Source of the DNA: Blastococcus tunisiensis
GTDB taxonomy: Bacteria; Actinomycetota; Actinomycetes; Mycobacteriales; Geodermatophilaceae
Assembly: GCF_900112815.1 (NCBI RefSeq)
Contig: NZ_FOND01000011.1
Location: 1 to 64,000, forward strand
DNA length: 64,000 nt
Direction: 5' to 3'
The position numbers were made by a program, and so were the translations under genes. This document shows, in pieces, positions 1 through 64,000 of this stretch. Under the pieces are notes generated by a model, which was not told the origin of the DNA, did no database searches, and was given only the letters and a program-made list of their open reading frames with translations. Position 1 is the stretch's first letter, and every line of letters starts with the position of its first letter.

Positions 1-434
1 GCCTGGGCCCACCACCACCGAGCCCCGGCTACCGGCCCACCGACCCCCTCCAGCGCTACGTCCGCGCCCGCGACCGGCGCTGCCGCTTCCCCGGCTGCCG
101 CGCCCGCGCCGACCGCTGCGACCTCGACCACAACACCCCCTACCCCGCCGGCGCCACCAGCTGCGACAACCTCTGCTGCCTGTGCCGCCACCACCACCGA
201 CTCAGCCACCAGGCACCCGGCTGGACCATGCGCCGCCTGCCCGACGGCGGCATCGAATGGACCACCCCCGGCGGCGACCGGATCACCACCCACCCACCCC
301 GCTACGGCACCGAGGACCCACCACCGCCACCGGCCGACCCACCCCCGCCGCCCACCCTCCGCGAATGCCTCCTCGATCGCCCCACCACCGAGGAACTGCG
401 CGCACAACTCCGCGCCGACCCCGCACCCTTCTGA
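1..434 (+). CDS. DUF222/HNH endonuclease domain protein, C-terminal fragment
   Basis: The reading frame is open from position 3 and ends at TGA 432-434; the start lies left of the window. It carries an HNH-type zinc/nuclease region: a Y-V-R-A-R-D-R-R-C-R-F-P-G-C element, then C-D-L-D-H and a paired C-x2-C followed by HHH and H, then W-T-M and T-P-G-G. This is the layout of the C-terminal HNH domain in the actinobacterial DUF222 (13E12 repeat) family, present in many copies per genome. The function of the family is unsettled: DNA cleavage is expected from the fold but has not been shown for most members. The tail after the domain is proline-rich. It converges on livF, with a strong hairpin between them. 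Confidence 0.8.
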   Translation, partial: LGPPPPSPGYRPTDPLQRYVRARDRRCRFPGCRARADRCDLDHNTPYPAGATSCDNLCCLCRHHHRLSHQAPGWTMRRLPDGGIEWTTPGGDRITTHPPRYGTEDPPPPPADPPPPPTLRECLLDRPTTEELRAQLRADPAPF

Positions 435-462
435 CGGCGAGCGCGCGGCCACGGTGAACGCG

Positions 463-502
463 CACGGCGCCGGCACCCCGCGAGGCGGGGGCCGGCGCCG
501 TG
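463..502. terminator. Bidirectional terminator hairpin between HNH gene and livF
   Basis: A 12-bp outer stem (463-474 with 491-502) continues into a 6-bp inner stem (476-481 with 485-490), with one bulged A and a 3-nt loop. It lies between two convergent stop codons. There is no U-tract, as is common in GC-rich actinobacteria. Confidence 0.7.
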
Positions 503-531
503 TCGGTGCAGAGCGGGTGCGGAGCGGGGAG

Positions 532-1431
532 CTACTGGGCCTTCGCCAGGGTCCCCAGGTAGAGCTCGATCACCTTGGGGTCGTGCATGAGCGACTCACC
601 GGTGTCGGTGTAGGCGTTCCGCCCCTGGTCCAGCACGTAGCCGCGGTCGCAGATCTGCAGGCACCGGCGGGCGTTCTGCTCCACCATGATGATCGAGACG
701 CCGGTGGCGTTGATCCGGCGGCAGCGGATGAAGACCTCGTCCTGGTACGCGGGGGAGAGGCCGGCCGACGGCTCGTCCAGCAGGAGCACCGACGGGTCCA
801 TCATCAGTGCCCGGCCCATCGCCACCATCTGCCGCTCGCCGCCGGAGAGGGTCCCGGCCTTGGACTTGCGGCGTTCGCCGAGGAGCGGGAACAGCTCCAC
901 GACGTAGTCGAAGCGATCCTTGAACGTCTTCGGCCGCAGGTACACGCCCATCTGCATGTTCTCCTCGAGCGTGAGCGAGGGGAACACGTTGTTGTTCTGC
1001 GGGACGTAGCCGACCCCCATCGACACCAGCCGGTGAGCGGGCGCCGAGGTGATGTTCTCGCCCCGCAGGGTCACCGATCCCGACCGGACGGGGATGAGCC
1101 CGAACAGCGCCTTCAGCAGGGTGGACTTCCCGGCGCCGTTCGGCCCGATGATGCCGACCAGCTCGCCGTCCTTCAGGTAGAAGTCGCAGCCGTTGAGGAT
1201 GTTCACCCCGGGCACGTAGCCGGCCAGCAGCTCGTCGGCCCGCATCAGGGCACCCTCGGCGAGCTTGACGTGCTCCTCGCGCGTCGCGGCCTTCTCGGCA
1301 GGGGTGAGCGGTGCGGTCCGAGCGTCGCTCGCCGGCGTCTCGTCGGGGGTGACCTCGGCGGGACCGGTGCGGTCGTCCACCGGCCGGTCGAACTCGTACT
1401 CCGGGTTGGTGCTCTCGCGCGGGTCCGTCAT
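532..1431 (-). CDS. livF: Branched-chain amino acid ABC transporter, ATP-binding subunit LivF
   Basis: This is the second ATPase of a LivHMGF-type uptake system and powers import through LivH/LivM. The 299-residue protein has a Walker A (GPNGAGKST), a signature LSGGERQMVAMGRALM, a Walker B LLLDEPSAGLSP and an H-loop region in which the usual Glu/Gln-Asn pair (VEQNA) is visible. About 70 residues of acidic, Thr/Pro-rich sequence precede the ATPase domain, longer than in the E. coli protein. The ATG at 1431 overlaps the livG stop in an ATGA junction, which fixes the start and implies translational coupling. It is the last gene of the leftward operon. Confidence 0.93.
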   Translation of the reverse strand: MTDPRESTNPEYEFDRPVDDRTGPAEVTPDETPASDARTAPLTPAEKAATREEHVKLAEGALMRADELLAGYVPGVNILNGCDFYLKDGELVGIIGPNGAGKSTLLKALFGLIPVRSGSVTLRGENITSAPAHRLVSMGVGYVPQNNNVFPSLTLEENMQMGVYLRPKTFKDRFDYVVELFPLLGERRKSKAGTLSGGERQMVAMGRALMMDPSVLLLDEPSAGLSPAYQDEVFIRCRRINATGVSIIMVEQNARRCLQICDRGYVLDQGRNAYTDTGESLMHDPKVIELYLGTLAKAQ

Positions 1432-2495
1432 CGGTCCGTGCCCTTCGGGTTCTTCGGCCGGTCGGAGCTCAGGACGTCGCCGCCGGAGCGTTCCTGCCGG
1501 GCGATCGTCTCCTCGGCCTCGGCGAGGACCTGGTCCTCCTCCTCGGCGCTGAGCGGGGCGTCGTGGTGGGCGCCGAGGTAGGCGTCCACCACGGCCTGGT
1601 TCTGGCTGATGGACTCCGGCGGCCCCTCGGCGATGATCTTGCCCGCCGACATGACCACGACCCAGTCGCTGATGTCCCGGACGACGTCCATGTCGTGCTC
1701 GACGAAGATCACCGTCATGCCCTGCTCGCGCAGGTCCTTCACGTGCCCGAGCAGGCTCTGGGTCAGCGCCGGGTTCACCCCGGCCATCGGCTCGTCCAGC
1801 ATGACCACCTGCGGGTCGCTCATCAGCGCGCGCGCCATCTCCAGGAGTTTGCGCTGACCCCCCGAGAGCGTGCCGGCGAAGTCGTCCTTCTTGGTGTCCA
1901 GCTTGAACCGCTGGAGCAGGTCCATCGCCTTCTCGGTGTTGGCCTTCTCCTGCGCCCGCCACGTGCCGGGCACCAGGGCGCGGAAGAAGCTCTCGCCCTT
2001 CTGGTCCTGGGCCCCCAGCAGCATGTTCTGCAGCACGGTCAGCCGGGACAGCGCCTTGGTCAGCTGGAAGGTCCGGACGACGCCCATCCGCGCCACCTGG
2101 TGCGGGGAGAGCTTGCCCAGAGACTTCCCGTTGAACGACCAGGTCCCGGTGTCCGGCTGGTCGAATCCGGTCAGCAGGTTGAACAGGGTCGTCTTGCCGG
2201 CACCGTTGGGCCCGATCAGCCCGGTGATGCCCCCGCGCTGGATCTCGAGGTGGTCCACCGAGACGGCGGTCAGACCGCCGAAGGTGCGGGTCACGCCGTC
2301 GACGACGACTGCCGGGTCCGGCTTGGCGACACCGATCTCCCAGGGCAGGTCGCGCAGGGCGATCTGGGCGAGCCGCTGGGGGGTGTCGCCGCTGGCCCAC
2401 CCGCCCTCCTGCCCGGGGCGGTAGCCCTGCGGGGACCCACCGGACGTCCCTGCCCCGGAAGCCGTCGCACCGTGCGGTGTCGGGTCAGCGGGCAT
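1428..2495 (-). CDS. livG: Branched-chain amino acid ABC transporter, ATP-binding subunit LivG
   Basis: First ATPase subunit of the Liv transporter; 355 residues. Walker A is GPNGAGKTT, the signature is TLSGGQRKLLEMARAL, and Walker B is VVMLDEPMAGVNP, followed by the VEHDMD switch typical of LivG. Both ends are extended relative to E. coli LivG (about 255 residues): a Gly/Ser/Pro-rich N-terminal tail of some 60 residues and an acidic C-terminal tail of about 40. The start overlaps the end of livM by 11 bp, and the stop overlaps livF by 4 bp, so livM-G-F are one translational unit. Confidence 0.93.
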   Translation of the reverse strand: MPADPTPHGATASGAGTSGGSPQGYRPGQEGGWASGDTPQRLAQIALRDLPWEIGVAKPDPAVVVDGVTRTFGGLTAVSVDHLEIQRGGITGLIGPNGAGKTTLFNLLTGFDQPDTGTWSFNGKSLGKLSPHQVARMGVVRTFQLTKALSRLTVLQNMLLGAQDQKGESFFRALVPGTWRAQEKANTEKAMDLLQRFKLDTKKDDFAGTLSGGQRKLLEMARALMSDPQVVMLDEPMAGVNPALTQSLLGHVKDLREQGMTVIFVEHDMDVVRDISDWVVVMSAGKIIAEGPPESISQNQAVVDAYLGAHHDAPLSAEEEDQVLAEAEETIARQERSGGDVLSSDRPKNPKGTDR

Positions 2496-3483
2496 CGAGC
2501 ATCACCTCTCGTCGATCGCCGAAGATCCCCTGGGGCCGGAAGATCAGCAGCAGCATCAAGCCGACCCCCACCAGGACGAAGCGGATCTGCGCCACGTCGG
2601 TGGAGGAGAGCAGGTCCTCGGGGATGACCCCGTTGCTGATCAGCAGCCGGAGACCGGTGTCGGCGAACTGCAGGATGAACAGCAGCAGCATGGCCCCGAT
2701 GACCGGCCCGAGCACCCGGGCCGCGCCGCCGAGGATCAACGCGGCATAGGCGAGGAACGTGTTGGCGTTCTGGTACTGGTCAGGGATCGCCGAGCCGGTG
2801 CCGACCGCATAGACCATGCCACCGAGGGCACCGAAGACGCCGCCGAGCACGAGCGCCTGCATCTTGTAGACGTAGACGTTCTTGCCCAGGGAACGGACGG
2901 CGTCCTCGTCCTCGCGGATGGACTTGAGCACGCGGCCCCACGGGCTGCGCATGAGAGCGAACACCAGCAGGCTGCCGAGGATCACCAGGATCCACCCGAC
3001 GAGGGCGACCCAGAGCTCACCCCCGGACCACGAGGTGCCCAGGATGCTGTACCGCCGGCTGGTGTTCCACGGCGCCAGGGCGATGAAGTCACCGTTGAAC
3101 GCCGACAGGCCGCGGGTGCCGTTGGTCACCGGCGTCGCCGACACCGAGCGGAAGAGCAGGCGCAGCCCCTCGGCCGTGGCGATCGTCGCGATCGCCAGGT
3201 AGTCCGCCCGCAGCCGCAGCGTCGGGAGCCCCAGCAGGAGGGCGAGGACGACCGCCGCCAGGATGCCGACGAGCACGCCGACCCAGAACGGCAGGCCCCA
3301 CTTGCTCACCGAGATGGCGATGCCGAAACCGCCCAGCATCGCGAACGCGATCTGGCCGAAGTTCAGCAGGCCCGCGTACCCGAACTGCACGTTGATGCCG
3401 ATGGCCAGCAGGGCGAAGAAGATCGCCTGGAAGCCCAGTGCCGACTTGCCGGCGACGGCGAGTGCGTTGAGGAGATCGGCCAT
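2485..3483 (-). CDS. livM: Branched-chain amino acid ABC transporter permease LivM
   Basis: Membrane permease subunit of 332 residues with about eight to ten hydrophobic helices. It has the LivM features NVQFGYAGLLNFGQIAFAMLG near the N-terminus, a TLRLRADYLAIATIATAEGLR coupling region, SPWGRVLKSIREDE and a C-terminal LLLIFRPQGIFG. It would form the transmembrane pathway together with LivH. It starts 3 bp after the livH stop and overlaps livG at its end. Confidence 0.92.
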   Translation of the reverse strand: MADLLNALAVAGKSALGFQAIFFALLAIGINVQFGYAGLLNFGQIAFAMLGGFGIAISVSKWGLPFWVGVLVGILAAVVLALLLGLPTLRLRADYLAIATIATAEGLRLLFRSVSATPVTNGTRGLSAFNGDFIALAPWNTSRRYSILGTSWSGGELWVALVGWILVILGSLLVFALMRSPWGRVLKSIREDEDAVRSLGKNVYVYKMQALVLGGVFGALGGMVYAVGTGSAIPDQYQNANTFLAYAALILGGAARVLGPVIGAMLLLFILQFADTGLRLLISNGVIPEDLLSSTDVAQIRFVLVGVGLMLLLIFRPQGIFGDRREVMLDAR

Positions 3484-3486
3484 CGG

Positions 3487-4863
3487 TCAGCCCACCCGCG
3501 CTCGGCTGCCGAGGATGCCCTGGGGCCTGATGACGAGGATGACGATCAAGAGCAGCAGCCCTCCGACGTACTTCACGTCATTCGGAATGACGAGGGTCGA
3601 CATCTGCACGAACACGCCGACGATGAGGCTGCCGACCAGGGCGCCGTACGCCGTCCCGAGACCGCCCAGCGTGACGCCGGCGAACATCAGGAGCAGCAGG
3701 CGGAAGCCCATGTCCCACTGGACCTGGTCGGAGAGGCCGAGCAGGACGCCGCCGAGCGCCGCCAGCGCCCCACCCATCATCCAGACGAACAGGATGACCC
3801 GGTTGACGTCGATGCCCGACGACGCGGCCAGGTCCCGGTTGTCCGACACCGCCCGCATCGCCTTCCCGATCTTCGTGCGCTGCAGCATCACCGCGACGAG
3901 CAGCAGGACGACGACGGAGATGACGATCGAGTAGAAGTCGTTGTCGGTCATGGTGAACAGGCCGTAGTCCTGCGCGCGACCGCTCTGGGCCCCCTGGAAG
4001 GGGCTGGACCGGCCGCCGTAGACGACCTGGACCAGGTACCGCAGCAGCAGCGACAGCCCGATGGAGACGACGAGCGCGGCGATCAGCCCGGTGCCCCGGC
4101 GGCGCAGCGGCCGCCACAGGCCCAGTTCGTTCAACGCCCCGACCGCCGCCCCCACGAGCATCGCCAGCAGCGTCGCGGGGATCAGCGGAACGCCACCCTG
4201 CACGTTGATGTACCAGGCGGCGACGGCCCCGATGGTGACCAGCTCGCCGTGCGCGAAGTTGGTGAGGCCGGTGGTCCCGAAGATCAGGGACAGCCCGACC
4301 GCGGCCATCGCGATCAGCAGGCCGAAGCGGATGCCGTCGACCAGCAGCTGGACGGCTCGCACGCTGCCGCCGCCGGAGTTGCGGCTGCCGTCGGTCAGCC
4401 CGATCAGCACCGCCTGCCGCCGGCCCTCGTCCACGGTGACCGTCCGGCTGTCGCCGGCCGCAAGGGTGACCCCGTCGGGGAGATCGCCCTCGTCGATGGT
4501 GACGACGTACTGGCCCGGTCCCGGGAGGTCGACCGACCAGCGGCCGTTCTCGTCGGTCTCGACGCTGTCGATCTCGTCCCCGTCGGCCGTGGTGACCTCG
4601 ACCTGCACGTCCTCGATCGGACCGCTGAGGCTGGTCTGCAGGGTGCCGTTCAGCACCTCGGTCGCCTCGGTCTCCTCCGTCTCCGCGTGGGCCAGGCCCG
4701 GCGCAAAGGCCGCGAGGCCCAGGCCGAACGTCAGGACCAGCAGGAGCCGGACGACGACGCGGTGCCCGCTCGGTGGCCGACCGCGACCTCTCGGTCGCTG
4801 CGGGGACCCGGTGGGTCCCGATCGTCGACCGTGCCGGCGGGCACGGTTTCCCGCGTGCGTCAC
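3487..4863 (-). CDS. livH: LivH permease with N-terminal signal peptide and extracytoplasmic carboxypeptidase-regulatory-like domain
   Basis: The C-terminal ~290 residues (from about residue 168) are a standard LivH permease: a GLSLIFGTTGLTNFAHGELV-type motif, an EAA-like loop (RTKIGKAMRAVSDN) and a final IRPQGILG. Ahead of it, residues ~38-60 form a signal peptide ending in AHA. Residues ~65-155 form a beta-rich domain with T-D-E-N-G-R-W-S-V-D-L-P-G-P-G-Q-Y, the pattern of carboxypeptidase regulatory-like/SdrB folds. The domain should face outside. I chose the GTG at 4863 because GGGAGG precedes it by a few bases; the frame is open further upstream but without a better site. First gene of the operon. 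Confidence 0.88.
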   Translation of the reverse strand: MTHAGNRARRHGRRSGPTGSPQRPRGRGRPPSGHRVVVRLLLVLTFGLGLAAFAPGLAHAETEETEATEVLNGTLQTSLSGPIEDVQVEVTTADGDEIDSVETDENGRWSVDLPGPGQYVVTIDEGDLPDGVTLAAGDSRTVTVDEGRRQAVLIGLTDGSRNSGGGSVRAVQLLVDGIRFGLLIAMAAVGLSLIFGTTGLTNFAHGELVTIGAVAAWYINVQGGVPLIPATLLAMLVGAAVGALNELGLWRPLRRRGTGLIAALVVSIGLSLLLRYLVQVVYGGRSSPFQGAQSGRAQDYGLFTMTDNDFYSIVISVVVLLLVAVMLQRTKIGKAMRAVSDNRDLAASSGIDVNRVILFVWMMGGALAALGGVLLGLSDQVQWDMGFRLLLLMFAGVTLGGLGTAYGALVGSLIVGVFVQMSTLVIPNDVKYVGGLLLLIVILVIRPQGILGSRARVG

Positions 4864-5052
4864 TCGACCTCCCAGGGCGGATGAATTGAGCACGGACCCT
4901 AACCCCCTTGTGTTGCTCCACCGTCTCTTCGTGCTGACCTGTGACCTTTCCGCGACACGCCGCGGTGGTAACGGTCCGTGTCGTTGCGGCGCGTCGGCGT
5001 GATCAGGGCAGCTCAGCGGTGCAGTCTTCGCCCACGTCCAGGGGAGGCTCCC
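4864..5052. promoter_or_regulatory. Divergent intergenic region, livH operon / acetyltransferase
   Basis: 189 bp between two divergent starts. On the minus strand a TAGGGT hexamer (about 4892-4897) lies 28 bp before the livH GTG, followed by the GGGAGG ribosome-binding site. On the plus strand GGGGAGG precedes the acetyltransferase GTG. No -35 element is obvious for either. No ORF or RNA structure is evident. Confidence 0.35.
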
Positions 5053-5679
5053 GTGCCAGGTTCCGGTCCGCGGTCCCGTGTGGTCACCCGCACGGCACGA
5101 GCGGGGGATCTGCCCGCCGTCCTGGCCCTGGTCCGGCAGCACCGCGCCGACGCGCACGCCGAGGACGTCCTGACCGGTCACGCGCCGCTGAACGCGGCCG
5201 CGTCCGGGTTCCGCCGGCTCCTCGAGGACCCCGGTCACCGGGTGGTCCTGGCCGTCCTGCCCGGGCCCTGCGCGGCCGACGGCGGCGCGACCGGCGAGCT
5301 GGCCGTCGGTCTGGCGGTCCTGGGCCTCGACCCGCTGTCCCTCGTGCTCGGCAACCCGCAGGTCACCGTGGACACGTTCGTCGTCCACCGCGAGCACCGC
5401 CGCCGCGGGGCCGGTGCCGTCCTCCTGGCATCTGCCGCCGACTACGCCCGGGAGAACGACGCGGCGCACGTGGTGGCCGCCGCCGGCGGGCACGAGGCCG
5501 AGCGGCAGCGGTTCCTGGCCCGCATGGGGTTCGCGCCGCTGACCACCCGGCGGATCGTCACGGTGGAGTCGCTGAGCCGTTCCCTCGCGTCCTGGGAGCG
5601 CGGCGGCTACCCGGTGCCCGGCCCGCGGCGCGCCTCGGCCGCCCGGCGGCGCCCGGTCCCGCGGCGGCTCACCGCCTGA
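5053..5679 (+). CDS. GNAT family N-acetyltransferase
   Basis: A 208-residue protein with the GNAT core: TRTARAGDLPAVLALVRQHR at the start, a strand VTVDTFVVHREHRRRGAGAVLL containing the acetyl-CoA pyrophosphate loop (R-R-R-G-A-G), and a later A-x3-G-F region. It would transfer an acetyl group from acetyl-CoA to an unknown amine acceptor. The GTG at 5053 follows GGGGAGG at a good distance; an upstream ATG at 4978 in the same frame has no ribosome-binding site. The C-terminal ~35 residues are Arg/Pro-rich. It converges with the thioesterase gene. Confidence 0.75.
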   Translation: MPGSGPRSRVVTRTARAGDLPAVLALVRQHRADAHAEDVLTGHAPLNAAASGFRRLLEDPGHRVVLAVLPGPCAADGGATGELAVGLAVLGLDPLSLVLGNPQVTVDTFVVHREHRRRGAGAVLLASAADYARENDAAHVVAAAGGHEAERQRFLARMGFAPLTTRRIVTVESLSRSLASWERGGYPVPGPRRASAARRRPVPRRLTA

Positions 5680-5707
5680 GGCCCCTCGAGGGGGTCGTTC
5701 GTCAGGC
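5674..5707. terminator. Possible shared terminator of convergent genes
   Basis: GCCTGA (5674-5679) pairs with TCAGGC (5702-5707) and encloses a second CCCCTCGAGGGG palindrome. It spans the stop codons of the acetyltransferase and the thioesterase. Confidence 0.4.
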
Positions 5708-6106
5708 CGGCAGGATCATGCAGGTCAGCCGGGCGCTGGCCGTCGTGCTGCCCGACTCGTCGCTGACCTCGATCAGGAACGTCGCGAGCGTCCGCCCGCG
5801 GCGCACCGGCGTGCAGACGGCCGTCACGACGCCGGACGTCGCCGCCTTGACGTAGGTGGCGTTCAGCTCGATCCCCACGGCCCGCCGGTCGGGCCCGGCG
5901 CCGATCGCCGCGGCCCACGAACCGATCGTCTCCACCAGCGAGCAGGTGGCGCCGCCGTGGAGCAGGCCGAAGGGCTGCTCGTTGCCCTTCACCGGCATCG
6001 TGGCGACGAGCCGGTCCGGGTGGAAGTCGACGATCTCGATGCCGAGCTTGTCGTCGAGCGGGCTGAAGCCCTCGGTCGGCATCCAGTCGGGGCGCGGAGT
6101 GGTCAC
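5702..6106 (-). CDS. PaaI-type hotdog thioesterase
   Basis: A 134-residue hotdog-fold protein of the PaaI/YbgC acyl-CoA thioesterase type. It has the G-L-L-H-G-G-A-T-C-S-L-V-E-T element (catalytic-site helix HGG and E), then V-G-I-E-L-N-A-T-Y-V-K-A and R-G-R-T-L-A. It probably hydrolyses aryl- or short acyl-CoA esters; the substrate is unknown. I place the start at GTG 6106, because TACGGT ends 6 nt before it (leaderless pattern) and because the frame further upstream would run into the polA start. It is divergent from polA with only 46 bp between starts. Confidence 0.8.
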   Translation of the reverse strand: MTTPRPDWMPTEGFSPLDDKLGIEIVDFHPDRLVATMPVKGNEQPFGLLHGGATCSLVETIGSWAAAIGAGPDRRAVGIELNATYVKAATSGVVTAVCTPVRRGRTLATFLIEVSDESGSTTASARLTCMILPA

Positions 6107-6112
6107 GCAGGC

Positions 6113-6118
6113 ACCGTA
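6113..6118 (-). promoter_or_regulatory. Leaderless -10 (TACGGT) for thioesterase gene
   Basis: TACGGT on the minus strand, 6 nt before the GTG at 6106, so transcription should begin at or next to the start codon. No ribosome-binding site is present. Confidence 0.5.
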
Positions 6119-6138
6119 TCGACGTCGGTACCCCCACA

Positions 6139-6144
6139 TAGGAT
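6139..6144 (+). promoter_or_regulatory. Leaderless -10 (TAGGAT) for polA
   Basis: TAGGAT ends 8 nt before the polA ATG, with no purine-rich ribosome-binding site between. It lies only 20 bp from the opposing -10 hexamer of the thioesterase gene. Confidence 0.5.
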
Positions 6145-6152
6145 CGGCTCCG

Positions 6153-8894
6153 ATGTCAGCGCCCAGCACCGCCGCCGCCCCGTCCGCCGCCGCCCCCACC
6201 TCCGGGGATCGGCCGCGCCTGCTGCTCCTCGACGGCCACTCGCTGGCCTACCGGGCCTTCTTCGCGCTCCCGGTGGAGAACTTCTCCACGACGACGGGGC
6301 AGCCGACCAACGCCGTCTACGGCTTCACGTCGATGCTGATCAACATCCTGCGCGACGAGAAGCCGACCCATCTCGCCGTCGCCTTCGACGTCGGCCGCAA
6401 GACCTTCCGCAGCGAGATCTTCGCCGAGTACAAGGCCAACCGCGCCGAGAGCCCGACCGACTTCCGCGGGCAGGTCAGCCTCGTGCAGGAGGTGCTCGCC
6501 GCACTGCACGTCCCGGTCATCACCGCCGAGGGCTACGAGGCCGACGACGTCATCGCCACGCTCACCGTGCAGGCCGTCGAGCAGGGCATGGACGTGCTGA
6601 TCGGCACGGGCGACCGCGACGCCCTCCAGCTGGTCAACGAGCACGTCACGGTGCTCTACCCGCGCAAGGGCGTCTCCGACATGACCCGCTTCACGCCGGG
6701 GGAGGTGGAGACCAAGTACGGCCTCACCCCGAACCAGTACCCCGACTTCGCCGCGCTCCGTGGCGACCCGAGCGACAACCTGCCGAGCATCCCGAGCGTC
6801 GGGGAGAAGACGGCGGCGAAGTGGATCCGCGAGTACGGCTCCCTCGACGCGCTCGTCGACCAGGTCGACACCGTCAAGGGCAAGGTCGGCGAGAAGCTGC
6901 GCGAGCACCTGAGCTCCGTGCTGCAGAACCGCCGGCTCACCGAGCTCGACCGTGCCGTCCCGCTCGAGCTGGGCCCGGCCGACCTCGCCGTCCGGCCCTG
7001 GGACCGCAACGAGGTGCACACCCTCTTCGACAACCTGCAGTTCCGCGTGCTGCGCGACCGGCTCTTCGCCACGCTGACCAGCGCCGAGCCCGAGGTCGAG
7101 GGCGGCTTCGACGTCGCCGAGGACGAGGTGCCCGCCGGCGGCCTGGGGGAGTGGCTGCAGGCGAACGCACGCACCGGCCGGACCGGTGTCATCTTCCGCG
7201 GCACGTGGGGCCGGGGCGCCGGCGAGCTGACCGGCCTGGCCCTCGCCGCCGGGAACGACCACGCCACGTTCGTCGACCTCGGCCCCGGTCTCGACGCCGC
7301 CGACGAGCAGGCGCTGGCCGCCTGGCTGGCCGATCCCGCCGCGCTCAAGGTGGTGCACGAGGTCAAGGGCCCGCTGCTGGCGATCTGGGCGCGCGGCTGG
7401 GAGCTCGACGGCCTCATCAGCGACACCGCGCTGGCCGCGTACCTGGCGGCGCCGGGCCAGCGGTCCTTCGACCTGGGCGACCTCGCCGTCCGGTACCTGC
7501 GGCGCGAGCTCAAGGACGCGGCCGAGCCCGAGGGGCAGCTCACCCTGGACGGTCTCGGTCCGAGCGAGGACGACGTCGCGCGGGAGGCCGCGCACGCGGA
7601 CGTGCTCAAGGCCGTCGCGGTCAACGACCTGTCCGACGCGCTCGAGACCGTGCTCGGCCAGCGCGGCGGCGACGCGCTCCTCGGCGGCATCGAGCTCCCG
7701 CTCACCCGGGTGCTCGCCGCCATGGAGTACCGGGGGATCGCAGCCGACCTGGACTTCCTGCACGACCTGCAGAAGGAGTTCGCCGAGGCCGTCACCGCCG
7801 CGGCCGCCGAGTGCTACGCCGTCATCGGCCGCGAGGTGAACCTCGGCTCGCCCAAGCAGTTGCAGGCGGTCCTGTTCGACGAGCTGGGGCTGCCCAAGAC
7901 GAAGAAGAACAAGACCGGGTACACGACCGACGCCGAGGCGCTGACCTCGTTGCTGGCGACCACCGGCCACCCGTTCCTGGAGCACCTGCTCCGGCACCGC
8001 GACGTCACCCGGCTGCGCACCGTCATCGACGGGCTGATCCCGATGGTCGACGACGCCGGTCGCATCCACACCACGTACCAGCAGACGATCGCGGCGACGG
8101 GCCGGCTCTCCTCGACCGACCCCAACCTGCAGAACATCCCCATCCGCACCGCCGAGGGCCGCCGGATCCGCCAGGCGTTCGTGGTCGGCCAGGGCTACGA
8201 GTCCCTGATGACGGCGGACTACAGCCAGATCGAGATGCGGATCATGGCCCACCTCTCCGGCGACGAGGGACTCATCGAGGCCTTCACGTCGGGGGAGGAC
8301 CTGCACTCGTTCGTCGCCTCGCGCGCCTTCGACATCCCGATCGAGGACGTCGACCCCGAGATGCGCCGCCGGATCAAGGCGATGAGCTACGGCCTGGCCT
8401 ACGGGCTGTCGGCCTACGGGCTGTCGCAGCAGCTGCGCATCACCCCCGAGGAGGCGCGCGGCCAGATGCACGCCTACTTCGAGCGCTTCGGTGGCATCCG
8501 CGACTACCTCGACACGGTGGTCGAGGAGGCCCGGCTGACCGGCTACACCGAGACCACCCTGGGCCGGCGCCGGTACCTGCCCGACCTCACCAGCGACAAC
8601 CGGCAGCGCCGCGAGATGGCCGAGCGGATGGCGCTCAACGCCCCCATCCAGGGCTCGGCGGCCGACGTCATCAAGGTGGCGATGCTCAACGTCGAGAAGG
8701 CGATCGCCGCCGAGGGGCTGACGTCGCGGATGCTGCTGCAGGTGCACGACGAGCTCGTGCTCGAGGTCGCGCCGGGGGAGAAGGAGCAGCTCGAGGAGCT
8801 GGTGCGCCGGGAGATGGCCGGCGCGGCCGACCTGTCGGTGGCGCTGGAGGTGTCCGTCGGCTTCGGCCGGACCTGGAACGACGCCGCGCACTGA
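6153..8894 (+). CDS. polA: DNA polymerase I
   Basis: 913 residues, full length. The N-terminal 5'-nuclease (FEN) domain spans about residues 15-310, with LLLLDGHSLAYRAFFAL, EADDVIATL and GTGDRDALQLV. The middle 3'-5' exonuclease-like domain lacks the D-x-E and other catalytic acids seen in E. coli (the first strand reads GVIFRGTWGRGAG), so proofreading should be absent, as in mycobacterial PolA. The polymerase domain has motif A (DYSQIEMRIMAHLSGD, ~residue 690), motif B (RRRIKAMSYGLAYGLSAYG) and motif C (LLQVHDELVLEV). It acts in Okazaki-fragment processing and repair. The ATG at 6153 is supported by the preceding -10. Confidence 0.96.
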   Translation: MSAPSTAAAPSAAAPTSGDRPRLLLLDGHSLAYRAFFALPVENFSTTTGQPTNAVYGFTSMLINILRDEKPTHLAVAFDVGRKTFRSEIFAEYKANRAESPTDFRGQVSLVQEVLAALHVPVITAEGYEADDVIATLTVQAVEQGMDVLIGTGDRDALQLVNEHVTVLYPRKGVSDMTRFTPGEVETKYGLTPNQYPDFAALRGDPSDNLPSIPSVGEKTAAKWIREYGSLDALVDQVDTVKGKVGEKLREHLSSVLQNRRLTELDRAVPLELGPADLAVRPWDRNEVHTLFDNLQFRVLRDRLFATLTSAEPEVEGGFDVAEDEVPAGGLGEWLQANARTGRTGVIFRGTWGRGAGELTGLALAAGNDHATFVDLGPGLDAADEQALAAWLADPAALKVVHEVKGPLLAIWARGWELDGLISDTALAAYLAAPGQRSFDLGDLAVRYLRRELKDAAEPEGQLTLDGLGPSEDDVAREAAHADVLKAVAVNDLSDALETVLGQRGGDALLGGIELPLTRVLAAMEYRGIAADLDFLHDLQKEFAEAVTAAAAECYAVIGREVNLGSPKQLQAVLFDELGLPKTKKNKTGYTTDAEALTSLLATTGHPFLEHLLRHRDVTRLRTVIDGLIPMVDDAGRIHTTYQQTIAATGRLSSTDPNLQNIPIRTAEGRRIRQAFVVGQGYESLMTADYSQIEMRIMAHLSGDEGLIEAFTSGEDLHSFVASRAFDIPIEDVDPEMRRRIKAMSYGLAYGLSAYGLSQQLRITPEEARGQMHAYFERFGGIRDYLDTVVEEARLTGYTETTLGRRRYLPDLTSDNRQRREMAERMALNAPIQGSAADVIKVAMLNVEKAIAAEGLTSRMLLQVHDELVLEVAPGEKEQLEELVRREMAGAADLSVALEVSVGFGRTWNDAAH

Positions 8895-9007
8895 CCCCCA
8901 GCGGCTCGTCCCTGCCCGGGCCGCCGCAGCGTTACAGGCTGGTGTCGATCCCCGCCCGGGGGCCGGGCCGATGTGTCAGGCCGAGCCCCGCGGTCCACAT
9001 CCGCTGC

Positions 9008-10090
9008 ATGGCCTCTCCCTCCTCGTCCGGCCCCGCCGATCCGGCGATGCCCACCTGGCTGGTCAGATCGGCCGCCGTGGGCGGCCGGCTGCTCGTCCTG
9101 GCGGTCCTCCTGTGGCTCCTCGCGGGGTTCGCCGTCAAGGTGACGCTGCCGCTCGTGACCGTGCTGATCGCACTGCTGGTCGCCGGCGTGCTCGCGCCGG
9201 TGGTGGAGTGGGCGCAGGGCCGGGGGGCGCCGCGCTGGCTGGCCGCGGGAGCAGCCGTCCTGCTGCTCCTCACCGTGCTCGGTGGCGCGGCCGTCGGACT
9301 CGGCGCGCGGATCGTCGAACAGCTGCCCCAGCTGCGCGAGCGGTTCCAGCAGGTCTCCTCCGACCTGTCCCAGCGGTTCGGCATCGAGCTGCCGAGCTTC
9401 GGGTCGGGCGGTTCGGGAGGCTCGGGCGGGGCGTCCGGGGGGTCCGGGGGCGGGACCAGCGCAGCAGACCTGCTGGGTCCGGCGCGGACGGTGGCCGAGG
9501 TGCTGATCGCGGCATTCCTCGTCGTCGCGCTGACCTACCTGTTCCTGCACGGCGGGCCCGGGATGTGGCGCTGGCTGCTGGACCGGTTCGCGGGGCGGGC
9601 CCGCGAGGACGTCGACGCCGCCGGCCGGGCCGCCTGGACCACCGTCGGCGGGTACGTCCGCGGCCTGACGATCGTCGCGCTGTTCGACGCGGTGGGCATC
9701 GGTGCCGGTCTGCTGCTCCTGGGCGTGCCGCTGGCGCTGACTCTGGCGGCGCTGCAGTTCTTCGCCTCGTACATCCCCACGATCGGGGCCTTCGTCGCCG
9801 GCCTGGTCGCCGTCGTCGTGGCCTACGCGTCCGGCGGCCTGGTCACGGCAGCGCTCGTCCTGGGGCTGGTCGTGGTCGTCCAGCAGATCGGCAACGACGT
9901 GATCGAGCCGTACGTGATGAAGAACCGGCTGCCCCTGAACGCCGCGACGATCCTGATCGCCGTCACGGCCGGCGGGGTCCTGTGGGGGATCGCCGGCGCC
10001 CTGCTGTTCGTGCCGCTGGCCGCGGCCGTCTCGGCAGCCGCGCAGGAGCTGTGGGTGCGGCACGGGCGACGGCCGATCGCCGGAGGCTGA
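9008..10090 (+). CDS. AI-2E family transporter (PerM/YdiK-like permease)
   Basis: 360 residues with paired N-terminal transmembrane helices (LLVLAVLLWLLAGFAVKV and LPLVTVLIALLVAGVLAPVVEW), a long extracytoplasmic or cytoplasmic loop and a C-terminal block of helices. The conserved family motif is visible as F-F-A-S-Y-I-P-T-I-G-A-F-V-A-G, with a later Q-Q-I-G-N-D-V-I-E-P-Y-V-M. The family (formerly UPF0118/DUF20) includes ion and small-molecule transporters; the substrate cannot be predicted. A Gly/Ser-rich spacer lies around residues 135-155. It converges with the methyltransferase gene, 5 bp apart. Confidence 0.85.
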   Translation: MASPSSSGPADPAMPTWLVRSAAVGGRLLVLAVLLWLLAGFAVKVTLPLVTVLIALLVAGVLAPVVEWAQGRGAPRWLAAGAAVLLLLTVLGGAAVGLGARIVEQLPQLRERFQQVSSDLSQRFGIELPSFGSGGSGGSGGASGGSGGGTSAADLLGPARTVAEVLIAAFLVVALTYLFLHGGPGMWRWLLDRFAGRAREDVDAAGRAAWTTVGGYVRGLTIVALFDAVGIGAGLLLLGVPLALTLAALQFFASYIPTIGAFVAGLVAVVVAYASGGLVTAALVLGLVVVVQQIGNDVIEPYVMKNRLPLNAATILIAVTAGGVLWGIAGALLFVPLAAAVSAAAQELWVRHGRRPIAGG

Positions 10091-10095
10091 GCCGG

Positions 10096-10941
10096 TCAGG
10101 CGGGCGTGGTGCAGCTGAGGATCAGCGTGCCGGGGACCAGCGCGCCGCGCGCGGGGCTCCACTGGCCCCAGTCCTGCGTCCGGCCGGGCGTCCACTCCGG
10201 CTCGATCAGGTCCGCGAGCACCAGACCCGCTGCGACGACGGCCCGGACCCAGTCGCCGACCGTCCGGTGGTGCTCGACGTACACGGTCCGTCCCGCACCG
10301 TCGGTCTCGACGTAGGGCGTCCGGTCGAAGTAGGAGGAGACGACCCGCAGGTCCTCCGGGTCGGGGGAGTCGGGGAAGGGCCAGCGCATCGGGTGGTTGA
10401 CCGACGCGACGAAGCGGCCCCCCGGCCGCAGCACCCGCGCCACCTCCCGCAGCGCCCCCTCGACGTCGGCCACGAAGGGCAGCCCGCCGAAGGCCGAGCA
10501 CACGACGTCCAGCACGCCGCCGGCCAGCGGCAGCCGGCCCGCGTCGGCCTGCAGCAGGGGGACGTCGATGCCGGTGGAGCGGTTGAGCCGGGCGGCACGG
10601 TCGAGCATCCCGGCGGACAGGTCCATCGCCAGGACGTCGGCGCCGGCCGCGCGAAGCCAGCGGGCACAGGGCGCGGAGCCGCAGCCGATCTCCAGCACCC
10701 GCCGGCCGGCGACCTCGCCCAGCAGGTGTGCGTCGGCCTCCCGCAGCCCCTCCGGGCACCAGAGGAAATCGGCATCGCCGAGGTCGGCACCGTGCTCGGC
10801 CAGGTAGGCCGGCGCCGCCGCGTCCCACCACCGGCGGTTCGCCCGGACGGACTCCTCGTCCCCGGCGGGACGGCGGGCGACGCCGCCGGCGGCGGGGTAG
10901 CCGTCGCTCCCGAGCGGCAGGGGCGGCGGGATCCGGTTCAT
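10096..10941 (-). CDS. Class I SAM-dependent methyltransferase
   Basis: 281 residues. The Rossmann-fold SAM site is seen as RRVLEIGCGSAPCARWLRAAGADVLAMDLS, followed by LLQADAGRLPLAGGVLDVVCSAFG and a motif III region (VARVLRPGGRFVASVNHP). Such actinobacterial proteins are usually annotated as Methyltransf_11 domain proteins; the acceptor is unknown. The chosen start (ATG 10941) gives the residues before the domain (MNRIPPPLPL); the frame is open ~55 codons further upstream but that part is intergenic in character. It is divergent from rpsA. Confidence 0.85.
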   Translation of the reverse strand: MNRIPPPLPLGSDGYPAAGGVARRPAGDEESVRANRRWWDAAAPAYLAEHGADLGDADFLWCPEGLREADAHLLGEVAGRRVLEIGCGSAPCARWLRAAGADVLAMDLSAGMLDRAARLNRSTGIDVPLLQADAGRLPLAGGVLDVVCSAFGGLPFVADVEGALREVARVLRPGGRFVASVNHPMRWPFPDSPDPEDLRVVSSYFDRTPYVETDGAGRTVYVEHHRTVGDWVRAVVAAGLVLADLIEPEWTPGRTQDWGQWSPARGALVPGTLILSCTTPA

Positions 10942-11025
10942 GACGCGCCGATCGTGACACGCGGGCGGGCGTCCCGGACCGCGCACCCAGGTGGACCCGG
11001 CGGTCCCGGCGTCCGTACGATGGGG

Positions 11026-11031
11026 AATGCG
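11026..11031 (+). promoter_or_regulatory. Candidate -10 for rpsA
   Basis: TACGAT, 128 bp upstream of the rpsA ATG, would give a long 5' leader. A second A/T-rich patch (TACGCATAAAC, about 11130) lies closer to the gene. The choice between them cannot be made from sequence alone. Confidence 0.3.
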
Positions 11032-11159
11032 CCAGAGGTCTGTCGTGGTTTTCCCCACACGGGAACGCCAGAACCGGCTCTCCCCGCTGATCATCCCCGT
11101 GGTCACCGACCGCGGGTCGTCCTGTCCCTACGCATAAACCGTCCGGAGCAACCAACCAC

Positions 11160-12638
11160 ATGACCTCCACTCAGGTCCGTCCTTCCAGCACCCCCCAGGT
11201 CGCCATCAACGACATCGGTTCCGCCGAGGACTTCCTCGCGGCGATCGACCAGACGATCAAGTACTTCAACGATGGCGACATCGTCGAGGGCGTCATCGTC
11301 AAGGTCGACCGGGACGAGGTGCTGCTGGACATCGGCTACAAGACCGAGGGCGTCATCCCCTCGCGCGAGCTCTCCATCAAGCACGACGTCGACCCGAACG
11401 AGGTCGTCAGCGTCGGCGACGAGGTGGAAGCCCTGGTCCTCCAGAAGGAGGACAAGGAAGGGCGGCTGATCCTCTCCAAGAAGCGCGCGCAGTACGAGCG
11501 CGCCTGGGGCACGATCGAGGCCAAGAAGGAAGCCGACGAGGTCGTCACCGGCACCGTCATCGAGGTCGTCAAGGGCGGCCTCATCCTCGACATCGGCCTG
11601 CGCGGGTTCCTCCCCGCGTCGCTGGTCGAGATGCGGCGCGTCCGCGACCTGCAGCCCTACGTGGGCCGCGAGCTCGAGGCGAAGATCATCGAGCTCGACA
11701 AGAACCGCAACAACGTCGTCCTCTCCCGGCGCCAGTGGCTGGAGCAGACCCAGTCCGAGGTCCGCAGCGAGTTCCTCAACAAGCTCGCCAAGGGCCAGGT
11801 CCGCACGGGCGTCGTCTCCTCGATCGTCAACTTCGGTGCGTTCGTGGACCTGGGTGGCGTCGACGGCCTGGTGCACGTCTCCGAGCTGTCCTGGAAGCAC
11901 ATCGACCACCCGTCCGAGGTCGTCGAGGTGGGCCAGGAGGTCACCGTCGAGGTCCTCGACGTCGACCTGGACCGCGAGCGGGTCTCGCTGTCGCTGAAGG
12001 CGACGCAGGAGGACCCGTGGCGTCAGTTCGCCCGGACCCACCAGATCGGTCAGGTCGTCCCGGGCAAGGTCACCAAGCTCGTCCCGTTCGGTGCGTTCGT
12101 GCGCGTCGACGAGGGCATCGAGGGCCTGGTGCACATCTCCGAGCTGGCCGAGCGTCACGTGGAGATCCCCGAGCAGGTCGTGCAGGTCGGCGACGAGATC
12201 CTCGTCAAGGTCATCGACATCGACCTCGACCGCCGGCGCATCTCGCTGTCGCTCAAGCAGGCCAACGAGGGCGTCATCGGCGACGAGGAGCAGTTCGACC
12301 CGGCCGCCTACGGCATGGCCGCCTCCTACGACGCCGAGGGCAACTACCTCTACCCCGAGGGCTTCGACGCCGAGACCGGCGAGTGGCTCGAGGGCTACGA
12401 CGAGGCCCGCGAGACGTGGGAGCGGCAGTACGCCGAAGCCCAGGCCCGGTTCGAGGCGCACCGCAAGCAGATCGCGGCCGCCAAGGAGGCCGACGCCGAG
12501 GCGGCGGCCGGTGGCAGCTACTCCAGCGACGACGTCGCCGGTCCGGACGCTCCGGCGGCCAGTGGCGGCGGCGGCGGCACCCTGGCCAGCGACGAGGCCC
12601 TGGCCGCGCTGCGGGCCAAGCTCGCCGGCGGTGAGTGA
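11160..12638 (+). CDS. rpsA: 30S ribosomal protein S1
   Basis: 492 residues with four S1 RNA-binding domains, beginning near residues 34, 122, 203 and 289 (repeated G-x-V-x2-V-x6-D-I-G and V-H-x-S-E-L motifs). The C-terminal ~120 residues carry acidic and Gly/Ala-rich sequence, as in other actinobacterial S1 proteins, which have four rather than six domains. S1 helps recruit structured mRNAs to the ribosome. The start ATG is at 11160, with no strong ribosome-binding site (GGAGCAACCAACCAC upstream has GGAG 11 nt away). It is followed by a strong hairpin. Confidence 0.96.
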
Positions 12639-12650
12639 GTAGCAACGCCT

Positions 12651-12697
12651 GAACGCCAGAGGCCCAGGACCCCCGTGGTCCTGGGCCTCTGGCGTTC
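12651..12697 (+). terminator. rpsA terminator hairpin
   Basis: A perfect 21-bp inverted repeat (12651-12671 with 12677-12697) around a 5-nt loop, 12 bp after the rpsA stop. No T-run follows. Confidence 0.85.
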
Positions 12698-12722
12698 GGC
12701 GCCCGTGTGCAGCCATGGGAAA

Positions 12723-12750
12723 GGGCCCGTGGACGTGCGTCCACGGGCCC
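12723..12750. terminator. Terminator hairpin for the 91-residue gene (minus strand)
   Basis: A perfect 12-bp stem with a GTGC loop lies 58 bp beyond the stop of the minus-strand gene ending at 12809, facing the rpsA terminator. Confidence 0.7.
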
Positions 12751-12808
12751 GGCCCCGTTCAGGGCCCCGCCGCGAGCGTGCGAGTGGCGGGGGGAACGGG
12801 GTGTTTCT

Positions 12809-13084
12809 CTACAGGCTGAGGATGATGGCGAACGCGGTGCGCGGGCGACCGCCGTTGCCGGCCAGGAACGTCCAGGTGTGGCGCCCGGCCGGCGGCGCCT
12901 GGAACAGCCACTGCAGGAACGTGTTGCGCCGCGGTGCGGCGGGGCGCTGGAACTGCATGCGCTCGCGGACGGCGGGGATGTCGGCGCAGCGGACCCCGGT
13001 GGTCGAGCCCAGGCGGTGACGGGCGGTGCCCTGGCGGCGGGCGGCGCGCGTCGAGGGGGGTGCGTCAGCGGCGGTACGGGACAT
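12809..13084 (-). CDS. Uncharacterised 91-residue basic protein
   Basis: I do not recognise this protein. The reasons to accept it as a gene are that almost every codon ends in G or C, a GAGAGG element lies about 11 nt before the ATG at 13084, and a hairpin terminator follows it. The first half is Arg/Ala/Thr-rich and probably disordered. The second half (from about residue 43) has an aromatic/hydrophobic pattern: [26 protein letters not shown], then a Gly/Arg turn and AFAIILSL at the C-terminus. There is no signal peptide, no clear transmembrane helix and one Cys. It sits alone between rpsA and coaE, on the opposite strand. Confidence 0.7.
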
Positions 13085-13233
13085 GTCGGGTTCTGCCTCT
13101 CTCGGCGGGGGAAGATCGCCGGGACGGACGTTATGCGCGTGACGCGTGTGACTGGTGCGACGCGCCGGACCGGACGGGGCGGTGTTATCCGGCCGTGACC
13201 TCCGGCGCCCCGGATCGGCGTCGTGCGGCCGAC

Positions 13234-13239
13234 TACTGT
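13234..13239 (+). promoter_or_regulatory. Leaderless -10 (TACTGT) for coaE
   Basis: TACTGT ends 6 nt before the GTG at 13246, with no ribosome-binding site between. This fixes the start codon of coaE. Confidence 0.55.
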
Positions 13240-13245
13240 CCGGTC

Positions 13246-13842
13246 GTGCTGCGCATCGGACTGACCGGAGGGATCGGCTCGGGCAAGAGCACCGTCTCGG
13301 CCCTGCTCGCCGAGCGGGGGGCGGTCGTGGTGGACGCCGACCGGATCGCCCGCGAGGTGGTCGAGCCGGGGACGCCCGGGCTCGCGGCGGTCGTCGGCGC
13401 CTTCGGCACCGGGATGCTCGCCGCCGACGGGTCCCTCGACCGCGCGGCGCTGGCCGCGGTCGTCTTCGCCGACCCGGAGGCCCGGCAGCGCCTCGACGGG
13501 ATCGTCCACCCACTGGTGCGCGCCCGGTCGGCCGAGCTGGCCGCCGCGGCGCCGGCCGACGCCGTCGTGGTGCACGACGTACCGCTCCTGGTGGAGACCG
13601 GCCAGGCGTCCTCCTACGACGTGGTCGTGGTCGTCGAGGCCGATCCCGCCGTACGGGAGGGCCGGCTCGTCCAGCGCGGTCTCACGGCGGAGGACGCGCG
13701 GGCCCGCATGGCCGCCCAGGCGTCCGACGAGCAGCGCCGGGCGGTGGCCGACGTCGTCCTGGACAACAGCGGGACGCTCGAGCAGCTGGCCGGGCAGGTC
13801 GACCGGTTCTGGGCGGAGCGTGTCGCTCCGGTGACCGGATGA
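13246..13842 (+). CDS. coaE: Dephospho-CoA kinase
   Basis: 198 residues. It catalyses the last step of coenzyme A synthesis, ATP-dependent 3'-phosphorylation of dephospho-CoA. The P-loop is [12 protein letters not shown] at the N-terminus, followed by [15 protein letters not shown] and the C-terminal lid region with [10 protein letters not shown]. Mycobacterial CoaE carries an additional C-terminal GrpB-like (UPF0157) domain; that is absent here. The GTG at 13246 sits 6 nt after TACTGT. The stop overlaps the next gene in an ATGA junction. Confidence 0.95.
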
Positions 13843-14057
13843 GCCCGCCGGCCGCATCGCGCGCGGAGGCGCCGGAGGTGGCCCGGGGACGGTCGGCCAC
13901 CTGGACCGCCCTCGTGCTGGTCCCCGTCGGTGCCGCCGTCGTGTTCATGCTCGACACCGACGCCGAGCCCGCGGTCCAGGGGCTGCTGGCGTCCCTCGCC
14001 GCGCTGCAGATCATGCTCGCGCTGTACTGGAAGCGGAGCCGCACGCGGCAGCGCTGA
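13839..14057 (+). CDS. Small two-helix membrane protein
   Basis: 72 residues. Two hydrophobic segments are visible, [17 protein letters not shown] and [19 protein letters not shown], linked by a short acidic turn (DTDAEPA) and ending in a basic tail (KRSRTRQR), so the C-terminus is probably cytoplasmic. It starts inside the coaE stop (ATGA) and is probably co-transcribed with it. I recognise no family, and nothing in the sequence suggests an enzyme. Confidence 0.65.
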
Positions 14058-14079
14058 CGTCCGGTCCCGGGAATGGCGA

Positions 14080-14106
14080 GAGCCCCAGGTCGGTGACCTG
14101 GGGCTC
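14080..14106. terminator. Bidirectional terminator between coaE operon and tRNA cluster
   Basis: A perfect 12-bp stem (14080-14091 with 14095-14106) and 3-nt loop, followed on the plus strand by TTCC. It lies between the small membrane protein gene and the convergent tRNA-Val end. Confidence 0.8.
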
Positions 14107-14112
14107 TTCCTG

Positions 14113-14184
14113 TGGGCGATACTGGGATCGAACCAGTGACCTCTTCCGTGTCAGGGAAGCGCGCTACCGCTGCGCCAATCGCCC
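14113..14184 (-). tRNA. tRNA-Val(GAC)
   Basis: A complete cloverleaf on the minus strand: 7-bp acceptor (GGGCGAT/ATCGCCC), anticodon stem CTTCC/GGAAG around loop CTGACAC, and T-arm with GGTTCGATCC. The anticodon is GAC and reads GUC/GUU. The discriminator is A. CCA is not encoded. Third gene of a Gly-Cys-Val transcript. Confidence 0.95.
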
Positions 14185-14238
14185 GTTCCGGCCTCGCGAC
14201 CGGACCCTCCTCCGCGCTCGTGCTCCGCGGAGGAGACG

Positions 14239-14309
14239 AGGTGGAGACGGGATTTGAACCCGTGTAGACGGCTTTGCAGGCCGTTGCCTCGCCTCTCGGC
14301 CACTCCACC
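14239..14309 (-). tRNA. tRNA-Cys(GCA)
   Basis: Acceptor GGTGGAG/CTCCACC, anticodon stem ACGGC/GCCGT with loop CTGCAAA, and a T-loop GGTTCAAATCC. The anticodon is GCA and the discriminator is U, the identity base for Cys. CCA is not encoded. Confidence 0.95.
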
Positions 14310-14350
14310 GCACGCGGGCGCCAGTCTCTCGACCAGCGCCCGAGGTTCCG

Positions 14351-14423
14351 AGCGGACGACGGGATTCGAACCCGCGACCCTCACCTTGGCAAGGTGATGC
14401 TCTACCAACTGAGCCACGTCCGC
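14351..14423 (-). tRNA. tRNA-Gly(GCC)
   Basis: Acceptor GCGGACG/CGTCCGC, anticodon stem TCACC/GGTGA with loop TTGCCAA, and T-arm CGGGTTCGAATCCCG. The anticodon is GCC. It is the first gene of the minus-strand tRNA cluster. CCA is not encoded. Confidence 0.95.
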
Positions 14424-14435
14424 GTTGCGTGGAGA

Positions 14436-14464
14436 ACTCTAACCGACGGTCTCGAGCGCTCCAA
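14436..14464 (-). promoter_or_regulatory. Promoter of tRNA Gly-Cys-Val cluster
   Basis: On the minus strand TTGGAG (14459-14464) and TAGAGT (14436-14441) are 17 bp apart, the best sigma-70-like promoter in the window. The -10 ends 12 bp before the tRNA-Gly 5' end. Confidence 0.65.
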
Positions 14465-14518
14465 GCAGGGGGGTCCGATCGGCGCTCCGCGACCGGACGG
14501 CCGACCCGAACCCGCAGG

Positions 14519-14986
14519 TCAGTGCCCCGACGCGTCCGTCCCGCCGTTGGACAGCAGGACCTGCAGCTCGTCGTCGAGGTCGAGCAGCTCGCTCTCCGAG
14601 CCGGAGGGGACCAGCGCCTCGGTGTGGCGCAGGAAGGCCGCCACGGTCGCCCGCGACAGCTCGAAGAGCGCCTCGCCCGAGGGGGCGCGCAGGTGCAGGA
14701 AGAGCACGTCGGTGGCCGCGTTCGCCGGCCACAGCCGCACGTCGCCCTCGCCGGCGGGGGCCTCGAGCCCGGCCTGCAGCAGCTCGCGGCTCAGCAGCCA
14801 GGCGATCCCGCCGTCGTCGAGGTCGACGACCGCGTAGCCGTCGCCCACGTCGCCGAAGGCGATGCGGACGGCGAAGGGGTCGGCCGCGTCGTAGCAGAGC
14901 AGAGCCGGTACCTCGGTCCACGACTGCGGGCCGACCAGCTGGAGGGTGAGAGGGGACGAGTACCCGGGGGTCCAACCGCTGCGCAT
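14519..14986 (-). CDS. SsgA-like (SALP family) sporulation/cell-division regulator
   Basis: 155 residues. The SsgA/SsgB family pattern is clear: V-P-A-L-L-C-Y-D-A-A-D-P-F-A-V near residue 26, W-L-L-S-R-E-L-L-Q-A-G-L, then P-A-G-E-G-D-V-R-L-W-P and S-P/S-G-E-A-L-F-E with F-L-R-H-T-E-A-L-V-P at the C-terminal side. In Streptomyces, SsgA and SsgB recruit FtsZ to future sporulation septa. In this probably non-aerial organism it may act in septum placement or in forming multi-celled aggregates (inference). A short Asp/Glu-rich tail ends the protein. It is divergent from the ECF sigma gene. Confidence 0.88.
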   Translation of the reverse strand: MRSGWTPGYSSPLTLQLVGPQSWTEVPALLCYDAADPFAVRIAFGDVGDGYAVVDLDDGGIAWLLSRELLQAGLEAPAGEGDVRLWPANAATDVLFLHLRAPSGEALFELSRATVAAFLRHTEALVPSGSESELLDLDDELQVLLSNGGTDASGH

Positions 14987-15166
14987 GTCAGGTCAACGAC
15001 CGTCGGTTCTCGAAGTGACGTGGCATTGCACTTCCTTCACATCCGTCACACCCGTCGCACGGGCAGGGCAGGTCCGAGCTGCTGTCGCACCCTGTGATGC
15101 CCGGGCGGACGCCCGGTGAACCGCGGGACGCCCAGGAATGAACCGCTGGGGCAGGAGTGACGAACG
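14987..15166. promoter_or_regulatory. Divergent region, SsgA-like gene / ECF sigma gene
   Basis: 180 bp. It contains the direct repeat TGAACCGC at 15117-15124 and 15139-15146 (22 bp apart), a GGGCGGACGCCC hairpin between, and AGGAG 9 nt before the sigma-factor GTG. The repeat could be an operator or part of an autoregulated ECF promoter; no partner -10 is certain. Confidence 0.35.
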
Positions 15167-15835
15167 GTGCGTGTGATCATGGGAGCCGTGACCTCCCGGG
15201 TGCGTCCTGCTGACGACCCGGCGGGGGATGCCGACGTCCTGCGCCGCATCCGGGCCGGCGACCGGTCCGCCGTCGACGACCTGTACGCGCGGTTCCGCCG
15301 TCCGGCGTTCGCCCTCGCCCGCCGGATCCTGGCCGACGACGCCCTGGCGGAGGACGTCCTGCAGGAGGTGTTCCTGAGCGTGTGGCGGGACCCGGCCGCC
15401 TTCGACCGCGGGAAGGGGAGCGTGGCCTCCTGGCTGCTCGCCGTGGTCCACCACAAGGCGGTCGACGCCGTCCGGCGCGAGGAGTCCCAGCGGCGCCGGC
15501 AGGCACGCGCCGAGGACGAGCTGGTGCTGGACGCGCCCATGGCCGCGCGGGACGTGGAGGACGACGCGTCGTCCCGGATGGTCGGCGAGCAGGTGCGGGC
15601 GGCGCTGGGTCTGCTCTCCCAGCCGCAGCGCGAGGCGCTCACGCTGGCCTACTACGGCGGGTACACCCAGCGCGAGGTCGCTGCGCTGACCGGGACCCCG
15701 CTGGGCACCGTCAAGACCCGCATGCTCGCCGGTATGCGCCGGCTCAGGAAGGAGCTCGGCGGCCCCGCCGGCGCCGGTGCCCTGGGTGAATTCGCGGCGG
15801 CAACGGAGACGGCCGCAGGGGAGACGCAGCCATGA
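15167..15835 (+). CDS. ECF sigma factor, SigK-like
   Basis: 222 residues. Region 2 is visible as DVLRRIRAGDRSAVDDLYARF through AEDVLQEVFLSVWRDPAAFD and GSVASWLLAVVHHKAVD; region 4 as LGLLSQPQREALTLAYYGGYTQREVAALTG with GTVKTRM. It resembles the SigK/SigL-type ECF factors that are held by membrane RskA-type anti-sigmas, which fits its partner immediately downstream. GTG 15167 is preceded by AGGAG; further in-frame starts at 15173 and 15179 are possible. Its stop overlaps the anti-sigma start (ATGA). Target genes are not identifiable; the divergent SsgA-like gene is a candidate. Confidence 0.9.
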   Translation: MRVIMGAVTSRVRPADDPAGDADVLRRIRAGDRSAVDDLYARFRRPAFALARRILADDALAEDVLQEVFLSVWRDPAAFDRGKGSVASWLLAVVHHKAVDAVRREESQRRRQARAEDELVLDAPMAARDVEDDASSRMVGEQVRAALGLLSQPQREALTLAYYGGYTQREVAALTGTPLGTVKTRMLAGMRRLRKELGGPAGAGALGEFAAATETAAGETQP

Positions 15836-16626
15836 ACGCCGATCACGCCCGGTTCGACGAGCTGGCCGTGGGCTGGACGCTGCACGCGCTGGAGCCCGAG
15901 GACGAGGCGCAGTTCTCGCGCCACCTGGCCGGTTGCGCCCGCTGCGCGGAGACCGTCGCCGAGACCACCGACGTGATGGGTTCCCTGGCCGCCGGCCTGC
16001 CGGCGGCCGAACCGTCGGACGCGCTGGGGGAACGGCTGCGCGCCGCTGTCGCGTCCACGGAGCAGGTCGGGCCGGTCGCCGTTCCCGGGCCGTCGACCGC
16101 TCCGGCCGTCCCCGTGCCTCCCGTGCCCCCCGCGGCCCCGGCGCCGCGGTCCCGCGCCCTCCCGCTGGCCCTGGTCGCCGCTGCCGTCGCCGCGGTGCTC
16201 GGCCTGGGGATCTGGAACGTCGGCCTGCGATCCGAGCAGGCGGAGCTCAGCGCCACCCTCGCCGAGCAGCGGGACGTCGTCGACGCACTGCTGACGCCGG
16301 GGCGGGCCACCGTCGCCACGCTCGACGACGAGGGAGGACCGGTCGCCACGGTGGTGGCGCGCGAGGACCGCGTGCAGGTGGTCACCTACGGCCTGCCGGC
16401 CAACGACGCCGCCGACACCACCTACGTGCTGTGGGGGCTGGGCGCCGATGCGCCGACACCCCTGGGCCCCTTCGACGTGGAGGGGTCACAGATCGCGGTG
16501 GAAACCGTAGGCTCCGAGGGGACCGGTCTCGACGGCTTCGCGCAGTACGGCATCAGCATCGAGCCCGGGCGGGAGGCTCCGTCGGAACCGACGGAGGTGG
16601 TGGCGACCGGGCAGGTGACCAGCTGA
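15832..16626 (+). CDS. RskA-type membrane anti-sigma factor with zinc-finger-like motif
   Basis: 264 residues. The cytoplasmic N-terminus carries an H-x3-C-x2-C anti-sigma motif (FSRHLAGCARCAE, about residue 25-37). A Pro/Ala/Val-rich linker follows, then one transmembrane helix (about residues 118-138, LPLALVAAAVAAVLGLGIW). The exported domain ends with V-x-Y-G-L-P-A-N-D-A-A-D-T-T-Y-V-L-W-G-L, typical of the RskA domain. It should sequester the preceding sigma factor at the membrane until regulated proteolysis. It is translationally coupled to the sigma gene. Confidence 0.88.
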   Translation: MNADHARFDELAVGWTLHALEPEDEAQFSRHLAGCARCAETVAETTDVMGSLAAGLPAAEPSDALGERLRAAVASTEQVGPVAVPGPSTAPAVPVPPVPPAAPAPRSRALPLALVAAAVAAVLGLGIWNVGLRSEQAELSATLAEQRDVVDALLTPGRATVATLDDEGGPVATVVAREDRVQVVTYGLPANDAADTTYVLWGLGADAPTPLGPFDVEGSQIAVETVGSEGTGLDGFAQYGISIEPGREAPSEPTEVVATGQVTS

Positions 16627-16642
16627 GCGATCAGGAGACGGC

Positions 16643-16699
16643 GTGCCCGCCGGAGCGCCCGGTCGCCCCGGCGTTGACGGCATGGCCCGGAAAGGGTGA
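16643..16699 (+). CDS. Possible 18-codon leader ORF
   Basis: AGGAGACGGC followed by GTG is the best ribosome-binding site in this gap, but its frame stops after 18 codons (TGA 16697-16699), inside the 5' end of the PGPGW-protein frame. It may be a leader peptide that couples translation, a chance ORF, or the true start with a frameshift. Confidence 0.3.
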   Translation: MPAGAPGRPGVDGMARKG

Positions 16700-17138
16700 G
16701 ACCGCCCAGGAGCGGGTCGCCCGGTACGACGCCGACGACGTCAACAGCCTGCGCGAGCGGGTGGCCGACACCGCATGGCGCCGACGGCTCGCCGTGCGCC
16801 GCAGCCTCAACCACGGCTACCGCATCGCTGTGGGGGTCGTGGGCGGGCTGATCGTCGCCGTCGGCCTCGTGACGATCCCGCTGCCGGGGCCGGGCTGGCT
16901 CACCGTTCTCGCCGGCCTGTTCATCCTGGCCACGGAGTTCACCTGGGCCGAGCGGCTGCTGGAGTACACCAGGAAGCACGTCAAGCGCTGGACGGACTGG
17001 GTGGCCGCGCAGCCGGTGTGGGTACGGCTGCTGATCGGCGTGGCGACGGCGGCCTTCGTCTACGGCGTCCTCGTCGTCAGCCTGCACCTGCTGGGGGTGC
17101 CGGACTGGGTGCCGGGGTGGGTGCCGCTCTGGCGGTGA
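16674..17138 (+). CDS. TIGR02611-type PGPGW transmembrane protein
   Basis: About 154 residues. Two central helices carry the conserved I-P-L-P-G-P-G-W-L-T-V-L-A-G-L-F-I-L-A-T-E-F-T-W-A-E-R-L element, and a third hydrophobic segment follows (WVRLLIGVATAAFVYGVLVV). Proteins of this type (TIGR02611, PGPGW repeat) are small actinobacterial membrane proteins of unknown function. The start is uncertain: TTG 16674 or GTG 16761 in frame, neither with a good ribosome-binding site, while coding-like codon use begins before 16700. It is probably co-transcribed with the sigma/anti-sigma pair. Confidence 0.7.
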   Translation: MTAWPGKGETAQERVARYDADDVNSLRERVADTAWRRRLAVRRSLNHGYRIAVGVVGGLIVAVGLVTIPLPGPGWLTVLAGLFILATEFTWAERLLEYTRKHVKRWTDWVAAQPVWVRLLIGVATAAFVYGVLVVSLHLLGVPDWVPGWVPLWR

Positions 17139-17179
17139 CCTTCTGGCACAATCGGATCCGCGGTCGTCGAGGCCGCACC

Positions 17180-17251
17180 GGGCGATTGGCTCAGTGGTAG
17201 AGCGCTTCGTTCACACCGAAGAGGTCACTGGTTCGAACCCAGTATCGCCCA
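17180..17251 (+). tRNA. tRNA-Val(CAC)
   Basis: A cloverleaf with acceptor GGGCGAT/ATCGCCC, anticodon stem CTTCG/CGAAG around loop TTCACAC, and T-arm GGTTCGAACCC. The anticodon CAC reads GUG. It is almost identical to the tRNA-Val(GAC) at 14113 outside the D- and anticodon arms. CCA is not encoded. Confidence 0.95.
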
Positions 17252-17259
17252 CAGCAGGA

Positions 17260-17285
17260 GGCCCGGTCCGCGTGCGGACCGGGCC
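17260..17285 (+). terminator. Terminator after tRNA-Val(CAC)
   Basis: A 10-bp stem (17260-17269 with 17276-17285) and 6-nt loop, followed by TTCGT. It starts 8 bp beyond the tRNA. Confidence 0.75.
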
Positions 17286-17314
17286 TTCGTCCGTCCTGGC
17301 GGCGGCACGGCTCG

Positions 17315-17353
17315 TAGGGTCCGGGCATGACGACGCCCGGAGTCCGGCCATGA
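17315..17353 (+). promoter_or_regulatory. Leaderless promoter and 8-codon upstream ORF
   Basis: TAGGGT (17315-17320) is followed after 6 nt by ATG 17327, which opens an 8-codon ORF (MTTPGVRP). Its stop TGA (17351-17353) overlaps the ATG (17350) of the zinc-ribbon gene. The architecture suggests a leaderless leader peptide feeding ribosomes into the main gene by reinitiation. Confidence 0.45.
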
Positions 17354-17565
17354 CGCTGCCGACCACGTGCCCGCGGTGCGGCGGTGCGGTCCGGCGCGGG
17401 GACGTCGCCGGGCAGGGGGTCTACCTCAACTGGATCCCGGAGGGCGAGTCCGTCGGCTGGACGACGCTGGGCAAGGAGCACCTGGCGACCGGCAGCGTCG
17501 TGCGCCCGCCGCTGCTCCCGGCGGTCCGCTGCGGCACCTGCGGGCTCGGCGTCTTCGAGGCCTGA
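17350..17565 (+). CDS. Small zinc-ribbon protein
   Basis: 71 residues. Two Cys pairs, C-P-R-C-G-G at residues 7-12 and C-G-T-C-G near the C-terminus, form a classic zinc ribbon. Between them lies a hydrophilic stretch with V-Y-L-N-W-I-P-E-G. Its role is unknown; such short ribbons are often found as free domains that bind nucleic acid or a protein partner. The start is ATG 17350, which overlaps the stop of the 8-codon upstream ORF. It converges with the multicopper oxidase gene, 9 bp apart. Confidence 0.7.
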   Translation: MTLPTTCPRCGGAVRRGDVAGQGVYLNWIPEGESVGWTTLGKEHLATGSVVRPPLLPAVRCGTCGLGVFEA

Positions 17566-17574
17566 GCCACCGGC

Positions 17575-18978
17575 TCAGGAGGCGGGGCCGTACTCGACCA
17601 CCCGCACCATCCCGTCCTCCATGTGGTGGTGGTTGTGGCAGTGGAACAACCACCGTCCCGGGTTGGTCGCGAGGAAGTCGAACGTCACCTCCCCGCCCCG
17701 GGCGGGGACGGCGACGGTGTCCTTCACCGGTCCCCGCCCACCGGCCGTCAGCACCTGGAAGTGGTGGCCGTGCAGGTGCATCGGATGCCACTTCGCGCTG
17801 GTGTTGCGCATCGTGAACCGCACCCGTTCGCCCTCGGCCACCGGCAGCGGATCGGCGTCGGGATAGCTCTGCCCGCCGATCTCGGTGCCGGACAGGACCA
17901 GGTCGTACTGCCGGTCCGGAGGTCCGGCGGGCAGGTCCAGGGGTTCGCGGGCGAGCAGGTCGCCGTACTCCGCCAGCCGCCCGGCCAGCTCGGCCGGCCG
18001 CTCGGCCACCGCCGGGGCGCGGGACGCGTCGCTGCCGGTGTACCGCAGCAGTGCCCGGCCCCATCCGCTGCGGCCCTCCGGCTGGACGGCGATCTGCCAC
18101 ACGCCGCCGTCGGGCCGGTCGGCGTCGACGAGGACGTCGTAGCGCTCGCCCATGCCCAGTCGCAGGGCGTCGACGGTCACCGGTTCCACGGCCATGCCGT
18201 CGGTGTGCGTGACCGTCAGCCGGTGGCCCGCGATCGCGAAGCGGAAGCCGGTGTCGGCGGCCACGTTCATCACCCGCAGGCGCAGCCGGTCGCCGCGCCG
18301 TACCTCGACGACGGCCGCGTCCTCCGGTGGGCGGCCGTTGACCAGCAGCAGCGGGTAGGACCGCCCGCCGAAGGAGACGGTGCCGGCCGCGTCGTCGGCG
18401 GGGGCCTCCGCCGGGTCGGCGTGGCCGGTGTGGCCGTCCAGGCCGTCCCGCCAGTCGTCGAGCATCAGGGTGTGCTCGCGGTCGTAGGCGAGCTCCTCGG
18501 TGCGCGGCTCCACGATCAGGGGCCCGTAGAGCCCGCGGTCCAGTTGCATGCCGACGTGCGCGTGGTACATGAACGAGCCGGGGACCGGGGTCCGGAACTC
18601 GTAGTCGAAGCCCGCTCCCGGTGCCACCGGGTCCTGGGTGATCCCGGGGACCCCGTCCATCCGGTTCGGCGGTGCCAGCCCGTGCCAGTGGACCGTGGTG
18701 CCCTCCGGCAGCTCGTTGGCCAGCCGCACCCGCAGGGTGTCCCCGGCCCGGAGGCGGATCTCCGGGCCGGGGACGGTGCCGTACCCCCAGGTGGGCACCG
18801 CTCGGCCGGCCAGGTCCACCCGCATCGGGGCGGCCCGCAGCCGCAGGCCCGCCGGGGCGGGCGGCCCCGGTGACGACGGCGCGGGCCCCGGGCAGCCGGT
18901 GAGCAGGGTCAGTCCCGCGGCCCCGGTCAGGGCGAGGAACCGGCGCCGGCTCACCGGCCCGCGGGGCTCGCGACTCAT
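17575..18978 (-). CDS. Multicopper oxidase, Tat-exported lipoprotein
   Basis: 467 residues. The signal is a twin-arginine type (VSRRRFLALTG) with a lipobox ending in TGC, so the enzyme should be folded in the cytoplasm, exported and lipid-anchored. The copper ligands are all present: HWHG (about residue 95), YHAHVG, HPMHLHGHHF and HCHNHHHMEDGM at the C-terminus, defining the type 1 and the trinuclear sites. It would oxidise a metal ion or phenolic donor with O2; copper or manganese handling is more likely than lignin breakdown. The ATG overlaps the stop of the upstream lipoprotein gene, so the two are co-translated. Confidence 0.92.
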   Translation of the reverse strand: MSREPRGPVSRRRFLALTGAAGLTLLTGCPGPAPSSPGPPAPAGLRLRAAPMRVDLAGRAVPTWGYGTVPGPEIRLRAGDTLRVRLANELPEGTTVHWHGLAPPNRMDGVPGITQDPVAPGAGFDYEFRTPVPGSFMYHAHVGMQLDRGLYGPLIVEPRTEELAYDREHTLMLDDWRDGLDGHTGHADPAEAPADDAAGTVSFGGRSYPLLLVNGRPPEDAAVVEVRRGDRLRLRVMNVAADTGFRFAIAGHRLTVTHTDGMAVEPVTVDALRLGMGERYDVLVDADRPDGGVWQIAVQPEGRSGWGRALLRYTGSDASRAPAVAERPAELAGRLAEYGDLLAREPLDLPAGPPDRQYDLVLSGTEIGGQSYPDADPLPVAEGERVRFTMRNTSAKWHPMHLHGHHFQVLTAGGRGPVKDTVAVPARGGEVTFDFLATNPGRWLFHCHNHHHMEDGMVRVVEYGPAS

Positions 18979-19823
18979 CCGACGGTGAACTCCGCGACCA
19001 TCCCCAGGGTGAAGTGCGGCGGGCCCTCGCCCTCCTGGTGGTGCGTGGTCCCCTCGGGCACGAAGCAGACCGCGGCGTAGCGGCCCGGCTCCAGCTGCAG
19101 GAACGTCGTGTCCGACGACCCGGGCTCGGCGAACGCCGCGCCGGTGAAGGTCACCATGCTCATGGCCTGCTCCTCCGGCAGCACCAGCAGCTCCTCGACC
19201 GGCATGGTGACGTCGTCGTCGATCCGTGCGAGCCCGATCTCGTGCAGCTCCTCGCCCTCGTTGTGGAAGGTCACGGCGACCGTGCCGGCCTCGATGCTGT
19301 CCGGGATGCCCTCGAACTCGTAGTCGACCCCGGTGGCCTCGAGCTGCTCGTAGCCGCACTCGGCGAGCATGTACTCGTCCATCGCGGCGTCGGCCTCCTG
19401 GAACTCCGGGCCGTCGAGCGCCCCGATGTCGCCCGTCGAGGAGGCCTCCCGGGCCAGGGCGGCCGCGGTGCCGACGTCGCCGGCGATCTCCTCGGGTGCG
19501 GTCTCCTCGACGCGCTCGAGCAGCGGGTCGACGCGGCCCGCGAACTCCGCCAGCGCCGCCTCGATCTCGGCCGGCGTCGCCGTCTCGAACTCCACGTCGG
19601 GGCCCATGCCGAAGGCGGCCTCGACCGCCACCGCGGCGCTGCAGAACTCCGCCGGGTCCGCCTCGGTCCCGGACGCCTCGGTCCCGGACGCGTCGGCCCC
19701 GGCCGCCCGGGTCTCGGTGTCCGGGTCGTCCGATCCGCAGGCCACCATCGTGGCCGCCAGCGCCAGCGAGGCGCCCCCGAGGACCAGGCGGCGCACCCCC
19801 CGGGTGCCTGTGGTGCTGCGCAT
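18975..19823 (-). CDS. Lipoprotein with C-terminal cupredoxin-like domain
   Basis: 282 residues. The signal peptide ends in MVACGS (lipobox). Residues ~30-175 are acidic and mostly helical in character, with no family I recognise. The last ~110 residues look like a cupredoxin: a beta-rich stretch with HEIG, a later A-V-C-F-V-P-E-G-T-T-H-H and a final LGM, giving H, C, H and M in the order of a type 1 copper site. It is directly upstream of the multicopper oxidase with overlapping stop/start, so a redox or copper-delivery partner role is plausible (inference). GGAG precedes ATG 19823. Confidence 0.75.
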   Translation of the reverse strand: MRSTTGTRGVRRLVLGGASLALAATMVACGSDDPDTETRAAGADASGTEASGTEADPAEFCSAAVAVEAAFGMGPDVEFETATPAEIEAALAEFAGRVDPLLERVEETAPEEIAGDVGTAAALAREASSTGDIGALDGPEFQEADAAMDEYMLAECGYEQLEATGVDYEFEGIPDSIEAGTVAVTFHNEGEELHEIGLARIDDDVTMPVEELLVLPEEQAMSMVTFTGAAFAEPGSSDTTFLQLEPGRYAAVCFVPEGTTHHQEGEGPPHFTLGMVAEFTVG

Positions 19824-20018
19824 GCTCTCCAACCTCTCTGCCAGGTGGACGGCGGTCGCCGGCCACGTCGACGGTGCAGATTCGCGAGGAGGAGGCGGGC
19901 GTGGGGACGGCGGATACGCGCGATCCGCCGGCCGGCCGAGGCCGTCTCGCGAGCCGTCACCCGGCGTCGCGGGCAGCGCCGGATCCCGTGGGACGGCAGC
20001 CGGCCGGGGCCACCCCGG

Positions 20019-20024
20019 TACGGT
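20019..20024 (+). promoter_or_regulatory. Leaderless -10 (TACGGT) for MOSC gene
   Basis: TACGGT ends 6 nt before ATG 20031; there is no ribosome-binding site between. Confidence 0.5.
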
Positions 20025-20030
20025 CCGGGC

Positions 20031-20564
20031 ATGACGTCGGGGGAGCCTGTGGGCCGGGTCGGGGAGATCTGGCTCTACCCGGTGAAGTCGCTGGCCGGCA
20101 CCCAGGTGGCCGCCGCCGACATCGGCCCCGACGGGCTCTCCGGGGACCGGGCGTGGACCGTCGTCGCCGGGGACCGGCCGGTGCGCGCCAAGGACGCCCC
20201 CGTCCTGGCCACGCTCGCGCCCGCCGATGCCGACGCCGCGACGCTGAGTGCCGCACTCGGCCGGCCGGTGCGCCTGGAGCCGCTCCCCCCGCAGCCGGGG
20301 ACCGCACCCGTCCACCTCGTCTCCCGGGCGGCCATCGCGCGCGCCGCGGCCGGTGAGATCCCGGAGGGCTGCTCGGCCGAGGATCCCCGCGCGAACCTCC
20401 TGCTGGACCTCGACGGCGACGAGCGCACGTGGGTCGGCCGGGATCTCCGGGTGGGCGACGCCGTCCTCCGCATCTCCCGCACCCCCCGGCACTGCCTGGG
20501 CGTCTACGCCGACGTCGTCACCCCCGGCGCGGTGCGCACCGGGGACCGGGTCGCGCTGATCTAA
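20031..20564 (+). CDS. MOSC domain protein
   Basis: 177 residues. The N-terminal beta-barrel element (IWLYPVKSLAG) and the C-terminal MOSC domain are present, with the conserved Cys in RTPRHCLGVYADV that carries sulfur or contacts the molybdenum cofactor in characterised members. Such proteins resemble the C-terminal region of Mo-cofactor sulfurase and YcbX/mARC enzymes, which reduce N-hydroxylated compounds. It is shorter than YcbX (about 370 residues), so it is a minimal MOSC protein. Its stop TAA lies inside the -10 of the next gene. Confidence 0.85.
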   Translation: MTSGEPVGRVGEIWLYPVKSLAGTQVAAADIGPDGLSGDRAWTVVAGDRPVRAKDAPVLATLAPADADAATLSAALGRPVRLEPLPPQPGTAPVHLVSRAAIARAAAGEIPEGCSAEDPRANLLLDLDGDERTWVGRDLRVGDAVLRISRTPRHCLGVYADVVTPGAVRTGDRVALI

Positions 20565-20567
20565 CCT
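20562..20567 (+). promoter_or_regulatory. Leaderless -10 (TAACCT) for capA-like gene
   Basis: TAACCT ends 6 nt before ATG 20574. Its TAA is also the stop codon of the MOSC gene. Confidence 0.5.
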
Positions 20568-20573
20568 CCCGGC

Positions 20574-21695
20574 ATGCGACGCAGCCTGGCCTCGCTGGTC
20601 CCCCTGGTCCTGCTCGTCGCGTGCTCCACCGACCCGGTCGGTGCCCCCGCGTCGTCGCCGCCGTCGACCTCGGCCCCGTCCACGGCGCCCGCTCCGCCGG
20701 CGCCGCCGGAGAGCTTCACCCTCGTGGCCACCGGCGACGTGCTGATCCACCAGGACCGCGCGCTGACGACCGGGGCGCAGCAGCCGGACGGCTCCTACGA
20801 CTTCTCGGCCGTGCTGGCGCCGGTCGCCCCGCTGGTTGAGGCCGCCGATCTGGCGATCTGCCACCTCGAGACGCCCGTCGCCCCGGCCGGCGGCCCCTAC
20901 CGGGGGTACCCGAGCTTCGCCGTGCAGCCGGCGATCGTCGAGGCGCTGGCCGGCGCCGGGTACGACGCGTGCTCCACCGCGTCCAACCACTCGCTGGACG
21001 CCGGGACCGAGGGGCTGGTCCGCACGCTGGACACCCTCGACGCCGCCGGGCTGGCCCACGCCGGCACCGCGCGCACCGAGGCGGAGGCCCTCGAGCCGAC
21101 GGTGGTCGATGCGGGGGGCGTCCCCGTCGGGCTCGTCGCCGGCACCTTCTCCCTCAACGGGGTGCCCCTGCCGGCCGGGAGGGAGTGGTCGGTCGATCTC
21201 GCCCCGGCGCCGGACGTCGACGGGATGCTGGCGGCCGCCGCCCGCGCGCGGGCAGCCGGTGCCGAGGTGGTCGTCGCCGCCCTGCACTGCTGCCTGGAGT
21301 ACCGGCACGACCCCACCGAGGCGCAGGTGGCCGCCGTCGAGGCGCTGCTCGCCTCGCCGGACGTCGACCTCGTGCTCGGCCACCACGCGCACGTCGTCCA
21401 GCCGTTCGAGGAGATCGCGGGGGAGTGGGTGGCCTACGGGCTCGGCAACCACGTCGCCGAGCACGCCACCCGGGGTTACCCGACCGAGGACTCGGTGCTG
21501 GCCCGGTTCACCTTCACCCGCGGGGACGACGGCCGGTTCACGGTGACGACGGCGCAGGCGGTGCCGCTGGCCATCGACGTCGGCGGGGACTCGGTGACGG
21601 TGCGGCCGGCCGACCCGGAGACCTATGCCCGCGTCGCCGACGTGCTCGACCGCCGGGGCGGCGTCGCGGCGGGCCTGGAGGTGGTCCCGCACTAG
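20574..21695 (+). CDS. CapA-family lipoprotein (poly-gamma-glutamate synthesis type)
   Basis: 373 residues. The signal peptide ends in LLVACS (lipobox). A Pro/Ser/Ala-rich linker leads to a PGA_cap/CapA metallophosphatase-like domain: [10 protein letters not shown], then [19 protein letters not shown], and G-H-H-A-H-V-V-Q-P with Y-G-L-G-N-H. The family is tied to export or anchoring of poly-gamma-glutamate, but many actinobacterial members stand alone without CapB/C, as here, and their role is unknown. Its stop TAG is part of the thrS -10. Confidence 0.85.
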
Positions 21696-21698
21696 GCT
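21693..21698 (+). promoter_or_regulatory. -10 (TAGGCT) for thrS operon
   Basis: TAGGCT lies 37 bp before the thrS GTG, overlapping the stop codon of the capA-like gene. It leaves a short leader containing CAGGAG. No T-box-like structure fits in this space. Confidence 0.4.
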
Positions 21699-21735
21699 CG
21701 GGGGGTCCGTCCGCCGACCCCTCCAGGAGTTCTCC

Positions 21736-23754
21736 GTGTCCACCCCGCCCTCGCCGACCGCCGTACCCCCGATCCGGGTGCCGGCCGGGACGACGGCGAT
21801 GCAGGCGCTCAAGGACGCCGGGATCCCGCTCAAGGGGCCCGACGGCGCCGTGGTCGTCCGCGACGTCGCCGACGGCGAGCTCAAGGACCTGGCCTGGGCC
21901 CCGGACGCCGACGCCGAGGTCGAGCCCGTCCCGGCCGCCAGCGCCGACGGCCGCGCGGTCATCCGCCACTCGACCGCGCACGTGCTGGCGCAGGCCGTCC
22001 AGGAGCTGTTCCCCGGCACGAAGCTCGGCATCGGCCCGCCGGTGGAGAACGGCTTCTACTACGACTTCGACCCCGAGCGGCCGTTCACCCCCGAGGACCT
22101 CACCGCCCTCGAGAAGAAGATGACCGAGATCGTCCGGGCCGGGCAGAACTTCTCCCGCCGGGAGATCAGCGACGCCGACGCGCAGGCCGAGCTCGCGCAC
22201 GAGCCCTACAAGCTGGAGCTGATCGGGCTCAAGGGCGGTGCGGGAGACGTCGCCGAGGGCGCCGACGTGGAGGTCGGCGGCGCGCAGCTGATCATGTACG
22301 ACAACCTCGACCCCCGCACCGGCGAGCGGCTCTGGACCGACCTGTGCCGCGGCCCGCACGTGCCGCGCACGAGCACCATCCCCGCGTTCAGCCTCACCCG
22401 CAGCGCCGCCGCCTACTGGCGGGGCAGCGAGAAGAACCCGCAGCTGCAGCGCGTCTACGGCACCGCCTGGGAGAGCCGGGACGCGCACAAGGCCTACCTG
22501 GAGCACCTGGCCGAGGCCGAGCGCCGCGACCACCGCCGGCTCGGGGTCGAGCTGGACCTGTTCAGCTTCCCCGACGAGATCGGCTCCGGGCTGCCCGTCT
22601 TCCACCCCAAGGGCGGGGTGATCAAGCGGGAGATGGAGGACTACGTCCGTCGCCGGCACCTCGAGGAGGGCTTCGACTACGTCGGCACCCCGCACATCAG
22701 CAAGAGCGGGCTGTTCGAGACCTCCGGGCACCTCCCGTACTACGAGGAGACCATGTTCCCGGGCATGGAGCTGGACAACTCCACGTACTACCTCAAGGCC
22801 ATGAACTGCCCGATGCACAACCTGATCTTCCGGTCGCGCGGGCGGTCCTACCGCGAGCTCCCGCTGCGGCTGTTCGAGTTCGGCTCGGTCTACCGCTACG
22901 AGCAGTCCGGCGTCGTCCACGGCCTGACCCGGGTGCGCGGCTTCGCCCAGGACGACTCGCACAGCTACGTCACGCCGGAGCAGGCGCCGGGGGAGATCCG
23001 GCACCTGCTGGCCTTCGTGCTCGGCCTGCTGAGCGACTTCGGGCTCGACGACTACTACCTGGAGCTGTCCACCCGCGACGGGTCCGACAAGTTCATCGGG
23101 TCCGACGAGGAGTGGGCGGTCGCCACCGCCGTCCTCGAGGAGGCGGCGAAGGAGACCGGCCTGGAGTTGGTGCCGGACCCGGGCGGGGCGGCCTACTACG
23201 GCCCGAAGATCTCGGTGCAGGCGCGCGACGCCATCGGCCGCACCTGGCAGATGTCGACGATCCAGTACGACTTCAACCAGCCCGCCCGGTTCGGCCTCGA
23301 GTACACCGCGGCCGACGGCGGCCGGCAGCAGCCGGTGATGATCCACTCGGCGAAGTTCGGCTCCATCGAGCGGTTCTTCGGGGTGCTCACCGAGCACTAC
23401 GCGGGCGCCTTCCCGGCCTGGCTGGCGCCCGTCCAGGTCGTCGGCATCCCGGTCACCGACGAGCAGGTGCCCTACCTGGCCGACGTCGCGCTCAAGCTGC
23501 AGCAGCGCGGCCTGCGGGTGGAGATCGACGACTCCGACGACCGGATGCAGAAGAAGATCCGGACCGCGAGCAAGCAGAAGATCCCGTTCGTGCTGATCGC
23601 CGGGGCCACCGACGCCGAGGCCGGCGCCGTCTCCTTCCGCTACCGCGACGGCAGCCAGCGCAACGGCATCCCGGTCGACGACGCCGTCGAGCAGGTCGCC
23701 GCGTGGATCGCCGCCCGGTCCAACCTCGACCCGTCGGCGGACTCATGGGGATGA
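21736..23754 (+). CDS. thrS: Threonyl-tRNA synthetase
   Basis: 672 residues. In order: a TGS-like N-terminal domain, the second additional (editing) domain with [12 protein letters not shown] and its H/C zinc-type ligands, the class II catalytic core (motif 2 region [24 protein letters not shown]; zinc ligand Cys in MNCPMHN), and the C-terminal anticodon-binding domain. It charges tRNA-Thr. GTG 21736 follows CAGGAG at a normal distance. It heads the thrS-HIT-pgsA-patA-pimA chain, the same order as in mycobacteria. Confidence 0.96.
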
Positions 23755-24290
23755 GCGACGACGGCCCGGGGACGGCCTTCGAGCACCTCTGGACGCCCTA
23801 CCGGATGGCCTACATCCGGGGCGAGGGCAAGCCCACCGGTGCCCACGACTGCCCGTTCTGCGTGATCCCGACGATGGACGACGAGCAGGGGCTGGTCGTG
23901 GCCCGGGGGGCGACGGTGTTCGCCGTCCTCAACCTCTACCCCTACAACGCCGGGCACCTGATGCTGGTCCCGTACCGGCACGTGCCGGACTACACCGACC
24001 TGACGCCCGCGGAGGTCGCCGAGCTGGGTACCTTCACCCAGACCGCGATGCGCACGGTGCGGGCCGTCAGCGGGGCGCACGGCTTCAACATCGGCATGAA
24101 CCAGGGGTCGGTCGCCGGCGCGGGCATCGCCGACCACCTGCACCAGCACGCCGTACCCCGCTGGGGCGGGGACACCAACTTCATGCCGGTCATCGGCCTG
24201 ACCCGTGTGCTCCCGCAGGTGCTGCGGGAGACACGGGCGCTGCTCGCCGAGGCCTGGGCCGACCAGGCCGTCCCGGTCGGGGAGGCCTGA
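23751..24290 (+). CDS. HIT family protein, AP4A phosphorylase type (Rv2613c-like)
   Basis: 179 residues. The histidine triad is HLHQHAV, in a context ([14 protein letters not shown], then [32 protein letters not shown]) like the mycobacterial enzyme Rv2613c, which phosphorolyses diadenosine tetraphosphate. Together with the flanking thrS this supports an AP4A-degrading role: aminoacyl-tRNA synthetases produce AP4A as a by-product. The Cys pair C-P-F-C near residue 36 may bind zinc. The ATG at 23751 overlaps the thrS stop (ATGA); another in-frame ATG lies 6 bp earlier. Confidence 0.9.
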
Positions 24291-24923
24291 GTGCTCGGCA
24301 GCAACGCGCGCCCGGCCGTCGCGCGCTTCTGGGGGCCGGTCGTCGCACGGCTGGCCCGGGCCGGGGTCACCCCGGACATGGTGACGATCACCGGCACCGT
24401 CGGCGCGGTCGTGTCCGCGGTGTTCCTGATCGGGAACGGCTGGCTGTTCTGGGGCTCGTTCGCCGTCACCGTCTTCGTGCTGCTCGACATGCTCGACGGC
24501 GCGCTGGCCCGCGCCCGCGGCGGGGGATCGGTCTGGGGCGCCGTCCTCGACTCCACCGGTGACCGCGCCGCCGACGCGGCGATCTTCGGCGCGCTGGTCT
24601 GGTGGTACTCCGGGGACGGCGACAACCGCCTGCTCGTCCTGCTCGCCCTCCTCTGCCTGGTGCTCGGGGTGCTCACCTCCTACATCAAGGCCCGCGCCGA
24701 GGGCGTCGGCCTCGCGTGCGACGTCGGCGTCGTCGAGCGCACCGAGCGGCTGATCCTCGTCCTGGTCGGTGCCGGCTTCACCGGGCTGGGCATCCCCTAC
24801 GCGGCGCACGTGGCGCTCTGGCTGCTCCTGGCCGGCAGTGCGATCACCGTCGGCCAGCGGGTCGCCGCCGTCCACCGGGCCGCCGCGGGCCGGTCGCTGC
24901 CCGTCCCCCCACCGGCGCCGTGA
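24291..24923 (+). CDS. pgsA: Phosphatidylinositol phosphate synthase (CDP-alcohol phosphotransferase)
   Basis: 210 residues with five to six transmembrane helices. The CDP-alcohol phosphotransferase signature D-G-x2-A-R-x8-G-x3-D-x3-D is complete (DGALAR ... GAVLDSTGD). In actinobacteria the enzyme at this position (Rv2612c, PgsA1) condenses CDP-diacylglycerol with inositol 3-phosphate to make phosphatidylinositol phosphate, the base of PIM lipids. GTG 24291 directly follows the HIT stop codon, and the stop overlaps the next start (GTGA). Confidence 0.92.
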   Translation: MLGSNARPAVARFWGPVVARLARAGVTPDMVTITGTVGAVVSAVFLIGNGWLFWGSFAVTVFVLLDMLDGALARARGGGSVWGAVLDSTGDRAADAAIFGALVWWYSGDGDNRLLVLLALLCLVLGVLTSYIKARAEGVGLACDVGVVERTERLILVLVGAGFTGLGIPYAAHVALWLLLAGSAITVGQRVAAVHRAAAGRSLPVPPPAP

Positions 24924-25882
24924 GCCAGGCCCGCACCGCGGTCGTCGCCCGGCTCACCGACCTCGGGTTCGCCGCCGGCTGGCACGCCGTCCGGCTGCTC
25001 CCCGAGCCGGTCGCCCGGGGAGCGTTCGACCGGGCCGGTCGCTGGGCGGCCGGACGCGACGGCAGGGGCACCCGGCAGCTGCGGGCCAACCTCCGCGTCG
25101 TCACCGGGGGCCGGCTGAGCGAGGCGGAGCTGGGCGAGCTCACCGCCCGTGCCCTGCGCTCCTACGCCCGCTACTGGCAGGAGGCGTTCCGCCTGCCGGC
25201 GATCAGCAGCGAGCGCATCGTCGCCGACACCGAGGTCGTCGGGGTCGAGCACCTGGAGAAGGCCCGCGCGGGCGGGCGGCCGGTGATCATGGCGCTGCCG
25301 CACAGCGGCAACTGGGACGCGGCCGGGGTGTGGTTCATCGACTGGCTCGACGGGCCCTTCATGACCGTCGCCGAGCGGCTGCGGCCCGAGTCGCTGTACG
25401 AGCGCTTCGTCGCCTTCCGGGAGTCGCTGGGCTTCCGGGTCGTCCCGCTGACCGGCGGGCCCCGGCCGAGCACGGAGGTGCTCCGCGACTGGCTGGCCGA
25501 TGGAGGGGCCACCTGCCTGCTGGTGGACCGCAACCTCGGCAGCGGGGGAGTGCCGGTGGAGTTCTTCGGCCGCACCGCGACCCTGCCCGGCGGCGCGGCG
25601 CTGCTGGCCGACCGGACCGGCGCCGCGCTGGTCCCGGTGGTCTGCCAGTTCACCGGGCGCGGCTGGCGGCTGGTGTTCGCGCCCGAGGTGCCGGTGGCGG
25701 GCGACGGCCGGCTCCGGGACCGGGTCACCACCGCCATGCAGGCCGTCGCCGATGCCTTCGCCGCCGCGATCGCCGGGCAGCCCGAGGACTGGCACATGCT
25801 GGGCCGCATCTGGGCCGACGTCCCCCCGGACCCGCCCGCCCGGCCGGGTGCCGGCGCTCCTCCGACCCCGGACGGCCGCTGA
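24920..25882 (+). CDS. patA: Phosphatidylinositol mannoside acyltransferase
   Basis: 320 residues of the LpxL/HtrB-like acyltransferase fold. The H-x4-D catalytic motif is HSGNWD (about residue 131), within V-I-M-A-L-P-H-S-G-N-W-D-A-A-G; a later LLVDRNLGSGGVPVEFFGR element is typical for the family. In mycobacteria PatA (Rv2611c) transfers palmitate to the 6-position of the PimA-added mannose. Position directly between pgsA and pimA supports the same role here. GTG start overlaps the pgsA stop; its own stop overlaps pimA (TGATG). Confidence 0.92.
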   Translation: MSQARTAVVARLTDLGFAAGWHAVRLLPEPVARGAFDRAGRWAAGRDGRGTRQLRANLRVVTGGRLSEAELGELTARALRSYARYWQEAFRLPAISSERIVADTEVVGVEHLEKARAGGRPVIMALPHSGNWDAAGVWFIDWLDGPFMTVAERLRPESLYERFVAFRESLGFRVVPLTGGPRPSTEVLRDWLADGGATCLLVDRNLGSGGVPVEFFGRTATLPGGAALLADRTGAALVPVVCQFTGRGWRLVFAPEVPVAGDGRLRDRVTTAMQAVADAFAAAIAGQPEDWHMLGRIWADVPPDPPARPGAGAPPTPDGR

Positions 25883-27090
25883 TGCGCATCGGCCTGGTCT
25901 GCCCCTACCAGTGGGACGTCCCCGGCGGGGTGCAGTACCACGTCCGCGACCTGGCCGAGACGCTGCAGGCGCTGGGCCACCACGTCGAGGTCCTCACCCC
26001 GGCCGAGCACGAGGAGTCGCTCCCGCCGTACGCGACCTTCGCCGGCCGGACGGTGCCGGTGCCGTACAACGGCTCGATGGCCAGCCTGCAGTTCGGCCCC
26101 GTGTCTGCCGCCCGCGTGCGCCGCTGGCTGCGCGACGGGCGTTTCGACGTCGTCCACGTGCACGAACCGGCGTCGCCCTCGGTGTCGCTGCTGGTCTGCA
26201 TGATCGCCACGGGGCCGGTCGTGGCCACCTTCCACGCGGCGACCACCCGGTCCAAGTGGCTGGCGGCGCTCGCCCCGATGGTGCGCCCCTGGCTGGAACG
26301 GGTCAGCGGGCGGATCGCGGTCTCCGACTTCGCCCGTCGGCTGCAGGTGGAGCACCTCGGCGGCGACGCGGTGATCATCCCGAACGGCGTGCACGTCGAC
26401 GCGTTCACCCACGGACCGGGCCTGCCCGGTATCACCCGCGGCGTCGACGGGCCGACCATCGGCTTCCTCGGCAGGTTCGACGAGCCGCGCAAGGGGCTGC
26501 CGGTGCTGCTGGAGGCGATGCGGACCGTCGTCCGGCAGCACCCCGGTGCCCGGCTGCTGGTCGCCGGCCGGGGGGACGCCGCCGAACTGGACCGGCTGAT
26601 CGGTCCGGACCTGCGCCCGCACGTCGCCCTCCTCGGGACGATCTCCGAGAAGGAGAAGGGCGCGTTCCTGCGGTCGGTGGACGTCTACTGCGCGCCGAAC
26701 CTGCTGGGCGAGTCCTTCGGGGTCATCCTGATCGAGGCGCTGGCCGCCGGGGCGCCGATCGTGGCCAGCGACCTGGACGCCTTCGCCCGGGTGCTGGAGG
26801 ACGGGAACGCCGGTGTGCTGGTCCGGCGAGGTGACGCCGCCGGCCTCGGTCGCGCCCTCTGCGACCTGCTCGCCGACCCCCGGCGCCTCGCCGAGCTCGC
26901 CGCCCGCGGCCCGGTCGCGGCCGCGGTCTACGACTGGCAGGTCCTCGCCCGCCGCATCCTGGCCGTCTACGAGACCGTGGTGCTCCCGGACGGCGGTGCG
27001 GTGACCGCGACCGACGAGGACCACTTCCCGGGCGTGCCCCCGGCCCGCCGCCAGCTGCGCTCGTCCCCACGGCGATGGGCGCCCCGCTAG
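25882..27090 (+). CDS. pimA: Phosphatidylinositol alpha-mannosyltransferase
   Basis: 402 residues, a GT4 retaining glycosyltransferase. The N-terminal Rossmann domain starts [25 protein letters not shown], with V-V-H-V-H-E-P and the catalytic-site F-H-A-A. The C-terminal domain has [19 protein letters not shown] and the E-x7-E motif (ESFGVILIE). It adds the first mannose from GDP-mannose to phosphatidylinositol at the cytoplasmic face of the membrane. TGATG junction with patA. Confidence 0.94.
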
Positions 27091-27093
27091 CCT
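27088..27093 (+). promoter_or_regulatory. Leaderless -10 (TAGCCT) for LemA-like gene
   Basis: TAGCCT ends 8 nt before GTG 27102. Its TAG is the stop codon of pimA (27088-27090). Confidence 0.5.
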
Positions 27094-27101
27094 GACGCCC
27101 C

Positions 27102-27638
27102 GTGACGCCCGATGCCTGGTTGCTGGTCGGCGGCGTCCTGGCCGTCCTCCTGCTCGCGTGGGTGGGCTGGACGCTGCGGCGGCTGACCCGGCTCGAGGCC
27201 CGGGTGGAGCGGGCGTGGGCCGCGCTGGACACGCAGCTGCGGCGGCGGGCGGGGCTGGCCGAGCAGCTGGCCCGCGACCACCCCGCCGCCGTGGGGCAGG
27301 ACCGGGCCCCCTACCTCGCCGCCTTCGCGGCGGACGCGCGGGACCCGGTCGACGGCGACCGGGAGCTGTCGGAGAACGCCCTGGGCCGGGAGCTGCGCGA
27401 GCTGCCGGCGGACCTGCCGGGCGTGCCCGCCGCGCTGCAGGCCGACCTCGCCGGCACCGCCACCCGCGTGGGTCTGGCCCGCCGCTTCTACAACGACGCG
27501 GTCCGCGACACGTGTGCGCTGCGGGGGCAGCGGATGCCGCGGCTGCTCGGCCTGCACGGCCGCCGGCCGCTGCCCCGCTACTTCGACATCGACGACCGGC
27601 TCCACCAGGTGGCCGGTGCCGGACGGGGCGGGAGCTGA
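27102..27638 (+). CDS. LemA-like membrane protein
   Basis: 178 residues. An N-terminal transmembrane helix ([19 protein letters not shown]) is followed by a helical domain with [27 protein letters not shown] and, near the C-terminus, [20 protein letters not shown], which is the LemA pattern (A-W-A-x-L-D-x-Q-L-x-R-R and R-x-Y-N-x-A-V-R). In characterised bacteria LemA proteins are membrane-anchored helical bundles of unclear function. The mycobacterial locus has a Nudix gene (Rv2609c) in this region, so the neighbourhood differs. GTG start 8 nt after the -10. Confidence 0.75.
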
Positions 27639-27645
27639 CCCGCCG

Positions 27646-27651
27646 TAGGAT
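27646..27651 (+). promoter_or_regulatory. -10 (TAGGAT) for pdxS operon
   Basis: TAGGAT, 40 bp upstream of the pdxS GTG; the leader contains AGAGG as ribosome-binding site. Same hexamer as for polA but with a 5' leader. Confidence 0.45.
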
Positions 27652-27691
27652 CGGGGGCTCCACGACCGTCCGTCGACCAGAGGCAGCCCCC

Positions 27692-28588
27692 GTGTCAGCG
27701 CAGAATCCCTCCACCGGCACCGACCGCGTCAAGCGCGGCATGGCCGAGCAGCTCAAGGGCGGCGTCATCATGGACGTCGTCACCCCCGAGCAGGCGACGA
27801 TCGCCGAGGACGCCGGCGCGGTCGCCGTCATGGCGCTGGAGCGGGTGCCCGCCGACATCCGCGCCGAGGGCGGCGTCTCCCGGATGAGCGACCCGGACAT
27901 GATCGACGGGATCATCGCGGCCGTCTCCATCCCGGTGATGGCCAAGGCCCGGATCGGGCACTTCGTCGAGGCCCAGGTGCTGCAGGCGCTGGGCGTCGAC
28001 TACATCGACGAGTCCGAGGTGCTCACCCCGGCCGACGAGGCGCACCACATCGCCAAGAGCGAGTTCACCGTGCCGTTCGTGTGCGGAGCCACCGACCTCG
28101 GCGAGGCGCTGCGGCGGATCTCCGAGGGCGCCGCGATGATCCGCTCGAAGGGCGAGGCGGGCACCGGCAACGTCGTCGAGGCCACCCGCCACATGCGCTC
28201 CATCCGTGCGGGCATCCGGGCGCTGGGCACGCTGGACGAGACCGAGCTGTTCGTGGCCGCCAAGGAGCTGCGGGCGCCGTACGACCTGGTCGCCGAGGTG
28301 GCCCGGCTGGGCAAGCTGCCGGTCGTGCTGTTCACCGCCGGCGGCATCGCCACCCCGGCCGACGCCGCGATGATGATGCAGCTGGGTGCCGAGGGCGTGT
28401 TCGTCGGCTCGGGGATCTTCAAGTCCGGGGATCCGGCCCAGCGCGCCGCCGCGATCGTCCAGGCGACGACCTTCCACGACGACCCCGACGTCATCGCCAA
28501 GGTCTCCCGCGGCCTGGGCGAGCCGATGGTGGGGATCAACGTCGCGACGCTGCCGGAGAGCGAGCGGTACGCCACCCGCGGCTGGTGA
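27692..28588 (+). CDS. pdxS: Pyridoxal 5'-phosphate synthase subunit PdxS
   Basis: 298 residues. A TIM-barrel enzyme that, with PdxT supplying ammonia, makes pyridoxal 5'-phosphate from ribose 5-phosphate and glyceraldehyde 3-phosphate. Conserved segments include [44 protein letters not shown] with the catalytic Lys, and [27 protein letters not shown]. The stop overlaps the next start (GTGA). Confidence 0.96.
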
Positions 28589-29685
28589 CCGGCCTCGCGT
28601 CCGCCGGACGCATCGGTGGATTGGACGTCGCACGCGGGCTCGCCGTCCTCGGCATGTTCGCCGCCCACATGCGGGTCGGCGGCGAGCTGCACCCCGATCC
28701 GGGGACCTGGTCCGGGCTCGTCGACGGGCGCTCGTCGATCCTCTTCGCCACCCTCGCCGGGCTCTCGGTGGCGATCCTCTCCGGGCGCACCCGACCGCCC
28801 GACGGCCTGGACCTCTCCCGGGTCCGGCTGCGGATCTTCGTCCGCGCCCTGTGGGTGTTCGCGATCGGCTGGGCCCTGCAGCAGCTGGACACGTTCGTCG
28901 CGGTGATCCTCGGCGTCTACGGGGTGCTCTTCCTCCTGGTGCTGCCGTTCCTGCGCTGGCCGGTGCGCCGGCTGCTCGCCACCGCGGCCGTCGTCGCGGT
29001 GGCCGTCCCGCCGCTGCTGGTGGTCCTCGGCCAAGCGCTCACCGTGGCCGGCGTGGAGGGCGCGCTCGTCCCGTCGCTGCTGGTCACCGGCTACTACCCG
29101 GCGCTGCTGTGGATCGCCTTCGTCCTGGTCGGCCTGGCCGTGGGGCGGCTCGACCTGGCCTCCGGCGCGGTGCGCCGGACGCTGGCGGCCTCCGGCGCGG
29201 CGGCCGCGGTCGTCGGCTACGGCGGCGGCTGGCTGAGCACGCGGCTGCTCGCCGACGGCGTGCCGTCGGCGGGGCCGGAGACCGGCTTCGCCGTCCCGGG
29301 CGTGCTCGACGTCCGCTGGCTGACCGGCGCCGAACCGCACAGCGGGACGACCTTCGAGGCCGTCGGCTCGGCCGGGTTCGCCGTCCTGGTGCTGGTGGCC
29401 TGCCTGGTGCTGGCCGAGCGGCTGCCGCGGGCGACCGCGCCGGTCGCCGCCGTGGGGGCGCTGGCGCTCACCGTGTACACCGTCCACATCCTGGCCATCG
29501 CGCTCCTCCTGGAGGTCGAGCCCGGTGCGGCGGAGGGGCCGGTCGCCTGGCTGTGGTTCGCCGCGTCCGCGCTGGTCGCCGCCCTCGCGTGGCGGCGGGT
29601 GGTGGGCCGCGGGCCACTGGAGTGGCTGCTGTCCTGGACGTCGAGCCGGGCGGCCGGCCTGGCTCCGCGGGCCCCGGCGGCATGA
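28585..29685 (+). CDS. DUF1624/DUF418-type acyltransferase-like membrane protein
   Basis: 366 residues with about nine to ten hydrophobic helices. It opens with [21 protein letters not shown], the R-x2-G-L-D-x-A-R-G-L-A signature shared by heparan-alpha-glucosaminide N-acetyltransferase-like and DUF418 proteins. A later L-T-V-Y-T-V-H-I-L helix carries the conserved His. It probably moves an acyl group across the membrane to an unknown acceptor. It lies inside the PLP operon, overlapping pdxS (GTGA) and pdxT (ATGA); mycobacteria have tesB (Rv2605c) at this place. Confidence 0.8.
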
Positions 29686-30337
29686 GCGCCGTCGACCGTC
29701 CGGTCATCGGGGTCCTCGCGCTGCAGGGGGACGTGCGCGAGCACCTCACGGCACTGGCCGCCCTGGGCGCGGAGCCGGTGGCGATCCGCCGTCCCGCGGA
29801 ACTGGCCGCCGTCTCCGGCGTGGTGCTGCCCGGCGGGGAGTCGACGACGATCGCCAAGCTGGCCGACCGGTCGGGCCTGCTCGAGCCGCTCCGGGCCGCG
29901 GTGCGGGGCGGGCTGCCGGCCTACGGGTCCTGCGCCGGGATGATCCTGCTGGCCGACCGCATCCTCGACGCGCCTCCCGACCAGGAGACGATCGGCGGGC
30001 TCGACGTCACCGTCCGCCGCAACGCGTTCGGCCGGCAGGTCGACTCCTTCGAGTCCGAGGTCGACCTCGGGCTGGCCGGCGGCCCGCTGCACGCCGTCTT
30101 CATCCGCGCCCCGTGGGTCGAGGAGGCGGGCGACGGGGTCCAGGTGCTCGGGCGGGTCGTCGGGGGAGACGCCGACGGTAGGATCGTCGCCGTCCGCCAG
30201 GGGAACCTGGTGGCCACGAGCTTCCACCCCGAACTCACCGGGGACCGCCGGGTGCACGCGCTGTTCGTCGACATCGTCCGCGCTGCCCCGGCCCAGCAGG
30301 CCGGCCTCGTCGCCGGGACCGAGGAGGATTTCGACTC

Positions 30338-30341
<4 letters not shown>
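29682..30341 (+). CDS. pdxT: Pyridoxal 5'-phosphate synthase glutaminase subunit PdxT
   Basis: 219 residues, class I glutamine amidotransferase. The nucleophile Cys is in [13 protein letters not shown] (about residue 86); the His/Glu pair is in [10 protein letters not shown]. The start has [13 protein letters not shown] and [12 protein letters not shown]. It feeds ammonia to PdxS. The C-terminal ~20 residues ([15 protein letters not shown]) exceed the usual length. ATGA overlaps at both ends place it in one chain with the DUF418-like gene and yebC. Confidence 0.95.
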
Positions 30342-31090
<749 letters not shown>

Positions 31091-31175
31091 GGCCCCCGTC
31101 GGCGCCCCGTCCACCCCGCTCGTCCCACCCGCCCCGGCGGTCCGCGCGCGCCCCGGGCGGGCCGGAAACCCCTGG

Positions 31176-31181
31176 TAGCTT
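31176..31181 (+). promoter_or_regulatory. Candidate -10 (TAGCTT) for L,D-transpeptidase gene
   Basis: TAGCTT ends 12 nt before GTG 31194. If used, the mRNA would be nearly leaderless from that GTG. Confidence 0.35.
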
Positions 31182-31193
31182 CCCGGCGCAGGC

Positions 31194-32207
31194 GTGCGAG
31201 CCCTGCGCAGGCGAACGCGGGGGCGTGCGGGTATGGCGGCGAGGAAACGGTCGCGGGGCGGGCGTGCCCTTCGGGGGCTGGTGCTGGCGGCCGTACCGCT
31301 GCTGGTGATCGGCGGCTGGTCCGCGCCGGCCGACCGCTCCGCCGCCGTCGCCCTCGTTGCTGACGCGGCGGCCGATCCGCTGCCGCCGGCCCTGGCCGCG
31401 CCGGTGGCGGCCGACCCGTCGCTCCTCCGGGTCGCCGTCCCGCTCGGCTACGACACGGCCACCGCGCGCGCGGCCCGCGCCGCAGCCGCGGCGGCCGAGG
31501 CCGCGGCCGCCGCCGAGGCGGCCGCCGAGCAGACCAGGGCGGCAGCCGCGGCGGCGACCCGCGCCGCCGCCCCGGGGAACCGGGGCTCGGCCACCGACTC
31601 GGTGGCCGCACCGGCCCCGTCCGGGCTGCCGCTGGGTGTCGACCCCGGTCCGTCGCGGCAGGTCGTCACCGTGGTCGCGCCCACCAGCGGTTCCACCACC
31701 GCCACGGTCACCGCCTGGGAGCGCGGTCCCGGGGGGTGGGTGGCGGTGCTCGGCCCGATCGCCGCCCGCGTCGGTTCGGCGGGGGTCGGCCGGGCCAGCG
31801 AGACCAGCACCCGGACGCCGGCGGGCACCTTCTCCCTCACCGAGGCCTTCGGGCGGGCGGGGAACCCCGGCAGCGGGCTCCCGTACCGCGTCGTCGACGG
31901 CGACGACTGGTGGGTGTCGGACGTGCACAGCCCCCGCTACAACCAGTACGCCGAGTGCGCCCGCGGCACCTGCGACTTCGCCGAGGCGGCCAGTGAGAAC
32001 CTGGCCGAGGAGCCGGCGTACCAGTACGCCGCCGTCATCGACTACAACCGCGGCGGGACGCCCGGCGCGGGCTCGGCCTTCTTCCTGCACGTCAGCAACG
32101 GGGCGGCGACGGCCGGCTGCGTCGCCATCGACGCCGGTAGCCTCGTCAGCCTGCTGCGGTGGCTCGATCCGGCCGCCGGGCCGGTGATCGCGATCGGGGT
32201 CGGCTGA
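31194..32207 (+). CDS. Exported YkuD-type L,D-transpeptidase
   Basis: 337 residues from GTG 31194 (an in-frame ATG at 31233 is the alternative). A basic N-terminus and a hydrophobic segment ([17 protein letters not shown]) form a signal or anchor. Residues ~90-130 are an Ala/Glu/Arg-rich helix, likely a wall-spanning stalk. The C-terminal ~170 residues are the catalytic domain with [15 protein letters not shown] and the active site [17 protein letters not shown] (His and Cys). It would make 3-3 or lipoprotein cross-links in peptidoglycan. Between yebC and ruvC, in its own transcription unit. Confidence 0.82.
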
Positions 32208-32249
32208 GCTCCCCGCGTGTTGCGGGGCGCTTTCCGGGCGCCCGGCGAT

Positions 32250-32255
32250 TAGCGT
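32250..32255 (+). promoter_or_regulatory. -10 (TAGCGT) for ruvCAB
   Basis: TAGCGT, 38 bp upstream of the ruvC ATG; a GGGAGG ribosome-binding site lies in the leader. No LexA-like box was recognised. Confidence 0.4.
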
Positions 32256-32293
32256 GGGTCGAACAGGCGTTCGGTCGGCGGGGAGGTCCAGTC

Positions 32294-32860
32294 ATGCGGG
32301 TGCTCGGCATCGATCCGGGCCTCACCCGGTGCGGGTGGGGGGTCGTCGACGGCCGTCCCGGCGCGCGCCCGACGGCAGTGGGGGTCGGCGTGCTCCGCAC
32401 CATGGCCGAGCTCGACCTCGAACTGCGGCTGCTGGAGCTGCACACCGCGGTCACGGCCCTGCTGCGGGAGCACCGGCCCGACGTGGTGGCGATCGAGCGC
32501 GTGTTCACCCAGAACAACAAGGGCACCGCCACGGGGACGGCGCAGGCGGCCGGGGTGGCCGCACTGGCCGCCGCGCAGGCCGACCGGCCGGTCGCGTGGC
32601 ACACCCCGAGCGAGGTCAAGGCCGCCATCTCCGGCAACGGCCGCGCGGACAAGGAGCAGGTCACCCTCATGGTCACCCGGGTGCTCGGGCTCGCCGAGGC
32701 ACCGCGGCCCGCCGACGCCGCCGACGCGCTCGCGCTCGCCGTCTGCCACGCCTGGCGCGGCCCGGCGCAGCAACGGCTGCGGGTCGCGGCGCTCGCCGGT
32801 GGCATCGGCGCACCCGTCGTGCAGCGGACGCTGCCCCGCTGGACGGGGATCAGCAAGTGA
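32294..32860 (+). CDS. ruvC: Holliday junction resolvase RuvC
   Basis: 188 residues. RNase H-like nuclease that cuts Holliday junctions symmetrically. The first catalytic Asp is in [17 protein letters not shown], the Glu in [24 protein letters not shown] and the last acids in [23 protein letters not shown] precedes ATG 32294 by 7 nt. The stop overlaps ruvA (GTGA). Confidence 0.95.
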
Positions 32861-33489
32861 TCGCCTCGGTCTCCGGACGGGTGGCCGCGGTCTCCCCGGA
32901 CGGCGCGGTCGTGGAGGTCGGCGGCATCGGTCTCGCCGTCCAGTGCACGCCCGGCACCATCGCCCGCCTGCAGGTGGGGGCGGACGCGCGGCTGTCCACG
33001 AGCCTCGTCGTCCGCGAGGACTCGCTCACCCTCTACGGCTTCGCCGACGACGACGAACGGCAGCTGTTCGAGCTGCTGCAGACCGCCAACGGCGTCGGGC
33101 CCCGGCTCGCCCAGGCCGTGCTGGCCATCCATCCACCGCGCGAGGTGCGTCGCGCGGTGTCCATGGCCGACGTCAAGGCGCTCATGCAGGTGCCCGGGAT
33201 CGGCCGGAAGGGCGCCGAGCGGCTGATCCTCGAGCTGCGCGACCGGCTCGGCTCCACGACCTCCGACATCTCGCTCGACGCGCCCGCCGGCCTCCCGTCG
33301 GTGACACCCGTCGCGCCGTGGCGGGACCAGCTGACGTCCGCGCTGGTCGGGCTCGGCTGGTCGGCCAAGGAGGCGGACACGGCCCTGGGCCAGCTCGCCC
33401 CGGTCGCCGACGAGCAGATCGCCGCGACCGGCTCGGTCGAGGTCGCGGTCCTCCTGCGGCAGGCGCTCCAGCTGCTCGGCAGGTCCTGA
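32857..33489 (+). CDS. ruvA: Holliday junction branch-migration protein RuvA
   Basis: 210 residues. Domain I is an OB-fold ([29 protein letters not shown]), domain II has helix-hairpin-helix motifs ([19 protein letters not shown] and [16 protein letters not shown]), and domain III is the small RuvB-contacting bundle at the C-terminus ([18 protein letters not shown]). It tetramerises on the junction and targets RuvB. GTG start in the ruvC stop; TGATG junction with ruvB. Confidence 0.95.
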
Positions 33490-34631
33490 TGTCCTCCTTC
33501 GACCGGCCGCTGGCCGGGGAGATCGACGAGGGACCGGGCCAGGACGCCGGGGTCTCGCCGCTGGCCGGCGACGAGGAGCGGGTGGTCGAGTCCGCGCTGC
33601 GGCCGCACTCCCTGCACGACTTCATCGGCCAGCCCAAGGTCGCCCGCCAGCTGGCCCTGGTCCTCGAGGGCGCCAAGCGCCGCGGCCGGCCGCCGGACCA
33701 CGTGCTGCTCTCCGGGCCCCCGGGGCTGGGCAAGACCAGCCTCGCGCTCATCATCGGCTCCGAGCTCGGCACCTCGGTGAAGATCACCAGCGGCCCGGCG
33801 ATCGAGCGCTCCGGGGACCTGGCGGCGATGCTGTCCAACCTGGCACCCGGCGACGTCCTGTTCATCGACGAGATCCACCGCATCGCCCGGCCGGCCGAGG
33901 AACTGCTGTACATGGCGATGGAGGACTTCCGGGTCGACGTCGTCGTCGGCAAGGGGCCCGGGGCGACCGCTATCCCGCTGGAGATCAGCCCGTTCACGCT
34001 GGTCGGCGCCACCACGCGGGCCGGCCTGCTGACCGGCCCGCTCCGCGACCGGTTCGGCTTCGTCGGCCAGATGGAGTTCTACGAGGTGGGCGAGCTCCAG
34101 CAGGTCCTGCGGCGCAGCGCCGACCTCCTGGGCGTGGAGCTCACCGAGGAGGGGTCGGCGGAGATCGCCGGCCGGTCCCGGGGCACGCCCCGCATCGCCA
34201 ACCGGCTGCTGCGGCGGGTGCGGGACTACGCCGAGGTCGAGGGCGACGGCCGGGTCACCCGCGAGGTCGCCCAGGCGGCGCTGGCGCTCTACGACGTCGA
34301 CGTGCTCGGCCTGGACCGGCTGGACCGGGCGGTGCTGGAGGCGCTCGTCGTCCGCTTCGGCGGCGGGCCGGTCGGCGTCGCCACCCTCGCCGTCGCGGTG
34401 GGGGAGGAGCCCAACACCGTGGAGGAGGTCTGCGAGCCGTTCCTGGTCCGCGCCGGGCTCCTGGCCCGCACCCCCCGCGGGCGGGTGGCGACGGAGGCCG
34501 CCTGGCACCACCTCGGCCACCCGCTGCCCCGCGGCGGGGCGCTGATCAGCGGAGCCGGTGGAGCCCTCGGCGGCGGGACCGGCACACCGACGACCCCGGG
34601 TCCGTCGTCAGAGCCGCTGTTCGGCGCATAG
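33489..34631 (+). CDS. ruvB: Holliday junction helicase RuvB
   Basis: 380 residues, AAA+ ATPase motor. Walker A is [12 protein letters not shown], Walker B is [15 protein letters not shown], sensor I is in [19 protein letters not shown], and the arginine finger region and winged-helix C-terminal domain follow ([22 protein letters not shown]). About 25 acidic residues precede the first motif ([12 protein letters not shown]) and a Gly/Pro tail of ~30 follows. The frame continues the ruvCAB operon. Confidence 0.95.
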
Positions 34632-34792
34632 ACTCCGCATCGCTGGCGCGCAACTCGTCCGGCCGCGGCCGTGCGCGTCCCGTCCGGTCGCCCGTGGGCC
34701 GTGCAGCATAGATGACCGAGGCATTCGAGCGGACCCGTCCCGGGCCCGCACCCACCGCGGAGTGCGACGCGCGGTAGAGAGGCACACCTGTC

Positions 34793-35131
34793 GTGGAGCA
34801 GTACTTTCCGATCCTCATGCTGGCCCTGCTGGCGCTCGTCCTGTTCGTCCTCCCGGCCCGGCAGCGCAAGCGCATGCAGGCCCAGCAGCAGGAGATGCAG
34901 AACTCGCTGACCGTGGGCACGCCGGTCATGACCACCGCCGGGATGCACGGCACCGTCGCCGGCCTCGCGGAGAAGACCGTGGACCTCGAGATCGCGCCCG
35001 GCGTCGTCGTGACCATGGCGCGCCCGGCGATCATGGAGATCCGCCGGCCGCTCGGCGCCGTGGACGGCGACGGCACGGACTCCGGTTCGTCCGGCACCAC
35101 CGGCGGACGGCCGGCCGACGGCACCGTCTGA
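34793..35131 (+). CDS. yajC: Preprotein translocase subunit YajC
   Basis: 112 residues. One N-terminal transmembrane helix (ILMLALLALVLFVLP) is followed by ARQRKRMQAQQQEMQNSLTVGTPVMTTAGMHGTVAGL, the YajC signature, and a short acidic/Gly-rich tail. It associates with SecDF and YidC at the Sec translocon. GTG 34793 follows AGAGAGG. The 161 bp upstream hold no gene; a TAGA-containing A/T patch around 34708 could be the promoter. Confidence 0.93.
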   Translation: MEQYFPILMLALLALVLFVLPARQRKRMQAQQQEMQNSLTVGTPVMTTAGMHGTVAGLAEKTVDLEIAPGVVVTMARPAIMEIRRPLGAVDGDGTDSGSSGTTGGRPADGTV

Positions 35132-35145
35132 GCCGGGGGACCACC

Positions 35146-36783
35146 GTGGCCAACCGTTCGCTGCCGGCAGGCCGGTACTTCGCCGCCTTCCTGCTGATCG
35201 TGGCGATCATGTACTCGCTCATCTACCTCACCGGCAGCACGCGCACCCCGCAGCTGGGGCTGGACCTGCGCGGGGGCACGACGGTGACGCTCACCGCCCG
35301 CACCCCGGACGGGCAGGCCCCCGCGCAGGAGGACCTGGAGCTGGCCCGGCAGATCATCGAGCAGCGGGTCAACGGGCTCGGCGTGGCCGAGGCCGAGGTG
35401 GTCACCGAGGGCGACGCCAACATCGTCATCTCGGTGCCCGGGGACGACGGGGACCAGGCGCGCGAGCTCGGCCAGACCGCCCAGCTGCGCTTCCGTCCCG
35501 TCCTGCAGGGCCCCGAGCTGGTCACTCCCGCGACGGAGGACGCCGAACCGACCGACGGGGCGGAGCCGACGGACCCGGCCGAGCCGACCGAGCCGACCGA
35601 CGAGGCCGAGTCGTCCGACGAGGCTGCGCCCGGTGACGCCGTGACCGACCCGGGGACCGACGAGTCGGCCCCGCCCGTGACGCTGGAGCAGGCGCAGGCC
35701 GAGTACGCGACGCTCACCTGCGAGCCCGAGTCGCCGGGCTCGGTCGACCGGCCCGGCGACTACATCGCCGCGTGCGGTGAGGACGGGGCCGCCAAGTTCC
35801 TCCTGGGCCCCGCGGTGGTCGAGGGGACCAACATCACCGACGCCGGGGCCGGCACGGTCTCCGGGACCGGCGAGTGGGTGGTCAACCTCGACTTCGACAA
35901 CGAGGGCTCGGCGGCGTGGGCGGAGTACACGGCGGCCAACGTCGGCAACTCCGTGGCCATCACCCTCGACGGTCAGGTCATCTCCGCGCCGAGCATCAAC
36001 AACGCCATCACCGGCGGTGGCACCGAGATCCGCGGCAGCTTCGACCAGGAGTCGGCCACCGAGCTGGCCAACCAGCTCAAGTACGGCGCGCTGCCGCTGA
36101 GCTTCACCCAGGCCACCGCCCAGTCGATCTCCACCGAGCTCGGCGCCGACCAGCTGCGGGCCGGCCTGATCGCGGGTGCCCTCGGGATCGGCCTGGTCTT
36201 CCTCTACTCCGTGCTGTACTACCGGCTCCTCGGCCTGGTGATGATCGCCAGCCTCGTCCTCTCCGCCGTCGTGGTCTACGCCGCACTGGTGCTGCTCGGC
36301 CGGGAGATCGGGTTCACCCTCAGCCTCGCCGGCATCGCCGGCTTCATCGTCGCGCTCGGGATCACCGCGGACTCCTTCGTCGTGTACTTCGAGCGGCTCA
36401 AGGACGAGATCCGCGAGGGGCGCAGCTTCCGGTCCGCGGTGCCCCGGGCCTGGGTCCGGGCCCGCCGCACGATCCTCTCGGCGGACGCGGTGAGCTTCCT
36501 CGCCGCGGCGATCCTCTACTGGCTGGCGATCGGTGACGTGAAGGGCTTCGCCTTCACCCTGGGCATGTCGACCGTCCTGGACCTGGTCGTCGTCTTCCTC
36601 TTCACCCACCCGCTGATGACGGTGCTGTCCCGGTTCAAGTCGTTCGGCAGCAGCCGGTTCTCCGGCCTGGGTCGGGTGGAGCACACCCGGCGGCCGTCCG
36701 CCGGCGTTCCCGCCGGCCGCGACCTCGTCGGGGCCGGGGCCGCCGCCTCCGGCGCCACAGCCCTGGACAGGAGCCGTTCATGA
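35146..36783 (+). CDS. secD: Protein translocase subunit SecD
   Basis: 545 residues. One N-terminal helix, the P1 periplasmic domain with TPQLGLDLRGGTTVTL and QIIEQRVNGLGVAEAEV, then five C-terminal helices with LGIGLVFLYSVLYYRLLGLVMIASLVLSA and ITADSFVVYFERLKDEIREG. SecD with SecF uses the proton motive force to pull preproteins out of SecYEG. An acidic Thr/Pro/Glu/Asp-rich insert of ~50 residues interrupts P1 at about residues 127-178. GTG 35146 follows GGGGA. ATGA overlap with secF. Confidence 0.95.
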   Translation: MANRSLPAGRYFAAFLLIVAIMYSLIYLTGSTRTPQLGLDLRGGTTVTLTARTPDGQAPAQEDLELARQIIEQRVNGLGVAEAEVVTEGDANIVISVPGDDGDQARELGQTAQLRFRPVLQGPELVTPATEDAEPTDGAEPTDPAEPTEPTDEAESSDEAAPGDAVTDPGTDESAPPVTLEQAQAEYATLTCEPESPGSVDRPGDYIAACGEDGAAKFLLGPAVVEGTNITDAGAGTVSGTGEWVVNLDFDNEGSAAWAEYTAANVGNSVAITLDGQVISAPSINNAITGGGTEIRGSFDQESATELANQLKYGALPLSFTQATAQSISTELGADQLRAGLIAGALGIGLVFLYSVLYYRLLGLVMIASLVLSAVVVYAALVLLGREIGFTLSLAGIAGFIVALGITADSFVVYFERLKDEIREGRSFRSAVPRAWVRARRTILSADAVSFLAAAILYWLAIGDVKGFAFTLGMSTVLDLVVVFLFTHPLMTVLSRFKSFGSSRFSGLGRVEHTRRPSAGVPAGRDLVGAGAAASGATALDRSRS

Positions 36784-38165
36784 CCCGGGACGACGAGACC
36801 CGCGCGCCCGAGGAGGCCGATCCCACCGTGGGCAGCGACGCCGACGAGCAGCAGGACGCCGACCGCGTGCTGGCCGACGCCACGGAGTCGGCCGACGAGC
36901 AGTCCCTCCAGGACGCCGGGCTCGCGGAGGGCGGCCGGGGTGCGCGCCGGGAGGGCCGCCGGTTCGCCGGCCTCGGCCACCGGCTCTACAACGGCGAGGC
37001 GGGGCTGGACGTCGTCGGCAACAGCCGGCTGATCTACCGCATCACCGCGGTCGTCCTGCTGCTCTGCGTGCTGTCGATGGTCGTCCGCGGCTTCAACTTC
37101 GGCATCGACTTCGCCGGCGGCAGCAGCTTCCGGCTGCCGGGCGGCGAGCAGCAGCTCGAGCAGGTGCGGGACGCGGCGGAGGAGGCCGGGGCCGAGGTGT
37201 CCACCGCGCAGATCGTCGGCGGCGACACCGTGCTCCTGCGCACCGGGACGCTCGACAACGACACCGAGCGCGCCGTCGTCGCGGCGGTCGCCGAGGCCGC
37301 CGGGGTGCAGCCCGACCAGGTCAGCCCCGAGTCGGTCAGCGCCGAGTGGGGCGCGGACGTCACCGACCAGGCGATCGTCGCGCTGGTGGTGTTCCTGGTC
37401 GCGGTGACGCTCTTCCTCGCGGTGCGCTTCCAGCCGAAGATGGCCATCGGCGCCATGGCCGCCCTGGTGCACGACATCCTCGTGACGGCCGGCGTCTACG
37501 CCCTCGTCGGCTTCGAGGTGACGCCGTCCACGGTGATCGGCTTCCTCACCATCCTCGGCTTCTCGCTGTACGACACCGTCGTGGTGTTCGACAAGGTCGA
37601 CGAGAACGTGCGCGACCTCGAGCGCAGTGCCCGCATGACCTGGAGCGAGGCGGCCAACCTGGCCGTGAACCAGACGCTCATGCGGTCCATCAACACCTCG
37701 GTGATCGCGCTGCTGCCGGTGGCCGGCCTGCTGTTCGTCGGCGCCGGGCTGCTCGGTGTCGGCACGCTCAAGGACCTCGCGCTGGTGCTGTTCGTCGGCC
37801 TCGCCGCGGGGACCTACTCCTCGATCGTCCTGGCGACGCCCGTCGTCGCCGACCTCAAGGAGCGGGAGCCAGAGGTGCAGGCCCTGCGCCGTCGCGTCCA
37901 GGCCCGCCGTTCCTCGGCCGCCCGCCAGGGCGGGGCCCGCACCGGCCCCCCACGCGGGCCGGTGGCCAGCGCCCGGCGGGCCCGGCCGGCCGGAGGCGGC
38001 GTCGCGGTCGCCGAGCTGCCCGACTCGGTCGAGGCCGACGTCGTCGTCGAGTCCCCGGCGTCCGTGCGCCGCGAGGTGGGCGCACCGGCGGTGCCCCCGC
38101 GTCCCGGCGCCCGGCCGCAGCGTCCCGACGGCAAGGGTCCGCGCGGCGGGAAGAGGCGCCGGTGA
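36780..38165 (+). CDS. secF: Protein translocase subunit SecF
   Basis: 461 residues. An acidic cytoplasmic N-terminal extension of ~80 residues precedes the first helix. Then comes the periplasmic domain with [17 protein letters not shown] and the C-terminal helices with [23 protein letters not shown], the SecF signature. A Pro/Arg-rich C-terminal tail of ~90 residues extends beyond the last helix, longer than in E. coli SecF (323 residues). It overlaps secD and apt on both sides. Confidence 0.95.
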
Positions 38166-38764
38166 GCGCCGCGCCCGTGACCGGCGGGCCCGGGGCGGGG
38201 GAGATGCCCCTCGACGAGCTGATCGCCTCGCTGACCGTCGATGTGCCGGACCACCCCGAGCCCGGCATCCTGTTCCGCGACCTGACGCCGGTGTTCGCCT
38301 CCGGGCCGGCCTTCCGGCGGATGGTGGCGGGGCTGGCGGCGGCGGCGGCCTCCGATCCGCGGGCGGCCGCCGTGGCCACGTCGGCGGGGCGCGACTTCGA
38401 CGTCGTCGTCGGCGTGGAGGCGCGCGGGTTCCTGCTCGCGGCCGCGGTCGCCTACGACCGCGGGGTCGGCGTCGTCCCGGTCCGCAAGGCCGGCAAGCTG
38501 CCGCGGGAACGCGTCGCCGCCGACTACGCGCTCGAGTACGGGACGGCCACCCTGGAGCTGCACTCGGACTCCATCCGGGCCGGCGCGCGGGTGCTGGTCG
38601 TCGACGACGTGCTGGCCACCGGTGGCACGCTCGGCGCCACGGTGGAGCTGGTCGAGCGGCTCGGCGGGGTGGTCGCCGCGGTGTCGGTGGTCGTCGAGCT
38701 GACCGCGCTGGGTGGCCGCGAACGCCTCGCGCCGCACACGGTGCACGCGCTCTGGGCCACCTGA
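38162..38764 (+). CDS. apt: Adenine phosphoribosyltransferase
   Basis: 200 residues. It salvages adenine with PRPP to give AMP. The PRPP loop is [33 protein letters not shown] and [17 protein letters not shown] are further family motifs. The GTG overlaps the secF stop, so a purine salvage gene is attached to the Sec operon, as in mycobacteria (Rv2584c after secF) . Confidence 0.93.
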
Positions 38765-38824
38765 CCGGCAGGGGGCACCCCCCTCGTCCGGGGTCGTCCG
38801 GGGCGAGGAGGCGCGCGCTCCGGC

Positions 38825-38830
38825 TAGCAT
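38825..38830 (+). promoter_or_regulatory. -10 (TAGCAT) for relA
   Basis: TAGCAT, 38 bp before the relA GTG, in the only sizeable gap of this region (apt-relA, 104 bp). The leader has GGCAGGAG. Confidence 0.45.
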
Positions 38831-38868
38831 GGAGCGGGTCATCCCTCCTCGACAGGGCAGGAGTCGCC

Positions 38869-41322
38869 GTGGCCTCGGACGTAGCCGCAGAGGCGGCTCG
38901 CGCGCGGCCGGACCAGGCCGCGGTCGAGGAGGCCGCAGCGCCCGGCGGGCCGCCGGAGGCCGCTGCGCCGACCCGTGCCCCGCTGCCGGACCGGCCCGCG
39001 GTCCGGCGTCCGGACGACGTCGCCCCCGAGGCCGGGGACGGCGACGCGCCCCGCCGCCGGGTCCGCGACCGGCTGGCCCGCCGGATCGTGGCCAGCCCGC
39101 GCACCCCGGTCGTGCGCCCGGTGCTGGAACCACTTGCCTCCCTGCACCGGCAGAGCCACCCCAAGGCCGACCTGGCCCTGCTGCAGCGCGCCTACGACGT
39201 CGCGGAGGCCGCGCACGCCAGCCAGAAGCGCAAGAGCGGCGATCCGTACATCACCCACCCGCTCGCCGTCGCGACCATCCTCGCCGGCCTGGGGATGGAC
39301 ACCACGACCCTGGTCGCCGCCCTGCTGCACGACACGGTGGAGGACACCGGCGTCACCCTCGAGTCGATCACGGCCGACTTCGGCTCCGAGGTCACCCACC
39401 TCGTCGACGGCGTCACCAAGATCGACAAGGTCAAGCTCGGGGATGCGGCCCAGGCCGAGACGATCCGCAAGATGATCGTGGCGATGGCCCGCGACCCCCG
39501 GGTGCTGGTCATCAAGCTGGCCGACCGGCTGCACAACATGCGCACGCTGCGCTTCCTCCCGCCCGAGAAGCAGGAGAAGAAGGCGCGCGAGACCCTGGAG
39601 ATCCTGGCTCCGCTCGCCCACCGGCTGGGCATGAACACCATCAAGTGGGAGCTCGAGGACCTCGCGTTCGCCACCCTGTACCCCAAGCGCTACGACGAGA
39701 TCGTGCGGCTGGTCGCCGAGCGGGCACCCTCGCGCGACACGTACCTCGCCGAGGTCACCACTACCGTCCAGGAGCAGCTCAAGGCCGCGAAGATCGAGGC
39801 CGTCGTCACCGGCCGGCCGAAGCACTACTACTCGATCTACCAGAAGATGATCGTCCGCGGCCGGGACTTCACCGACATCTGGGACCTCGTCGGCATCCGC
39901 ATCCTGGTCGACTCGGTGCGCGACTGCTACGCCGCCCTGGGCATCATGCACGCGCACTGGCAGCCGCTGCCGGGCCGGTTCAAGGACTTCGTCGCGATGC
40001 CGAAGTTCAACATGTACCAGTCGCTGCACACGACCGTGATCGGGCCGCACGGCAAGCCGGTCGAGCTGCAGATCCGCACCCACGACATGCACCGCACGGC
40101 CGACTACGGCATCGCCGCGCACTGGAAGTACAAGGAGAGCGCGCGGGCCGGCGGCAAGCCCCGCGCCGGTGAGTTCGGTGCGCCGCCCAAGGTCGGCTCA
40201 CCCGACGACATGCTCTGGCTGCGCCAGCTGCTGGACTGGCAGCGCGAGGCCCAGGAGCCGGGCGAGTTCCTCGAGACGCTGCGCTACGACCTCGGCCCGC
40301 AGGAGGTCTTCGTCTTCACGCCCAAGGGCGACGTCATCAGCCTGCCGGGCGGGTCGACCCCCGTCGACTTCGCCTTCGCCGTGCACACCGAGGTGGGCTA
40401 CCGGACCATCGGCGCGCGGGTCAACGGATCGCTGGTGTCCCTGGACAGCACGCTGTCCAACGGCGACGTCGTCGAGGTCTTCACCTCCCGCTCGCCCACG
40501 GCCGGTCCGTCCCAGGACTGGCTGCAGTTCGTCGGGTCGTCGCGGGCCCGCACGAAGATCCGGCAGTGGTTCACCAAGGAGCGGCGGGAGGACGCGGTCG
40601 AGGCCGGCAAGGAGGCCCTGACCCGCGCCATGCGCAAGGCCGGGCTGCCGCTGCAGCGGCTGCTGGGCGGGGAGGCGCTGTCCACCCTCGCCAAGGACCT
40701 GCGCTACGCCGACGTCACCGCCCTGTACGCCGCGGTGGGGGAGAGCCAGATCTCCGCCGCCTCCGTGGTCGAGAAGCTCATCACCGCGCTCGGCGGCAGC
40801 GAGGGGGCGGCCGAGGACATCGCCGAGACCGCCATCCCGACCCGCCGGACGGTGCCGCGGCGCAGTTCCGGTGGGGACCCGGGGGTCGTCGTCCACGGGA
40901 TGAGCGACGTCTGGGCCAAGCTCGCTAAGTGCTGCACGCCGGTACCCGGCGACGACATCCTCGGCTTCGTCACCCGCGGCGGGGGAGTGAGCGTCCACCG
41001 CACCGACTGCACCAACGCCGCCGACCTGCAGCGCAAGCCCGAGCGGCTGGTGGAGGTCGAGTGGGGCTCGCAGCCGGGGTCGATGTTCCTCGTGGCGATC
41101 CAGGTCGAGGCGCTGGACCGGCACCGGCTGCTCTCCGACGTCACCAAGGCGCTGGCCGACGAGCGGGTCAACATCCTGTCCGCCTCGGTGCAGACCAGCC
41201 GCGACCGGGTGGCGATCAGCCGGTTCACCTTCGAGCTGGCCGACCCCGCCCACCTGGGCGCGGTGCTGCAGACCGTGCGGAACGTGGACGGCGTCTTCGA
41301 CGTGGAGCGCGTCACCGCCTGA
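38869..41322 (+). CDS. relA: Bifunctional (p)ppGpp synthetase/hydrolase Rel
   Basis: 817 residues. After a ~75-residue Ala/Pro-rich tail come the HD hydrolase domain ([24 protein letters not shown]), the RelA/SpoT synthetase domain ([39 protein letters not shown]), the TGS domain ([16 protein letters not shown]), a zinc-finger/helical region with [19 protein letters not shown] and a C-terminal ACT domain. Both catalytic domains look intact, so it should make and degrade (p)ppGpp, as the single long RSH of actinobacteria does. GTG start chosen from the GGCAGGAG site. The first repeat copy follows 23 bp after its stop. Confidence 0.95.
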
Positions 41323-41345
41323 GGAGGGGCCAGCCTTCCCGGCGA

Positions 41346-41404
41346 TGATCACCGGCGGATGGCTGCCCCGTGCGGCGTGTCGGGCAGCCACGCGCCGATG
41401 ATCA
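41346..41404. repeat. 59-bp palindromic repeat, copy A
   Basis: It starts with TGATCA, ends with TGATCA, and has the core CGGCGTGTCGGGCAGCCA seen in copies B-D (one mismatch at the edge: GCGGCGTG). The arms are imperfectly complementary over about 23 bp. It lies between the convergent relA and cyclophilin genes, 23 and 16 bp from their stops. Confidence 0.9.
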
Positions 41405-41420
41405 TCGGCGTCGAGGGTTC

Positions 41421-42257
41421 TCAGCCGACGACGGCCATGTCCTGGATGGTGACCGGGATCGCCGGGGCGCCGTCGCCCTCGGCCTGGCCGCCCTCGATGC
41501 CGCCGGCGGCGACCTGGTCGAGCACGGCCAGCCCGGCCTCGTCGACGGTGCCGACGACCGTGTACTCCGGGGGCAGCTGGGTGTCGACGAAGGTCAGGAA
41601 GAACTGGCTGCCGGTGGTGTTCGGCGCGCTCGTCTTGGCCATCGCGATGGTGCCGCGCGGGTAGGTCGTGCCCTCGGTGACCTCCTCGGCGTACTTGTAG
41701 GTCGGGCCGCCCGAGCCGGTGCCGGTCGGGTCGCCGCACTGCAGGACGCCGAAGCTCGGCTGCACGACCAGCCGGTGGCACGGGGTGTCGTCGTAGAAGC
41801 CCTGCTCGGTCAGGTACGTGAAGCTGGCCGCGGCGCAGGGGGCCAGCGCGCGGTCGAGGGTGAGGCCCAGCGTCCCCTGGTCGGTGACCATCTGCACCGG
41901 CACGGTGCCCTGCGCCGGGGTGGCCTCGGGCGAGGGCGGGGTGCCGACGTCGACCAGGTTGGGGTTGCCGGACTCGTCCGGGGCGTAGGTGCAGCTGACC
42001 GTGCCGTCGGCGTTGGTCGACGGCGCGGCGGCGCTGGTCGGCGTGCCCGCGGGCCCGGGGTCGGCGGTGGGATCGGTGTCGTCACCGGTGAACACGCCGC
42101 CGATCAGCAGGGCCAGCAGCACGACCACGGCGGCGGCGACCGCCCCGGCGACGATGCCCACGTTCCGGCGCCGCTTCTTGGCCTGCTCGGCGCGGCGCTC
42201 CAGCTGGCGCTGCAGGTGTCGCTGGGCGGCCTGGCGCCGCTGCTTGTTCGTGGGCAC
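41421..42257 (-). CDS. Membrane-anchored cyclophilin-type peptidyl-prolyl isomerase
   Basis: 278 residues. A basic cytoplasmic N-terminus (TNKQRRQAAQRHLQRQLERR) leads to one transmembrane helix (about residues 34-56), a Thr/Pro/Asp-rich linker, and a cyclophilin domain with T-Y-P-R-G-T-I-A-M-A-K-T and TGSQFFLTF. The active-site Arg normally found near F-H-R is present in the form C-H-R-L-V-V-Q-P-S-F. It is like mycobacterial PpiB (Rv2582). GTG 42257 is preceded by GAGGAG; the frame is open upstream, but that portion overlaps the promoter of the next gene. Confidence 0.9.
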   Translation of the reverse strand: MPTNKQRRQAAQRHLQRQLERRAEQAKKRRRNVGIVAGAVAAAVVVLLALLIGGVFTGDDTDPTADPGPAGTPTSAAAPSTNADGTVSCTYAPDESGNPNLVDVGTPPSPEATPAQGTVPVQMVTDQGTLGLTLDRALAPCAAASFTYLTEQGFYDDTPCHRLVVQPSFGVLQCGDPTGTGSGGPTYKYAEEVTEGTTYPRGTIAMAKTSAPNTTGSQFFLTFVDTQLPPEYTVVGTVDEAGLAVLDQVAAGGIEGGQAEGDGAPAIPVTIQDMAVVG

Positions 42258-42394
42258 GGTGCGGTACTCCTCGGGCGGACGAGAAACGGGGCGGGCGCGG
42301 TCGGCGGGGACGCTGCGCCCGCGGCTCGGCGGCGAGTCTAGGTGGCGGAGCTGCCGGTTCCCTGGCGGCGCCCGGGGGGTGATGCCCAGCCGCG

Positions 42395-42400
42395 TAACCT
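42395..42400 (+). promoter_or_regulatory. Leaderless -10 (TAACCT) for metallo-hydrolase gene
   Basis: TAACCT ends 6 nt before GTG 42407, with no ribosome-binding site. Confidence 0.5.
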
Positions 42401-42406
42401 GCACGG

Positions 42407-43090
42407 GTGCTCATCCGCTCCTTCCCCGCCGGCGCGTTCGGCACCAACTGCTATGCCGTGGCCTCCGGGCCGGGGCAGGAGTGCGTGGTCGTCGACCCGG
42501 GCATGGACGCCGTCGAGCCCCTGGCCCGGATGCTCGCCGACGACGGGCTCAAGCCGGTCGCGGTCGTCCTCACCCACGGGCACCTGGACCACACGTTCTC
42601 GGTGCTGCCGGTGTGCGAGGGCTACGACATCCCCGCCTACCTGCACCCGGCCGACAACGGCATGCTGTCCGACCCGGCGCGGTGGCACGGCCCGCAGCTC
42701 GCCCCGCTGATCACCGGCGTCCGGCTGCCCGACCCCTCCGAGGTGCGCACGCTCGACGACGGCGCGGTGCTGTCCCTGGCCGGCGTCGACCTCACGGTGC
42801 GGCACGCGCCGGGCCACACGCAGGGCTCGGTGATGTTCTCCCTCGACCTCGGTGAGGCGCCCGGCCTGCTGACCGGCGACGTGCTGTTCGCCGGCTCCGT
42901 CGGCCGGGTGGACCTGCCCGGCGGGTCGTGGGACGCGATGCTCACCTCGCTGCGCGACGTCGTCCTGCCGCTGGACGACGAGACGGTGGTGCTCCCGGGG
43001 CACGGTCCCGCGACGACGGTGGGGCGGGAGCGGGCCACCAACCCCTACCTGGCCGAGGCCGCGTCCGCGCCGAAGGGCCGGGGGCTCTGA
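42407..43090 (+). CDS. Metallo-beta-lactamase fold hydrolase (glyoxalase II-like)
   Basis: 227 residues. The zinc ligands are T-H-G-H-L-D-H-T (about residue 57), a later H in [11 protein letters not shown] in L-L-T-G-D-V-L-F and H in V-L-P-G-H-G-P. This is the layout of hydroxyacylglutathione hydrolase-like enzymes; in actinobacteria the thiol would be mycothiol or none. The mycobacterial counterpart is Rv2581c, also just before hisS. It is co-transcribed with hisS (TGATG overlap). Confidence 0.88.
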
Positions 43091-44349
43091 TGGACCTGCG
43101 CGCGCCCAAGGGCACGTTCGACACGCTGCCGCCGGACTCCGCCCGGTTCCTGGCCGTCCGGGACACGCTGACCGCACCGCTGCGGCGGGCCGGCTACGGC
43201 TACGTCGAGACGCCGGTGTTCGAGGAGACCGCCGTCTTCTCCCGCGGCGTGGGCGAGTCCACCGACGTGGTGACGAAGGAGATGTACACCTTCGACGACC
43301 GCGGTGGCCGCTCCCTCACGCTCCGCCCCGAGCTCACCGCGGGCCTGATGCGTGCCTTCATCGAGCACCGGCTGCACGACGGGGCCCTGCCGGTGAAGCT
43401 GTGGACGGTCGGGTCCGCCTTCCGGTACGAGCGCCCCCAGGCCGGCCGGTACCGGCACTTCACCCAGGTCGACATGGAGGCGCTCGGCGTCGACGACCCG
43501 GCGCTGGACGCCGAGGTGGTGGCGCTCGGGGTCCAGGGCTTCCGCGACCTCGGGCTGACCGACTTCGAGCTGCTGCTCACCTCGCTCGGCGACGCCACCT
43601 GCCGCCCGCAGTACCGCGAGCTGCTCGTGGCGTTCCTCGAGAAGCTCGACCTGGACGACGACACCCGGCGGCGGGCGGCGATCAACCCGCTGCGGGTGCT
43701 CGACGACAAGCGGCCCGAGGTGCAGGCCCAGCTCGACGAGGCGCCGCTGATGGTCGACCACCTCTCCGACACCACCAGGGCGCACTACGACGCCGTCCGG
43801 CAGCACCTCACCGACCTCGGGGTCGCCTGGACGGAGGCCCCCCGGCTGGTCCGCGGCCTGGACTACTACACGAAGACCACCTTCGAGTTCGTGCACTCCG
43901 GCCTCGGCGCCCAGTCGGCGATCGGCGGCGGTGGCCGCTACGACGGGCTGTCGGCCGCGCTCGGCGGTCCGGACGTCTCGGGCATCGGCTACGCCGTCGG
44001 CGTCGACCGAACGCTGCTGGCCGTCCAGGCGGAGGGCCTCGACATCGGGGCGACGGCGGGCGTGCAGGCGTTCGTCGTCCCGCTCGGTGCCGAGGCCAAG
44101 CGGCTCGCCGTCCGGCTGGTCGGGCAGCTGCGGTCTGCGGGCATCTCCGCCGACACCGTGTACGGCGACCGCGGCCTCAAGGGCGCGATGAAGGCGGCCG
44201 ACCGCTCGGGCGCCTCGCACGTCGTCGTCGTCGGCGACCGCGACCTGGCCGAGGGCGTGGGGCAGCTCAAGGACCTGCGCTCCGGCGAGCAGCACGCGGT
44301 CCCGGTCGGTGAGCTGTTCGAGCGGCTTCGTGAAAGCGTGGAGGGGTGA
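43090..44349 (+). CDS. hisS: Histidyl-tRNA synthetase
   Basis: 419 residues, class II. Motif 1 region near [16 protein letters not shown], motif 2 in [20 protein letters not shown], the HisA signature [15 protein letters not shown] and [15 protein letters not shown] (motif 3), and the C-terminal anticodon domain. ATG 43090 overlaps the preceding stop. Confidence 0.96.
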
Positions 44350-45341
44350 CTTCTTCGATGGAACAGCGGCCGCTGGGGCGGACCGGGGCAGACGTCAGCG
44401 TGATCGGGCTGGGGACGTGGCAGCTCGGCGGTGACTGGGGGGACGTCGACGACGACGCGGCCGCCGAGGTCCTCGACGCGGCGCTCGACGCGGGGGTGAC
44501 CCTGCTCGACACCGCCGACGTCTACGGCGACGGGCGCTCCGAGGAGCGCATCCGCCGGGCGCTGGTCACCCGCGACGACCGGCCGTTCGTGGCCACCAAG
44601 GCCGGGCGCCGCGCCCACCCGTTCGAGGCGGCGCAGTACACGCCGGAGAACCTGCGGGCCTGGATCGACCGGTCTCGCCGCAACCTCGGCGTCGACACCC
44701 TCGACCTCGTCCAGCTGCACTGCCCGCCGACCGCGGTGTACTCCGACCAGCGGGTCTACGACGCCCTCGACTCGTTCGTCGAGGACGGGGCGATCGCCGC
44801 CTACGGGGTCTCGGTGGAGACCGTGGCCGAAGGCCTGACGGCGCTGGAGCACCCGGGTGTGCAGACGATCCAGGTCATCCTCAACGTGTTCCGGCGCAAG
44901 CCGCTGGAGGAGCTGCTCCCCGCCGCGGCGAAGGCCGGCGTGGGCATCCTCGCCCGCGTGCCGCTGGCCAGCGGCCTGCTCACCGGCAAGTACGACGAGT
45001 CGACGACGTTCGCCGCCGACGACCACCGGAACTTCAACCGCAACGGCGAGGCCTTCGACGTCGGCGAGACCTTCGCCGGGGTGCCGTTCGAGGTGGGCGT
45101 CGCCGCCGCGCGGGAGGTGGCCGAGATCGCCGGTGACAGCGTGCCCACCGCCGCCTTCGCGCTGCGCTGGGTGATCGACCAGCCCGGCGTGACCACCGTC
45201 ATCCCCGGCGCCCGCAACGTCACCCAGGTGCGCGGCAACGTCGCCGCGGCCTCGATGGCGAACCTGTCCGACTCCCAGCTCGCCGACCTCGAGCGGGTGT
45301 ACGACGAGCGCATCCGCGCCCACGTGCACGACCGCTGGTGA
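44346..45341 (+). CDS. Aldo/keto reductase
   Basis: 331 residues. A TIM-barrel NADPH oxidoreductase with the tetrad in L-L-D-T-A-D-V-Y-G (Asp, Tyr), V-A-T-K-A-G (Lys) and V-Q-L-H-C-P (His), and an NADPH-binding region [17 protein letters not shown]. Substrate unknown. GTG 44346 overlaps the hisS stop (GTGA); ATG 44358 is an alternative. It separates hisS from aspS. Confidence 0.88.
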
Positions 45342-45370
45342 CCCCGCCCTCCCCTTCGAAAGGCACTGCC

Positions 45371-47146
45371 TTGCTCCGCACCCACGACGCCGGAACGCTG
45401 CGCGCGTCCGACGCCGGCACCACCGTCACCCTGGCCGGCTGGGTGGCCCGCCGCCGCGACCACGGCGGGGTGGTCTTCCTCGACCTGCGCGACGCCTCCG
45501 GGTACGTGCAGGTCGTCGTCCGCGAGGAGGAGGCCCACCACCTGCGCAACGAGTACTGCGTGCTCGTGACCGGTGAGGTGCGCCGCCGGCCGGAGGGCAA
45601 CGAGAACCCGGAGCTCCCGACCGGCGAGATCGAGGTCGCCACCTCGAAGCTGGAGGTGCTCTCCGCGTCGGCGCCGCTGCCGTTCCCCATCGAGACCGAC
45701 CAGGCGGCCTCCGACGACGTCCGCTACCGGTTCCGCTACCTGGACCTGCGCCGTCAGGGGCCGGCGTCGGTGCTGCGGCTGCGCTCGGAGATCAACCGGG
45801 TGGCCCGGGCGGCGATGGCGCGGCACGGGTTCACCGAGGTGGAGACGCCGAACCTGACCCGGTCCACGCCCGAGGGGGCGCGCGACTTCGTCGTCCCCGT
45901 CCGGCTGCAGCCGGGCAAGTGGTACGCCCTTCCGCAGTCGCCGCAGCTGTTCAAGCAGCTGCTGATGATCGGTGGGCTGGAGCGCTACTACCAGATCGCG
46001 CGCTGCTTCCGGGACGAGGACTTCCGCGCCGACCGCCAGCCGGAGTTCACCCAGCTGGACTTCGAGATGAGCTTCGTCGACCGCGACGACGTCCTGGCCG
46101 TCGTCGAGGACGTCGTGTCGGCGCTGTGGCGGGAGCTGGCCGGGCACGAGGTCGGCGAGATCCTGCGGATGACCTACCGCGAGGCCATGGACCGGTTCGG
46201 GTCGGACAAGCCCGACCTGCGCTTCGGCCTGGAGCTCACCGAGCTGACCTCCTTCTTCGCCGGCACCCCGTTCCGCGTGTTCCAGGCGCCCTACGTCGGT
46301 GCGGTCGTCATGCCCGGCGGCGGCTCCCAGCCGCGGCGCGCGTTCGACGCCTGGCAGGACTGGGCCAAGTCCCGGGGTGCCCGTGGCCTGGCCTACGTCA
46401 CGATCGCCGAGGACGGCGAGCTCGGCGGGCCGGTCGCCAAGAACATCTCCGACGCCGAGCGGGCCGGGCTGGTCGAGGCCGTCGGCGCGAAGCCGGGGGA
46501 CTGCGTGTTCTTCGCCGCAGGCCAGCGCCGCACCTCCCAGGAGCTGCTGGGTGCCGCGCGCAACGAGATCGCCCGCCGGCTGGAGCTGATCGCGCCGGGA
46601 TCGTGGTCGTTCCTGTTCGTCGTCGACTTCCCGATGTTCGAGGAGACCGAGGACGGCTCCTGGACGTTCATGCACCACCCCTTCACCTCGCCCACGCCGG
46701 AGTGGCGGGAGCGGTTCGCCGAGGACAAGGGCAACGCGCTGTCGGACGCCTACGACCTCGTGGTCAACGGCAACGAGCTGGCCAGCGGATCGGTGCGTAT
46801 CCACGACGCCGACCTGCAGGAGCGGGTGTTCGAGACCCTGGGCATGTCGCGCGAGGAGGCCCGCGAGCGGTTCGGGTTCTTCCTCGAGGCGTTCGCCTTC
46901 GGGCCGCCGCCGCACGCCGGTGCCGCGCTCGGCTGGGACCGGCTCACGGCGCTGCTGGCCGGGGTGGAGTCCATCCGCGAGGTGATCGCCTTCCCCAAGA
47001 CCGGGGCCGGGTTCGACCCGCTCACCGGGGCGCCCACCCCGATCACCGACGCGCAGCGCGCGGAGGCGGGTATCGACGCGAAGCCCGAGGAGCCGGCGCT
47101 GCCCGGCCAGCCGGGTGCGCCGGGACCGAGCGACCCGACGAACTGA
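45371..47146 (+). CDS. aspS: Aspartyl-tRNA synthetase
   Basis: 591 residues, class IIb, bacterial type with a GAD insertion. The OB-fold anticodon domain has [23 protein letters not shown]; motif 2 is [25 protein letters not shown] and motif 3 [16 protein letters not shown] chose TTG 45371 (start L-R-T-H-D-A-G) because GAAAGG precedes it and homologues start there; an in-frame GTG at 45338 overlaps the previous stop. Actinobacteria with GatCAB often use a non-discriminating AspRS; this cannot be judged here. Repeat copy B follows. Confidence 0.95.
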
Positions 47147-47157
47147 GGCTCATCCGG

Positions 47158-47222
47158 AGTTGATCATCGGCGGATGGCCGTGCCGGTCGGCGTGTCGGGC
47201 AGCCACCCGCCGATGATCAACT
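47158..47222. repeat. 59-bp palindromic repeat, copy B (65 bp with extended symmetry)
   Basis: The core 59 bp is 47161-47219; symmetry extends 3 bp on both sides (AGT...ACT). Left arm and right arm match over the outer 19 bases. It starts 11 bp after the aspS stop. Confidence 0.92.
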
Positions 47223-47277
47223 GACGTCCGGGGCACGGTCCGGCCGAGGCCGCCGGGCTGGTCGGTGGCCGCGCCGG

Positions 47278-47283
47278 TAGTTT
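47278..47283 (+). promoter_or_regulatory. Leaderless -10 (TAGTTT) for aminotransferase gene
   Basis: TAGTTT ends 7 nt before ATG 47291, with no ribosome-binding site. Confidence 0.5.
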
Positions 47284-47290
47284 GCATCGC

Positions 47291-48379
47291 ATGCCGCTGC
47301 GTGCCCGCACCCTGCTCGGACCCGGACCGTCCAACCCGTACCCGGAGGCGACCATCGCCCTCGGGCAGCCCCTCCTCGGACACCTCGACCCGGTGTTCCT
47401 CGGCGTCCTCGACGAGACCTCCGAGCGCCTGCGCCAGGTCTTCGGGACGGCGAACCGGCGCACCCTCCCGCTGTCGGCCACGGGATCGGCCGGCATGGAG
47501 GCCGCCTTCGTCAACACCGTCGGCCCCGGGGACGTCGTCGTCGTCGCGGTCAACGGGCTGTTCGGCCAGCGCATGGTGGACGTCGCCTCGCGCTGCGGCG
47601 CCGAGGTGGTCGCCGTGGAGCACGAGTGGGGGCAGCCGGTCGACGCCGAGCGCGTGCTGGCCGCCCATCCCGCGCCGAAGCTCATCGCCGCCGTCCACGC
47701 CGAGACCTCGACCGGGGTGCGGTCGGACCTCGAGCCGCTGGCGGCCGGCAAGGGCGACGCGCTCCTCCTGGCCGACTGCGTGACCTCGCTGGGCGGCATC
47801 CCCGTGCAGCTGGACGACTGGGGGGTCGACCTGGCGTACTCCGGCTCGCAGAAGTGCCTCGGCGTGGCCCCCGGGCTGGCGCCGTTCACCATCAACGACC
47901 GCGCCTGGGAGCGGCGGATCGAGAAGCCGCAGAGCTGGTACCTCGACCTGGGCCTGCTCGGCGGGTACGCGGGCGAGGCGGCGGGCGCGGGGCGGACCTA
48001 CCACCACACCGCGCCCACCGGCATGGTCGTGTCCCTGCACGCCGCGCTGGGCCGGATCCTCGAGGAGGGCCTGGACGCCGTCCACGCCCGCCACGCCGAG
48101 GCCGGCCGGCTGCTGCACGAGGGGCTGGCGCAGCTGGGGCTGGAGCTCTTCGCCGCCGAGGGGTTCCGGCTGCCCGAGCTGACCACGGTGAAGGTCCCCG
48201 ACGGCGTCGACTCGGCCGCCGTGCGCAAGGAGCTGCTCGAGCGCTTCGACGTCGAGATCGGCGGGGGCGTGGGCCCCTACGCGGCGACGGTCTGGCGGAT
48301 CGGCCTCATGGGTCCCAACGCCGCACCCGACAAGGTCGCGCTGGTGCTGGCCGCGCTGAAGGAGCTCCTGGGCCGCTGA
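47291..48379 (+). CDS. Class V PLP-dependent aminotransferase (alanine-glyoxylate / serine-pyruvate type)
   Basis: 362 residues. It opens with L-L-G-P-G-P-S-N-P-Y-P and has the substrate-binding G-S-A-G-M-E-A-A-F (PLP phosphate), the V-H-A-E-T-S-T-G-V segment, A-D-C-V-T-S-L-G-G and the Schiff-base Lys in YSGSQKCLGVAPG. Family members transfer the amino group from alanine or serine to glyoxylate. ATG 47291 is placed 7 nt after a -10. Lies between repeat copies B and C. Confidence 0.9.
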   Translation: MPLRARTLLGPGPSNPYPEATIALGQPLLGHLDPVFLGVLDETSERLRQVFGTANRRTLPLSATGSAGMEAAFVNTVGPGDVVVVAVNGLFGQRMVDVASRCGAEVVAVEHEWGQPVDAERVLAAHPAPKLIAAVHAETSTGVRSDLEPLAAGKGDALLLADCVTSLGGIPVQLDDWGVDLAYSGSQKCLGVAPGLAPFTINDRAWERRIEKPQSWYLDLGLLGGYAGEAAGAGRTYHHTAPTGMVVSLHAALGRILEEGLDAVHARHAEAGRLLHEGLAQLGLELFAAEGFRLPELTTVKVPDGVDSAAVRKELLERFDVEIGGGVGPYAATVWRIGLMGPNAAPDKVALVLAALKELLGR

Positions 48380-48395
48380 GCGCGGTACTTCCCGT

Positions 48396-48454
48396 TGATC
48401 ATCGGCGGGTGGCTGCGACAATCGGCGTGTCGCGCAGCCATCCGCCGATGATCA
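48396..48454. repeat. 59-bp palindromic repeat, copy C
   Basis: Same length and orientation as A and B; the core reads TCGGCGTGTCGCGCAGCCA. It fills the gap between two convergent genes, 16 bp after one stop and 7 bp from the other. Confidence 0.9.
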
Positions 48455-48461
48455 CCGTGCA

Positions 48462-49325
48462 TCAGGGACGCCAGCCTCGGCTGAGCAGTGCGCGCCGAGT
48501 GCGGTCGAGGACCACCGCCGGGCCCCGGACGTGACGAGCCGCGAAGCGCAGCGTCAGCCAGCCGTCGGCGGCCATGAGCGAGTACCGGTCGACGTCCCGC
48601 CCGAACTGGTCGGCGTCCGCGTGCTGCCGGCCCTCGTACTCGAGCGCGATCTTCCACTCCTCGTAGCCGAGGTCGGCATGGACCACCTCGGCGCCCCAGC
48701 GGTCGTGGACCGGCACCTGTGGCCGGGGGTCGGGCAGATCGCTGGTCACCAGCCAGTAGCGCATGCGGCTCTCCGGCGCTGACATGGCCAGGGGAGAGAG
48801 CAGCGGAGCGCACGCCCGTGCGCGGACGACACCGCGGACGCGAGCACCCCGGGCCAGGCGCTCGGCGAGGGAAGCGGCCGTCACACGCTCCCTCCGTAGC
48901 AGCGCATCGCCGACCGCCACGAGGTCCGCCGGGCACAGCGACGACGCCAGGTCGAGGAACGTCTGGGGTCCTGCCGTGACGCGTAGCCCGCCGAGGTCCA
49001 CGACGTCCACCTCCGCCAGCCGGCGGGTGTGGACCACGAGCTCCGCACGCTGCGGCAGCACCCGGCGCGGCGTGAGGGCGACGTGCGGTCGGCGCGGTGG
49101 GTCGATCGGTGCACCGAGCAGTGCAGCGGCGGTGGCGTGGCTGAAGGCGGCGTCGTCGGGCAGCACGGTGCTCAGCAGCATCAACCGGTCGTGTTCGTCG
49201 ATCGCGTCGTCGAGCTGGACCACCAGGTCGTGGGCGAGCCGCACGAACCGGGGCCCGCGGAGCTGACCGCGGGTGAACCCGGCCGCGCGCGCGGAGGCGG
49301 CGGAGTACGTCGGAGGCAGAGACAT
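48462..49325 (-). CDS. DUF559 nuclease-like protein with AbiEi-type N-terminal region
   Basis: 287 residues. The N-terminal ~140 residues (R-x2-R-G-P-R-F-V-R-L; F-S-H-A-T-A-A-A-L-L-G; V-V-H-T-R-R-L) resemble the antitoxin-like AbiEi region common in actinobacteria. The C-terminal ~100 residues look like a DUF559/Vsr-type PD-(D/E)xK nuclease: E-S-R-M-R-Y-W-L, then V-V-H-A-D-L-G-Y-E-E-W-K-I-A-L-E-Y-E-G-R-Q-H. Such genes occur in many copies and are of unknown function. No partner toxin is adjacent. It lies between repeat copies C and D, an accessory-like spot. Confidence 0.75.
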   Translation of the reverse strand: MSLPPTYSAASARAAGFTRGQLRGPRFVRLAHDLVVQLDDAIDEHDRLMLLSTVLPDDAAFSHATAAALLGAPIDPPRRPHVALTPRRVLPQRAELVVHTRRLAEVDVVDLGGLRVTAGPQTFLDLASSLCPADLVAVGDALLRRERVTAASLAERLARGARVRGVVRARACAPLLSPLAMSAPESRMRYWLVTSDLPDPRPQVPVHDRWGAEVVHADLGYEEWKIALEYEGRQHADADQFGRDVDRYSLMAADGWLTLRFAARHVRGPAVVLDRTRRALLSRGWRP

Positions 49326-49414
49326 CCGGCGACGATCGGGCGTCGGGCGACGCCACCCGTGTGCCCGGCGTCATCTGTGGACAGCGAACTCTCCTGTGGA
49401 TCTGCCGTGCTGCG

Positions 49415-49473
49415 CGATCATCGGCACGTGGCTGCCCGACACGCCGACGGCGGCAACCATTCGCCGATGATCA
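49415..49473. repeat. 59-bp palindromic repeat, copy D (inverted)
   Basis: Reverse complement of the A-C orientation. Its terminal TGATCA (49468-49473) contains the stop codon TGA of the adjacent minus-strand aldo/keto reductase gene. Confidence 0.9.
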
Positions 49474-50343
49474 ACCCGCGTTCAGGCAGGCGAGCTGGTC
49501 GTCGGACAACGTGAGGTGGGTGGCGGCGGCCGAGTCCCGGATGGACTCCGGGCGGGAGGCGCCGGGGATGGGCAGGACGACGTCGGACTGGGCGAGGTGC
49601 CAGGCCAGCGTCACCTGGTACACCGAGACGCCGAGCTCGCCGGCCACCTCGGCGAACGCCGGTGCCGCGGCGTCGAGCGAGCCGGCCGCCGACACCCCGC
49701 CGAACGGGCTCCAGGGCAGCCAGGCCAGCCCGTGCGCCGCGCAGTGCGCGAGCTCGCCGGCCGAGGAGCGCCAGCCGGGGGAGAACTGGTTCTGCACGCT
49801 GACCAGCGCCGGCCCGAGGATCGCCCGGGCGGCGTCGATCTGGGCGATGTCGGCGTTGGAGATGCCCACCATCCGCACCAGGCCGTCGTCGTGCAGCGAC
49901 CGCAGGGCGCCCATCGAGTCCTCCCACGGCGTCGCCGGGTCGGGCCGGTGGAACTGGTAGAGGCCGATCGCGTCGACGTGCAGCCGCCGCAGCGACGCCT
50001 CGCAGGCCCGCCGCAGGTAGGCCGGCGACCCGTCCAGCTCCCAGTCGGTGCCCCGCCGGGTGTGGCCACCCTTCGTCGCCACCAGCACCGAGGAGGTGTC
50101 GCCGTAGCTGCGCAGCGCGAGCGCCACCAGCTCCTCGTTGTGCCCGAACTCGCTCTCGTCCCGGGCATAGGCGTCCGCGGTGTCGATGAGGGTGACGCCG
50201 GCGTCCAGGGCTGCGTGGACGGTGGCCTCCGCGTCGGTGGGGCTCGGGCGGTCCTGCTTGGTGGACAGGGGCATGGCGCCCAGGCCGATGGCCCCGACGT
50301 CGAGCCGGCCAACGGTGTCGTTCCCGATGCTTCGCTGCTGCAT
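49471..50343 (-). CDS. Aldo/keto reductase (second)
   Basis: 290 residues. Conserved residues: L-I-D-T-A-D-A-Y (Asp, Tyr), V-A-T-K-G-G (Lys) and G-L-Y-Q-F-H-R-P-D (His), with [10 protein letters not shown] for NADPH. Not a close copy of the one at 44346. No ribosome-binding site or clear -10 is seen for ATG 50343, so the start may lie a little further in. It is divergent from rarA with 34 bp between starts. Its stop codon lies in repeat copy D. Confidence 0.85.
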
Positions 50344-50364
50344 GGGGGTGTCGTGCCCCGCGGG

Positions 50365-50370
50365 TAGCGT
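50365..50370 (+). promoter_or_regulatory. Leaderless -10 (TAGCGT) for rarA
   Basis: TAGCGT ends 7 nt before GTG 50378. Confidence 0.5.
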
Positions 50371-50377
50371 CGCAACC

Positions 50378-51715
50378 GTGAGCTCCCTGTTCGACGATCC
50401 CGCCGAGACGGCTGCCGCCGCGGCCGTCGATGCGGGGGCGCCGCTGGCGGTGCGGATGCGACCCCGGGCGCTCGACGAGGTCGTGGGCCAGCAGCACCTG
50501 CTGGGGGAGCGGGCGCCGCTGCGCCGGCTGGTCGAGTCCGACGAGCCGATGTCGCTGGTGCTCTACGGGCCACCCGGCACCGGGAAGACCACGCTGGCGC
50601 ACGTCATCTCGCTGGCCACCAAGCGGCAGTTCGTCCAGCTGTCCGCGCTGGACTCCGGGGTCAAGGAGGTCCGCGCGGTCATCACCGCCGCCAAGCGCGA
50701 GCTCACCTACGCCGGGCGTCGCACGGTCCTGTTCATCGACGAGGTGCACCGCTTCTCCAAGACCCAGCAGGACTCGCTGCTGAGCGCCGTCGAGGACCGG
50801 ATCGTCAGCCTCATCGCGGCGACCACCGAGAACCCGTTCTTCTCCGTCGTCAGCCCGCTGCTGTCGCGCAGCCTCGTCCTCGCCCTGCAGCCGCTGTCGG
50901 ACGACGACATCCGCGCCGTCCTGCACCGTGCGCTGACCAGCGAGCGCGGCCTCGACGGCGCCGTCACCCTCACCGAGGAGGCGGAGCTGCACCTGGTCCG
51001 GGTGGCCGGGGGTGACGCGCGCAAAGCGCTGACCGCGCTGGAGTCCGGCGCGGGGGCGGCCACGGCGGCCGGTAGCGACGTCCTGGACCTCGCCACGCTG
51101 GAGACGGCGGTCGCGCAGGCCGCCGTCCGCTACGACCGGCAGGGCGACCAGCACTACGACGTCGCCAGTGCCCTGATCAAGAGCATCCGCGGCAGCGACG
51201 TGGACGCAGCCCTGCACTACCTGGCCCGGATGGTGGAGGCGGGGGAGGACCCGCGGTTCATCGCCCGCCGGCTGGTCATCTCGGCCAGCGAGGACATCGG
51301 CATGGCCGACCCGACGGCTCTGCTGACCGCCGTCGCCGCCGCCGACGCGGTGGCCTTCATCGGGATGCCCGAGGGGCACTTCCCGCTGGCCCACGCGGTG
51401 GTCCACCTGGCGACGGCCCCCAAGTCCAACGCCGTGACCGTGGCCATGGGGGAGTCGGTGGCCGACGTGCGGGCGGGCCTGGCCGGACCGGTGCCGCCGG
51501 GCTTGCGCGACGGGCACTACGCGGGCGCGAAGAAGCTCGGCCACGCCCAGACCTACGTCTACCCGCACGCCCACCCCGACGGCGTCGTGCCGCAGCAGTA
51601 CCCGCCCGACGCGCTGGTCGGGAAGGACTACTACCGGCCGACCGCACGCGGAGCGGAGGCCCGGCTGGGGGAGCGGCTGGCCAAGTTGCGGGCGATCATC
51701 CGTCGCAGGCGCTGA
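50378..51715 (+). CDS. rarA: Replication-associated recombination protein A
   Basis: 445 residues, AAA+ ATPase of the RarA/MgsA/WRNIP1 family acting at stalled forks. It has [20 protein letters not shown], Walker [13 protein letters not shown], Walker [20 protein letters not shown], sensor [11 protein letters not shown] and the C-terminal MgsA tetramerisation domain ([42 protein letters not shown]). Mycobacteria have it at the same place (Rv2559c). Confidence 0.95.
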
Positions 51716-51757
51716 CCCCGCTGCCGATACAGGTCCGGGGAGCCGCGGGCGCGCGAC

Positions 51758-51763
51758 TACTGT
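51758..51763 (+). promoter_or_regulatory. -10 (TACTGT) upstream of DUF948 gene
   Basis: TACTGT, 69 bp before GTG 51833. The same hexamer is used for coaE, here with a leader that carries GGGA before the start. Confidence 0.35.
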
Positions 51764-51832
51764 GACCACGCCGGGTGCGAAGCCTCGTGGGGTGAGCCGG
51801 GCCCGATCAGATGCCGAGAACAGGGAGCGCGC

Positions 51833-52258
51833 GTGTCCGTAGGAGAGATCGCCGGGCTGGTCGCAGCCGGCGCCTTCGTACTGCTGGTGGTGCTGGTGGC
51901 CGTGCCGCTGCTCAAGCTCGGGCGCACGCTCGACGAGACCACGCTGACCATCCGCCAGGTGCGGGAGCAGAGCGCCCCGATCCTGAGCCAGGCCAGCACG
52001 ACGGTCACCCACGTCAACAGCAACCTCGAGCGGGTCGACGACATCACCGGCAACGCGGCGAACGTGTCCAGCAACGTGGCCGCGCTGACCAGCGTCGTCG
52101 CCGCCACCCTCGGCAGCCCGCTGATCAAGGTCGCGGCCTTCAGCTACGGCGTCCGCAGCGCGGCCAGGAAGAAGCGGGAGGGCCAGGCGATCGCCGACGC
52201 CGCCGCCCGGGACAAGGCCGCGCGCCGTGAGCGCCGCGCCGCACGGCGGGCCGCCTGA
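51833..52258 (+). CDS. DUF948 membrane protein
   Basis: 141 residues. One N-terminal transmembrane helix (residues ~6-27), a following helical coiled-coil-like stretch (LDETTLTIRQVREQSAPILSQ; TTVTHVNSNLERVDDITGNAANVSSNVAAL), and a basic C-terminal tail. DUF948 proteins are found in Gram-positives next to alaS and stress genes; function unknown. TGATG junction with the next gene. Confidence 0.82.
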   Translation: MSVGEIAGLVAAGAFVLLVVLVAVPLLKLGRTLDETTLTIRQVREQSAPILSQASTTVTHVNSNLERVDDITGNAANVSSNVAALTSVVAATLGSPLIKVAAFSYGVRSAARKKREGQAIADAAARDKAARRERRAARRAA

Positions 52259-52542
52259 TGCGCCGGCTGTTCTGGCTCGCCATGGGCATCACCATCGGCG
52301 CGCTCGTCGTGCGCAAGCTGGGCCGCGCCGCGGAGAAGATGACACCGGCGGGCATCGGCGGCTCGATCGCCGAGGGCCTGCGCGACCTCGCCGAGGCGAT
52401 CGGTGACTTCGGTGCCGACATCCGGGACGCGATGGCCGAACGGGAGCAGGAGCTGCGTGCCGGCACCGGCCTCGACGCACCCCTGCCCACCGGCGACGAG
52501 GTGCAGCTGCCCACCCGCCGCGGCGGGGCCCACAGCGCCTGA
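52258..52542 (+). CDS. Small membrane-associated protein following the DUF948 gene
   Basis: 94 residues. A short N-terminal hydrophobic segment (RLFWLAMGITIGALVV) is followed by an amphipathic helix (SIAEGLRDLAEAIGDFGADIRDAMAEREQEL) and a polar tail. Found in this order (DUF948 gene, this gene, alaS) in actinobacteria; I believe it belongs to a DUF6167-like family but cannot verify that. Possibly works with the DUF948 protein. Confidence 0.7.
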   Translation: MRRLFWLAMGITIGALVVRKLGRAAEKMTPAGIGGSIAEGLRDLAEAIGDFGADIRDAMAEREQELRAGTGLDAPLPTGDEVQLPTRRGGAHSA

Positions 52543-52608
52543 CCGGGCCGCAGCCAGCTGACCGCTCCCCGGGCCGGCTGCCCGAACCGCAGAACTGAGT
52601 AGGACCTG

Positions 52609-55284
<2,676 letters not shown>

Positions 55285-55289
55285 CCAAC

Positions 55290-55958
55290 GTGTCCGACTC
55301 CGAGTACAACCCCGAGGACACCGGCCCGGTCGGCGGGCGGCGGCGCGAGCTGCCGGCCGTCCCGCCGGCACGGCCCCGCGCGACGCCGTCGCAGCCGCAG
55401 TACCACCCGACGACCGAGCTCGACCTCAGCCGCGGTTTCCCGCCGGTCTCCAACGAGACCAGCGAGATCGACCTCAGCGGCGGCTGGCCGGAGCACCTCA
55501 AGGTGCCGCCGCGCCCGCCGGCGCAGCGCGCGGCGGGCCGGGTGCTCGGCGTCGACGTCGGCACCGTGCGGGTGGGCCTCGCCCTGTCCGATCCCACCGG
55601 CACGCTCGCCAGCCCGCTGGACACGCTGCGGCGGGCCAAGGACAAGGCCGATCTGGACCGCCTCGCCGCCCTGGTCGTGGAACACGAGGTGACAGAGGTG
55701 GTCGTGGGGGAGCCGGTGCACCTGTCGGGTGCTGCGGGCACGTCGGCCGCCGATGCTGCCGATTACGCACAGGAACTGGCCGACCGCATCCCGGACGTGC
55801 CGGTGATCCTGATCGACGAAAGGCTCTCCACCGTGACCGCAGCCAGCCACCTGCGTGAGGGCGGCATCGACAGCCGCAAGCAGCGCGCGGTGATCGACCA
55901 GGCCGCTGCCGTGGTCATCCTGCAGCAGTTCCTCGACAGCCGGCGGCCGCGCGCGTGA
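55290..55958 (+). CDS. ruvX: Putative pre-16S rRNA nuclease RuvX (YqgF) with N-terminal extension
   Basis: 222 residues. The C-terminal ~140 residues are the RNase H-like YqgF domain: VLGVDVGTVRVGLALSDPTGTLASPL, E-V-V-V-G-E-P, I-D-E-R-L-S-T-V-T-A and A-V-I-D-Q-A-A-A-V-V-I-L-Q. An N-terminal tail of ~83 residues is Pro/Arg-rich and contains two similar short motifs (TTELDLSRGF at 41-50 and TSEIDLSGGW at 57-66). GTG 55290 is preceded by AAGGTGA; the earlier GTG at 55281 overlaps the alaS stop. E. coli YqgF is needed for 16S 5'-end maturation. Confidence 0.9.
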   Translation: MSDSEYNPEDTGPVGGRRRELPAVPPARPRATPSQPQYHPTTELDLSRGFPPVSNETSEIDLSGGWPEHLKVPPRPPAQRAAGRVLGVDVGTVRVGLALSDPTGTLASPLDTLRRAKDKADLDRLAALVVEHEVTEVVVGEPVHLSGAAGTSAADAADYAQELADRIPDVPVILIDERLSTVTAASHLREGGIDSRKQRAVIDQAAAVVILQQFLDSRRPRA

Positions 55959-56035
55959 CCGAGTTCGCGAGGTCACGAGAAGGCATGGCACCGCCGGTCG
56001 CGAGGCCGACGAGCGCCGGCGAGGTGGCCTCGTGA
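55955..56035 (+). CDS. Possible 26-codon ORF bridging ruvX and mltG
   Basis: GTG 55955 overlaps the ruvX stop and TGA 56033-56035 overlaps the mltG start, each in a GTGA junction. The codons (AGG twice, TCA, CGA, GAA, GCA) are unlike the neighbouring genes. The arms GGTCACGAG (55971-55979) and CTCGTGACC (56029-56037) form an inverted repeat. It may be a small inserted repeat rather than a gene. Confidence 0.3.
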   Translation: MTEFARSREGMAPPVARPTSAGEVAS

Positions 56036-57864
56036 CCGGGTTCGGGGGCCGGCACTCCTCGCCGGAGGGCCCTCTGCCCCGGACGGACGGCTTCGGCTTC
56101 CCGGCCCCGCGGTACGAACCGGCCCGCTACGAGGTGCCCCCGTACGTCACCGGAGGGTTCGAGCCGATCGGGCGGGCCGGCACCGCCGCCCGCCCGGGCC
56201 CCGGCATCCTCGCCCGGCACGACGACGTGACCGGCCCGCTGGCCGAGCCCGACTGGTGGTCCTACCGGTCCAGCGACCACCCCGACCACCCGCTGAACGC
56301 TCGCTCCGGCGACGGCCGGGCGGCCGGGCGCGACGACCTCCCGCCCACGCACCCGTCCGCGCCGCTCCCGCCCCGGCCCCCGGGCGTCTGGGACCGGTTG
56401 CGCCCCCGCCCGGAGACCGACGACGACGAGACCGTCGCGACACCGCTGCTCCCGGGCGGGCCTCTCGACACGCCCGGGCACGGCGGGCAGACTTCCGGAC
56501 CCGTGGGTGCCTCCCGCTCGTCGGACCCCGAGGATGCCGACGACGACATGACGGTCTCGCACGCTCCGCAGACCGGCGAGGGCTCCGACTGGGACGACCA
56601 GACCGGTGGCCTGGAGGTCATCGGTGCCCACGTCGAGGAGGACGCCCCCCGGCGCCGGGGGCGGCGCGGCAGGAGGTCCCAGGAGGGGGCCGGCGACGGC
56701 CCGCCCGCCGGGTCCGACCCGGCCGGAGCCGGGGACGACGCCCTCGTGCACGACCCGGCGTTCGGCGAGGACATCCCGGTCAAGCCCTACGACCCGCGCA
56801 CCGGCCGCGCCCGCCGTCGCCGCAACCCGATCGCGGTCCTCGCGTCGCTGCTCGTGCTCGCCGGCATCGTGGTCGGCATCGTCCTGGGCGGCCAGAAGCT
56901 GATCGAGCTCGTCGACCCGACCGCCAAGGACTACACCGGCCAGGGCACCGGGGAGGTCTCGATCCGGGTGCAGGGCGGCGACACCCTCAGCGACATCGGC
57001 CGGACCCTCACCGAGGCCGACGTGGTGGCCTCCGTCGCCCCGTTCGTCGAGGCGGCAGAGGACAACGCCGCCGCGGTCGGCATCCAGCCCGGCGTCTACA
57101 CGATGCGCCTGCAGATGAGCGGCCAGGCGGCCCTGGACCGGCTGCTCGACCCGGCGTCGCGGATGCTGTCCCGCGTCACGATCCCCGAGGGGCTCACTGT
57201 CGAGCGGACCCTGGCCCGCATAGCCGAGGAGACCGGCCGCCCGGTGGAGGAGTTCCGGGCCGCCGCCGCCGATCCCGCCGCCCTGGGCCTGCCCGCCTAC
57301 GCCAACGGCCAGCTGGAGGGCTTCCTCTTCCCGGCCACCTACGACGTCGAGCCCGACGACGCCCCGGTCGACGTGCTGCGCGGCATGGTGGCGCAGTTCA
57401 ACGAGGTCGCCGGGCGGATCCAGCTCGAGCAGCGGGCGGCGGCCATGGGCCGGACCCCGCTGGAGGTCGTCACCGTGGCCTCGATGATCCAGTCGGAGAC
57501 CAGGCTGGACGAGGAGCGCGCCGACGTGGGGCAGGTCATCTACAACCGCCTCGACCAGGGCATCCCACTGGGGATCGACGCGACCCTCGCCTACGCCCTG
57601 GACAAGAGCGGCAACGACCTGACGGTGACGGACCTGCAGACCGACGGTCCGTACAACACCCGGACCCGGGTGGGCCTGCCGCCCACCCCGATCAGCTCGC
57701 CCGGCGAGGCCAGCCTGGAGGCGGCGCTGGCACCTAGCACGGGCAACCTCCTGTACTACGTGCTGGAGAGCGAGGAAGGGTCGCACTTCTTCACCAGCGA
57801 CTACGCGGAGTTCCAGGCCGCGCGGCAGCGGTGCGCCGACGCCGGTCTCGGCTGCGGTGGCTGA
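56032..57864 (+). CDS. mltG: Endolytic transglycosylase MltG (YceG-like)
   Basis: 610 residues. A long cytoplasmic N-terminus (~265 residues) rich in Pro, Gly, Asp and Arg precedes one transmembrane helix (about residues 268-288, IAVLASLLVLAGIVVGIVLGG). The extracytoplasmic part has a LysM-like region (SIRVQGGDTLSDIGRTL) and the YceG catalytic domain with VASMIQSETRLDEERADVGQVIYNRL (catalytic Glu) and L-P-P-T-P-I-S-S-P-G. It cleaves nascent glycan strands and ends their elongation. GTG 56032. Confidence 0.92.
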   Translation: MTGFGGRHSSPEGPLPRTDGFGFPAPRYEPARYEVPPYVTGGFEPIGRAGTAARPGPGILARHDDVTGPLAEPDWWSYRSSDHPDHPLNARSGDGRAAGRDDLPPTHPSAPLPPRPPGVWDRLRPRPETDDDETVATPLLPGGPLDTPGHGGQTSGPVGASRSSDPEDADDDMTVSHAPQTGEGSDWDDQTGGLEVIGAHVEEDAPRRRGRRGRRSQEGAGDGPPAGSDPAGAGDDALVHDPAFGEDIPVKPYDPRTGRARRRRNPIAVLASLLVLAGIVVGIVLGGQKLIELVDPTAKDYTGQGTGEVSIRVQGGDTLSDIGRTLTEADVVASVAPFVEAAEDNAAAVGIQPGVYTMRLQMSGQAALDRLLDPASRMLSRVTIPEGLTVERTLARIAEETGRPVEEFRAAAADPAALGLPAYANGQLEGFLFPATYDVEPDDAPVDVLRGMVAQFNEVAGRIQLEQRAAAMGRTPLEVVTVASMIQSETRLDEERADVGQVIYNRLDQGIPLGIDATLAYALDKSGNDLTVTDLQTDGPYNTRTRVGLPPTPISSPGEASLEAALAPSTGNLLYYVLESEEGSHFFTSDYAEFQAARQRCADAGLGCGG

Positions 57865-58693
57865 CGGGACGACGTCTCCGGGTGGGCCCCGGCGGGCCGG
57901 CGTGCTCGGCCGGCCGGTGGCCCACTCGCTGTCCCCGGTGCTGCACCGGGCGGCGTACGCGGCGCTGGGGCTCTCCGACTGGACCTACGACGCCCTGGAC
58001 ATCGGGGCCGAGGACCTGCCGGTGCTCCTGGCCGGGCTGGGCGAGGAGTGGCGCGGCTTCTCGGTGACCATGCCGTGCAAGCAGGCGGCCGTGGACGTCG
58101 CCGACGTGGTGGAGCCGCTGCCGCGCCTGCTGCACGCGGCCAACACCCTGGTGCGCGTCCCCGAGGGCTGGCGGGCGGAGAACACCGACGTCACCGGCAT
58201 CGGCATGGCGCTCCAGCTCGCCGGGGTCGACCAGGTCGGCGCGGCGGTGGTCGTCGGCGCCGGAGGGACCGCGGCCGCGGCCGCGGTGGCCCTGGCCTCC
58301 CTGGGGGCCGAGCACGTCGACGTCGTCGTCCGCGAGCCGACGAGGGCCCGCGAGGTGGTGCGGGTCCTCGCCGCGCTCGACGTGCCGGCCACCATCACCC
58401 CGATCTCCCGGGCGACCCTCGACGCCCCCCTGGTGATCAGCACCGTGCCCGTCGACGGCCAGCCGGCGTTGCTCGGTCTGCCCTGGCGCGCGGACCACAC
58501 GCTGCTGGACGTGCTGTACGCGCCCTGGCCCTCGGTGCTCGCCGCGCACGTGGCGGCCCTCGGTGGCACGGTCGCCGGCGGGCTGGACGTGCTGTTCTGG
58601 CAGGCGACGGCCCAGGTGGAGCTGATGACCGGGCTCCCGGCCCCGATCGAGGCCATGCGCACCGCCCTCGACGCGGCGCTCGCCACCCGCTGA
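57857..58693 (+). CDS. aroE: Shikimate dehydrogenase
   Basis: 278 residues. N-terminal substrate domain with VLGRPVAHSLSPVLHRAAYAALGL and V-T-M-P-C-K (Lys), and E-N-T-D-V-T-G (Asp); Rossmann domain GAGGTAAAAAVALASLGAEHVDVVV. It reduces 3-dehydroshikimate. GTG 57857 overlaps the end of mltG by 8 bp. First gene of the shikimate cluster. Confidence 0.93.
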   Translation: MADGTTSPGGPRRAGVLGRPVAHSLSPVLHRAAYAALGLSDWTYDALDIGAEDLPVLLAGLGEEWRGFSVTMPCKQAAVDVADVVEPLPRLLHAANTLVRVPEGWRAENTDVTGIGMALQLAGVDQVGAAVVVGAGGTAAAAAVALASLGAEHVDVVVREPTRAREVVRVLAALDVPATITPISRATLDAPLVISTVPVDGQPALLGLPWRADHTLLDVLYAPWPSVLAAHVAALGGTVAGGLDVLFWQATAQVELMTGLPAPIEAMRTALDAALATR

Positions 58694-58698
58694 CGGCC

Positions 58699-59343
58699 GT
58701 GCTCGTCGGCGCCGCGCTGCTCGTCGCCCTGATCGCCGGGCCACTGCTGGCCCGGGTGGCCGTCCGGCTGGCGAGCGGGGACGCCGCCGCCAGGCCGACG
58801 GCGGCCCGCGTGGCGGTCATGACGGCGGTGCTCGCCGGCCTGCTCGCCGGCAGCGTCGCCCTCCTCGGCCTGCGCCCCGGGACGGCGGCACTGGCCTGGG
58901 CGGCCGGGGCCGCCGTCGTGCTGGGCGCGGTCGACCTGCTCAGCCACCGGCTGCCCGACCGGGTCACCTACCCCGCGGTGGCGGTGTGCGCCGCCGCGTT
59001 CCTGGTCGACGCGCTGGTGCTCGGCACCTGGCCGGCGCTGCTGCGGAGCCTGCTGGTCGCGGTCGTCTCCTTCGCCGTCGGGGTGGGTGCCGCGATGGTC
59101 TCGCCCGACGGGTTCGGGTTCGGTGACGTCAAGCTGCTGGGCCTGCTCGGCCTGGTGCTGGGCTGGTTCGGCTGGGGAGTGCTCCTGACCGGGGTGTTCC
59201 TGGGGCTGCTGACCGGTGCGCTGGTCTCCCTGGTCCTGCTGGCGACCCGGCGGGTGGGGTGGCGGAGCGCGATCCCCTTCGGCCCGCCGCTGCTGACCGG
59301 GGCGGTGCTGGTCCTCGCCCTCGGCGCCGTCTCGCTGACCTGA
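58699..59343 (+). CDS. A24 family prepilin peptidase (short form)
   Basis: 214 residues with six to seven hydrophobic helices. The two catalytic Asp lie in [12 protein letters not shown] and in [14 protein letters not shown] (GxGD motif). The N-terminal methylase domain with its Cys tetrad is missing, as in many actinobacterial forms. It would cleave type IV prepilin leaders; no pilin gene is in the window. It lies between aroE and aroC, as in mycobacteria (Rv2551c). GTG 58699 start. Confidence 0.85.
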
Positions 59344-59392
59344 GCGGACGGCGCCGCGAGGGACCCTCCCCGCTGCTGGCAGAATCGCGCTC

Positions 59393-60571
59393 ATGTTGCG
59401 CTGGTTGACCGCAGGGGAATCGCACGGTCAGCAGCTCACCGCGATCCTGGAGGGGCTGCCCGCCGGTGTGCGGGTGCAGTCCTCCGACATCGACCTGCAG
59501 CTCGCCCGCCGGCGGCTCGGGCACGGCCGCGGCGCCCGGATGTCCTTCGAGCAGGACGAGGTCACCCTCACCGGCGGCGTCCGGCACGGGCGCACCCAGG
59601 GCGGGCCGATCGCCGTCCAGGTGGGCAACACGGAGTGGCCGAAGTGGTCCACGGTGATGTCGGCCGACCCGGTCGACCCCGAGGTGCTGGCCGGGCAGGC
59701 GCGCAACGCGCCCCTCACCCGGCCGCGCCCCGGCCACGCCGACCTCGCCGGCATGCAGAAGTACGGCTTCGACGACGCCCGCCCGGTGCTCGAGCGGGCC
59801 AGCGCGCGGGAGACGGCGGCCCGGGTGGCGCTCGGCGCCATCGCCCAGGCCTTCCTGCGCCAGGTGCTCGACGTCGAGGTGGTCAGCCACGTCGTCGCGA
59901 TCGGGCCGGTCGTCGTGCCCGAGGGCGTGCTCCCCGGCCCGCAGGACAACGCGCGCATCGACGAGGACCCGGTCCGCTGCGCCGACCCGGCGACCAGTGC
60001 GGCGATGATCGCCGAGATCGACGACGTCCGGAAGAACGGCGACACCCTCGGCGGGGTGATCGAGGTGGTCGTGCACGGCCTGCCCCCGGGCCTGGGCAGC
60101 CACGTGCACTGGGACCGCCGGCTGGACTCGCGGCTGGCCGGTGCGCTCATGGGCGTCCAGTCGGTCAAGGCGGTCGAGGTGGGCGACGGGCTGGAGACCT
60201 CGCGCCGCCGGGGCTCGGTGGCCCACGACGAGATCGACTACGCCGAGGGCCGGGTGCGGCGGCGCACCGACCGGGCCGGCGGCATCGAGGGCGGCATGAC
60301 CAACGGCGAGGTGCTCCGCGTCCGGGCGGCGATGAAGCCGATCTCGACCGTCCCGCGGGCCCTGGCGACGGTCGACACGGGGACGCTGGAGCCCGCTGTG
60401 GCGATCAACCAGCGCAGCGACGCCTGCGCGGTGCCCCGCGGCAGCGTCGTCATGGAGGCCATGGTGGCCCTCGTGCTCGCCGACGCGGTCCTGGAGAAGT
60501 TCGGTGGCGACTCGGTGCCCGAGACCCGCCGGAACGCGCAGGCCTACCTCGACGCCCTGCCGGTCCGATGA
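59393..60571 (+). CDS. aroC: Chorismate synthase
   Basis: 392 residues. It converts 5-enolpyruvylshikimate 3-phosphate to chorismate with reduced FMN. Signature segments: [88 protein letters not shown] and [13 protein letters not shown] 59393; a possible -10 (CAGAAT) ends 7 nt before it. ATGA overlap with aroK. Confidence 0.96.
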
Positions 60572-61104
60572 GCACGCCCCTGCTCGTGCTGGTCGGTCCG
60601 CCGGCGTCGGGGAAGACGACGGTCGGGATCGCGCTGGCCGACGCCCTGGGTGCCGGCTTCCGCGACACCGACCGCGACGTCGAGACCGCCACCGGCGTCT
60701 CCGTCGCCGACCTGTTCGTCGCCGAGGGGGAGCCGCACTTCCGGGCGCTGGAGGAGCAGGCGGTCGCGGACGCGATGGCCGGGCACGACGGTGTCCTCGC
60801 CCTGGGTGGCGGGGCGGTGACCAGTGCCGCGACGCGCGAGCTGCTGGTGGGGTACGGCCGCGCCGGCGGCGTGGTGGTGTGGCTGGACGTCGACCTGGCC
60901 TCGGCGGCCAAGCGCGTGGGCCTGTCCCGGGATCGCCCGATCCTGGGCATCAACCCGCGGCAGATGCTGCGCCACATGCTCGAGACGCGCGCGCCGCTCT
61001 ACGGCGAGGTCGCGACGCTGACCGTGCCGACCGGCGGCCGTCCGCCCGAGGACGTCGTCGCCGAGGTCCTGGCGGCCCTGCCGACGGCGAGGACCGGCCG
61101 ATGA
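60568..61104 (+). CDS. aroK: Shikimate kinase
   Basis: 178 residues. P-loop [11 protein letters not shown] (the usual Gly-Ala is replaced by Ala-Ser), shikimate-binding [11 protein letters not shown], and the lid/LALGGGAVT and R-P-I-L motifs. It phosphorylates shikimate. It overlaps aroC and aroB (ATGA in each case). Confidence 0.95.
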
Positions 61105-62240
61105 GCGGACAGGGGCGTGAGCATCGCAGCGAGGAACGAGCGAGGAGCGGAGCGTCCCGCGGGAGCGGACGACAGTCCCAGCGGCGGGTTCCGGTCGCGG
61201 GGGACCGGCCCTACGAGGTGGTGATCGGGCCGGGGGCGCAGGCCGAGTTGGGGCTCGTGCTCGCCGGCACCGCCAGGGCCGCGGTCGTGCACGCGCCGCC
61301 GCTGGCGGCGATGGCCGGTGCCGCGGTGGAGACGCTGCAGAGCGCGGGTGTGGCGGCCGAGGCGGTGGTCGTCCCCGACGGCGAGGCGGCCAAGACCGCC
61401 GCTGTCGCCGCCGGGCTGTGGGAGGAGTTCGGCCGGCTCGGCCTGACCCGCTCCGACGCGGTCGTCGGCATCGGCGGGGGAGCGGTGACCGACCTGGCCG
61501 GCTTCGTGGCGGCCACCTGGACGCGAGGTGTCCGGGTGGTGCAGCTGCCCACCAGCCTGCTCGGGATGGTCGACGCCGCCGTGGGTGGCAAGACGGGCAT
61601 CAACACGGCGGCCGGCAAGAACCTGGTCGGCTCGTTCCACCCCCCGGCCGCCGTCCTGGCCGACACCGACTCGCTCGCCGGACTGCCGGAGGCGGAGTTC
61701 CGGTCGGGCCTGGCGGAGGTCGTGAAGTGCGGCTTCATCGCCGACGGCGTGATCCTGGACCTGCTCGACGCCGACCCGACCGGCCGCCGGGACACCGCCG
61801 AGCTGATCGAGCGGGCGGTGCGGGTCAAGGCCGACGCGGTGGGGGAGGACCTCTACGACACCGGCCGCCGCGAGTTCCTCAACTACGGGCACACGCTGGC
61901 GCACGCGATCGAGCGGGTCGAGGACTTCGGCTGGCGGCACGGCGAGGCGGTCGCCGTCGGCCTGGTCTTCGCCGCCGAGCTCGCCGGGCAGGCCGGCCTG
62001 CTCGCCCGCGGCGACGTCGACCGCCACCGCGCGCTCGTCGACCGGATGGGCCTGCCCACCCGGTACGCCGGCCACTGGGCCACGCTGCAGTCGGTGATGC
62101 GGGTGGACAAGAAGGCCCGCGGCGCCACCCTGCGCTTCGTCGTCCTCGACGGCCTCGGCAATCCCACGATCCTGACCGATCCCGACCAGGCCTGGCTCGA
62201 CGCCGCCTGGGCCGCCGTCTCTGCCGAAGGAACCCCATGA
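61101..62240 (+). CDS. aroB: 3-dehydroquinate synthase
   Basis: 379 residues. Zinc- and NAD-dependent. NAD site [23 protein letters not shown] in AVGGKTGIN; zinc ligands in E-V-V-K-C-G and [18 protein letters not shown]. The first ~30 residues ([17 protein letters not shown] in part) are low-complexity Arg/Ser/Glu, coded by a repeat-like stretch. It is the second enzyme of the shikimate pathway. ATG overlaps the aroK stop. Confidence 0.95.
61112..61178. repeat. Repeat-like GA/GC-rich insertion in the aroB 5' end
   Basis: Purine-rich sequence with several GCGAGGA / GAGCGGAGCG units, different from flanking code in composition and coding the low-complexity N-terminus of AroB. It resembles small intergenic repeats of actinobacteria. 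Confidence 0.35.
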
Positions 62241-62671
62241 CCATCCAGGTGCTCAACGGCCCGAACCTCGGCCGGCTCGGGCTGCGTGAGCCGCAGAAGT
62301 ACGGCACGACGACCTACGCCGAGCTCGTCGAGCTGGTGGAGGCCACCGGCCGGGAGATGGGCGTGGAGGTGCGGGTCCGTCAGACCGACGACGAGGGCGA
62401 GATGCTGCGCTGGGTGCACGCCGCCTCCGACGCCGGCGACCCGGTGCTGATCAACCCCGGCGGCTGGTCGCACACCTCCGTGGCGCTGCGCGACGCCCTC
62501 GCCGGGCTGAACGCCCCCCTGGTGGAGGTGCACCTCACCAACATCCACGCCCGCGAGGAGTTCCGGCACCACTCCTACGTCTCCGGGGTGGCCGACGGCG
62601 TGATCGCCGGGCTCGGGGTCAGCGGCTACATCCTGGCGCTGGGCTGGCTGGCGCAGCAGGGCGTGCGTTGA
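62237..62671 (+). CDS. aroQ: Type II 3-dehydroquinate dehydratase
   Basis: 144 residues. Conserved [19 protein letters not shown] with the catalytic Tyr, [18 protein letters not shown], and [20 protein letters not shown] (His, Arg). It dehydrates 3-dehydroquinate to 3-dehydroshikimate. ATG 62237 in the aroB stop, preceded by GAAGGA. The stop overlaps the next start (TTGA). Confidence 0.95.
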
Positions 62672-63768
62672 GGACGGCGGACCGCCGCGACGCGCTGCGG
62701 CGGACGGCGGCCGAGCGCGGGCTCGACGCCGTCCTGGTCACCAACCTGCTGAATGTGCGGTACCTGACCGGGTTCACCGGGTCCAACGGCGTGCTGCTGG
62801 TTTCGACTTCCGGCGCCGACCTGTTCGGCACCGACGGGCGGTACACCACCCAGGCCGCGGCCCAGGTGCCCGGCGTGGAGGTGCTCGTCGACCGCGGCAC
62901 CGTGGCCGCGGTCGCCCGCGAGGCGGTGCGCCGTGGCCTCGGCCGCCTCGGCTACGAGTCCCACCACCTCACCGTCGACGGGCTGGCGCACCTGGAGAAG
63001 GTGCTCGCCGATGCGGCCGCCGGGGGCACCCTGCCGGAGCTGGCCTCGGTCCGCCGGGCCGTGGAGGCGCAGCGCGCGATCAAGGACGACGACGAGATCG
63101 AGGCCCTCCGCCGCGCGTGCGCGGTGGCCGACCAGGCGCTGGCCGAGCTCGCCGCCGAGGGGGCACTGCGGCCCGGCCGCACGGAGCTGGAGGTCGGGCG
63201 CGAGCTCGACGCCCGGATGCTGCGCCTGGGCGCGGAGGCGCCGTCGTTCGAGACGATCGTGGCCGCCGGCGCCAACTCCGCGATCCCGCACCATCGGCCC
63301 GACGCCACCGTGCTGCGGGACGGGGACTTCCTCAAGCTGGACTTCGGCGCCACCGTCGACGGCTACCACTCCGACATGACCCGCACCGTCGTGCTCGGGC
63401 ACGCCGCCGACTGGCAGCGGGAGGTCTACGCGCTCGTCGCCGCCTCCCAGGCTGCCGGCCGGGCGGCCCTGGCGGTCGGGGCGGACGTCGTCGCCGTGGA
63501 CGCCGCCGCCCGGGACGTCATCGTCGACGCGGGCCACGGCGAGCACTTCTCCCACGGGCTGGGGCACGGGGTCGGGCTGGAGATCCACGAGGCGCCGGGC
63601 ATCGGTCCGCTCGGCGCGGGTACCCTGGCCGCCGGCATGGCCGTCACCGTGGAGCCGGGCGTCTACCTGCCCGGCCACGGCGGTGTCCGGATCGAGGACA
63701 CCCTGGTCGTCACGGACGACGCGCCCGAACTGTTGACCCTCACGAGCAAGGAACTGCTGGTTCTCTGA
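62668..63768 (+). CDS. pepQ: Xaa-Pro aminopeptidase (PepQ-like M24 peptidase)
   Basis: 366 residues. Creatinase-like N-terminal domain ([18 protein letters not shown]) and a pita-bread catalytic domain with metal ligands in [19 protein letters not shown] (two Asp), [16 protein letters not shown] (His), [24 protein letters not shown] (two Glu). It removes N-terminal residues before proline. TTG 62668 overlaps the aroQ stop; this unusual start is the only one near the conserved N-terminus. It is followed by efp, as in mycobacteria. Confidence 0.92.
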
Positions 63769-64000
63769 TGGCTACCACCAACGACCTGAAGAACGGCATC
63801 GTCCTCAACCTGGACGGCCAGCTCTGGACGGTGACCGACTTCCAGCACGTCAAGCCGGGCAAGGGTGGCGCGTTCGTCCGCACCACGCTGAAGAACGTGC
63901 TGTCGGGCAAGGTCGTCGACAAGACGTTCAACGCCGGCACCAAGGTGGAGACCGCCAACGTCGACAAGCGGTCGATGACCTACCTGTACAAGGACGGCAC
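63768..64000 (+). CDS. efp: Elongation factor P, 5' part
   Basis: The frame is open to the window's right edge (77 codons). It begins [18 protein letters not shown] and has the loop [17 protein letters not shown] with the conserved Lys at about residue 32; KOW-like domain I is complete and domain II begins. EF-P rescues ribosomes stalled at polyproline. ATG 63768 overlaps the pepQ stop (TGATG). Confidence 0.95.

Follow-up and report, generated by a model that had tools for sequence, protein, structure and literature searches.

The 64-kb window (the whole stretch of Blastococcus tunisiensis DNA that was analysed) contains four copies of a 59-bp palindrome at 41346, 47161, 48396 and 49415, free of indels, just as the sequence-only reading had placed them. 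Two copies stand alone and two bracket a nuclease gene. The features are listed below; the names relA/spoT-like and peptidyl-prolyl isomerase-like were taken from translations read by eye.

41346..41404, + strand: solo 59-bp palindrome between convergent relA/spoT-like and peptidyl-prolyl isomerase-like genes
47161..47219, + strand: 59-bp palindrome standing alone, flanked by aspS and an aminotransferase gene
48396..48454, + strand: 59-bp palindrome closing the unit downstream; the nuclease stop codon is 7 bp away
48462..49325, - strand: nuclease gene, 287 aa, with an AbiEi-like N-terminal region (~1-177) and a Vsr/DUF559-type nuclease domain (~181-285)
49376..49400, - strand: two TCCACA boxes, 19 bp apart, ahead of the nuclease start
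49415..49473, - strand: 59-bp palindrome, upstream end of the unit, before the nuclease gene; its TGA is the reductase stop codon

The arms are common to the copies, as had been claimed: a search of the window with the arm pattern (<=3 mismatches) gave 10 matches where 0.13 were expected, eight of them the arms of the four copies and the other two outside these copies. All four copies fold on both strands, with energies between -31 and -45.4 kcal/mol and z-scores between -4.3 and -7.3; one fold of the eight was equalled by 2 of 200 shuffles. The proposed arm hairpin is seen in these folds, with paired arms of about 21 bp rather than the ~23 bp given earlier. The first three copies lie 23, 14 and 16 bp after a stop codon, within the 0-25 bp originally described, whereas the fourth provides the stop itself: the aldo/keto reductase gene at 49471-50343 ends on the TGA of the palindrome. 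The copies at 41346 and 48396 are indeed the two that sit between convergent genes, and the half with the core is the more conserved one, columns 28-36 and 40-45 being invariant in 11 genome copies. In the interval 41000-50000 no Rfam family scored above its gathering score; the five matches with E <=1 were microRNA models, far below theirs.

In agreement with the earlier reading, no classical transposase was seen in the window, and the candidate cognate enzyme is the nuclease encoded between copies 3 and 4. Among the chains compared, its fold matches were to the homing endonuclease I-Bth0305I, Vsr and AbiEi, the AbiEi match covering residues 41-177, with residues 1-40 matched only within a weaker Rv2827c alignment. 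The EDxHD hallmark is present: a catalytic fold like that of Vsr in which acidic and histidine residues are conserved, with E185, D218, E229, H235 and D244 invariant. Domain matches among 58 relatives were to DUF559 (48), MTES_1575 (6) and Vsr (one). Paired TCCACA boxes, 18-19 bp apart ahead of the start, occur in 54 of 80 family members, in none of the shuffled sequences and in 0 of 53 distant homologs and paralogs. These boxes resemble actinobacterial DnaA boxes; if that is what they are, expression of the nuclease would be tied to replication.

The 59-bp palindrome across genomes

The conserved-half pattern (<=3 mismatches) was found at 12 places in the genome, 11 of which are full copies, while the reversed pattern was found at none. 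A covariance model built from these 11 copies recovered 14 full-length copies, the weakest with an E value of 3.5e-14 on its better strand and the next match at only 2.4e-4. Gene context was read with a home-made gene caller for 25 copies (14 from this genome and 11 from three relatives). Convergent genes flank 11 of them, co-directional genes 14 and divergent genes none; the background, 112 gaps of >=40 bp at the same loci, is 22 convergent, 67 co-directional and 23 divergent. The four copies of the window are thus neither the only ones in the genome nor free of positional bias. In 10 of the 25 copies the first TGA of the palindrome is the stop codon of the neighbouring gene. The flanks of the 11 copies are mostly GT/AC extensions of the palindrome, and no target-site duplications were noticed by eye in genome copies or in slot comparisons. 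The suggestion that the palindromes are REP/MITE-like holds in that they are dispersed, hairpin-forming and mostly at gene 3' ends, but the RAYT/IS200-type enzyme was not found; the genome had no PF01797 match (E <= 0.01) in a search that was positive in 6 of 14 control genomes.

At one locus (L058 4878-5921; G000 C43 5877-6920) a ketopantoate-reductase-like gene lies inside an inverted 59-bp pair, without the nuclease. At arm position 12 an A is present in all five solo copies read from G010 (L071-L073) and a G in 11 aligned G000 copies; at this position, copies within one genome look alike.

Among the 11 copies of this genome no covariation between the arms was found. Among 47 copies of the 59-bp type from many genomes it was present on three of five measures, with 46 of the 47 preselected as palindromic and so biased towards pairing. 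Cells with two-sided changes numbered 51 against 23.3 in shuffled data (0/500) and the covariation score was 0.159 against 0.096 (0/500); pairs with double changes (7 vs 6.1 shuffled) and pair types (21 vs 19.7) showed no excess.

Copy number follows the nuclease gene. With strands counted apart, the 26 genomes assigned by eye as having a 59-type gene had a median of 12.5 covariance-model matches, and the median in the 86 genomes without one was 0, with 47 having none and nine having at least five. Those nine, in which no 59-type gene was found, are exceptions that could be fossils or reflect missed genes. The highest counts were 31 and 46 matches in two genomes, strands again counted apart.

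Nuclease genes and the palindromes at their ends

Of the 112 family genomes, 82 encode the protein (E <= 1e-40), 68 of them in a single copy; the organisms named belong to Blastococcus, Geodermatophilus, Modestobacter, Klenkia, Goekera and Trujillonella. The fetched loci gave 89 genes, of which 11 partial ones were dropped, leaving 78 near-full genes from 64 genomes. Hairpins (score >=10) were present at both ends of 63 of these 78 genes, compared with 1 of 397 control genes. Upstream hairpins end 81-171 bp before the start codon (median 99), mostly 87-124 bp, and for downstream hairpins the start lies between -20 and 76 bp relative to the end of the stop codon (median -3). Fifteen of the 78 genes lacked a qualifying hairpin at one end or, in a single case, at both. 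One-sided hairpins in control genes amounted to 23/397 upstream and 60/397 downstream, 36 of the latter at a single gene. The 397 control genes are the proper control here; a reversed-sequence control (0 vs 121) tests the TGATCA ends only, since a reversed hairpin is still a hairpin.

The two ends of a gene also match each other. Own-end similarity averaged 40.0, against 18.1 when permuted (maximum in 2000 permutations 22.4), the own partner palindrome ranked first for 28 of 64 and within the top five for 50 of 64, and own ends scored above crossed ends in every one of the 14 same-genome gene pairs. Palindrome similarity correlated with protein identity (rho 0.636, n=63; maximum in 1000 permutations 0.13), and this correlation persisted when aspS distance was removed (partial 0.64, n=59, 0/500 permutations), while palindrome similarity and aspS correlated at 0.06. 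Mapped onto a protein tree of the 78 sequences, the palindrome classes require 30 changes, compared with 53.5 when shuffled. The classes were assigned by approximate text rules (20 labels, some of them mixed), and we use only the clustering and two clades: one of 30 rows (100/100), in which every one of the 18 rows labelled 59 falls, and one of 19 rows (100/99), whose members all have the GAGTGAGCAG type at one or both ends. At one locus, L077 3640-4724 (G002), a GAGTGAGCAG-type palindrome lies upstream and a 59-type palindrome downstream, as in a hybrid or in one type inserted beside another.

When the protein was divided by region, the partial correlation was 0.42 for residues 1-60, 0.35 for 61-120, 0.17 for 121-180, 0.04 for 181-235 and 0.08 for 236-287. 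The N-terminal 120 residues gave 0.53 and the rest 0.34, each against the other, and the N-terminal value was the higher in 100 of 100 entropy-matched draws. An AbiEi-like reader fits this N-terminal link, because AbiEi proteins bind inverted repeats (PMC7319586); this is a fit and not proof.

Nine further proteins of this genome matched the nuclease. Two of them (29-33% identity) have their own unrelated palindromes, of 57 and 59 bp, at both ends, and no matching palindrome pair was found at the other seven. Both of these palindromes are dispersed (27 and 26 arm matches vs 1 control match each), and their solo copies lean to gene ends, 4 of 21 lying between divergent genes. In a sample of the class, homologs were present in 45 of 60 genomes, two of which had 13 and 14. 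The class set comprised 48 distinct loci, 45 from the class search and three paralogs from this genome, after two cut-window loci and two duplicates had been dropped. Matching ends were found at 35 of the 48 loci; crossed pairs matched in 16 of 2256 cases, and none of five resampled sets had more than 1 match in 48. Two strong hairpins were present at 19 of the 48, and for 17 of these 19 the own partner was the best; in one genome 6 of 14 paralogs had two strong hairpins, with scores of 24-39 for the own partner and <=11 for others.

The link between nuclease and palindromes is solid, and on present comparisons the enzyme linked to them is the AbiEi-Vsr/DUF559 nuclease between copies 3 and 4. 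Recognition, cutting and mobility we infer from these patterns.

Chromosomal slots and lone palindromes

The nuclease gene was present at 63 of 84 aspS loci. In all 59 of these loci that extend to the next marker, aspS is on one side of it and the same reductase gene on the other; in four of them it is reversed. Unrelated units occupy this slot in close relatives: with aspS DNA ~96% identical, L201 has a unit of the 59-bp type and L211 one of the GAGTGAGCAG type, and at the same level of identity L154 has the 59-bp type, L156 the GAGTGAGCAG type and L142 a lone palindrome. Four of the 21 gene-less aspS loci were read; L213, L142 and L209 (degenerate) each have one palindrome and L153 has none. 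Units outside the aspS slot, at 22 loci, fall into four clusters of 3, 4, 4 and 8 and three singletons. A third copy adjoins some units (in the window, L131 and L208). In L145, L166 and L122, the unit is separated from the aminotransferase or aspS gene by ~1 kb of extra coding-like DNA.

Solo sites are often common to related species (five sets, making up 11 of 20 fetched loci), so turnover is slow; a further site is common to two genomes placed in different genera (L400 and L076). One orthologous site lacks the palindrome, its sequence being too diverged for exact insertion borders. Overall, units appear to be exchanged, and solo sites are old.

A proposed two-part element, its alternatives and known systems

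The sequence comparisons show palindromes and nuclease to be one inherited unit, with arm sequences specific to the nuclease subfamily; a few recurrent chromosomal slots hold the unit, unrelated versions replace each other there, and a slot that lacks the gene can retain a single palindrome. On balance we think it probable that the four repeats are part of a two-part element in which a nuclease gene has a copy of its own palindrome on either side and further copies of that palindrome stand alone elsewhere. The AbiEi-like N-terminal region would recognise the arms of its own palindrome, and the Vsr/EDxHD-type domain would cut DNA at or near that palindrome or at an empty slot. Repair would then transfer a copy of the unit to the corresponding slot on another chromosome, which is homing. 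Solo palindromes may have been seeded or left at gene ends, where they would be tolerated and may act as terminators. In favour of the two-part element we count the hairpins at both ends, the own-end match, co-divergence, slot swaps, lone palindromes, copy number, folds, invariant residues, the weight of the link in residues 1-120, paralogs and class loci. Against it we count slow turnover, the nine exception genomes, the L058 pair, the 15/78 failures, the pair at only 2/9 paralogs, the C-terminal link of 0.34, the partial AbiEi match and the lack of target-site duplication.

It is possible, if doubtful, that the unit moves only as a whole and that solo palindromes are leftovers of gene loss between two palindromes, with no independent spread. 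Three gene-less slots with a single palindrome agree with this, as do solo sites that are old and common to species, yet many lost units would be needed to account for 14 copies in a genome, for the third copies (window, L131, L208) and for 31 and 46 matches. The AbiEi-like region might instead regulate its own gene through the palindromes, solo copies being extra operators and the nuclease acting elsewhere; AbiEi antitoxins bind inverted repeats in their own promoters (PMC7319586) and one palindrome is mostly 87-124 bp before the start. A second palindrome at the stop codon, together with solo copies at 3' ends and 0/25 between divergent genes, makes this unlikely.

The palindromes number only tens per genome and are mostly at gene ends, unlike usual restriction sites, so we think it quite unlikely that the nuclease is a restriction-like defence or an addiction module for which palindromes mark self or act as a sensor, even with 13 and 14 paralogs in two genomes, a specificity region largely separate from the catalytic domain, alternating versions in slots and the AbiEi-like region. 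Hairpins acting as RNA, whether to bind the nuclease as a ligand, to guide it or to inhibit it, would suit arms that co-vary across genomes (51 cells vs 23.3 shuffled) and hairpins at set distances from the gene. That reading is very unlikely in view of the missing covariation among 11 copies of one genome, of double-change pairs at 7 vs 6.1 shuffled and of the inverted ends of the 59-bp type, whose transcripts would differ in loop strand. Least probable of all are bidirectional terminators kept by the host, with the nuclease link secondary: arm sequence tracks the nuclease and not the species, several types coexist per genome, and the matching palindromes that each nuclease gene has of its own are left unexplained, against which stand the strong hairpins and the 3'-end position, 11/25 between convergent genes.

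Returning to the two-part element, we lean slightly towards its being a selfish element found across the class Actinomycetes. Its nuclease, of the AbiEi-Vsr kind and free-standing, would have a private palindrome as its address on either side; address and reader region would change together, so that a dozen systems, none recognising another, could share a genome, each scattering its own hairpins at gene ends. Position, matching ends, co-divergence and copy number connect a nuclease family unrelated to RAYT with palindromes of its own. If the interpretation is true, the origin of such repeats becomes directly testable, a job is proposed for part of DUF559 (unknown function in Pfam), and many natural address-reader pairs become available for learning a recognition code. 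No paper linking DUF559 or AbiEi nucleases to palindromic repeats was found in the open literature (titles and abstract starts, with few subscription papers), which does not prove novelty; a large family of short palindromes, each type tied to the nuclease gene it brackets, is apparently undescribed.

The closest comparison is with REP/RAYT REPtrons, in which a mostly single-copy gene is flanked by a dispersed palindrome, with many palindromes, type-specific pairing and 3'-end positions (PMC8266576, PMC3733652). The present units resemble these (TnpA-REP) in having their own dispersed palindromes around a mostly single-copy gene, type-specific pairing and positions at 3' ends. They differ in the enzyme, an AbiEi-Vsr nuclease here and an HUH tyrosine transposase in the REPtron, and in palindrome length, 59-78 bp compared with 20-40 bp; no GTAG tetranucleotide of the REP/RAYT kind was seen by eye in the 11 copies or their flanks (<=16 bases). 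Integron attC sites (59-base element) are alike in length and 3' position; the copies here stand behind housekeeping-type genes.

AbiEi antitoxins of type IV toxin-antitoxin systems (AbiE) have the AbiEi-like fold in common with this protein, in which a nuclease domain follows, and the neighbours in the slot table are housekeeping-type genes (aspS, aminotransferase, reductase). Vsr repairs mismatches, and DUF559/MTES_1575/Vsr-like nucleases are kin by domain; what is added here is the link to palindromic repeats. Unlike free-standing EDxHD homing endonucleases (I-Bth0305I), this gene has cognate palindromes on both sides, which are also found on their own, and its nuclease domain follows an AbiEi-like region. 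Indirect signs of homing may be seen in the slot swaps and the lone palindromes. With the RAYT search negative, the layout is REPtron-like and the action perhaps homing-endonuclease-like, and the whole looks like a selfish element whose parts differ from those of known bacterial ones.
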